64,000 bases of DNA from Halichondria panicea (taxonomy: Eukaryota > Porifera > Demospongiae > Suberitida > Halichondriidae): positions 1,860,001 to 1,924,000 of the forward strand of contig NC_087382.1 of assembly GCF_963675165.1 (NCBI RefSeq), in the 5' to 3' direction. A program made the position numbers and the translations under genes. Shown here piece by piece: positions 1-64,000 of this stretch. Position 1 is the first letter of the stretch, and each line of letters opens with the position of its first letter. The notes beneath the pieces are model-generated. The model worked only from the letters and a program-made list of their open reading frames with translations, searched no databases and was not told where the DNA came from.

Positions 1-1264
1 TTACTGACTACTATACACATGCACAGGAGTATAATTCTTAAATTAGGAGCTTCTTAGACGGTGCACAGCTACAAGCATGCAAATCGTGCACCTCTACAAG
101 CCACAACATTGAATGGTGAATTATAGTTAACTGTGAACTAGTGACAAGTTAAAGTTGCTTATAAGGACTGCTATAGTAACCTTCACCATGGATGATAAAA
201 TTAAGGTGATGATCACCATTGCAGTTACAAATCAACAATAGTACATAGTCAGTATACTTATTACACTGCATGGACGTGGTGAAGTGGAAAATAGGTGACA
301 GAAGATGGACTGTTTTTACGATGTGCAGACTGGTGGGAAGCTAAAGTGTTTGAGGGAGAAGCACCCTCTAACCCCCCCCTATCCCCCACACTGGATAGAA
401 TCCTAGCTGTTAAGATACTGTAGAATTAAAGTAACACCACTGGATCACTCATGTATAGTGATTCCTCCACTTTGTAGCTCTATTAACAACATTGCATGCC
501 ATCTCATCCATGCACAGGCCTTAATTGGATCATATTTCATGTGTAGTAAAAGCACAGACGGATTCACACTCCCCAGAAGGAATTACAGCATTTTTAACAC
601 CTTTGCAACACACACACACAAATGGGTAAACCACAATGAAACCCACAATGTAAACATGGACTACATGCAGGCTATCCTTGAGTGGTTTCTTTACTAATTT
701 GCAGCATCAAATCAAAATTGGCCAGTGTACTAATACAACAACTATAGGTATACATGGTTGCAGTAATAAGACCTACTCCACAGATGTGAGATGGAGAATG
801 GTGTACCAGAGCTGAGGTGTGTACTTGGTCTATCTCATATCACACAGAAAAAAATAACTAGCAATTTGAGAAATGTGAACATGATTATTGACAGTAGTGA
901 CAGCAGTTGCGTAAGGAAGAGAGTTATCACTTAGAGAGCATGGAAAAAGTTTAGAAGGGGAGCTGATACGCATGTGCACACATAATAAAGTGCACCTGCA
1001 AGGGGGTCTTAGGGTAGTCCCCTAAAAAATATATTAATTTTACATGCTCTAGGATTGATTGGTGTATTTGTGTACAATAAAAAGCTTGATTCTTTGATTC
1101 AATTGAGCTTGTGTAAAAAGCAAGCATGCAGTGTTAGGGGCCTGGTTCCTACTTTTAGCACACCACAGTCACTGCAGATGGTCTCCCATTTGAGTAACCA
1201 CATGCAATTTACTACAATAGTACATTGTGGTTTTATGCTAGGTTTTACACTACCACTTTAGAGT

Positions 1265-1680
1265 GCATGGCTGAGAACATATTCACCTCATCCTTGGATC
1301 ATATTTCATGGATTCACACTCCCATATACATTCCCAGAAGGAATCAATATACTTCCATCCACTTTTAATTTAGAGGTGCATGGTTGAGAAAACAATTCAT
1401 GCATGGATTCACCCCATTTACAGGCCTTTGATCATATTTCATGGGTAATAAAACTACAGAATTTATGGATTCACCACACATTCTCAGATTTATTGGACAC
1501 TTCCACTTTAGAGTGCATGGCTGAGAACAAAAATTCATACATGGGTATTCATCTCCTCCACAGGCCTTGGGATCATATTTCATGGGTAGTAAAAACACAG
1601 ACTTTATGGATTCCCAGATTTATTGGACACTTCTACTTTAGAGTGTATGGCTGAGAACGAATTCCCTCCATTCGCAGGCC
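1265..1680. repeat. tandem repeat, about 120-bp diverged units
   Basis: Roughly four diverged units share the order 'gatcatatttcatgg', 'cagatttattggacacttc', 'agagtgcatggctgagaa' and 'aggcctt'. One diverged unit is present at the matching place in the second duplication copy (about 8640-8790), so the array expanded or contracted after duplication. No coding potential is claimed. Confidence 0.65.
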
Positions 1681-1934
1681 TTGTGGATGTATGATTGCAT
1701 TGTATATGTACATGAACTGAATTAACGCCTGGATCTGCCACTACATACAGTGTCCATTAAAACAGTCTGTGAGGTTATTCCTATCTCATTATTATAAGGA
1801 CATGGTTAGCTTCACTAAAATAGAGCCCTGGTGAATTAGATCACAGCTTGTGTATAAATGTGCATTGTGAATCCTGTTGTAAACTAGTTTCTCAGTCCAC
1901 AGCTTCCTTCAGTTTGTCTTTTAGAGTACAGTAA

Positions 1935-2718
1935 ACACACGTAGCCTCGAGACCAGGGCGTTCGTTGTCTGAAAGAACGCCTCAAGTTCCAATGTACAAC
2001 TCATCTAGCTGAGTCAGCAAGTGGTTATGCTCTAGTAGTTGTGAACATGATTGCGGTAACCCCAAACACAACAATACTACAGGGGTGTGCATGCGTTTAC
2101 AGCATCATAATTATTGATACATGTACAGTGGATTGCACCAGAAACAGCAAAACCACAATTATTATGAATACAGACTGTATCATTATTAAATTTTTCCAAG
2201 AGTTCTTTATTACAGGTAGAAAGCATAAAGCCAACTGAAATAACAACCAATTTTTCTCTAGGAGGCATGCTCCCTCCCCCCCCCCCCCAAAGAATGTAAT
2301 TTACATGCATGACATTTGTACACTGTATATACAGTCAGTCAAGCATTATCTTAAATGCATTTCATGCATTTCTCTATGTTCATAGACTACTATAAAATTT
2401 TCAAGAAATGCTATCTATACTCTGTATGAGTGAGACTAATAGGAGTGCCCTGAGAATATCTATATAATCGCAGAGAGATGTGTGACTGAGCACCTTTTTG
2501 GGCTTTAATTCCCCTCAGCTTGTAGATCCAATTTGCTCATACCTATATATTATATACGTTTAGGAATAAGTATAGATGTTCAATGAGATTCTGCTAAAAA
2601 AATCGTAGTAATAAAAGTGCAAGCTGAGCTTAGAATTATTATTGGTAATGAAATTCATATCTGGTGGTTTTGCTGTTTGGCAATTTCCTGTTGCAAGTGC
2701 ACTGCAATCCACCTTTGC

Positions 2719-2782
<64 letters not shown>

Positions 2783-3472
2783 GCCCACACAAATGGTAAA
2801 AACCACAATTAATAATTATGTTAACCCACAATGTAAACATGGACTACTTGAGGTTTCTTTAAGTTTTGCAGTATCAAATCAAAAATTGGCCTATAGTGTT
2901 GACTGTGTACTATAAATCTAGCAGCTATATAGCTGCAGTAAATCCTACTCCTAGCACTTTGAAATGTGAACATGTTGACAGCAGTGGTGTAGGAAGAGGG
3001 CTATAATCACTTACAGCATGGATATAGTAGAAAAGCTTAGAGGAGAAGTTGATATGCGTGTGCGCACATATTAAGTGCGCCCCCAAAAAGTGCTCTGGGA
3101 TTGGTTCTAGGCATGTGTATTTGCGTACAATTGAAAGCTTGATTCTTTGGCTTGGGCAGAAATAGACTAAAAAAACAGCAAGCATGCATGCAGTGTTATA
3201 TATAAAGGGGAGCCCTGCAGCCCCTGCATTGTTCCTACACTACTGGATCGATAGGCCGGACAGTTAGAAAGATACTGACTGGTACTGTAATTTACTACAA
3301 TAGTACATTGCAGTGGTTTCATTTTTGTGTTCATGTGTTGCAAATTAAGGTGCTTAAAACTGCTGTATTCACGGGTATAAGTACATGGACCAATTAGACG
3401 AGCTGTACATTGGAACTTCAGGCGTTTGTTCAAACAGCGAACGGCCTGGTCTCGAGGCTAAGACACACGTGT
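1935..3472. mobile_element. non-autonomous DNA-transposon-like element with inverted termini, copy 1
   Basis: The left end (about 1935-2015) and right end (about 3387-3472) are inverted copies. The left end reads CACACGTAGCCTCGAGACC and continues to a CAAGTTCCAATGTACA stretch; the right end carries their reverse complements. The interior has no transposase frame and contains a (CA)n run. The element ends about 340 bp upstream of the QGYY start codon and has a copy at the same place in the second duplication unit, so it predates the duplication. Confidence 0.65.
2721..2779. repeat. (CA)n microsatellite
   Basis: Uninterrupted CA dinucleotides over about 58 bp inside the inverted-repeat element. 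The duplicate copy at about 9402-9419 has only a short run. The open frames across it on both strands are repeat artefacts. Confidence 0.95.
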
Positions 3473-3808
3473 TTACAAAAATTACAGACTAAAAATACAT
3501 GCATGGAAAGTTCTAGAACAATTAATCTAAGTAATTACGGTAACTTAATCAGTTAGTCTCGCAATCTATCACAGTCTGTGTGGTTATCGTATAGAATTTG
3601 ATTAAGTGGCAACAAATTACTGTGTAGGAGTTAAATTACATCTGTGGTGGTTCCATGAATCCATGCAGTTCATTCCTGGTAAGAATGCATAATTGCTTAC
3701 AGGCACATGCATGCATGATTATGAGTATATAAGTGGGTCACATTTTCTCATTGACATCGACTGCAATTGTTCATCATTTCAAGTTGTTTTCTGGATATAA
3801 TTATCATC

Positions 3809-6710
3809 ATGAAGGTTTCAGTGATTGCCACTGTGGCTCTGCTATCTCTCCTGGCTCTGGCCTCTTCTGCTCCTCATCGTCTGCAAAAAGATAACAACAT
3901 AGGCAAGTATAATCATATACCCTAGGCACTAATTACACCGCTGAATTCATAAGGAACTATAGTAACATTGTTAATTTTCGTTGGTTCACATGTTCTGGCC
4001 TCATGTGAGAATAAATTGACTATAGTTGGCAACCGAAAGGTCGAGAAACAGGGATACTACAAGAATGCTGAACAGGCCGATGAACAGGGATACTACCAGA
4101 ATGTTGAACAGGCCGATGAGCAGGGATACTACCAGAATGTTGAACAGGCCGATGAGCAGGGATACTACCAGAATGCCGACAAGCAGGGATACTACCAGAA
4201 TGCCGATGAGCAGGGATACTACAAGAATGCTATGACTGAACAAAAAGATGGCCCCGGTAAGTACCTCTCCTCTACCAACATGCACCACTAGAATTCGTGA
4301 GAAAGTGACACCATTAATTTATACACTCGATAGTTGTCATAATTATGAAAACAAATTTACTATACAGCCGTTCGTGAGCAAGGCTATTATAAGCAGTTGA
4401 TGGATGCCCTCAAGCAACAAGATGGCGGCCCAGGTAAGTCATTCCACTAACATCACGACTATAATGCATGAGAATGTGACACCATTGATGTCATGTCACA
4501 TGAGAATATATTTAATACAGTTCGTGAGCAAGGCTATTATAAGAAGCTGATGGATGCCCTGCTGCAAGGATACTATCAAGCTGATGAACAGGGATACTAC
4601 AAGAATGCTATGACCGAACAAAGAGATGGCCCCTGTAAGTACCTCCCCTCTACCAATACCACCACTAGAATTCGTGAGAAAGTGACACCATTAATTTATA
4701 CACTCGATAGTTGTCATAATTATGAAAACAAATTTACTATACAGCCGTTCGTGAGCAAGGCTATTATAAGCAGTTGATGGATGCCCTCAAGCAACAAGAT
4801 GGCGGCCCAGGTAAGTCATTCCACTAACAACACGACTATAATGCACGAGAATGTGACACCATTGATGTCATGTCACATGAGAATATATTTAATACAGTTC
4901 GTGAGCAAGGCTATTATAAGAAGCTGATGGATGCCCTGCTGCAAGGATACTATCAAGCTGATGAACAGGGATACTACAAGAATGCTATGACTGAACAAAG
5001 AGATGGCCCCTGTAAGTACCTCCCCTCTACCAATACCACCACTAGAATTCGTGAGAAAGTAACACCATTAATTTATAGTTTGTTTACATACTCGATAGTT
5101 GTCATAATTATGAAAACAAATTTACTATACAGCCGTTCGTGAGCAAGGCTATTATAAGCAGCTGATGGATGCCCTCAAGCAACAAGATGGTGGCCCAGGT
5201 AAGTCCTTCCACTAACAACACGACTATAATGCACAAGAAAGTGACACCATTCATTTTATAGTTTGCTTACATACTCGATAGTTGTCATAATTATGAAAAC
5301 AAATTTACTATACAGCCGTTCGTGAGCAAGGCTATTATAAGCAGCTGATGGATGCCCTCCAGCAACAAGATGGCGGTCCAGGTAAGTCAGGCCACCAACA
5401 TCACGACTATAATGCACGAGAATGTGACACCATTGATGTCATGTCACGTCACATGAGAATATATTTAATACAGTTCGTGAGCAAGGCTATTATAAGAAGC
5501 TGATAGATGCCCTGCTGCAAGGATACTATCAAGCTGATGAACAGGGATACTACAAGAATGCTATGACTGAACAAAGAGATGGCCCCTGTAAGTACCTCCC
5601 CTCTACCAATATACCACCACTAGAATTTGTGAGAAAGTGACACCATTAATTTATAGTTTGTTTACATACTCGATAGTTGTCATAATTATGAAAACAAATT
5701 TACTATACAGCCGTTCGTGAGCAAGGCTATTATAAGCAGCTGATGGATGCCCTCAAGCAACAAGATGGCGGCCCAGGTAAGTCATTCCACTAACAACACG
5801 ACTATAATGCACAAGAAAGTGACACCATTCATTTTATAGTTTGCTTACATACTCGATAGTTGTCATAATTATGAAAACAAATTTACTATACAGCTGTTCG
5901 TGAGCAAGGCTATTATAAGCAGCTGATGGATGCCCTCCAGCAACAAGATGGCGGTCCAGGTAAGTCAGGCCACCAACATCACGACTATAATGCACGAGAA
6001 TGTGACACCATTGATGTCATGTCACGTCACATGAGAATATATTTAATACAGTTCGTGAGCAAGGCTATTATAAGAAGCTGATAGATGCCCTGCTGCAAGG
6101 ATACTATCAAGCTGATGAACAGGGATACTACAAGAATGCTATGACTGAACAAAGAGATGGCCCCTGTAAGTACCTCCCCTCTACCAATATACCACCACTA
6201 GAATTTGTGAGAAAGTGACACCATTAATTTATAGTTTGTTTACATACTCGATAGTTGTCATAATTATGAAAACAAATTTACTATACAGCCGTTCGTGAGC
6301 AAGGCTATCTGCAGCAGGGATACTATCAAGCTGATGAACAGGGATACTACAAGAATGCTATGACTGAACAAAAAGATGGCCCTAGTAAGTACCTCCCCTC
6401 TACCAATACCACCACTAGAATTCGTGAGAAAGTGACACCATTAATTTTAGTTAGTTCATATGTTTCGTATAGCCATCACATGAGAATAATTTATTACAGC
6501 TGAGAAGACACCAGGAACAGATGCTCCGATGCAAAAAGATGGCTCAGGTAAGTACCTTCCATCAACACCACGCACTATATAGAATGATACAGTTAGTTAG
6601 ATATATTAGAGAATCAATTTTTGCTGTCACGTATGAATAATCACTTTCTATATATACTTGCAGTTGATGAGCTACTGCTAGCAGTGCTGCAGTCCATGCT
6701 GGATGAGTGA
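3809..6710 (+). CDS. secreted QGYY-repeat protein 1 (tandem-exon gene)
   Basis: Predicted exons: 3809-3902, 4026-4256, 4368-4433, 4521-4634, 4745-4810, 4898-5011, 5133-5198, 5316-5381, 5474-5587, 5711-5776, 5894-5959, 6052-6165, 6289-6384, 6500-6547, 6664-6710 (455 aa). Residues 1-21 are a clear signal peptide (MKVSVIATVALLSLLALASS). Exon 2 encodes iterations of EQGYYQNADEQGYYKN. Next come six 66-bp cassettes (VREQGYYKQLMDALKQQDGG), four 114-bp cassettes and a 96-bp one. Every internal exon is phase 1-1, so cassettes can be added or lost without breaking the frame. The last exon encodes VDELLLAVLQSMLDE. No catalytic domain, transmembrane segment or obvious dibasic processing sites are seen. 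The family is unrecognised; a structural, adhesive or peptide-precursor role is possible but unsupported. Intron 1 needs a GC donor (AG|GCAAGT). Confidence 0.85.
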
Positions 6711-6821
6711 GTGAGATTTCTCTTTGCTGCATGATAATTATACTGGTTACAATTATTGTTACATGCATGCATGATTAAATCCACTATAACTATTAATTCA
6801 ATAACACTTTTATTTATGCAG

Positions 6822-6892
6822 GCAAGAATAAACCAGCCGAATACGATAAATCAACAAGAACACAAATAGTAGAACACCTTGAGTTAGAGTAA
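6822..6892 (+). CDS. alternative last coding exon of QGYY gene 1
   Basis: This follows a clean acceptor (tatttatgcag). Joined to the exon ending at 6547 (phase 1), it reads GKNKPAEYDKSTRTQIVEHL and then three more residues to TAA at 6890-6892. That would skip the VDELLLAVLQ exon and swap a hydrophobic C-terminus for a charged one. If the 6664 exon is kept, this stretch is 3' UTR or adds only two residues through a donor at 6707. Phase-compatible equivalents exist in both paralogues. This is inferred; no transcript evidence. Confidence 0.45.
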
Positions 6893-7198
6893 TGCATTAT
6901 ATCACATTATTATTGTTTGAACTTGGTAGAAACAATTGTTGAAGAACACTGTAGAAAGAAATGTTCTATTATTATAGCAAGAGACATGAACTAATTATAG
7001 CTTATGCATGAGTTACGAATCTTCAATCGAGACAGCTGGCTGCATATATTAATGTAGTGTGAATGCGCGTGCATGCATGAAGATAGCAGATGATCATGTA
7101 AATCATTTTCTCATGAGACTATGTTTCATAATAATTATACTCCGACTGTGTTTATTGTAGACTCAGAGACTTAGTTAAGCATGTATGCATGCATGGGT

Positions 7199-7884
7199 TT
7201 TTTTTTTTTTTATAATAATTCTGCAAAAAGCATGGATACACTAGTAGCATATTACGCTAACCTAATGTGTGCCCTGTATATATTACTTACAATAGCGAGT
7301 ACAAATTAAAAATAAAGACTAATATTATACTAATGCAAGTGACAGAGTACATTTCTCTTAAATGACAAAATCGATGTACTTTCCTGCAGCTCCAGTGGTA
7401 ATTCATTCCACACAGATATTGCTTTTGGGAAAAAAGAGTTCGCATATGCATTTGTTCTGCAAATTGGTCTTTCAAACTGTATATTTTTGTGCTTCTTAGA
7501 TTGAGAGGGCATATTCTTCTTTCCAGTGGTGGATCAGGGAATTTAAAGTTACCATTTATTACCTGGTAAAGGTATGATAGCTTCAGGTACAATCTTCTTG
7601 TAGAAAGGGACGGTAGGTCCACAGTATCTAATAGGGAGTCGTAGTCCATATTCCAAAGTTTTGTGCAGATTTTAAGGGCAAACTTTTGTACTTTTTCTAT
7701 TTTGTGAGAATTTGTTTTTTGGTGTGGATCCCAAACAGGGGCAGCATATTCCAGTTTTGATCTCACAAGGGAGATGTAGAGTTGTCTTAAACATTCTAGT
7801 GACGAGTGGCCATAGAACTGTCGGTAAATTATACCAACCTGCTTGCAGGCATTTCTGCACATTTCTTCTATGTGTTTTGACCAG
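7199..7884 (-). pseudogene. 5'-truncated non-LTR retrotransposon reverse-transcriptase fragment
   Basis: The minus-strand frame (about 7884 to 7287) reads like the C-terminal end of a LINE reverse transcriptase. It has NWSKHIEEMCRNACKQVG, then LRQLYISLVRSKLEYAAPVW and a later KVQKFALKICTKLW segment. No polymerase catalytic core is present. A run of 14 T on the + strand (7199-7212) is the poly(A) tail for this orientation, as expected for a 5'-truncated target-primed insertion. It begins exactly where similarity between the two duplication copies ends. Confidence 0.8.
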
Positions 7885-8328
7885 TTGTGGGATTCTCCTA
7901 ATACTTATTAAAGGCGGACGTACGTATTTATAGTGATCTAATTATCAATTGTTTCTGCCAGCATAATTTATGCACAGTAAAACGAGTAAATGACGAAGCA
8001 TGAAATTTATAATACATGTTTCTTCCTATACTGTCTAGTCAGTTTCTTGATGTGACCTTTCCTTGCAGAAATACGAGTGAAAATGTGTGCAATAATTGAA
8101 AACACATGCACACAATAGCACTGTCACAATCCTATGTACAACCTAGGTTGTACTAGTAGTACAGTGTAAGTAGCTAGTATATTGGACAGTCACATGTGAT
8201 TATAAATTTCAGGCTTCATTCATTTACTCATTTTACTGTGCATAAATTATGCTGGCAGAAACAATTGATAATTAGATCACTATAAATACGTACGTCCGCC
8301 TTTAATGAGTATTAGGAGAATCCCACAA
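7884..8328. mobile_element. foldback/MITE-like element with ~95-bp inverted arms
   Basis: The arm at about 7884-7980 (ttgtgggattctcctaatac onward, through 'ggcggacgtacgtatttata') recurs as its reverse complement at about 8230-8328. About 250 bp of AT-rich sequence separates the arms and no frame is present. One arm abuts or overlaps the truncated end of the LINE fragment, so the two insertions are linked or one interrupted the other. Confidence 0.75.
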
Positions 8329-9132
8329 CAAACCTATTCAAATTCAGCTTATACCCATGGAATGTAATAGGATTTACTCATGCATGCAGTGATTCACAGA
8401 AGGATGAGATCCAATTTTATTGTCAATTAGCCAAGCCTCCACTTTGCAGCTGTATGATAACAACATTGAATTTCACTCCACAGGCCTTAAAGATGAAATC
8501 CAAGACATTTCTAGAGTGCGTATAGCATTAAAGTAACAACACTGGATTCACGTGATTTACAAAAGCACATGCATGACAATTAAGCCTCCACTTTGTAGCT
8601 ATTAACAACATTGCATGCCATCTCATCCATGCACAGGCCTCAATTGGATCATATTTCATGCATAGTAAAAGCACAGACGGATTCACACTCCCCCATATAC
8701 ATTCCCAGAAGGAATTAACACTTCCACTTTAGAGTGCATGGCTAAGAAAACAATTCATGTGCATGGAGGATTCACCCCATTCACAGGCCTTGGATACAAT
8801 TTTTTATATTAGTTGAAGCTTCGTAACTGCTCAGTATAATTATTATTATAGCAACATTGCATGGACTCCCTCCATTCGCAGGCCTTGTGGATGTATGAGT
8901 ATATGTACATGAACTGAATTAACACCTGGATCTGCCACTACATACAGTGTCCATTAAAACAGTCTGTGAGGTAGTATTCCTATCTCATTATTATAAGGAC
9001 ATGGTTATAGCTTCACTAAATAGAGCCCTGGTGAAATTAGATGACAGCTTGTGTATATAAATGTGCCGGTGAATTCTGTTGTAAACTAGTTTCTCAGTCC
9101 ACAGCTTCCTTCAGTTTGTCTTTTAGAGAACA

Positions 9133-10123
9133 GTAAACACACGTAGCCTCGAGACCAGGGCGTTCGTTGTCTGAAAGAACGCCTCAAGTTCCAATGTACA
9201 ACTCATCTAGCTGAGTCATACCATTGTAGATTCATACCTATATATATACATTTAGGAATAAGTAGATGTTATTCTGCTTGCTAAAAAAAAAAAATTTTGT
9301 AATAAAAATACAAGAAAACCAAGCTTAGAATTATGATTGGTAATGAAATTCATAGGCTTTGCTGTTTGGCAATTTCCTGTTGCACTGCAATCCACCTTTG
9401 CAACACACACACACACACAAATGGTAAACCACAATGTAAACATAGTCTAGATCTACTTGAGTGGTTTCTTTACTGTAGTTTGCAGTAAATCAAAAATTGG
9501 CCTAGTGTTGACTGTGTACTAAAAATCTAGCAGCTATATAGGGCTGCAGTAAATCCTACTCCTATAGCACTTTGAAATGTGAACACATGTTGACAGCAGT
9601 GGTGTAGGAAGAGGGCTAATCACTTACAGCATGGATATAGTAGAAAAAGCTTAGAGGAGAAGTTGATACGCGTGTGCACACATATTAAGTGCGCCCCCAA
9701 AAAGAATGCTCTGGGATTGGTTCTAGGCATGTGTATTTGCATACAATTGAAAGCTTGATTCTTTGATTCCATTGAGTTTGGGCAGAAATAGACTAAAAAA
9801 ACAGCAAGCATGCATGCAGTGTTATATAAAGGAGGGCCCTGTAGCCCCTGCATGCATTGTTCCTACACCACGGCCGGACAGTTAGAAAGATACTGACTGG
9901 TACTGTAATTTACTACAATAGTACATTGTGGTTTCATTTTTGTGTTCATGTGTTGCAAATGTGCTTAAAACTGCTGTATTCGCGGGTATATATAAGTACA
10001 TGTTGCGGGCAATTATTGCTCTAAGAAATTCCTGGACCAATTAGACAAGCTGTACATTGGAACTTGACCAGGAGTTTTTTCAAACAGCGAACGGCCTGGA
10101 CTTGAGGCTAAGACACACGTGTA
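9133..10123. mobile_element. inverted-terminus DNA-transposon-like element, copy 2
   Basis: Duplicate of 1935-3472 with the same inverted ends (left about 9133-9215, right about 10030-10123) and a shorter interior. It again sits about 370 bp upstream of a QGYY gene start. Confidence 0.6.
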
Positions 10124-10488
10124 CAAAAATTACAGACTAAGATTACTATAGAATACATGCATGGAAATTTCTAGTCAGAACAATTAATTAGGTAATTACT
10201 CATCAGTTTTAGTCTCGCAATCTACTATTAAGTTTCACAGTCTGTGTGGTCATTTGTATAGAATTTTGATTAAGTGGCGACAAATTACTGTGTAGAGAGT
10301 TAAATTACATCTGTGCATGGGTGGATGAATCATGCACATGAATTTCATTCCTGGTAAGAATGCATAATTGCTTACAGGCACATGCATGCATGATCATGAG
10401 TATATAAATGGGTCACATTTTCTCATTGACATTGACTGCAATTGTTCATCATTTCAAGTTAAATTGTTCTCTGGATATCATTATCATC

Positions 10489-13223
10489 ATGAAGGTTTCA
10501 GTGATTGCCACTGTGGCTCTGCTATCTCTCCTGGCTCTGGCCTCTTCTGCTCCTCATCGTCTGCAAAAAGATAACAACATAGGCAAGTATAATTATATAC
10601 CCTAGGCACTAATTACACCGCAGAATTCATAAGGAACTATAGTAACATTGTTAATTTTAGTTGGTTCACATGTTCTGGCCTCATGTGAGAATAAATTGAC
10701 TATAGTTGGCAACCGAAAGGTCGAGAAACAGGGATACTACAAGAATGCTGAACAGGCCGACGAGCAGGGATACTACCAGAATGTTGAACAGGCCGATGAA
10801 CAGGGATACTACCAGAATGCCGACGAGCAGGGATACTACCAGAATGCCGATGAGCAGGGATACTACAAGAATGCTATGACTGAACAAAAAGGTCGCCCCG
10901 GTAAGTACCTCCCCTCTACCAATATGCACCACCACTAGAATTCGTGAGAAAGTGACACCATTCATTTTATAATACTTGATAGTTGTCATAATTATGAGAA
11001 CAAATTTACTATACAGATGTTCGTGAGCAAGGCTATTATAAGCAGCTGATGGATGCCCTCAAGCAACAAGATGGCGGCCCATGTAAGTCCTTCCACCAAC
11101 AACACAACTATAATGCACAAGAAAGTGACACCATTCATTTTATAGTTTGTTTACATACTCGATAGTTGTCATATAATTATGAGAACAAATTTACTATACA
11201 GCCGTTCGTGAGCAAGGCTATTATAAGCAGCTGATGGATGCCCTCAAGCAACAAGATGGCGGCCCATGTAAGTCCTTCCACCAACAACACAACTATAATG
11301 CACAAGAAAGTGACACCATTCATTTTATAGTTTGTTTACATGCTCGATAGTTGTCATATAATTATGAGAAGAAATTTACTATACAGCTGTTCGTGAGCAA
11401 GGCTATTATAAGCAGCTGATGGATGCCCTCCAGCAACAAGATGGCGGCCCATGTAAGTCATTCCTCCACCAACAACACGACTATAATGCACAAGAAAGTG
11501 ACACCATTCATTTTATAGTTTGTTTACATGCTCGATAGTTGTCATATAATTATGAGAACAAATTTACTATACAGCTGTTCGTGAGCAAGGCTATTATAAG
11601 CAGCTGATGGATGCCCTCAAGCAACAAGATGGCGGCCCATGTAAGTCCTTCCACCAACAACACGACTATAATGCACAAGAAAGTGACATCATTTATTTTA
11701 TAGTTTGTTTACATACTCGATAGTTGTCATAATTATGAAAGCAAATTTACTATACAGCCGTTCGTGAGCAAGGCTATTATAAGCAGCTGATGGATGCCTT
11801 GCAGCAGGGATACTATCAAGCTGATGAACAGGGATACTACAAGAATGCTATGACTGAACAAAGAGGTAGCCCCTGTAAGTACCTCTCCTCTACCAATACC
11901 ACCACTAGAATTCGTGAGAAAGTGACACCATTAATTTTATAGTTTGTTTGCATACTCGATAATTATGAAAACAAATTTACTATACAGCTGTTCGTGAGCA
12001 AGGCTATTATAAGCAGCTGATGGATGCCCTGCAGCAGGGATACTATCAAGCTGATGAACAGGGATACTACAAGAATGCTATGACTGAACAAAGAGGTGGC
12101 CCCTGTAAGTACCTCCCCTCTACCAATACCACCACTAGAATTCGTGAGAAAGTGACACCATTAATTTTATAGTTTGTTTACATACTCGATAGTTGTCATA
12201 ATTATGAAAACAAATTTACTATACAGCCGTTCGTGAGCAAGGCTATTATAAGCAGCTGATGGATGCCCTGCAGCAGGGATACTATCAAGCTGATGAACAG
12301 GGATACTATAAGAATGCTATGACTGAACAAAGAGATAGCCCCTGTAAGTACCTCCCCTCTACCAATACCACCACTAGAATTCGTGAGAAAGTGACACCAT
12401 TAATTTTATAGTTTGTTTGCATACTCGATAATTATGAAAACAAATTTACTATACAGCTGTTCGTGAGCAAGGCTATTATAAGCAGCTAATGGATGCCCTG
12501 CAGCAGGGATACTATCAAGCTGATGAACAGGGATACTACAAGAATGCTATGACTGAACAAAGAGGTGGCCCCTGTAAGTACCTCCCCTCTACCAATACCA
12601 CCACTAGAATTCGTGAGAAAGTGACACCATTAATTTTAGAGTTTGTTTACATACTCGATAGTTGTCATAATTATGAGAACAAATTTACTATACAGCTGTT
12701 CATGAGCAAGGCTATTATAAGCAGCTGATGGATGCCCTGCAGCAGGGATACTATCAAGCTGATGAACAGGGATACTACCAGAATGCTGAACAGGCCGACG
12801 AGCAGGGATACTACCAGAATGCCGACGAGCAGGGATACTACCAGAATGCTGATGAACAGGGATACTACAAGAATGCTATGACTGAACAAAAAGATGGCCC
12901 CTGTAAGTACCTCCCCTCTACCAATATACCACCACTAGAATTTATGAGAAAGTGACACCATTAAGTTCATATGTTTCGTATAGCCATCACATGAGAATAA
13001 TTTACTACAGCTGAGAAGACACTAGTGACAGATGCTCCAATGCAAAAAGATGGCTCAGGTAAGTACCTTCCATCAACACCACGCACTATATAGAATGATA
13101 CAGTTAGTTAGATATATTAGAGAATCAATTTTTGCTGTCACGTGTGAATAATCACTTTTTATATATATACTTGCAGTTGATGAGCTACTGCTAGCAGTGC
13201 TGCAGTCCATGCTGGATGAGTGA
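10489..13223 (+). CDS. secreted QGYY-repeat protein 2
   Basis: Predicted exons: 10489-10582, 10706-10900, 11017-11082, 11202-11267, 11387-11452, 11575-11640, 11758-11874, 11988-12104, 12227-12343, 12457-12573, 12696-12902, 13011-13058, 13177-13223 (440 aa). The signal-peptide exon is identical in protein to gene 1. Then come one QGYY exon, four 66-bp cassettes, four 117-bp cassettes (ending DALQQGYYQADEQGYYKNAM) and one fused 207-bp exon. All internal junctions are phase 1. The 66-bp cassettes end in CAT|GTAAGT rather than gene 1's CAG|GTAAGT, so the split codon gives Ser rather than Gly or Ala, a sign of concerted spread within this copy. Intron 1 again has a GC donor. Function unknown. Confidence 0.85.
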
Positions 13224-13328
13224 GTGAGATTTCTCTTTGCTGCATGATATACTGGTTACAAGTATTGTTAACATGCATGCATGATTGAATCCACTATAAC
13301 TATTTCATCAAAACTTTTATTTGTGCAG

Positions 13329-13408
13329 GCAAGAGTAAACCAGCCGAATACGATAAACCAACAAGAACACAAATAGTAGAACACGTTAGAAATTGTAGAA
13401 CACCTTAG
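13329..13408 (+). CDS. alternative last coding exon of QGYY gene 2
   Basis: Acceptor ttgtgcag at 13321-13328. Joined to the phase-1 end at 13058 it reads GKSKPAEYDKPTRTQIVEHV and then RNCRTP before TAG at 13406-13408. It is homologous to 6822-6892, but a short insertion changes its last residues. This is inferred from phase only. Confidence 0.4.
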
Positions 13409-13780
13409 AGCAATGCATTATATCACCTAATTATTGTTTGAACTTGGTAGAAACAATTGTGAAGAACACAATAGAAAGAAATGTTCTATAGCAAGAGACA
13501 TGAACTAATTATAGCTTATATGAGTTACGAAACTTCAATCGAGACCAGGCTGCATATATTAATGTAGTGTGAATGCGCGTGCATGCATGAAGATAGCATG
13601 ATCATGTTAAAGCATTTTCTCATAAGACTGTGTTTCATAATATACTCCGACTGCATGTGTTTACTGCAGACTCAGAGACTTAGTTAAGCATGTATGCATG
13701 CATGGGATTCTGTTTATATTGCATGTGTGTTTTGGATCTACACACAATGCAAAATAGAATCTTTACATGCGCTTCTTTTA

Positions 13781-14400
13781 TGCTTCGGTGGCATCGGTGC
13801 GCATGCGCAAGCATAGACTGTTACAGTTGCTTAAAGATCAATGAAGTGCAAGTATGAATAAGCTTCTAGTCATGTTTTCTTGGATTTTAATTCGTTGATT
13901 TGCAAAATAATGCTTCGTTCTCGACCAGCTTCTTTTTTCGGGAAAGAGTGTACGTGGAGAACTTCACTATTGTAACACGGTTCTCAATAATAATTGTACA
14001 AGTGCAAAAAATATTTTGTGAAAAAATGGGGAAGAGTAGGGTTGGAAGAGCATGTGCACTGAAGTAACAAAAAATTTGAAAACAAGATTGTGGGTTGGTA
14101 TAGTCTTGCATGCTCCAACTAGTTGAGGGTGGGGCACGATCTTTAACAGTTGGGTCCAGCACTACTTCTCGTTACACCTCTTTCTTTATTTGAGACGCTC
14201 AATCACCTATTTGATCATCAATTTGCATGTGTTTCTACATAAGAATGACGCATTTGAATGAGGCTTTTTCAAATTAACTGTTACAGCACCGAAACACATG
14301 GTGTAAAATTAATATTAAATTTGAGACTCTACAGATGAGCCCTGCCCACCCAAAACTCGAAGTAGTGCTGGACCCAACTGTTAAAGACTTAAAAAATAAA
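13781..14400. repeat. fragment of the 540-bp element family plus a foldback pair
   Basis: At about 13781-13960 lies a diverged 5' part of the element family seen intact at 56193-56733; shared order is 'cggtgcgcatgcgcaag', 'cttctagtcatgttttcttg' and 'aatgcttcgttctcga'. A 40-bp segment containing CAGTTGGGTCCAGCACTACT (about 14130-14166) recurs inverted at about 14357-14395. No gene is seen. Confidence 0.55.
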
Positions 14401-16270
14401 TCTACTAATTAATTATCCAATCAATTTTGCCTATTACTAATTTTCCTTCTCTATTATTCAAGAAACTCTGCACCTATTATTCAAGTTTTTTTCTGTCTGT
14501 TTTTGACAATACTGATTTCTAACAATTGGAAAATAAACAATGTCATGAACAGTATAAATTTGTCCTCTATATAGATCTTTTTCTTCCTATACAGGTGGTC
14601 CTACATAATTGGGAAAAGCCTATATAGTATAGTAGTCTATAAAAGGCGGGACAAGTAGATTTCTTTCTCAAAATCTATATACTGCATTTACACACATGCA
14701 ATTGTAAGTGCATTATAATCCCAGTGCATTATGCCATTATATAATGCAGTGCAATCTATATGGTAGTGATGCAACATGCCATATACAGCTAGAGCACTGG
14801 ATGGCTTTGATCTGCCCACTCACTGGGCAACAACCATAGTTAGACACTAGTTGATAAGATCTACATGGGAAGTACATGGGAAGTACATGGGAAAAGTGCC
14901 TCAGAGCAGGTATACTATGGGACTTAGTATACCTGCAAATTTACTTAGTATACCTAGTAGTCCGTTGTCAAGTAATTGTATTGTAGTCAAGCAGTTTGCG
15001 CATGCGCACTAGTATCTAAATGAGTTAGACACTGTTTTGTCGGTGTCCATGTGATTTAGAAGCCCTCAGCCACTTTAGTACCCTTGCTACGCTCGGGATA
15101 CTAAATCAGTGCCTTTGGGCTTCTAAATCCCATAGACACCTCCAAAACAGTGTCTAACTATTATATAGAGGAGGGAGACTTTACACATGCATGCATATAC
15201 GGTATATATATATATGTTGCCATGGTTGCATTGGTCATGGGTACACCCCTGATTAATCATGCTCGGAATAATTTTAACGTTATATAGGTGTAAAAATAAA
15301 TTGGCATCATTTATTTATCATTTATCATTGGTAAAGATCATTACATTAAGTTTTGCATAACGACGTTTTCATGGCAAAAAATCAGCAAGATAACACTGAG
15401 TTAGGTCTGTTGTTTGCTGTGTTTTATGTCTACGTCTTAATTTCACATTTTTGGTGAATAATCAATTTTTTATAAGAATAGTAATCGGATTTTTTATAAG
15501 AATAGAATAATACGTGAAAAAGGGCATAATTGATCAGGGCCTATCAGGGCCTATAATTTTTATGCACCGGTCAATTTTCTTCCAATTTTTACAGCCATGC
15601 TGCTTGCACGCCCCATGCATGAGTATGCTTATAACTATACACACACATGCCATGTCTGCTATATAGGATCTGACACATGTGTAACAGTGGTTGGAACTTA
15701 ACACTATTCGTTGGTGGTTTGCTGTTTCGAACTTAACACTTAATATTCTGGAACTATTTTTTATTCTACTTTTGCTGACTGTATACCTATTCTAGATGGT
15801 TCTTTTACTGACAGTATTACCTATAATTCTTTTGCTGAGCATACATGATTGTATAAGTGGTTTGCTGTTTTGTTTGTAATGATCATGATTCGATTACCTC
15901 TTCACTGACCTCTGAAACTATCAAAGTTTAGTTTTCCACACATGCATGCATGCCTGCATGCAATAGTCATGCATGAGATCCAATTTCCTTGTCCAATAGA
16001 CAAATTAGCTTCCAAAATGTCATCGATCTTAATAGTCATGATCTCTTTGTCAATTAGCCAAGCTTCCAATATACCATTAGTACCTGAACCTATGCCAGAC
16101 TGCTATAAGTGAGAATCTGCTGAGCACCTTGCCCAGATTTTGAGACAAATATTCATCAGAATTGACTAAATTTTAAGGGGACCAAAAATCCTCTTATCAA
16201 GTGGCTGCGACAGGTGTGTAGTATTAGGGGGAAGAATAAAGAGAATAAATGTTTGCCTTGCTGCAAGATG
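14400..16270. other. intergenic region without recognisable genes
   Basis: AT-rich spacer. Contents: a tandem 12-mer (tacatgggaag, three copies near 14872), a perfect-looking foldback at 15023-15163, and scattered ATGCATGC stretches. No open frame with splice context or family resemblance was found. Confidence 0.6.
15023..15163. mobile_element. short foldback element (hairpin MITE)
   Basis: GTTAGACACTGTTTTG at the left end is matched by CAAAACAGTGTCTAAC at the right end. Pairing continues inward through the GATTTAGAAGCCC / GGGCTTCTAAATC arms to a loop near 'ttgctacgctc'. The whole unit is about 140 bp and would fold into one long hairpin. Confidence 0.75.
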
Positions 16271-16277
16271 GATGGTT

Positions 16278-16586
16278 TCAGGTCAATAGTGTGTGCGGTG
16301 TCCATCCATCAATAGCAGCAATGCATGGGCGAACAGCAGGGGCATAACTTAGAAATAAGTTATTAAACCAGACGTTGAAAAGCTCGGTGTCAATCCACCC
16401 ATTATCAGAGAAAGCATGCAACGTCCCATGAACTTCCTCATGCAGCTGCCATGTGCATGGACTTCCCATTTCAACCATCACAACCATGTCATGAGTAGTA
16501 ACAACAGTCATGCATTGATGGGCTTGCCTATACTGATGCATGCAACAATCAATATCAGTTATCTGTGATGCTATACCGTTAGCCAA
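16278..16586 (-). pseudogene. DDE-superfamily transposase fragment (pogo/Jerky-like)
   Basis: The 102-residue frame ends with DNGWIDTELFNVWFNNLFLS, APAVRPCIAAIDGW and TPH. This matches the conserved stretch around the second catalytic Asp in pogo/Jerky-type DDE transposases ('GW..elF..Wl..fl...RP.lll.DGh..H'). Here the usual DGH is DGW. The helix-turn-helix domain, first Asp and third acidic residue are absent or unrecognisable, so it is probably a dead remnant. Confidence 0.6.
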
Positions 16587-16968
16587 GATCTATAGACATT
16601 GAAGTTCAACCACACGCCTGCTGCCGATCAAATAATGTGCGCCATCTCACTGTTGCATAAACAAAATTTAAATTATTACTGGTAATCACACATGCATAAT
16701 GTAGTGCATGTGACTGGTTAATGGCCCTATAGGCCTTTTTACTAGCTGCATGTGACTGGTTAATGACCCTAAGGCCTTTACTAGTGCATGTGTATTGACC
16801 CAACCCTACCTCACCTCTGCACTCAGTAAAGAGGGCGTATAGCTTCCACCGCACTGAAAGAACATGACTTGTAATTAACTGTTGGCTGGCATGCATGAGT
16901 ATATATAAGTGCCTGTGGGTCGCATTATGACCATGCATTCACTGCAAAATTGTTCTCTGGATATCATC

Positions 16969-17731
16969 ATGAAGATTTCAGTGATTGCCACTGTGACTCT
17001 GCTATCTCTCTTGGCCCTAGCCTCTTCTGCTCCTGGCCATCATTATCAGCTGGATCAGCTGAAGAATGCTCTGCAGCAACAATATCATTCAGGTAAGTAT
17101 TATATATACGCACTGACAAGCATCACTAAAGAATTTAATTAAGAGAAAGTGACACTATTTTAGTTTTAGTGGTTTTTTTTTTTATGTTTGTATACATGTA
17201 GACTTACAAGCAGATGCCGAGGAGGCTCAGATGCAACAACGTAGGGTACTTAGACCACTTCCGCCTTGGAAAAAAGTTGCCCAGCTGCAAGAATTAGATG
17301 GTCTAGGTAAGTAGCTGTGCCTTCCACCAACCAGGGAGAAAGTGACACAACTATATTTTAGTTGGTTAACCGCATGTTTTGTATTTCCATGCACATGCCC
17401 ACATGGAATAATGTACGTATTTTAGTATAAATGCATGCATGCAGCTAAGGAAGCTCGGCAGCAATTGAATGGCATTCGTAACCATGGCTATCAGCAGCTG
17501 ATTGATGCCCTTCAGCTGCAACAAGATGAATCAAGTAAGTTATTAAGTACCTTCCACCAACACCCCACTATAAAATTCATGACTGCATGTGACATTATTA
17601 TAATTTTAGTCGGTTAAAATTAATGCATTTTAAGCTCCTGTATTGATTTAATTTGCTGTCACATGTGAATAATTATACTGACAGTTGATGAGCTACTGCT
17701 AGCAGTGCTGCAGTCCTTGCTGGAAAAATGA
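16969..17731 (+). CDS. short diverged paralogue of the QGYY secreted family
   Basis: Predicted exons: 16969-17092, 17202-17306, 17445-17534, 17685-17731 (121 aa). The signal peptide is almost identical to genes 1 and 2 (MKISVIATVTLLSLLALASS), and the last exon gives DELLLAVLQSLLEK, versus DELLLAVLQSMLDE in the others. The middle differs: HHYQLDQLKNALQQQ, a basic stretch ending RPLPPWKKVAQLQELD, and one recognisable relative of the 66-bp cassette (NHGYQQLIDALQLQQDE). All junctions are phase 1 with canonical GT donors, including intron 1. It may resemble the ancestral, unexpanded gene. Function unknown. Confidence 0.8.
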
Positions 17732-17743
17732 GTGAGATTATAA

Positions 17744-17962
17744 TACCGTATTACTAGAATATTTTGCGGGTGAAAAACCTTTGCGAATGAGCCAAATCAG
17801 CAGAAAATTAACCGCTTGCGATCTAACTATTGCGTTCTGGCAAGGATCGTGTGTATTACTAGTGTATAGATTTTGCGGATTTTATTGTTGCGAATTGATA
17901 AACCATCGCAAAGTTCGCAAATGTTTGATGCTCGCAAAACATTCTAGTATTACGGCATCTCT
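17744..17962. mobile_element. palindromic MITE downstream of the third QGYY gene
   Basis: The ends CCGTATTACTAGAATATTTT and its near-complement (CATTCTAGTATTACGG) bound about 215 bp of internally complementary, GCAAA/TTTGC-rich sequence. It lies between the stop codon exon and the candidate alternative last exon at 18034. It resembles the palindromic elements near 45.4, 54.6, 55.9 and 57.4 kb in overall design. Confidence 0.65.
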
Positions 17963-18033
17963 TTATTTCGTGATACTCTTGGTTACAATTATCGTTTGTA
18001 TGATCATTGTTCATCCAAAATTTTATTGTGCAG

Positions 18034-18065
18034 ATTGGGCAAGAGTAAACGAGAAGTGGGAGTAA
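18034..18065 (+). CDS. alternative last coding exon of the third QGYY-family gene
   Basis: After the acceptor tttattgtgcag, joining to the phase-1 end at 17534 gives NWARVNEKWE then TAA at 18063-18065. Position and phase match the alternative last exons of the two larger paralogues. Inferred; it could equally be 3' UTR. Confidence 0.35.
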
Positions 18066-18632
18066 CCCAACAAGAACACATTATAGCTATAATTATTATA
18101 GGTATATACGTAGAACTTGAATTATAATTATAGCTAAACATGTTAGAAATCGTAGAAGAATACTTGTTAATTAGTGATATGAAACACGACAAGTTTAATT
18201 TATATACATATATAAGGCCGCCATGCATATATAATTATGTAAAGATTAACAGTTAGCTACTGTGAATTGAATTAATTAATACGGGTACATGATCCCGAAT
18301 AATCACCATAATTATGCATGCCTTCTATATACAATGTTTACCAGGAAACCATCATAGCAATTTTCAATAATGAAGACCATTACCTACCTAGCTAGCTACA
18401 AAACGTGGTCAGGCCAAAATGTGACCAGGCCAGCGGCGGCCTAGCTGGCCGCTTGCTACGGCCTTGGTCCTGCCGCCATGTAATACACCACCTTATTCAA
18501 ATCTGAATTGAAATTTTATTTTGATGATACCAACAACATATACACTGTATCATAAAAACCGAAAACTGATGATGAGCTAAAATTGATCTAACAAATCAGC
18601 GAAAGTCACCCTCGCCTGAGGCTATACAAATG
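18066..18632. other. intergenic spacer between convergent genes
   Basis: Lies between the 3' ends of the third QGYY gene (+) and the PDZ/SAM gene (-). It has a GC-rich patch of GGCC palindromes near 18420-18480 and otherwise AT-rich sequence. No gene seen. Confidence 0.6.
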
Positions 18633-34869
<16,237 letters not shown>

Positions 34870-34899
34870 TTCTTCTCTTACAATAGTTTGATTAATACT

Positions 34900-36240
34900 G
34901 CAATTAAAAGGAAATTGAAGAGATCAATAATATTATTGTATTTGTTATGATGTGCATGTACGTGCCTATTATAGCATAAATGGTAGAGATATGCAAACCA
35001 TGTGACTTTACACACACAACGCTATACACTATAATATTATAGCAATAATTATGAGACAGCAAATTAGGTTGTATTTACAAACTTCAGAAAACCTACTATA
35101 TAAGCAAAGCAACCTTACCAACCTAGACACCAACTAGACACCAACTATAAGCAACCATGCAGACACACTTAATGTAGCAATCCAAAAATAGTGTCATAAA
35201 CTAATTTAATGATAGCACACGTAATACAGGATACAGTAATTAGTCACGACTTAGTCATAAACCACTGGACATTGTTACATACATTCCTTAATTGCCAACA
35301 GCTGTGCAATCAACAGCTCCAAGGCGATGGAAACATCATCTCCATGCAACCCAACTAAATGCTTTTAATCAACTAACTAACATGTACTTGGCAAGCTTAG
35401 ATATTCCTTTTGTATTTCCTTTTTGTATTTGACACCTCTAGACTATTTGCAGACTGTAGCCAGAACTGGTAAGGATTCAAAGCCTTTGTCGGGCAAACCC
35501 AAACCACTGCCAATTTTGGGCAAGCAATGAACTTAGCTTAATTAAAGCGTGTCTAACACGTATCTAACATAAAGCCAGTATTTTAGTTGTTATAATTATA
35601 GTGGCTTTATACTCATGCAGGCAGTGTTCAGATATAACCGCATGCCCATGTCGCTCGCATGAGCGCTGAGGTGTGTAAGTAGCTTACGTAATAAATGCAA
35701 TGCAATGCAATGATGCTCTAACTGCATTTTATATGGCCACAGGCAGTGGTGAGTGTGAGTGTAATTCTCCTAAAATATCTCCATGACAATAGAAATAGAT
35801 TGGCTGGGGAGTACAGAGCTATAATGCATTATAGCTGGCTTTGCTCTTGGCACGTAGTGGCTGGACACACTCCAAACACACACACACACACACAGACAAC
35901 AATAGGACTACATTCGTACCTACATTGATAGCTTTATATACAACACTATGCATACGTTCCACACTGCACTGTACTAACGAGTACGAGTACGCTAACGGAC
36001 AGAAATACGATATTCTGTGTAAACCTAACACCATTATAGCAATCTAACCACTATAACAATCCAACTAACCAAACTAACCAATGCTATATGCTAAGTAAAC
36101 TTTACAGACAAACTATTATTAAAGTATACATGATTTTTACAAGCACCTCAGCTAGCTAGCCTACGATATTCGACTAGGAGTAATTCGAGGCCTCTAGCGA
36201 CCTCTTATCACTCTAACACAGCCTCAGCGCTTTGTCTAAC
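34900..36240. other. spacer or 5' intron upstream of the PDZ/SAM start
   Basis: No convincing exon. Contains a (CA)9 at 35875-35893, a run of overlapping 'tgcaatgcaa' near 35697-35711 and AT-rich sequence. It may be a 5' intron of the PDZ/SAM gene. Confidence 0.5.
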
Positions 36241-36244
36241 ATAC

Positions 36245-36343
36245 CTTAAACATCGCCACTACATTGACTCCTGATCTTTGTGTATGAGGCCACTCGAACA
36301 GGCTCGTACTCAGCTCATTGTAGTAGGAGAGCCACTCCCCCAT
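36245..36343 (-). CDS. orphan candidate first exon
   Basis: A minus-strand 33-codon frame starts at ATG 36343 (MGEWLSYYNELSTSLFEWPH, then TQRSGVNVVAMFK) and ends at a strong donor (TTTAAG|GTATGT, phase 0). Its phase does not fit the next plausible downstream exon (34897, which needs two carried bases). Either an intervening exon was missed, or it is a leader frame of the PDZ/SAM transcript, or it belongs to another short gene. Confidence 0.35.
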
Positions 36344-37131
36344 TTTGGTTTCATTAGTGGAGCCACTCCCTTTTTTTTTTACTGAGGGTTAAAGAGGGTG
36401 TGGTCTTGGTCGAATGACCACTAGATTACGGAGATGTTTTACAGAGAGGTGTCCAACAATAGATTACTGGCATAAGTAGTTTTACGACATTGAAGTGATT
36501 TCATAGACGGAAATCCGTAATCTTCTCCGTAATAATTAGCATAAAAAACCACAACAAGACACGCCCCACAAAATTCCATTTTAGCTGAGAAGCCCTGTAG
36601 TGCTAGCGCTAATATAATGGTGTTGTTTTTGTAGATACCTACACAATTGACTACGCTTGGCTTTGACTGTGCATATGTCTGCGCCATTATTAAGGCCTCT
36701 GATTGCAGCATCAAAGAGATACTCTGCAGTCCGAGTCATCATTGACACATCAGGTGGGCCAGCAATCAACAACAATGCTGTCATTAGTGGTATTATGGTT
36801 TGGCTCAGTTTCAATGTACTTTAATAGACCCAGTAGCTATATCTATCAGACATAATAACTAGTAGTGTGCAGCAGCTATAGATATAATTACAGTGAAATA
36901 TAAATTAATTGCAGTGAGCTGGAGAGAAGTGAAAGTTGCCCTGCAAAGAAAACTGAGTAAGATCAATTGCTCCTACAATTTATCTTTAGGTGAGTTGTAG
37001 AGCTGACATGCATACTTATTAGTAACTAAACTAACAGTGTACACTGTATTGTGCAGCATTGTGTCTCTACTATAATAGCTGGCTCTCATGTGACATTGTC
37101 ATTTCCTACCTAGCAGTGCTACAGCTACAAG
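36344..37131. other. putative shared upstream region of the Frizzled gene and minus-strand gene
   Basis: Divergent arrangement: candidate minus-strand exon at 36343 and Frizzled start at 37132. The minus-strand frame around 36581-36814 has a hydrophobic start but begins with TTG and is preceded by an in-frame stop, so it is not called. An acceptor-like 'tgtattgtgcag' at 37046-37057 may end a Frizzled 5'-UTR intron. Confidence 0.4.
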
Positions 37132-38799
37132 ATGAGGCAGCTCAAGTTACAAGTGCTGCTCTCCACGTTATTATCGTATCTTTCGGTGGTTATTGGGCAA
37201 TCGTGCAATTTCAGCCCCAACCCAAACGCTCAGTGCCTCCCTGTACTAAACAACGTCTGCAAGACTGTCGGCTACAACATGACATCACTACCAAACTTAT
37301 TCAATCACTCGACACAGCAAGAAGCCGAAGCATTTTTTAACAAAATAGCACCCATATTTCATACGAGCTGCTCCGTATATTTAGCTCACTTTCTCTGCTC
37401 TGCAACACACCCTATCTGTTTTCCGAATCAGTTTCAACAAATTCATCCGTGCCGAGAGTTGTGCACGGCTGTGAGAGAAACCTGTATACCCACCCTTCGT
37501 CAGATCGGCCTAGAATGGCCGGATGAACTCGACTGTACTCTTTACAGCTCCTACCAGGACTCCCTGTGTGTGTGGACTCAGGCCAACCCGTGCAGCACGA
37601 TGGGAAGATCGATGAACGAAGATAATCGAGTTATTGTCAATAGAGTGAACGTGAATTGCTCCGGACGCCTTGTCAAACTTCAGAATTCAAGTAATTATGA
37701 TTTCGGAAGTGTGAAGCATTGTACCGAGCCTTGCAGTGGTGTGTATTTTGACCAGGAGAAGCAAGAGATTCTGTTGATTTGGATCACTATCATCAGTTTG
37801 ATCACTCTCCTCGTGTGCGTGATTATTTTTCTCACTTTCATATTCAACTATAGAAAAATCCCAAACCTCGAGACTCCTATCTACTATATTGCAGTTTGCT
37901 ATGGCATCTCTTCGTTAACCTATGTCATTTCGATAACTATTGGCAAAGAATCTATCATCTGCAATACGGAATTTAAAAATCAGCATAACGAGAGTGCCCT
38001 ACTCACGAATGCGCAAGACCACCCCCTGTGTTTGATTCTATTCTGTGTTCTCTATTATTCGATTCTTTGCACCTGGTCTTGGTGGGTGATTTGTAGCCTT
38101 CAATGGCTTATAACATCTCTCAAGTCCACGAACATGTCAACCAAATGGAAGATATGTTTTCACATAATTGCATGGTGCATTCCGCTTGTATTCACTCTGA
38201 CAGCACTCTCACTGGGTCATGTTGCCGGAGATGCCACTGTTAAAACCTGCTGGATTGAAAAGCACTATGAATTACCATTTCTTGTTGCTCCATTGTCGAC
38301 TGCTGTGGTTATATGTTCCGTCGTTCTTGTTGTGTGTTTTGCACGAGTCGTTAAACTTCAGAAATCCAAGAAACCTGAATCAGATATCGCAAAAATAAGT
38401 GCTTTAACTTTGGTCCGTGTTGGGCTCTACTGTACAGTCTATTTGATTCCTATGGGACTCTTGTTATGTGCCTATTTCTACGAGTTTTGGTACAGAGAAG
38501 AATGGGAGATACAGTATTTGAAGTGTGTGAATTCAGCAGCTAGTAACTGTGAAAATAGCGGCTCTCCCGTTTATGCAATCTTCATGATAAAAATAGCGTC
38601 TATGTTGAGTATGGGAACTGTGTCTTTGTTGTGGATACTCAGATCTGATTTGATAACAATCTGGAGGAAATTTTGTTGCTTTTGCACTACAAATGTGCCC
38701 GAACATAACATTGTTTATACACCAAATGGAAGGTATACACCAACCTTTCAGCTTCATCATGCCATGGATTACCCCACTTCTAGTGATTCGTCTGTTTGA
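37132..38799 (+). CDS. Frizzled-family Wnt receptor, intronless, lacking KTxxxW
   Basis: 555 aa. Signal peptide 1-23 (MRQLKLQVLLSTLLSYLSVV IGQ). A cysteine-rich Wnt-binding domain follows with Cys at 25, 35, 43, 80, 89, 96, 107, 111, 118, 135, 146 and 154; PCRELCTAVRETC is the usual CRD signature. Seven transmembrane segments follow from about residue 214 (ILLIWITIISLITLLVCVII) to about 512. The cytoplasmic site just after TM7, normally KTxxxW for Dishevelled, reads SDLITIW: the Trp is kept but Lys-Thr is missing. The protein ends SSDSSV, a possible class I PDZ ligand (S-x-V). It is intronless while neighbouring genes have many introns. Role: Wnt or Wnt-like reception at the plasma membrane, perhaps Dishevelled-independent. 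Confidence 0.9.
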   Translation: MRQLKLQVLLSTLLSYLSVVIGQSCNFSPNPNAQCLPVLNNVCKTVGYNMTSLPNLFNHSTQQEAEAFFNKIAPIFHTSCSVYLAHFLCSATHPICFPNQFQQIHPCRELCTAVRETCIPTLRQIGLEWPDELDCTLYSSYQDSLCVWTQANPCSTMGRSMNEDNRVIVNRVNVNCSGRLVKLQNSSNYDFGSVKHCTEPCSGVYFDQEKQEILLIWITIISLITLLVCVIIFLTFIFNYRKIPNLETPIYYIAVCYGISSLTYVISITIGKESIICNTEFKNQHNESALLTNAQDHPLCLILFCVLYYSILCTWSWWVICSLQWLITSLKSTNMSTKWKICFHIIAWCIPLVFTLTALSLGHVAGDATVKTCWIEKHYELPFLVAPLSTAVVICSVVLVVCFARVVKLQKSKKPESDIAKISALTLVRVGLYCTVYLIPMGLLLCAYFYEFWYREEWEIQYLKCVNSAASNCENSGSPVYAIFMIKIASMLSMGTVSLLWILRSDLITIWRKFCCFCTTNVPEHNIVYTPNGRYTPTFQLHHAMDYPTSSDSSV

Positions 38800-40105
38800 T
38801 ACCACCTGTTTAAAGAATCTCCCTATCTGAGGGGAGGACTGTGAATTGTGATGCTATCATGTCATCAACCAAACTCTTTGAAACTCACTCCCTCAGAATT
38901 CAGGCTCTTTATCGTGGGGCAAATATGAATATGCTTTATGGTCATGTTGTTTTATTGTTCACTACCACTTGAGGGTTACCGCAAGTGTGTACTCAAAGTC
39001 AATCAACTGTTAATGTGAATGTGCCAGATAAGAGATGTGTATGCATGGCCAGGGCTAAACTGCATGTGTAATGTGTTCACTGCTAGTGGACCAACAAATG
39101 CAATGATTATATTATTATTAGCCGGCCTGCATGATTAGTCTGTATTTTGTTTTATGAATGATTTTGTGAAAGTGTTTTGGTTACAAGAGCCAATTGTATA
39201 AGGGTGGGTATACCCTGAGGGGAAACACTTAGCTAATAGTATTCCGTATAAATATGTACATGCATCATAATTATAGCAATTGTTTGTTTGTTCAAAGAGA
39301 TCGAGCTTATAATGTATATATTCACATGTGATAGCTAAGCCTCATTAATCTGAGTTTGACAATAAGGGCATGACACAACGGGTACTAAGGCTGTCTCTTG
39401 ATTATAGCAAGCAATTTTAACATGTACTACCATGTGCTACTGGTACTGGTACTATATGCCTATAATTATAATAGGCATGTAGATGCATGTAGTTACTGTA
39501 GGTACATTACTGGAAAAGTGGTAAAAATTTAATTAGGTATACTAAGGCTGTCTTTGATTATAGCAATTTCAACATGTACTAACTATGTGCTGCTGGTACT
39601 ACCTATATGTAGAAATAGAGCAGTCTAAACACGAGTCAACATTAATTTTATGCAATAATTGAAAACACACACTATACTGCACTGTCAATCCTATATGTAC
39701 AACCTACTGATAGGTACGATAACCTTACGGGAAAAGGAGTAAAAATTTAATTACCAAAAATCCAGCATACAACGATTATAACGTGTTTTGTGTCACACTA
39801 GCTTACAGCTTGCAATTAAGGGTTTAGCAGAAAATTGTCTATCCAGTTAGCCCTGGGGCAAGCTGTGAGGTGCAGCTAAAGGGTGATTGGCTTTGACTAT
39901 GAAAGGGCGTGCGACAGTAGTGCCACAGAGAAGGGTGAGAAAAGTCACAGGAAGAATGGAATGCAGAGGTTAATAGTTTCTTTCACACTTTTGACAGCAC
40001 TTGAATAAGGATAAACTACACCAATCTTCACTCCTTCTCACAGTGAGGGTCAGATTTTCAAGTATCTTCTCTCTGGGCTCTCTCTCCATCTCTCAGAGCT
40101 GAAGA
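38800..40105. other. intergenic region between Frizzled and the T-box gene
   Basis: Frizzled 3' UTR followed by AT-rich spacer. A segment beginning 'actaaggctgtct' (39383 and 39541) with downstream 'catgtactaacta/catgtactaccat' is repeated at about 160-bp spacing. No gene seen. Confidence 0.5.
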
Positions 40106-42006
40106 ATGGATTCTCCCTCCGACCCTCACCAGCTCCCTCCATACTTAAGGCCCTACAGCTATCCTGCTGGTGGGCACAGCTATGGCTACTACTACCCTCC
40201 TTCCTCCTCTCAAGCTTCAGCAATGAGAACCCGCGGTGAAGATGGCAGCGAGCCACCAAGAAAGCGCATGGCAACGGGAGCTGGCTACTGTCCTCCCCCG
40301 CAGCACGCAAATCTCTTCAGACCAGTCGACTTCGATGCTCCAGCGGTGAGCGCAAGGTTGGTTGGCCACAGAGCTAGGAGAATGCCTGTAACACCAACAG
40401 GTTCAAACTGCTCTGAGGAAGACAGCTGGTCGCAGGAGGCCAGTGGTACCCAGGCGGTGATGGGGAAGGACTCTACGTACAACAAGGAGGGCATCACCAT
40501 CGGTCTCCAGGAAGCAGATTTGTGGCATTCCTTCGCCAGTGTCGGTAACGAGATGATCGTTACTAAGCCTGGAAGGTACGTCGCCTATTCGTATAAAGAT
40601 TTGCATTTACGGCCTTACTTTATAATAATAATTGTAGTAGAACCGTAATTCATTCTGATCGTATAATATACAGTCATACGTAGTATAAAATAGCGATCTA
40701 TAGTTGAACAGTATTGGCGGTCTTTTGGGTGATAATTGTGAGGATGCATTTCTCCTCATTTACATATTAAAAGTGTCGATAGATTGAATTCCACTTACAT
40801 GTGATCACGATTATCACCTCTTCTCTCTCTTTCTCTCCTCGATCTGCAGACGCATGTTCCCATCTCTTCTCGTCAGTATAAGAGGCTTGGAACTGAATGC
40901 CAACTACTCCATCTCCCTAGGAATTAAAGCAGCCGATAAGTACCGCTACAAATTCCTCGGCATGCGTTGGGTGCCGATGGGGGAGTCGGAGATCGTGCAA
41001 GACGAGTCTCGCCAAGTGTATCACCATCCCAACAGCCCTAAGAGTGGTGCCTTCTGGATGAAGAAACCTATCAGCTTCAAACCTTGCAAGATCACCCACA
41101 ACACTCACTCAAAGCATGGAAATGTAACTTATTACTGCCTCCCCCCCCCCTCCCCCCCCTCCGTCCCCACTATCTCCATTCTCACCAACAAGCAGTTAAT
41201 TAAGATGAAAATTGCAGCCTTAAATCTTGAGTAGAATTGTATGCATCACCAAACCTTGTGAAGACCTGAACTGCACTCAATCTTTTCCCTATACTTTTAG
41301 AAGCTTTTCCTATTTAGTATAAATTAGCTCTACACTAATTATGAGAGAAGGCATTTGTATAATAACTACAAGTTGTTTCATTAACATGTTATTTCCCTGT
41401 TCAGATTCTCCTCCATACAATGCATAAATATGTGCTGAGTGTTATAGTCAAGAAGATCGGAGTTGTTGAGTCAGAGACGATCATCGTGCTCACTGCCACA
41501 GAGTTTATCACCGTGACAGCCTACCAGAATTCTAAGCTCACTCTGCTCAAAATCAACAACAATCCGTTTGCTAAAGGATTTCGTGAGAGAGAGTTGCTCC
41601 CAGGCTGGGACGGAGGCAGTGTTGCCATGCCATCCATCCACCCCAGCATGCCGTGGTTCAACCCGTCCATGCTCGGCTATCAACAAGAGTTGCCTAGTAA
41701 GTTTGTTGCCTGGTAAGTTACAGTTATGAGTTAAAAGCATATTGTATAATTATGTGTATAATTAAAGCTATCAACAAGTACAGCTAGTAAATTAAAATGA
41801 TATCTATCTTTGCAGGTGTTGCCTCCTTCACACCGAGTGATTCCTCGGCCAGCTCTCCCAGTCCCGCCCACTCGATTGCCCCCTCCCCGGCTCACGCCCA
41901 CGACTTCATGCCGCTCACCTATCCCTATGTCCTCTCCAGAGACCAGAACATCACCACGCCAACGATGATGTCAGAGCTGACGGAAGAGATAGCAGAATCC
42001 CCTTGA
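40106..42006 (+). CDS. T-box transcription factor
   Basis: Exons 40106-40575, 40850-41123, 41405-41696, 41816-42006 (408 aa, phases 2, 0, 1). The N-terminus is Pro/Tyr-rich, with a basic RKRM patch at about 51-54. The DNA-binding T-box spans about 138-313: [73 protein letters not shown] and [20 protein letters not shown] and PFAKGF are family hallmarks, the last typical of Tbx1/2/3/4/5-type rather than Brachyury. The [14 protein letters not shown] stretch is unusual. The C-terminus is Ser/Pro-rich. Subfamily assignment needs a tree, since sponge T-box genes are divergent. Nuclear developmental regulator by family. Confidence 0.9.
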
Positions 42007-42341
42007 AAACAGATGACGACGCTTTCTAAACATTTTTCTTTTATAAGCATCGTATTGCCTTGTACTATAATTTGTAGAATATAACGCTGCTCTCTAACGA
42101 ACTGGACTTGCCAAATTTACTACTCTATCGAACTCTAAAGACTTACTATTGAAATCGAACACCTCTAGACACATTTACTACTGAAATTGAACAAACCGTT
42201 AGACATTACTACTGAAATTGAACATCTCTAGACTTACTTGAAATTGAACTATAAAGACATTTTTGCTTCGTATCACTTTATACTGTTATTGTGCGTCTAC
42301 AATCTTTTTTTTCTCACAATAATTGTATGAACGAACAACAA

Positions 42342-42347
42342 TAAAAT
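42342..42347 (+). terminator. poly(A) signal of the T-box gene
   Basis: AATAAA about 335 bp after the T-box stop codon. It lies 29 bp before the stop codon of the convergent ankyrin gene, so the two 3' ends are tightly packed. Confidence 0.6.
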
Positions 42348-42375
42348 TTTTGCATAATTATAGTCTCTATCTAAT

Positions 42376-44614
42376 TTAAATAGCAGAGTCTTTCAGCGAA
42401 GGCATCGGATTGGTCCATCGAGGCCTTGTAGTGGTAGGACTCCCCTTAGGGGAAACACTGCTCTCAGGTACATTGTCAGTGTGGTGAGTTGGACTGGAGC
42501 CGTTGCTTAGCGATGGAAGTGTGGTAGTCTGGTTAGTTTGGTTCTTTAGTTTACGCTGGATTTTCGGTGTGAGATTATCAGCTTTTAGTTCTTGTCGTAT
42601 TGCCGCCATTGAGCCGGGGTTTAGAAGACTCTCAGTTACAAGTTCCGTGATGGAGCGTCTCTCAACGCTAATTCTTCTTTCAGCACTAGAGTCGATGCTG
42701 CATTTTTTCTGTGCTGGCTTATGGTTCTTTTTCGATGTTTTGGGACTTGTGTTGTCTTGTATAGACACTAAGTCTGAATACGATGCACTTCTTTTTGCTT
42801 CACTCTTCACCACGGCAAATATGTCTTTGTTCTTTACTCTCTTTTCTTTTGTTGGAGGAGGGGTCGCCAATGTTTCCATTATCAATGGTGGTGAATTAAT
42901 TGATCGCTTTAGAAGAGCTTGCAATTCATTAACTTTTTCATCGAGAGTTTTCAACTTTTGTCTAGATTTGTCTAATTCTTGATCTTTTGACTTCTCCAAC
43001 TTGACAAGAGCTTCTTTGTTCATTTCTCGCTCCTTCTCAAGCGTTTGCTCGTGCTGGGTAGCTGCTATCGACAGTTGTTCTTGAGAGTTCCTCAATTGAC
43101 CTTCCAGTGCGGATATTCTGAGTCCCAGATTCTCTGATTCCTATGTATCAGTTAAAAAAGAATTCAGACATGTAATGACTACATGCTAAAACACTACTAT
43201 ATACTACAACATTTTAATTATGGGACGTCATGCACTTTCCGCTTGATTTACTTCTCTTCAAATATATACATGCAGCCTCACAAGAAACAAACCTTTGAGA
43301 CGGCTGCTTGCAGGACATCGATACACTCGCTTTGTCTCTCCTCTCGGGCCAAGTCAAGTGCCGTCTTTCCATTTTTACTTTCTGCCAAAACGTTGGTGCC
43401 ACTACGAATCAACATGGTCACCACTGCCGACTGGCCCTTCCACGCAGCTATGTGCAGAGCTGACAATCCAATCTGAGGTATAATAATAATTATTAATAGC
43501 AGATCAGCAGTGTAATTTCATAGCAGAAGATCCATAATAAACAATAGTGAGGCTTATAGCTGCTACTGCATGGTGTGTACTATACAGCGAATGGTTGGAT
43601 ACTATTATTGTACGCAGCATTGAGCCTGCAAAATGATCAGAATTCTAGACTTACAGAAGTAGTGGCATTCATTTCACATCCGATAGCAATAAGAATGCTA
43701 GCCAACTGGAAGTGGCCATTGGAGCAAGCACACATGAGACAAGACCATCCATCCTTCGTGATTGCCTTTACTGAAGCACCCATTGATAGCAGTAGCAGAG
43801 CCAGGCTAGTGTGACCCTCCGTGCAGGCATCATGAAGAGCTGTCAGTCCTCTCTGGAGAATAATGGGAAGAGAGTGGTGGATATAGGTGGGAAGAGTGGA
43901 CAGAGAGTGGTGGGTAGTGGGGGAGAAAGGGGGAGACTAAGAGTGAGGAAAGTGGGTGATACAGAGTAGCCTGGATAGAATGTGGGAGAATTGGAGGATA
44001 TATAGCTAGTGGGAAAGGAAAGGATTGTTTGTGTTAATTAGAGAGCTGACAAACAACATCATTTGCACCACTTAAGGCAACAAACAATTGGCACAACATA
44101 TTGACATCACCCATTAGATAGCTGTACACATCTCAGCCTGTGAATATCCTTACCTTGTTGGTGGCGTTTATGTTGACTTTGTTGCTTTGCAGGATCACCA
44201 GAGCAGTCTCATAATGGCCGTACAAGCAAGCCAGTTGAAGGCAGTTCCTACCATGCTGCATAGAAAGGAAACAGTATAGCTTAAGTAGTGAGCTATAAGC
44301 TAAAAAGGTGTAGTCAATCATAGCTATAGAAATTTAGGATTATACATGTAATATATACCTAGCTACTAGCCACCTAGCAGAGAACATAGAGTCATCTCTT
44401 GATGCATGAGTATACACTGTAAGCTTACCCTGTCCACTGTGTCCTGAGGGGGGTGAGCCCCGCCCCTCTTTGCTATTGCCTCCAGCACTACTGATGTCTG
44501 TCCCTTCCTAGCTGCCACTAGCAGTCCACTCACGATTGGAGACTCTATCTTATTGGCATGAGCGTGGATCTCCTCCGAGATATAGCCCTTGCCACTGGCT
44601 TTCTTTGCTTCCAT
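42376..44614 (-). CDS. ankyrin-repeat / coiled-coil protein
   Basis: Exons 44614-44429, 44255-44154, 43852-43655, 43472-43293, 43140-42376 (476 aa; all introns phase 0, so each ankyrin exon is a clean cassette). About five ankyrin repeats cover residues 25-220, including GRNCLQLACLYGHYETALVI, GLTALHDACTEGHTSLALLL, DGWSCLMCACSNGHFQLASI, GLSALHIAAWKGQSAVVTML and GKTALDLAREERQSECIDVL. The last exon begins with a coiled coil (about 222-310) and continues into a Lys/Ser/Pro-rich tail ending SLKDSAI. No signal peptide or membrane segment. A cytoplasmic adaptor is likely; partner unknown. It is convergent with the T-box gene and head-to-head with the next ankyrin gene. Confidence 0.85.
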
Positions 44615-45379
44615 TTCTCTACAAAATATAATATGAAGCTTCGTGCTTGTTTAGTAGTTGTGGTTAAGTTTGAACACCCACTTGTAATTAATCATTTGTG
44701 ACGTGGTGGTCTAGACCAGAAACAAAACAACAGCTTTATATCTATGGACGTCATTATTATTTCGTAGTGCTGACTCTGCTAAGCTGAACAAACTGACCAT
44801 CTGGCGACAAGCCCTGAAAGCTGTTAGGACAGAGAAGCAAAGAATGAGATCCAAGTAACCAGGAGTGAGTTTTAAACAGTGTTTGTGTGTGTGTGTGTTT
44901 GTTTGACTACAATTTAATATATTATTGCTACTGCCACTATTTTTATATATTGGTAGCTAGTTTGTATTGAAGTGTGTAGGTAGATTTAGTAGTTGTGTCT
45001 ATGGTCTGTGCTGGGCCTAATGGTGCACTATGTTTTATTATAATCATGAGCTTTTGTTATCCTGAGCATCTTTTGTTAACGGTCTGTAATAGTAACACTA
45101 ATGGAGTTAGGTCAGGGTCTCATACAGGTATTAGAGGGGGGTCGTGCTTTTGAAAAGTAACCAGAACATTTTACTAGTTAACACCTAACCCTAAAAAAAG
45201 TTTAATATTTCAATACCTGTTTAATAGTATGTAACATTTAATTTATCGGCTATGGACACTCAGTCATACAACTAGTAACCTGAATGCAAATTTTAGGGGG
45301 GGGGGATTGGAGCCAGATTCTCCCCCCCTGTATGACATCCTGTAGGTGACGCTGTAATAAATGAGTAGTGCGTTGGCTG

Positions 45380-45545
45380 TGTACTGTAAGCAGGTATATT
45401 TCGAGGGTATAAACTTTTGCGGAATAGCGGCCTTTTTGCAGCATGCATGCATGTGATATTCATTCGTGGGTATAAATGTTTGCGAGCTTAATCAGAGAAA
45501 ACCGCGAACATTTATACCCTCGAAATATACCCGCTATATACGGTG
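45380..45545. mobile_element. palindromic MITE
   Basis: AGCAGGTATATTTCGAGGGT with TATAAACTTTTGCGG pairs with the inverted CCGCGAACATTTATACCC, TCGAAATATACCCGC near the right end. The unit is about 165 bp and has no frame. Confidence 0.7.
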
Positions 45546-45629
45546 GTATCAAGAGTGTCCTGACGGTATGTCAGTAGTTGGTTGTGACTCTGTTTCCTGT
45601 ATAAGTGCTAATACTAACAAGATCTACAT

Positions 45630-45630
<1 letters not shown>

Positions 45631-45670
<40 letters not shown>

Positions 45671-45704
45671 ACACACACACACACCACACACACACACACA
45701 CACA

Positions 45705-45741
<37 letters not shown>

Positions 45742-45752
45742 CACACACACCC

Positions 45753-45835
<83 letters not shown>

Positions 45836-45866
45836 CACACACACCCCACACACACCCCACACACAC
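45631..45866. repeat. interrupted (CA)n microsatellite
   Basis: About 235 bp of CA with CC, TC and CCCC interruptions that themselves recur in blocks (CACCCCACACA). This shows expansion of interrupted units as well as simple slippage. Confidence 0.95.
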
Positions 45867-46742
45867 TAGAAATTTCCCTGTAACTAATAGTTATGGACCT
45901 TCCAAAAAATACTGTAGTTATTAGGCCATTCCTCCCATGCATGCACACCCTAGCTGCACAGTCACTCCTAGAGCTTGTGTTGATATGTATACTGGGTGCA
46001 GTATTAGTGGCTATTGGAATCTATTGATATCTGCAAACAATTCTACCTTTTGATCTGTCTATTGCAACACTAATTGAATACATGCAAGTCAGTTCAGCAA
46101 GTTATTTAATAGGTGGTCTTGTAATTGTACTGAGTATCTGGTTTCAGTATTAATGATGATCTTTGTACAAGCCTCATCATGTTTATTGCAAGTTGTTAAG
46201 TATTAAAGTTAGTTAGGTCACTGTGGGGTTTAGTGGTTAATAGTATAAGTCTTCTCTAACCTCCATGGGGATTGTGTTGCCAGTGGAAACATAGAACACC
46301 TTACTATACCTTTATAACTTTATGTATGTACTATATAATGTGCTTATAATTATAGCAAGTGCAGTATAAACAGTATTTGATACTGCATTTGGAATTTGTA
46401 AAATGCAACTACACTGTAGTGACTGGAGTGACTGTACTTGAGATAAGAGTAACTAGTGTTAGTTGTACAAACCACTTCACTACTCTGTTACACTTGTCTC
46501 AAGTAGATGCTACAATTTCCTATATTGCCCATTGCCCCAGTGGAGCTGCAAAGCACATGAAGTAATCATTTGCTTAACCTCTGAACATGTTCCTACTTTA
46601 ACACTGTTGTGTTGTTGGGAATACAATAATAGTTTTAATTATGATTTGCTGTAATGTGACATGTACTGTTCTCATTCACAGATTAGTACAACCATATCTT
46701 CATTTCTTTCTCTACCAATCACCACTTATCTTACCAGTCAGA

Positions 46743-47756
46743 ATGGCTAGTAACGTAATTGAAATGAAGAATCTCTCATCTAAAGAACGGATTAAAGCCA
46801 GTCACGGTCGGGGGCAGCAAAAAACAACAGGTCGATCAGACAAGGAGAGAACTGAAGTAGACGCTAAATTGTAAGTTGAAAAACGAGTGTGTGTATTTGT
46901 AGCTAGAGCACTCCCTCCCCACACACACACACACACACACACACACATCACGCCCACTCACACACACACCGCCCACACCACACAGGGCACGGCTACTCAC
47001 TGTGTGTGGCTCGGGTACTAAACAACAGCTACTGGAGCTACTCAAGGACACAGACATCATCAACAAAAAAATCAAGGTCAGAAAAAATTCCATCTCAAGA
47101 CATGCAATTTTTAAGTTGCTATGTTTTTTCTTCTTAGGGTACCACACTGCTACATGAAGCGTGTTACCATGGTAACCTGGAGTGTGTCAAGGCGCTCATG
47201 AAAACCGGGGCCTGCCCCACCATCTGGGACGTGGTGCGTTGCCATAGCAATATAATTAGATTGTGGGGATTCCCACTCTCAATGTTTAACATAATGAAGG
47301 TTCTGTTTTCTCACTTTCTGAACCTACACCTACTAGTATTGCAGTGTTATGTTGTCCAATCCACCCACACTCACACACTCTCACACCACACACACCCACA
47401 CAGAGGGGCTACACACCCGCACACTCTGCTGCCTACAACAACCACCTCTCTTCACTACAAGTGGTCCTGGACTTCAACCCACCCTCCACCACGAACTCTG
47501 CTAAAGCCACTCCCAACACTCTCTCTAAAGACAAGGAATCTCTTCTACATATCACGTGTTTTCGAGGCCACCTCAAGTTAGCGCAGTTTCTTGTGTTTAG
47601 GGAAGCCAATTTAGGAGTAACGGATTGCCATGGTAACTCAGTATTGCACTACGCGGCTGGTTCGGACAGTGGAGTCCTCGTGAAGTGGCTGATTGATCAG
47701 TTGTCGGAGGAAGTGGAGAATGCCGTCAACGCTAGGAACAAGGTGTGTGTGTGTGT

Positions 47757-47806
<50 letters not shown>

Positions 47807-50800
47807 TTTTGAGAGCCCATATGACTTGAGTGTCCAATTTCAAAACTAAAATATATATTCAATAGCTCTTAGGGAGCTCAGCTATCACACAATAGTAGAC
47901 TTTAACAGGACCAAGTGATAAAGGTTCCTAAGAGCTACAGAATGCATCGTTTTATGAAAGCAATGTATCTGTATACTCTAGAACCAACCGTCTCCCCCCT
48001 CCTACAGTTTGGCCAGACCCCGGCCCACAGAGCTCGAGCCTCACTATTATTGTATCTGTATACTCTAGAACCAACCGTCTCCCCCCTCCTACAGTTTGGC
48101 CAGACCCCGGCCCACAGAGCCTCAGTACTGGGCTGTCCCTCCTCCCTCAGTGTTCTGATCCACTATGCTGCTAACCTCTCTATAGAAGACAATGATGGGT
48201 ACACTCCAGTGGACCTGGCACGGCTGATGTGCAAAACACCATGCTATGATATCGGTTGTGATGTGAAGAAGGCATACAGTCTTCCACCCACTCCACCACC
48301 GTACAGTGGTGCGTAAGATATATACGAAGAGTTTGTGTGTGTGCATGGGTGTGTGCAGTGTGCAGTGTGCAGTGTGCAGTGTGCAGTGTGGGGGGTAGAT
48401 AAGATTGTACATAAGTCAATAATCCCCACCTTCCCTCCCAGGTTCCATCTCCAAGAGTATGGATAATCTCTCCTCCAGTCAGTCACTGTCTGTCAGTGGA
48501 GGGAGGCAGAGAAGCCTCAGCAACGCCTCCTCCTCCACACATCCACTGCCAGTGAGTGGGCGCACACACACACACACACACACCTCCACTGCTAGTTAGT
48601 GGGCGCGCACACACACACACACACACACACCTCCACTGCTAGTGAGTGGGCGCACACACACACACACACACCTCCACTGCTAGTGAGTGGGCGCGCACAC
48701 ACACACACACACCTCCACTGCTAGTGAGTGGGCGCACACACACACACACACCTCCACTGCTAGTGAGTGGGCGCACACACACACACACCTCCACTGCTAG
48801 TGAGTGGGCGCACACACACACACCTCCACTGCTAGTGAGTGGGCATACTTGTTTAATCAACCAAGCGTCTCATTAGTCTATTTTTTATGAAGTTGTGGCT
48901 GTTTTCAATCCTAAATCAACACACAAAGTTGTCTATAATTAATTTATAGCCATGGTAAACTAGGCCTCCTATAGGGCATATCCCTTATGTAAGAGAAATA
49001 ATTATAACTATGCTTATGATGTTTCCTCCCCCCCCTTACAGCAGAGGCAACCCTCCATCACTGGTGCACAAAGACCACGGAATCTCTCCATTATCAGAAG
49101 AGCTTCTCTGATGAGCAAGGGATCGTCCCTCACATCTGTTGATGATGCAAGCATGTACGTAACCAAGACAACCGCTCTACAGGTAAGTCGTCTGGCTGGA
49201 GTAGAACTGTATAATCAATTTGGATATCAGGTTTTGAATGCGACGTTACTTTGATTGAATTTTTGCATACTTTACGATCGACTGAAATGCAAATAGGGAG
49301 CATATTCTATATTCCCATGTGCAGTATAGTTAGAAACGCAATCATATCATTATTCTAAACCTGATATATGGAAAGAAATTCCCAATTTCTAGTAATTTTT
49401 AGATCGAGTGCAGTGATGTTTGTGCCCAGCATTTTCAAAGTGGTGGCTGTTTTCAGTCCTCAATGTAACAAATAGTTATTTACGTAGTAAACTGGCTAGC
49501 CCAAGAGGTGGTTAGTACCAACCACCACCACCGACCAGTCAGTGTGTGTATATCGCTGGAAGTATAACTGTAATACTTGATCATAATCTTTCAGGTTTCG
49601 AGCTCCTTCAAGCATAAGAAGAGCAAAAGCTGGGACATCACTCAACAACTCCTCTATAACAGCAGTAAGTTACTATAGTGCTCAGTGCACTCATCATCAT
49701 CAAGTATTATGAAAGCCTAAAGCTATAATAATAATGGTGTGCTTGCTCATAATATCATTGTCTGTCTATATGTTGTAAGTAATGGCCTTGTATATACATG
49801 CAGTGATGTTGTTGCAGCTCTTACTAGTGACGCAGGTCATGCATATACTCTAGCTAGTTTTGGAATTTAAAGAATTTGCTGTACATGCATGCACAGTGTA
49901 AGTGGCCTGGCCCCTTAGTTTGAACTCATTAATACGTGAAGTTAGTCATGCCTTAAAGAACACAATAATTCGTAATGTACGTATTTAATTTTATTATCTT
50001 CCCGCCCACACCCGCCCACACGCACACACATATAGCTGCCTACGAACCACCTCCTGATATTCTATTCGTTCCTCCGGTCCACAAGACAACCATCTCTCAG
50101 GAGAACCCACGATTCTTCAGTGGAGCCCATGACATCAAAATCAGAATATCTCCGGAACACTGGCCCCCTCAAACCCTACCCCCTGACCCGTCCAAACTTG
50201 ATCCGACCCCTCCAGCCCAACCCCCCTCAATCGACCTGTGCGTGTGTGCGGCCATGCACTTGAACCAGCCCTTCCCCCCCGGCTACACAATTGTCAGTCC
50301 AGTCTACTTCATAAGCTGCAAAACACCGCGACCTTGTCAAGTTGAACTGACCCTACCACATGTCGTAGCTTACACCAAAGACGAGGACAAGAAACGATTG
50401 CGTATATTATCAACAACCACAGTTAATCCGAATTTACGTGACGCCTGGTCGCCTAGCGATAGAATGCTTACGGAGCTACAAACAGATTCTTTCGAAGTTG
50501 ATACGTATCGTGTTAAATTCAGAACCAGTCTGGTCCACCCATCTCTGTATGCAGTGGCCGTTAACGAAAGGGACTTTAGTTTAGAGCCACATTTGCCGCT
50601 ACGATGCTCTCTGTATATCAGCTATCCCGTGTTGGAACCGACGGCTAGTGTCTCCGGACTCTACGTGACCTCGTATGTTGGCATGAAGTTGAAGACCGTG
50701 TACACAGTGAGTTTAATAGTAAACAGTTCAGTTAAGTGAACCCTGTACGTACTTGTCTATAAACTGTCTGTTAAATTACTTTATCTTTCAGGCTGTGACT

Positions 50801-51822
50801 AACCAAACGACTGAAAACAAGAGCAAGTTTGAGGAGAAACACTTCACACTATCAGGGGACAGTGTTCGTGTGGATGCTGGCCTAACCAACCAATCAGATG
50901 AGTGGGTGATGACATCACGTGACAGTGGAGAGGTAAGTGTGTGCTGTGGATGGTTGTAGAACTTTAACTGCAGATAACTTTAGTCTAGAAGGACCGATTT
51001 CCAAACTAAAAAATGCATTTTGTAGCTCATAAGGAGCTATACATTTAGGTCATCAGTTGGTGTGGTTAAATCAAAGACCATGCAGCTAAAATCCATTGAT
51101 ATAAGTCTTTGTGTGTTTCGGCAACATCTTTGGCTGTATAAACCAGTTTCCAAATTAACTAAAATATGCATTTTGTAGCTCTAAGGGAGGTCTATCATCG
51201 GATATATTTAGATCTGAGCTAGTGACTTGTTGACTATTTCCCTCTATCTTCCCTCCATGCATAGTTCACGTACAACCAGCTGGCTCTAACTCAAGAGACT
51301 GACAAAGACTCCTACAGCCACACACCCGCCTACCCTCCACACACAACGTTCTTTGTGGAGCCTCGCGGAGTGGCGGCAGCCGTCAGGTGCAGAGTGAAGT
51401 TGTTATCAGGAGATGGGACAGAGATCAGTTACATCCAAGTGATCCCCTTCTCTCCATGCAGAGGTACGTGTATATTAGTATAACTATTATCGTTGATGTT
51501 GCTGTGTACAAGTTATATATTAAAGCATTAAATTTTGTTTGCTGTTTATTCTGACAACTAGGCTAGTGTCATGTCAGAACAACTTTTATATTTCTCTTCC
51601 GGCCTGTAATGACTTATGTACATGAAAGAATTTTCTAGACATCATAACCATCATTAGTTGTTATGCATCTTAATAATGACTTTCTAGTTGTATGCTGATT
51701 ACCCACCCACCCACGCAGAATTGACCCCGCCCCCAAGTCACCTGTCAAAAAGCTCTGTACCGCCCCCTCATTTCACACTGGCCCAACCTGACGACCCGGA
51801 CACTCTAGTAACCAACGTGTAA
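46743..51822 (+). CDS. ankyrin-repeat protein with ZU5-like C-terminal region
   Basis: Exons 46743-46870, 46986-47076, 47138-47233, 47404-47742, 48095-48308, 48442-48551, 49042-49182, 49595-49664, 50036-50706, 50792-50932, 51265-51463, 51719-51822 (767 aa). Residues about 40-270 carry ankyrin repeats: TTLLHEACYHGNLECVKALM, GYTPAHSAAYNNHLSSLQVV, ESLLHITCFRGHLKLAQFLV, NSVLHYAAGSDSGVLVKWLI and the FGQTPAHRAS repeat. A Ser/basic linker (about 290-395) follows. A ZU5-like segment starts at about 465 (LNQPFPPGYTIVSPVYFISC, PCQVELTLPH), as in the signalling class that includes UNC5, ZO-1 and ankyrins. The tail is PPP-rich. The start chosen is the MASNVIEM Met; an in-frame upstream Met at 46641 lies before an acceptor and is less likely. 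Cytoplasmic scaffold or signalling role inferred. Confidence 0.8.
47743..47805. repeat. (GT)n microsatellite at a splice donor
   Basis: The intron begins AAG|GTGTGTGTGTGTGG and stays (GT)n for about 60 bp, so the donor sits in a slippage-prone run with many alternative GT dinucleotides. Confidence 0.85.
47965..48138 (+). repeat. 87-bp tandem duplication spanning an intron end and exon start
   Basis: The unit starts 'gtatctgtatactctagaac' and runs through the acceptor (cctcctacag) into the exon (TTTGGCCAGACCCCGGCCCA). It occurs at 47965 and 48052. Acceptors fall at 48008 and 48095, exactly 87 bp (29 codons) apart, with no stop between them. Confidence 0.9.
48348..48391. repeat. GTGTGCA short tandem repeat
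   Basis: Six or so 7-bp copies (gtgtgca) inside the intron after the 48308 donor. Confidence 0.85.
48537..48845 (+). repeat. minisatellite built from a splice-donor region
   Basis: About eight units of roughly 35-43 bp, each 'cctccactgctagtgagtgg' plus 'gcgcacacac' of variable length. The first unit is the real exon end (CCACTGCCA|GTGAGTGG at 48552); later units have CTA|GTGAGT. Confidence 0.9.
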
Positions 51823-52542
51823 AACTCTTTCTCTTTTTTTTTACCCTCCCTCAATTTTGCAATTTTAATTCGCTATTGTACAATATAAATTGATTTTTCG
51901 CTCTAACAACTTTTTTTGCTCAATTAAAACAGTCAAGTACAAAGTGCAAAATACAAAGGTTATAGTTACAATAAGACGACGTGAATGTTAATAATATAGA
52001 ATTCAATTGGAAAATAATTAAAACAGAATAATTGTAACAGACAGTGGAATGATTAATTAATTATAATTATGGTGACGTGATTAGTTTCTATAGTGAGATT
52101 AGAAGATCCTCTGCCTGATCGAATGCAGCCTCGCTCTGCTGGGGGTCAAGGGTGAACCACAGCACACTTCCTCCCACCTGTCACAGGTAGTACACTGTGC
52201 ATATTCTCCTTACCCGCAGAGAAGCCCACCAAGCGACCACACTCTGGCTTCAGTAACAGGCACCTGGAGTTTCAGACATTCGATCAACGATACAATGTTA
52301 TGGCTATTCACCACCCTCCTCTGTTTAATCAATGGTTCGGGGACTCTTTCAGTCGCCATGCTTGAGTTCTATGGGCAACAATTTTGTGATTTCAAAAATA
52401 TAGCTACTTTTAAATGGCCATGGTACATGGTGTCATGCAATGAACCCCCAAAACAGACCAGGGTGGCTGGCAAAAAATTGGAGTTATGCACTTGCCAAAT
52501 TTCCAAAAAATTGCAGCAAAATTCGATGAATACACAATGTAT

Positions 52543-53801
52543 CCATAGATAGTAAAGGAAAGGGATTGGAAACGCATCACGTGCACCAATGTTTTCAACA
52601 GAGCTTGCGTGTCACCATCCTACTTACGATTTTTAATGTTATTCATTGTTAGTCAAAAGGTCATTTTGTTGTTTTTTGAGCTATATTTTTGGACTTCAAG
52701 ATCATTCTTTCAGCGTTCAAGCCAATCAAGTAAGCTGTTTGGGTACATAAAACATAAGCTTTCCAATGGTAGTGGTCCCATAAAGTTTGGATGGTGTATT
52801 GCACCCCAAAAAGTGTTTTTAAACCTTGAAAGTTAGGGTGAGTTTACAGAAGCTCTATTGCTCAATGTAAGGTATTATGGATTGGTTACATGAGAGAATC
52901 TTGTTCTTACATAATAGAGCTATAGTATGATAATTATGTAGCATAAGCCTCATATTGCATGGATTAGTGAGTTACAATCTGCTTTAAGTAAAAAATGTTG
53001 TACTATAGTGACAATTTTGTGGAAGCTATTTCTCAAATAGACTTTTGCAGATTAGCTGTATTGTTTTATATTATTGTAGTACTCATGCTAGAATGTAGTA
53101 TGCAACTGATTTTGGAGTGATCAGGGCATCTATTCGTGATTTACAGCAACTTTTATATCATGTTTTTTAAAGTGATTAATTAATTGTCTTTTTTTAGGAT
53201 GTGAAGCAAAAAGCTTGTAAGAAAAGGTGCAAGTCCTCCTCAACCGTTAACCAGATCCCACTCTCTCTCAACAAAACAAAAGCATCTAGGAAGACATGAA
53301 TTCAACAATGTCATCCATAAGACATTTAGTAACCTCACCTGTCACCTCATCATTAAGTATACATAATTATATACATGTTTATTTTTGCTTGTGTGTATAC
53401 ACTGTAGTTTTGCAACCACTTACTTTAAACATTATATAATATAATTTATTGACATCCCTTAGAGTACAGTATTACACTTATGATTAGTGTCAAGACTCAC
53501 AAAGGGAGTTTAGTAAGATAATAAATACATTGCTGTCGTGTTTATAATTATGTAACTAAAATAGATCTAGCTTTTTTTACTGATATGGATGCCATCATGA
53601 AGCCCTTATCCCTTAACTACACTGTCCACAGTATGAGCTTAGACATGCTTAGGGCTCCAGTTTGAGATACTTCTCATAATTATACCATGTGGCTTCGATT
53701 TACGCCGCAATGGAGGGCCTGTAATCGAGGCTACAATCTGTAAGTAGGATGGTGACATATTACGTAATGCGTTTCCAATCCCTTTCCTTTACTATCTATG
53801 A
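52543..53801. mobile_element. 1.26-kb non-autonomous DNA transposon inside the pseudogene
   Basis: The left end (about 52543-52625: CATAGATAGTAAAGGAAAGG, then GATTGGAAACGCAT, GTCACCATCCTACTTA) recurs inverted at about 53733-53801. The interior has only short frames with no transposase similarity that I recognise. Confidence 0.7.
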
Positions 53802-53997
53802 TGTATCATTATAAAACCATAAACAGAGTCACAACAAACCACAAAAAGTCACTTTAACAAAACATTACTACGTTTTGATAGATCATGTGGCCATTCTGAC
53901 CTCTGACCTGGACCACTAATCGGTGTTTTTTTTAAAAATCAGTATGACCCGGAAAATCCGTGAAACATAAGATTAATTTAGTGTGGCCATACTATCT

Positions 53998-54232
53998 ATG
54001 CTTGGACTTTTGGCATTCTAACAATCATGGTCGATCATTACCCACTCTTTGAGTTTCCCTGAGATCCTGGATTCTGCTTGCATGCAGCAAAATTAATATG
54101 TTCATCATGATATAATAAATTATAATGTGTATATAAGCTATTGCTCTAATAGCATTAGCTAGACTATAGTAGCTTTATGTTATGTAGCTTTAACACCTCC
54201 ACCGAGGCATCAGCACCCGTGGTGCTTTCATT
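53998..54232 (+). repeat. 3' fragment of the 540-bp element family
   Basis: Carries the block 'cttttggcat', 'caatcatggtcgatcattac', 'gttatgtagctttaacacct', 'ccaccgaggcatcagcaccc' in the same order as the complete copy at 56193-56733. Confidence 0.7.
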
Positions 54233-54574
54233 ATAATAATAATTATGATCTATATAATTATAGTAAATGTACATGTATATTGTATGCAACGAGAATGATG
54301 CGTAAGCACGTACAGTGCATGTAATAGTTTGGCCAACAAAGTGATGTAATGTACAAAGTGGGTAACCACAAAGTGGCATTGATATCTGACCTTGGCCGCC
54401 TCCAGAAGGTGAATTAAGGGTATACCAAATTAAGGCCTTTAAATTTCTACAGAAGATTTTCTTTCGTATCCATCGCCCTGTCCTATTTACCTGTGTGGGT
54501 GTGTAACTGTTGGCAACCGTCATAACTATCCTGTAACCAAGCATGAATATTAAATGTAATAATTTCCGTATAAT

Positions 54575-54785
54575 TATAGCGGTGTAAAAAATTCGTTATT
54601 TTCGTGAGCAAACTGCATGGCCTTGACGAAAATTCAACCCACGAAAACCTAGGCGTGGTTTACCGGAATGTATGATACGTTCCGGTAAACCATACCTAGG
54701 TTTTTGTTGTAAAAATTTCCCACGAAAATGACCGCTGTTAAATTTTTTACCTCGCGAAAAAATTACCAGCGGCATGTACAGTAAA
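54575..54785. mobile_element. palindromic MITE
   Basis: GCGGTGTAAAAAATTCGTTA...TTTTCGTG on the left is paired with CACGAAAATGACCGCTG and TTACCAGCGG on the right. The centre is GGTTTACCGGAATGTAT / ATACGTTCCGGTAAACC. About 210 bp. Confidence 0.75.
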
Positions 54786-55372
54786 GCTAGGGACGGTCAC
54801 ACCATAACACATAGATACATAATGCACATGATCATCGCTTGTTTTTATGTTTCAACTTCCTCTGTACTGCTTGATAAAACAGTGGTTGAAAAATTATACG
54901 CTATACCTATACAAGTGCTAGTGTATTTGGCCTGAACGTTATGTGACCGCAATAACATCAATGCACTGAATTTGTAGTGATTCAATCGTGCACACATGTC
55001 GGACCACCTCCTCTGGATGTAGACCAACACCCACAAACATTACATATGCACCCACATAAATTAGTTTAAGATAATAATAGGAACATGCAGTTCCTATAAG
55101 CATTAATTAAGTGAGTGTGATGATAACATAGTATTTCTGTGGACATTAGCCTCGAATCCAGGCGGATTAAAATATGTATTTTATTCGGCCTGGATTTGAG
55201 GCTATAGTGCACTATTATTATAAAGCGACTCACTTCACTCCGTAAGTTATCAAACTATATAGATGATTATAGTCTCTACTATAATTATCAAGGTAAGTAA
55301 TAATCTACTGTTATTATTCTACTATGCTATATATAGCAACAAGTATCAGTTCTGCTCAGGGGGGGTATGACA

Positions 55373-58300
55373 TCACCTTCGTGCTCTCTTGGCAACTGCA
55401 ATTAGGATATAATTATACCATGCACACATGCCTCTACTCTATATACATTTGCATACCTTGTGGTCCATTGGCAATTTTTAAGATGGCGCCCTCAACGTCT
55501 GAGCACAGGTTGTCTAGACCCACAGCCTTTGATTCGAGAGCACTCAGGAAAGTTTCAAGGTAGCAGTTAGAACCGCTTTGAAACCACTTCAGCAGCATTG
55601 CACGGAAACACTCTCCAACATCCAAAGGATTGTTTGTCCTAATGGCACTCAAATCGTCCCCAGACAAACCCAGATTATTACCAATGTTTGACCACTTTCC
55701 CCTTCCCCTGTACGCAGCGTCATACAGAGCGTTGAGGTACGGCTTTTCAGAGGGGGAGAGTTGGACTGTAAAAATGAATACAGGCTTGTATATAATTATA
55801 TGTACATGTACTTTATTAAGTGTAAGTTTGATGTCATTGTTGCAAGCTTCCTATACTACCGTATAGCAGGTAATTTTCGGGGGACAAAATATTCGTGGTT
55901 CAGCAATATTGAGACATTTCGTGGATAATATTTTCGTGGTTGCCGTGCTTGGATTGTAGGTAAAGGTAGGCAAGGCCGCTTCATTCGTGGGTAAAATATT
56001 CGTGATCAGACCTCCAACCACGAAAACCACGAATATTTTGCCCCACGAAAATTACCAGCTATACGATATTAGATCTATACCCATGTAAGTGAGGATAGAT
56101 GATAAACTTAAATAGCTGTATACATGCAGACTCAGGGTGCAATGTCTTTTTATGAAAGAAGTCAGCCTCCAATGCAGGAACAGTAGCATAATTATGCCTC
56201 GGTGCGCACGGCGCAAGCGAGGTATACGGTAGTGTGTTTGTGTGTGTGTGTGTGTGTCTGTGTAGACTGCTACAGCTGCTCAAGGATGAGTTTCTATAGG
56301 CTTCTAGTCATGTTTACTTGGATTTTAATTCGTGAATAATGCTTCATTCTCGAGTTATGCCTAGTTTTGCTTACTTGGAATGCCATTGCAGCCTTTTTAG
56401 AAGAGCATGTAGCCAAACTTGTTTACCGAGTGTTGCTAATCTACTTAGTAGTTAGCTCTGCACTAGAACGCTAGCTATTGGTAGCTGCAAGAGTGAGAAG
56501 AGAGCTGCAAGGCTCTGCTGATGGCAGCCATTAATTTTAGACTTGAACTTTTGGCATCGATCGTTTTAACAACAATCATGGTCGATCATTACCCACTCTC
56601 TGAGTTTTTGCCAGCAGCAAAATTAAATTGTTTTTATCATGTGCATAAAAGCTATTAGTAGCAGCTTTATGTTATGTAGCTTTGGCATCTCCACCGAGGC
56701 ATCAGCACCTGCGGTGCTTTCATTATCATAGCTATAACTATACCTAAAAAGGGTATTTGTGGTTTTACTATGATGCCCTTGCTCTGGACGAATGTATAAG
56801 TACATGTTGTGCAAACCATAAATTAGTTGTATAGGCTCATGCATGCAGTTCCCAAGAATTAGGGACTAGAACAATCTTTACCAAGACTGAATATGTTTTG
56901 ATGGTAAACATAACGTTATTCCTGTGCACTATAATTAATTGAATCCACTCACTTTGCCCGTAGGAAGGTACAGCTCGCTGTGGGACTGAGCCTGATCCAA
57001 GTGAGAGTGTAAAAGATATATAGACAGATATAAATTATATATATAGCCTTTAGGTAAAGCTTTTACTACTGTATATATATAGTACTTACTGTTGTTTGGG
57101 GTCGGAGAGGCTGGTGACTCTCCTCCTAAAATCACAAAATGTAATGCATGAATATATATAAGTGAATGGACACACCGTAAATCTTTTGTAGAAAATCAAG
57201 ATCTTTCTCTGAAGGCCCATCAGCACAACTCCGATGTCTCTTGTGAATCCCTCTCAAAACTGTCTTTGCTTCTTCACTGAGACATCTATCAGCCTCAAAT
57301 TTTAATAGAGTCTTGTGGTCCTTCTTTTTAAGCCAGTTCACATCAAACCTATAGACATAGCACACAACAGTAATAATTATATATATAGCCGTATATAGTG
57401 CGAAATTTTTGAGGCACTGAAATTTCGTGGAATAGCCTCTAACAGCATTTTGGTGAATAAATTTTGTGAGTTTAACTGCTTATATTGAAAGCCACGCCAT
57501 TAATCTTTGCACGTTATTAGCAGATTTCGTGCATATTCGTGTAGGTGCTAACCCACGAAACGAAAAGAGCGGAAATTAAACCTCTCAAAGATTTCGCTAT
57601 CACTCTGGAATTGTTACAATTTACCAGTAGTGCATGATGCTGTCTGGATCGTATGGCGATATTGTTGTGGGACCTTCTGACTCCATTTGCAAAATATCTA
57701 TGCCAAAATTCACGTTCTTCATTCGAGAATCCTTTTTCATTTTTTCCACATCCAACAAGCTGTTCGCTACCTTCCAGAAGTCAGAACGCTGGTGCTCGTG
57801 GAACAGACCAAGAGCATGGCCAAACTCATGCATGACAAGAAATTTCTGCTCGTTGGGTACTTTACCATTTAGTGAAAGGACCATTGTGGGCTTAGACTTA
57901 TCTACAACTTTCGTCGCTTGGCTACCAACCTCGGAATGAGATCTATCACCTGTGCGGCCAAACACTGCTTGGATTCAGAATCTTAAAATAGTTAGTACCT
58001 TCTTCAAACTTGACTCTGATGTCAGCTGATTCTGGCCTACCCGTCTTCTTAAAGATTGGAATATTGGGACACTTCTTGGTATTCCAAGCGGCAGCCCAAC
58101 TAAGGATATTAGTGGTGTTGAGTACACCATACTCACACTTCCAGTTTTCCTGATCAAGAATTTCGGGATTGAGAAAGTGGACATTCAGGACGTCCTTCTC
58201 AGTCCAGATGTTGGAATTTTGAGCGTAGGCACCAGCTCCTGCCTGGTTAGCATCACTCGAGGCTGCAGCTTCGTCTGCAATCAACGATTCCGTGCAGTAT

Positions 58301-59848
58301 GTCTGTAAATACGTATCAAGTAAAGTATATGCATGGGCATTTCCTATCAAATATACTTGCTAACCAAAGTTGGTGAAACCAGGGGCTCTTCAGTCATACC
58401 AGGGGAAACTGGAGTTGGCTGGTCTTGTGTCCTCTGCAATTAAATACATGCAGTATACATGCAGTAACTACATAAATTATGGTGGTTTGGAGGTAAGGAT
58501 ATAAGGGAGCTGCATGGGTATGCTTCTTTTAGCCTCTCAGAGATCGATGCATTGGCACAGCCGGGAGTGCACATACCCATCATAATCACTGACGTGACCA
58601 ATCTTAAACTATTTATAGAGCATAAAACAAATTAGAATGCCATTAATATACCTCGGTGTACGCATGCATGCGCGCGAGGTGTACGGTAGTGTGTTTGTAT
58701 GTCTGTGTGTGTATCAATGAAGTGCAAGTAAGAGCTTTTATAGTCATGTTTTTTTGGATTGCAATTAGCCAAAATATTCGAGTTATAGCTATAGGTTTGC
58801 TCATGGGAAGGCCATTGCAACCTTTTCAGAAGAGTGCGTAGCAAAACTTGTCCATGGAGTGTTTTAGTAGTTAGCTCTGCACTAGAACGCTATAGCTATT
58901 GGTAGCTAAAAGAGTGAGAAGAGAGCTGCAAGACTAAATTGATGCATGCAACCATTAAATAATATTTCAGACTTCGGACTTTTGGCATCCTTTTAGAACA
59001 TATACAATCATGCATGGCTAGTCGATCATTTCCCTTTGTCATGATAATTATGTCATTGTGTGTATTATAGCAGGAGCTCATAAACAAGAGCAGCTGACTT
59101 CAACGTGTACTCGGGGATCACGTTTCGTAATTGCCAGTGAAATTGCACTTCCTTGTATGGAAGTAACTATAAGTGCTTGCAAACCGCAGCCCTGTATTGC
59201 ATATAACACGTATATAGGGATTCGTGGCTCTGCATATATTGAAATGCGGTCATAACCACTTATGAAACGTGATCCACGTAGTCAGCCGCTCCTTCTCTTA
59301 TTTATGTATTAGCAATAGCTACATAGTATATATATAGCTTTATGTTAGGTAGCTTTAACACATCCACTGAGGCATCAGCACCCACGGTGCTTTAGATGCA
59401 GAGTAAATACAGTCGGACATGCATACACGGTATTTATACAATCTGGCTGGGACTTTCAAAATTAAGGGGATGTATAATTATCTTGCTACAATATATATAC
59501 TACTCTTGCAAAGCAGTTTATATCAAAGTCTATAGTATCTATACATGTACGATAACTAAGCATCTGCATGTAGTTTTACAAAACCCTGGTAGATCTATTA
59601 CTATATATAGTATAATTCACACTCACCGTTGGCACTGCATTTATCTGGCATCCATCTTGTACCTCCTCGAATCTTGTCAGCTTTTTGTATTTATTAAACC
59701 TTTCACTCCATATCTGCAGATGAGAGATGCTGCCTTTGTTGAGTGTTTCTTCAACAAGAACTTTAAGAGTATCAATGCTATTAGATTTAGTAATATCAAT
59801 CTCTTCATTGCTATCTTCATCCCGGTTAAAAACCACTAGAGCAGCCAT
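55373..59848 (-). CDS. astacin-like metalloprotease with C-terminal Death domain, no signal peptide
   Basis: Exons 59848-59627, 58433-58365, 58302-57999, 57964-57625, 57348-57176, 57125-57090, 56991-56953, 55765-55457, 55395-55373 (504 aa; phases all agree). Residues 1-74 start MAALVVFNRDEDSNEEIDIT, with no hydrophobic leader; they look like a small beta-grasp (ubiquitin/DCX-like) domain (LQIWSERFNKYKKLTRFEEV, QDGCQI). A Pro/Thr linker follows (75-97). The catalytic domain (about 98-315) has HEFGHALGLFHEHQRSDF at 244-261: three zinc His (244, 248, 254) and Glu245. The Met-turn SIMHYW lies at 307-312, with the astacin-type Tyr311. After a Lys-rich and Ser/Pro linker, residues about 398-490 form a Death domain (GKWSNIGNNLGLSGDDLSAI; CFRAMLLKWFQSGSNCYLET; FLSALESKAV). 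Likely an active intracellular zinc endopeptidase recruited by Death-domain contacts. Partner and substrate unknown. Confidence 0.85.
55857..56070. mobile_element. palindromic MITE, intronic
   Basis: ACCGTATAGCAGGTAATTTT with ACAAAATATTCGTGG pairs with CCACGAATATTTTG and AAAATTACCAGCTATACG at the right end. About 213 bp, in the intron upstream of the Death-domain exon. Confidence 0.8.
56193..56733 (+). mobile_element. 540-bp non-autonomous element, complete copy (intronic)
   Basis: Begins CCTCGGTGCGCACGGCGCAA, carries an internal (GT)n, then 'gacttgaacttttggcatcg', and ends 'ccaccgaggcatcagcacct'. Both ends contain CCTCGGTG / CACCGAGG inverted motifs. Family members occur at 13.8, 19.2, 54.0, 58.6, 60.8 and 63.4 kb. 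No coding frame. Confidence 0.75.
57385..57605. mobile_element. palindromic MITE, intronic (diverged)
   Basis: A left GCCGTATATAGTGCGAAATTT and right AAAGATTTCGCTAT arm with internal TTTCGTGG / CCCACGAAA pairs. It lies in the intron between the catalytic exon and the next exon of the metalloprotease gene. More decayed than the others. Confidence 0.5.
58649..59395 (+). mobile_element. 540-bp element copy interrupted by a 258-bp MITE, intronic
   Basis: The 5' half of the family (CCTCGGTGTACGCATGCATG onward) runs to about 59070 and the 3' end (gttaggtagctttaacacat...gaggcatcagcacccacgg) resumes near 59340. Between them lies a MITE related to 26429-26686, showing nested insertion. Confidence 0.75.
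59071..59312. mobile_element. second copy of the CAGGAG MITE, nested
   Basis: Begins CAGGAGCTCATAAACAAGAG and ends GCCGCTCCTTCTCTTATTTA. It contains the same GGGGATCACGTTTCGTAA block as 26429-26686, with the interior in opposite orientation and about 15 bp shorter. The terminal match is degraded. Confidence 0.7.
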
Positions 59849-61290
59849 AACTTAAATTCGCCCTGCTTTTGCTAAGCGATTAGCTAAGATCATAGATCAG
59901 CAAAGCTGTTTATAGGGCAAAGGATTTTTCTGGGACTTTCCTTTGTGCAAAGATCTTTACCTAATCGTGGCTACTAATAGACCAATCAGATTGCAGGATT
60001 CTATTGGACTGCATTCACGCGCCATACTGAAGGGAGGAGGTACAGTACTGGTGGTTTCCTAGGGGCGTAGAAAAAGTTGTTTAATGATATTCATTGAGCG
60101 GCATACTGGGGGAGGTACAGTATGCGGTGGTACAGGGATTTGAGGAATTCTTGCAACTGTGATGTCGAGAGCGGAAGTACCTGTCACGTGAACCGTTACG
60201 TAACAAGATTAAATTTTGGCTTATTCCAATCCAATTTTTCTCCAATTGAGCTTATTTATTTTGTTAAACTGGGAAAACATCGACTTACATAAGCTTTGGC
60301 AAAGGCTTTGCCATGCTGAAGCTATCCTTGAGATTCTAATCCTTTTGTGAGCTACTACTTGCCCCAGCCTGCCCCCGTAAGCTGTTGAAAAGTGTATCAC
60401 TACTAGTGACTTTACTAAGACTAGTGACACTAAGTCTCATAAAATCTCTCTTACTGTCTTAGGCTTGCTCCAGCTGGATACACAGTTCTGTGACACAGGC
60501 TGTGTGACAGACTAATACTACTAATAGTAGTAGCTCACAAAAAGATTGGAAATGCTCAAGGATAGCTTTAGCTAGCTAGCTAGGTCGATAAGGCCTAAAT
60601 GCTTTATTAGAGAAAAATTGGTTTGGAATGAGCCAGAATTACGTAACTGTCACGTGACTGGTACTTCTGCTGACATTACAGTTGCAGAACTCCTCAAATC
60701 CCTGTAGAAAAAGTTGTTTATTGAGTTGCACATGCGCAGTAGCTCAGAACATGCCCACACTCACGCACACGGCAGTAATCATTGTGGATCATTACCTACT
60801 CTTTGTGATTTTGGATTCTGCCTGTATGCTAAATAATGCAAAAATGTTCATCATGATAAAGCTATTGCTAATAGCTAGTAGCTTTATGTTATGTAGCTTT
60901 GAATCCACTGAGGCATCAGCACCTGCGGTGCTTTCAAGCGTTTGTTTGCTGCTTCGTGTAAACCAAAACCTAATTATTACTGTATATGCATGCCTAATAT
61001 TCTTAGTACTGATTACAACATGTACACCCACCCACCCCATACACTGGCCAGCCCCAGCCCATGCAATATTTATCTCACCACCCAGGTTGCGCTTGCAGTC
61101 TAACAAAACTACCATGTATCTCTTTTTTTTACCTTCCTCAATTTAGCTAATTTTCTTTTCGCCTTAACATTTTTTAAATGTAGACAACGTGCATGTAATA
61201 TAATTATTGAAATTATAACAGTTTGATTGATTGCATAAGCCACACCGCACACACACATTCATTATTTTTACTTTTATTAGGGTGATAAGT
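59849..61290. other. upstream region of the metalloprotease gene and 3' flank of prolyl 3-hydroxylase
   Basis: Both flanking genes are on the minus strand, so this holds the protease promoter. It contains the 577-bp inverted-terminus element (60131-60707) and a 3' fragment of the 540-bp family (about 60760-60945). No gene recognised. Confidence 0.55.
60131..60707. mobile_element. 577-bp DNA-transposon-like element with ~110-bp inverted termini
   Basis: CAGGGATTTGAGGAATTCTT at the left recurs inverted as GAACTCCTCAAATCCCTG at the right. The matching continues inward through CACGTGA, GTTACGTAA and the GGCTTATTCC / GGAATGAGCC region. TA on both sides could be a target duplication (Tc1/mariner style). 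No transposase frame. Confidence 0.8.
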
Positions 61291-63405
61291 TTATAGTGAG
61301 ATGAGTAGATCCTCTGCCTGATCGAAGGCTACCTCGCTGTGCTGGGGGTCAAGGGTGAACCACAGCGCCACAGCACACCTCCTCCCACCCGTCACTGGTA
61401 GCACACCGTGCATGTTCTCCTTACCAGCAGAGAAGCCCACCAAACGACCACACTCGGGCTTAACGAGTACCTAGAGTGTGTGTGTGGGGAGAGGGGGGGG
61501 GGGCGTTGATTTAGGTATACATGTAGAGTACAAATAATTATGTGCATGTGTTTATTGTATGAAGTAGAAGCAGCTGTTGTTATGTATTATACGTAATAGT
61601 TGCACAGGACGTAGTAGAAGCTAAGCACACATTGCACATGTACTATACGTGCTTATATTAGAATGTACTCTGATAATCATGACACACTCGCACACACACA
61701 CACACTCATACCCACACGCACCCACCCACCCACACACACCCACACACACACACACCCAAGCACACACACACACACTCATACCCACACGCACCCACCCACA
61801 CACACATGCTATATAGTTCTAGTAACTCACATCTGGGCTGAGGTCTTTGGTAGAGTGAGCGTAAAAGAATTCTCCTCCTTCAAAATCTTCCACTCCATTC
61901 AAATACAACAAGGCACTACACAAAGGGACACAGAGGGACTGGTCAAATAACACCATATGCTTTCTTCAAAATGGAAGATTTGGGCACAAATGCAAACACA
62001 ATAGCTCTATCAAAGAGCTAATAAATGCACATTTTAGCAGCAAAGTTATAGATAGCTATCAGAACAGGTTAGTGTTAGCAGTTACCGTAGTGCTAAAAAT
62101 GTATTCGTGATACAACTAATACGAGTGTCGCATCTGTATTGCATATAGCCATTATTCTCGGCCTGTACAAATCTGCATTACCATCGCGGTGTTGTTTAAT
62201 AGAGGAAATAAATTAATAAATTGCACAACATTTTCGTAGCCTTTATAATTGGCCAAAACGCAATAATTATTTTATGCTCGCATAATTATAAGTATAATTA
62301 TACCTGTAATCCCTCCAAGTGTAGGCAGGGGCCACTTTGTTACATTCTCCCGTTAGGTCGTCAAGGATACAGTTGTCAGAGTGGACGGGGTGACTTAGAT
62401 CACGATGACTTTCCTGCTTACCTAGCGGGTCGCCATGGAAACAGGTGATTAACAACACAACAGAGGCGATCAATAAATTCATCACGTATCATAACCTCAT
62501 AATAATTATAAACATAGAAACAAACAAAAATTTCTTTTGGCACGCATTTAATCCAAAGTTCAAAGGACACTCCAAGGTTCAAAGTATAGCCCACCCCCAC
62601 ACACACCTTCCTTTGATGTACGACACACGAGATATGTATAAGAGAAGTAGAGAGGTGACTCCAACTTAAACACTTTGGCAACCATGTCTTTGCTCCACCT
62701 ACTAGCATTGACATACAGCCAGGAGAGGGACGGCTCTATCTCACCGTACGATGATCTCTGTAAGTGGGTGGGGCTTATATAAGGGGGTGTGGCTTGCATA
62801 TATACAACTATATATACACCCACATGGGAACAAGGGAAGGGTAGCCGAAATTATGGCCCAGCCAAATTAAAACACATCACTTCTCTCTGAGCTTATAATT
62901 ATTGTTGAATTGCATGGGACAAAGTTATGGCTGTTGAAAAATGTTTCAATGGTTTGGGGACTCTTTCAGCTGTCATAAATTGAATCCATGATTTTCCAAA
63001 AGCTTAGAAAGAAACCTTTCAAATGGTGTCATCAAAGTTTATATTTGAGAGATAAAATTATTTGATAATAATTTGGCCGTACCATGGTCCAAGGCCGAAA
63101 AATGACAAATTATGGTCCCAACAAAATGTTGGATTTAAACACACCATTTAAAAGGTCTCTTTCTAAGCTTTCAGAAAATTTTGACATTGGATCAACGATA
63201 CTAAAGTTATGGCTGTTGAAAGATGTTCAACTACAACCCCCCCCGGCCCCGCTTAATAATGAGTAAGCACAGCACAGTACATGATGTAATGTACAAAATG
63301 GTAGTGACCTCTGACCTTTGCTGCCTCCAGAAGGTGAAGGCCTTCAAATTTCTCGTTCTCTGTATGCGGAGATTTTCTTTCGTATCCATCACCCTCCTTG
63401 CCGTA
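61291..63405 (-). CDS. prolyl 3-hydroxylase (leprecan family), 3' part, partial at window end
   Basis: Exons 63405-63316, 62757-62607, 62421-62304, 61915-61831, 61470-61291 (207 C-terminal residues; upstream exons lie beyond 64000). It reads GDGYERKSPHTENEKFEGLH, then SPLYFSYTYLVCRTSKE, HPVHSDNCILDD, YLNGVEDFEGGEFFYA, KENMHGVLPVTGG and RRCAVALWFTLDPQHSEVAF. The 2-oxoglutarate/iron dioxygenase residues are present: HxD (HSD), distal His in NMHGV and 2OG-binding Arg in GGRR. By family it 3-hydroxylates proline in collagen chains in the secretory pathway, fitting a collagen-making animal. There is no ER-retention KDEL-type tail; it ends LLISL. A decayed copy lies at 52088-54494. Confidence 0.88.
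61689..61806. repeat. (CA/CCCA)n tract, intronic
   Basis: Includes a duplicated block 'cacacactcatacccacacg' at 61699 and 61771. Open frames across it are artefacts. Confidence 0.85.
62822..63300. other. intron of the prolyl 3-hydroxylase gene with short repeats
   Basis: A phrase of the type 'tatggctgttgaaaaatgtt' / 'tatggctgttgaaagatgtt' occurs at 62925 and 63202, and 'ctttctaagctttcagaaa' matches sequence near 31103-31120. An old interspersed repeat is likely; no exon. Confidence 0.45.
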
Positions 63406-63444
63406 CTGTGTGTGTATGTGTGTGTGTGTGTGGTGTAACTGAAA

Positions 63445-64000
63445 GCACCGTGGGTGCTGATGCCTCGGTGGAGATGCCAAAGCTACATAACATAAAGCTA
63501 CTAATAGCTTTATACAAAATATTAATGATGAACATTTTTGCATTAATTAATTTTGCTGCATGCAAACTCAACGAGTGGGTAATGATCGACCATGATTGTT
63601 GTTAAAAACGATCGATGCCAAAAGTTCAAGTCTAAATTAATGGCTGCCATCAGCAGAGCCTTGCAGCTCTTTTCTCACTCTTGCAGCTACCAATAGCTAG
63701 CGTTCTAGTGCAGAGCTAACTACTAAGTAGAGTAGCCAACACTCGGTGAACAATTTAATTTGGCTACGTGCTCTTCTGAAAAGGCTGCAATGGCATTCGA
63801 AGTAAGTAAAACTAGGCATAACTCGAGAACGAAGCATTATTTTGCAAATTGACGAATTAAAATCCAAGAAAACATGACTAGAAGCCTATAGAAACTCTTA
63901 CTTGCACTTCCTTCAGCAGCTGTAGTAGTCTACACACAGACACACACAAGTAGTCCACAGACACACACAGACACAGACACACACACAACCGTATACCTCG
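63445..64000 (-). mobile_element. 540-bp element copy, reverse orientation, reaching the window end
   Basis: Starts 'accgtgggtgctgatgcctc' and ends CCGTATACCTCG at the last base. The whole family order is inverted relative to 56193-56733, with an ACAC/ACAG-rich internal tract at 63934-63988. Confidence 0.8.

Follow-up and report, generated by a model that had tools for sequence, protein, structure and literature searches.

A single minus-strand gene in the window, the stretch of 64,000 nucleotides of Halichondria panicea DNA analysed here (contig NC_087382.1, positions 1,860,001 to 1,924,000), is predicted to join an astacin-type zinc protease to a C-terminal Death domain, and both the gene and this domain architecture are, as judged from its sequence and that of its paralogues, real. 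On balance we favour the reading that its product is a cytosolic zymogen metzincin, latched by a cysteine-zinc contact, which would be recruited to and activated on death-fold platforms in parallel to caspases; its cytosolic location, latency, recruitment partner, proximity activation, activity, substrates and role are what we infer from the features described below (Table 1).

Gene structure and linkage of the two domains

The gene (59848-55373) comprises nine exons separated by eight GT-AG introns with consistent phases, as a preliminary description of this DNA had proposed, and its predicted product is 499 amino acids followed by a stop codon. The 504 residues given in that description are not upheld; they fit its use of an acceptor at 57964, 15 bases upstream of that at 57949, which adds five residues that are absent from the paralogues. 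Scans for tRNAs, Rfam families (at the gathering threshold) and sigma-70-type promoters and terminators were all empty.

Table 1. Features of the protease-Death gene, with positions counted from the first letter of the window.
Feature	Position	Strand	Description
Exon 1, aa 1-74	59627..59848	-	N-terminal ubiquitin-like/beta-grasp-like domain (weak evidence); start codon at 59848
Exon 2, aa 75-97	58365..58433	-	Linker
Exon 3, aa 98-199	57999..58302	-	Propeptide-like segment (YCTESL), followed from W130 by the first catalytic half
C100 codon, proposed cysteine switch	58294..58296	-	Cysteine conserved across family copies
Exon 4, aa 199-307	57625..57949	-	Zinc-binding half of the catalytic domain
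Zinc site HEFGHALGLFHEH, aa 239-251	57792..57830	-	H, E, H, H, E invariant in 10 aligned members
Met-turn SIMHYW, aa 302-307	57625..57641	-	W307 codon completed by exon 5
Exon 5, aa 307-365	57176..57348	-	End of the catalytic domain and C-terminal tail
Exon 6	57090..57125	-	Linker; clear equivalent in 2/4 full-length paralogues (C6, C3:1404101), the other two differing
Exon 7	56953..56991	-	Linker (..PSYGQ); paralogues have ..PSYG(Q/R) or PSHG.. before the Death exon
Exon 8, aa 390-493	55457..55765	-	Death domain: Pfam, FADD profile match, six helices in a low-confidence model
Exon 9	55373..55395	-	VAKRARR and stop; similar tail exon in 3/4 full-length paralogues
TATAAA box	59909..59914	-	66 bases upstream of the ATG
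kB-like decamer GGAAAGTCCC	59932..59941	-	Upstream of the TATA box; lead only

Four paralogues (C6:1935775-1931727, C3:1404101-1409528, C3:1418475-1422505 and C3:1818071-1812144) repeat the exon order of the window gene, with phases that mostly agree, which argues that the Death fusion is not a mis-joined neighbour and that protease and Death domain belong to one gene, as had been claimed. The contrary reading, in which the Death exon is that of a neighbouring gene joined by mistake, could appeal to the abundance of Death matches in the genome (at least 148), to the length of intron 7 (1187 bases) and to same-strand Death matches found up to 4.5 kb on the 5' side of 6 of the 49 protease-exon family matches in the genome, some of these being parts of the preceding tandem gene. 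It is made scarcely credible both by the shared order and phases and by the pairing count, in which a Death match lies 3' within 4.5 kb on the same strand for 12 of the 49 protease matches, versus 2 of 49 on the opposite strand (on a partial list of Death matches, namely 80 plus 15 selected from another listing of 148).

The catalytic domain and its relatives

The protease is identified by Pfam Astacin (PF01400, M12A; aa 168-307, 38.7 bits against a cut-off of 22.5), and the complete zinc site (HEXXHXXGXXHE) and the Met-turn with its tyrosine are both present, just as first stated. Peptidase_M10 (matrixin, MMP) falls below its cut-off in the window protein (21.3 versus 24 bits), and the same scan gave no match to Peptidase_C14 (caspase). 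H, E, H, H, E, M and Y are invariant in an alignment (A2) of 10 members, picked from the modelled copies with Glu-to-Gln copies left out.

In a PDB profile search, the closest solved relatives are the myroilysin-type bacterial M12A enzymes (1.9e-21), the values for BMP1, meprin beta and astacin being 8e-7, 0.0003 and 0.0015; at the sequence level, the catalytic domain resembles bacterial myroilysin more closely than it does the secreted animal astacins of the PDB. Like the myroilysin-type enzymes (PDB 5GWD, 5CZW, 5ZJK), the window protein has the zinc site HEFGHALG..HEH and lacks the astacin disulphide pair, and many of these relatives also carry a cysteine in the propeptide region. They are, however, mostly only about 27-36% identical, no Death or CARD domain was noted in them, and many have a hydrophobic or lipoprotein-like N-terminus (judged by eye in 15), unlike the window protein. 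The disulphide pair is found in 7/7 secreted astacins of the same genome (an eighth fetched locus, L003, having no usable frame), in 0/15 family members and in 1/77 prokaryotic relatives. The last are the rows with a usable frame among 80 fetched, one of them (L103) archaeal, and these were the best 80 of 111 found by HEFGH[AV]LG or S[IV]MHYWF; HEFGH is therefore shared with the prokaryotic relatives partly by selection.

With the secreted animal astacins (astacin, BMP1/tolloid, meprin), the window protein has the Pfam family, the zinc site and the Met-turn in common. Those enzymes are described, in the portion of PMC9848320 drawn on here, as having a signal peptide and an FXGDI aspartate switch, whereas the window protein has no visible signal peptide, no FXGDI motif in its 499 residues and no disulphide pair, and carries a cysteine in place of FXGDI. 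A first tree (61 rows: 15 family, 7 secreted and 39 of the 77 prokaryotic) placed the family among prokaryotic rows; once 12 of the latter, long or outlying, had been dropped, an AU test did not reject a clade of the family with the secreted astacins (p 0.58), and because that clade is left standing we make no claim on origin, a bacterial one included.

Start of the protein and predicted location

As the preliminary description had it, no signal peptide is seen by eye in the window protein, and neither is a hydrophobic N-terminus. An in-frame stop lies just upstream of the ATG; TATA boxes are found in the paralogues as TATAAA at -62 to -74 in three and TATAAG at -47 in the fourth, and the start context and TATA-type box recur in five copies. 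These features, together with the missing disulphide pair, count against an alternative that we regard as very improbable, namely that unconventional export or an unseen upstream exon yields an extracellular enzyme in which the Death domain is a passenger. Consistent with export, astacins are described as extracellular (in the same portion of PMC9848320), and two related genes on C7 start with a 2A-like sequence; such sequences are reported to serve as signals, so that some members of the family need not be confined to the cytosol. GGRRNNYYCC, the pattern of the kB-like decamer, occurs in 5/5 paralogous upstream regions (shuffle probability 0.004-0.021 each), these copies being related rather than independent.

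A conserved cysteine and a putative propeptide

The earlier statement that the protein has no propeptide is probably wrong, since the catalytic domain is preceded, at a distance of 30 residues, by a conserved cysteine of switch type, C100; a propeptide is thus probable. C100 sits where many myroilysin-type relatives carry a cysteine, for which reason the switch is likely to be a cysteine-zinc latch, a proposal resting on position and motif because the myroilysin alignment from the PDB profile search begins downstream of this residue. A C100-type cysteine is present in 24/24 readable HEFGH copies (window gene included) versus 1/4 HQFGH copies, with a Fisher p of 0.0012 that overstates independence, since the loci include a sister pair (L014 and L015) and close copies within L026-L036. 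This comparison covers 28 loci, the window gene included, with the motif judged by eye (looser in L016, L021, L022 and L024, uncertain in L038); of the 32 loci examined, L037 (no hit) and L019 (frame too short) were unreadable, and L074 and L077 were uncounted. The invariance of the cysteine in another alignment (A4) is by choice, as that alignment was cut to begin there. Of the 70 prokaryotic rows that could be read (7 of the 77 having no recognisable Trp), 56 have a cysteine 12-60 residues ahead of the corresponding Trp, versus 34% expected from composition, although this is not a clean test.

Across the family, HEFGH is found at 26 of 30 loci, while in 4 of the 30 copies the catalytic Glu is replaced by Gln with the three zinc His kept, so that non-catalytic roles may exist. 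These copies favour a reading that we consider unlikely, in which the Death domain places the protein rather than activates it: the protease, active only on or against Death-domain assemblies, would act as a brake by cleaving receptors or adaptors, or the protein as a whole would be a scaffold that can do without catalysis. The closest Death exons without an adjoining family protease point in the same direction, belonging to multi-Death genes of C5 and to a gene on C3 that has another Death domain, which could be adaptors. The retention of HEFGH in most copies, and of the cysteine in every readable active one, is, however, difficult to account for in the absence of catalysis.

Death and N-terminal domains

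The C-terminal Death domain proposed at the outset was recovered by Pfam (aa 413-467, 23.3 bits against a cut-off of 22.6, and hence only just above; the close copies L013 and L044 fall below it with 17.6 and 22.1 bits). A profile of 10 related Death exons, one of which, from C5, is without known protease linkage, matched FADD in the PDB at 2.9e-6, with RIPK1, CRADD, ankyrins and PIDD weaker, and an AF2 model of the exon has six helices, at low confidence (pLDDT 50.7). The domain accordingly looks FADD-like in sequence.

For the N-terminal domain, weak evidence suggests a ubiquitin-like or beta-grasp-like fold. What stands of the original beta-grasp assignment is the beta-beta-alpha-beta-beta order of a low-confidence single-sequence AF2 model (pLDDT 48.8) and two weak matches, one to PB1 (in 1/6 members, 0.0038) and one to the N-terminal domain of BILBO1 (0.007, over 69/72 positions), whose fold is ubiquitin-like; no Pfam family, on the other hand, is above cut-off in the N-terminal exon of the window gene or of L019. 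PDB matches to multicystatin (0.0039 and 1.5e-4) were set aside as chance, with no passing stretch. The N-terminal exon matches six places in the genome, itself included, each of them 5' of a family protease.

Death-fold fusions and sequence divergence in the family

The coupling of a Death domain to this protease is not confined to the window gene but general, because paralogues carry Death or CARD domains. Four more loci on C3 (L021, L025, L034, L035) have a Death domain 3' of the protease, as does L028 on C1 with lesser similarity; L026 and L027 have a CARD joined by in-phase splicing to the exon of the cysteine switch (24.7 bits against 23.9 in one copy, 17.7 in the other); and CARD-like and Death-like exons lie 5' of the protease in L017 and L018. 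The family thus appears to have been joined repeatedly to death-fold domains, with Death C-terminal, CARD N-terminal, or CARD-like and Death-like domains together. The genome also contains 33 caspase-type matches and at least 102 NACHT matches, and, of the 80 Death exons recovered with that of the window, 4 are positioned 5' of a NACHT exon, in a check that took in 38 of 102 NACHT places; C10:4681535 and C9:2669733 are Death-NACHT genes. In a control with 14 known prokaryote genomes, matches were found in 0 for PF00531, 1 for PF01400, 1 for PF00656 and 11 for PF05729 (above cut-off in 3), the NACHT model being the least specific because of these 11.

Compared with a recent tandem copy, the window gene differs at 54/1167 nonsynonymous and 8/324 synonymous sites and, in introns 2-8, at 39/1774 positions; as silent change is not in excess in this pair, no sign of purifying selection is seen over the short term (relaxed or diversifying). 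Positive selection is not claimed, nonsynonymous change exceeding intron change (p 0.0003) but not synonymous change (p 0.11). The uneven divergence of the introns (intron 1 hardly alignable, intron 2 10/56, intron 7 18/1187) suggests rearrangement or gene conversion. In the tandem pair dN/dS is not below 1; relative to close paralogues, it is about 0.4-0.9 in most domains and above 1 in some linkers. These values, and the in-frame stops of L014 and L019, would fit a fast-turnover, partly decaying family in which the fusion is real but the window copy is little constrained and maybe without important function, a reading that we hold to be distinctly unlikely given the nine-exon open frame, the intact active site, the recurrent promoter and start context, and a dN/dS of 0.17-0.26 against a distant C8 copy (N-terminal domain and compared protease part, synonymous sites being saturated).

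Proposed mechanism and implications

In the mechanism that we favour, the protease would be held as a cytosolic zymogen by the C100-zinc latch until its Death domain draws it into oligomeric assemblies of Death domains, the most plausible being those of Death-NACHT receptors or of multi-Death adaptors, where crowding would allow neighbours to cut each other's propeptide, or the cysteine to be displaced, and the released, active metzincin would cleave local substrates in an immune or cell-death response. This would be the working mode of a caspase with a Death or CARD prodomain, but with an unrelated zinc enzyme. Death-fold-driven proteolysis in animals is tied to caspases, of which those with Death, DED or CARD prodomains are zymogen proteases joined to a death-fold recruitment domain; the likeness of the window protein to them is one of logic only, as it is a zinc protease without Peptidase_C14.

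No description of an astacin-Death architecture was found in the literature searched. According to the part of PMC8195603 considered here, Death/TRADD-N domains have expanded in a lineage-specific manner in marine animals, sponges among them (Amphimedon has 357 TRADD-N proteins), and Death-like domains of a marine invertebrate are shuffled with enzymatic effectors, as in the window family. The potential effectors listed in that part for Amphimedon are caspase, PNPase and HD, with no astacin, unlike the window family, and the zincin mentioned there is an inactive domain of a bacterial system. The Pfam scan of the window protein gave no TRADD-N match.

A wider suggestion, tentative and in our estimate short of even chances, is that some animals possess a second class of death-fold-recruited signalling proteases, namely metzincins under a cysteine latch that bear Death, CARD or CARD-Death modules and that have expanded in the present genome to dozens of genes or gene pieces, which would act beside caspases below NACHT receptors, with the Glu-to-Gln copies as decoys or brakes. 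If a separate zinc protease family does carry Death and CARD modules in this way, the same wiring would be built from unrelated chemistry, and the enzyme would be, as far as the literature searched goes, the first described intracellular one of astacin type. Some animals may then run cell-death or immune signals via a metalloprotease besides caspases, and non-caspase effectors in early animals would become a directly testable question.

Gene structure and the 5′ end

Spliced translation bears out the nine phase-consistent exons that the preliminary description placed at 55373..59848: the gene runs on the minus strand from 59848 to 55373, encodes 499 residues and contains eight introns, all GT-AG and in phase. 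That description had started exon 4 15 bases further upstream, a boundary contradicted by the paralogues, which lack the five extra residues. In Pfam the product matches an astacin catalytic domain at residues 168-307 (38.7 bits, cut-off 22.5) and a Death domain at residues 413-467 (23.3 bits, cut-off 22.6). AF2 models of single exons, of low confidence (pLDDT 48.8 and 50.7) with the elements in the expected order, were given no weight. A dispersed repeat, GCACCGCAGGTGCTGATGCCTC, occurs five times in the window with at most two mismatches; two of the copies fall within the gene, in its introns 1 and 7.

The Death exon could in principle belong to a neighbouring gene that had been mis-joined to the protease. 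When the 499-residue protein was aligned, with splicing allowed for, elsewhere in this 131-Mb genome, the complete series turned up at four further loci (see table): an N-terminal exon, the propeptide-like exon and those of the protease, a linker and a Death exon, with intron phases mostly identical to those of the window gene. The short linker exons vary: exon 6 has a clear counterpart in two of these four copies, and three have the tail exon. In the Death domain the tandem copy is 99% identical to the window gene, the others 60-66%. At L011/L047, a further locus on C3, protease, linkers and Death exon are kept and the N-terminal exon is more distant; this exon has six matches in the genome, its own included, every one 5′ of a protease of the same family. 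Measured against a partial list of Death exons, 12 of 49 protease matches have a same-strand Death exon within 4.5 kb on the 3′ side and 6 on the 5′ side (in part exons of the tandem gene that comes before); for 2 matches the nearby Death exon is on the other strand. Because the exon order recurs in paralogues and the Death exons near proteases are biased in strand and side, a mis-joined neighbour is unlikely, and the proposal that protease and Death domain lie in one gene is supported.

The product had also been described as lacking a signal peptide, and the 5′ end agrees. An in-frame stop immediately precedes the ATG, the start context AGTTATGG is common to the five copies examined, and the region ahead of each holds a TATA-type box at -47 to -74, which reads TATAAA in four of them and TATAAG in the fifth; judged by eye, the N-terminus, MAALVVFNRDEDSNEEID, has no hydrophobic stretch of signal-peptide type. 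An unseen upstream exon encoding a signal peptide is unlikely. Upstream of the TATA-type box, at least one decamer fitting GGRRNNYYCC, the kB consensus, is found in all five upstream regions (probability 0.004-0.021 per region from mononucleotide shuffles, the copies being related); these decamers are a lead only.

Positions of copies, sequence elements and other features of the window and of other places (C) in the same genome
Feature	Position	Strand	Remarks
Full-order tandem copy	C6, starting ~8 kb past window end		splice-aware alignment
Full-order copy	C3:1404101-1409528		splice-aware alignment
Full-order copy	C3:1418475-1422505		splice-aware alignment
Full-order copy	C3:1818071-1812144		splice-aware alignment
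GCACCGCAGGTGCTGATGCCTC repeat copies	54204, 56696, 59369, 60910	-	window
GCACCGCAGGTGCTGATGCCTC repeat copy	63445	+	window
kB-like decamer of window gene	59932-59941	-	upstream of TATA box
GDVETNPGP coding sequence	C7:4930664		gene start (L018/L162)
GDVETNPGP coding sequence	C7:4954441		gene start (L017/L161)
ORF, ~370 aa	25172-26281	+	nearly identical to next, oppositely oriented; signal-like N-terminal stretch (by eye)
ORF, ~370 aa	27161-28297	-	as preceding
ORF, 561 aa	37114-38799	+	Frizzled-like receptor (by eye)

The protease domain and its relatives

Ten family members, picked from modelled copies and including no Glu-to-Gln copy, were aligned: every one keeps the zinc ligands, the catalytic Glu and the Glu that follows the third His, as well as the Met and the Tyr; over 30 loci the zinc-site motif reads HEFGH in 26 and HQFGH in 4. 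Against the PDB, the family profile matched myroilysin at 1.9e-21, BMP1 at 8e-7 and astacin at 0.0015. Relatives in a scan of bacterial and archaeal genomes, collected through HEFGH[AV]LG or S[IV]MHYWF, are mostly about 27-36% identical (best 80 of 111). The disulphide pair of secreted astacins is present in 7 of 7 such enzymes from this genome; none of 15 family members has it, and 1 of 77 prokaryotic relatives does. The family forms one clade (15/15 members, support 100), and the AU test does not reject a single clade of family plus secreted astacins (p 0.58). Separate from this death-fold family is a tandem cluster at C3:4783703-5010224 with many exons of secreted astacin type, some with stops.

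A cysteine ahead of the catalytic domain

The enzyme had further been said to have no propeptide; that description missed a conserved cysteine of switch type, C100, which precedes the catalytic domain, lying within YCTESL 30 residues ahead of the first Trp of that domain. A cysteine occupies this place in all 24 readable HEFGH copies, the window gene included, and in one of four HQFGH copies (Fisher p 0.0012, the copies not being independent). Many prokaryotic relatives have MCKDVY, ICTELYPE or similar ahead of the corresponding Trp. MCKDVY contains the switch residue of myroilysin, the profile alignment to which starts downstream of the cysteine region. A cysteine 12-60 residues upstream of the Trp was found in 56 of 70 prokaryotic relatives versus 34% expected from composition, a count that lipoprotein and signal-region cysteines may raise. 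A latch built on this cysteine would be well matched to a location in the cytosol, in which the thiol would stay reduced.

The Glu-to-Gln copies are L014, L015, L033 and L038, three of them also without the switch cysteine; L033 has MHWW as its Met-turn and L014 an in-frame stop. They look like proteins without activity left to latch, and a role as decoy or brake is a natural guess.

Death and CARD domains in the protease family

The gene models demonstrate repeated coupling of the protease family to Death and CARD. The 49 protease-exon matches in the genome, some partial or with stops, include one (C13:3675922) that matches also as the secreted type. Among the loci fetched, a Death exon 3′ of the protease was further seen at L021, L025, L034 and L035 (C3) and at L028 (C1), with Pfam scores of 44.4 bits at L021, 25.4 at L035 and 18.4, below the cut-off, at L028; the close copies L013 (17.6 bits) and L044 (22.1) likewise fall short of it. 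At L026 and L027 (C1), a CARD exon is joined through a proline-rich linker exon to the cysteine-switch exon, the phases agreeing between the two copies as judged by eye from the alignment; the CARD scores 24.7 bits in one copy, over the cut-off of 23.9, and 17.7, below that cut-off, in the second.

At L017 and L018 (C7), a CARD-like and a Death-like exon lie 5′ of the protease; the former has no Pfam CARD match and is similar to the C1 CARD at 1e-7 and 9e-4, and the latter scores 16-18 bits, below the Pfam cut-off. On C8 and C3, too, family proteases have CARD-like exons to their 5′ side. Directly 5′ of the CARD-like exon, both C7 genes encode GDVETNPGP, a 2A-like sequence, which has nine exact copies in the genome versus none for a reversed control pattern. 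Sequences of this kind at the N-terminus are reported to serve as a signal sequence as well as a recoding element (PMC4981915).

No architecture joining an astacin or other metalloprotease to Death or CARD was described in the titles and abstract openings searched, which covered few subscription papers. In PMC8195603 zincin is mentioned as an inactive domain belonging to a bacterial system, the single astacin match falls in the reference list, and section 10 names no astacin among the effectors of Amphimedon. Rare metallopeptidase effectors are reported from prokaryotic conflict systems (PMC7159879).

Selection

The window gene and its tandem copy differ at 54 of 1167 nonsynonymous and 8 of 324 synonymous sites, and at 39 of 1774 sites in introns 2-8. 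Purifying selection is not apparent in this recent pair, whose Death exons are almost identical, perhaps through gene conversion. Comparison with a distant C8 copy gives a dN/dS of 0.26 in the N-terminal domain and of 0.17 in the part of the protease compared, with synonymous sites saturated. By these substitution counts the family looks constrained on a long time scale and loose or diversifying on a short one.

Candidate partners and a proposed mechanism

At least 102 NACHT matches were found in the genome, every match listed being over the cut-off, by a model that also gave matches in prokaryote control genomes (11 of 14, in 3 of them over the cut-off), together with at least 148 Death matches (control genomes 0/14) and 33 of caspase type (1/14). 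With the introns and the Frizzled-like ORF of the window, the NACHT and Death repertoires point to an animal, probably a sponge, as the likely source. Four of the 80 Death exons found with that of the window gene lie 5′ of a same-strand NACHT exon (38 of 102 NACHT places checked), and Death-NACHT receptors are reported from sponges (PMC12909245). The closest of the Death exons with no family protease seen alongside come from C5 and from a gene on C3, where they sit beside further Death domains. A C3 locus (L042 with L158, C3:1391037-1398532, minus strand) has the same Death type, a similar linker exon and a second Death domain, and its upstream exons are MBT-like (by eye) in place of a protease. 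The Death-NACHT genes and the Death-domain genes of C5 and C3 are candidate partners.

The predicted proteins establish the fusion, an intact zinc site and a conserved cysteine. We propose that the enzyme would be a cytosolic zymogen, kept latent through binding of the cysteine to the zinc; the Death domain would gather it on a receptor or adaptor assembly, where mutual cutting or displacement of the cysteine would activate it, and the activated enzyme would then cut local substrates.
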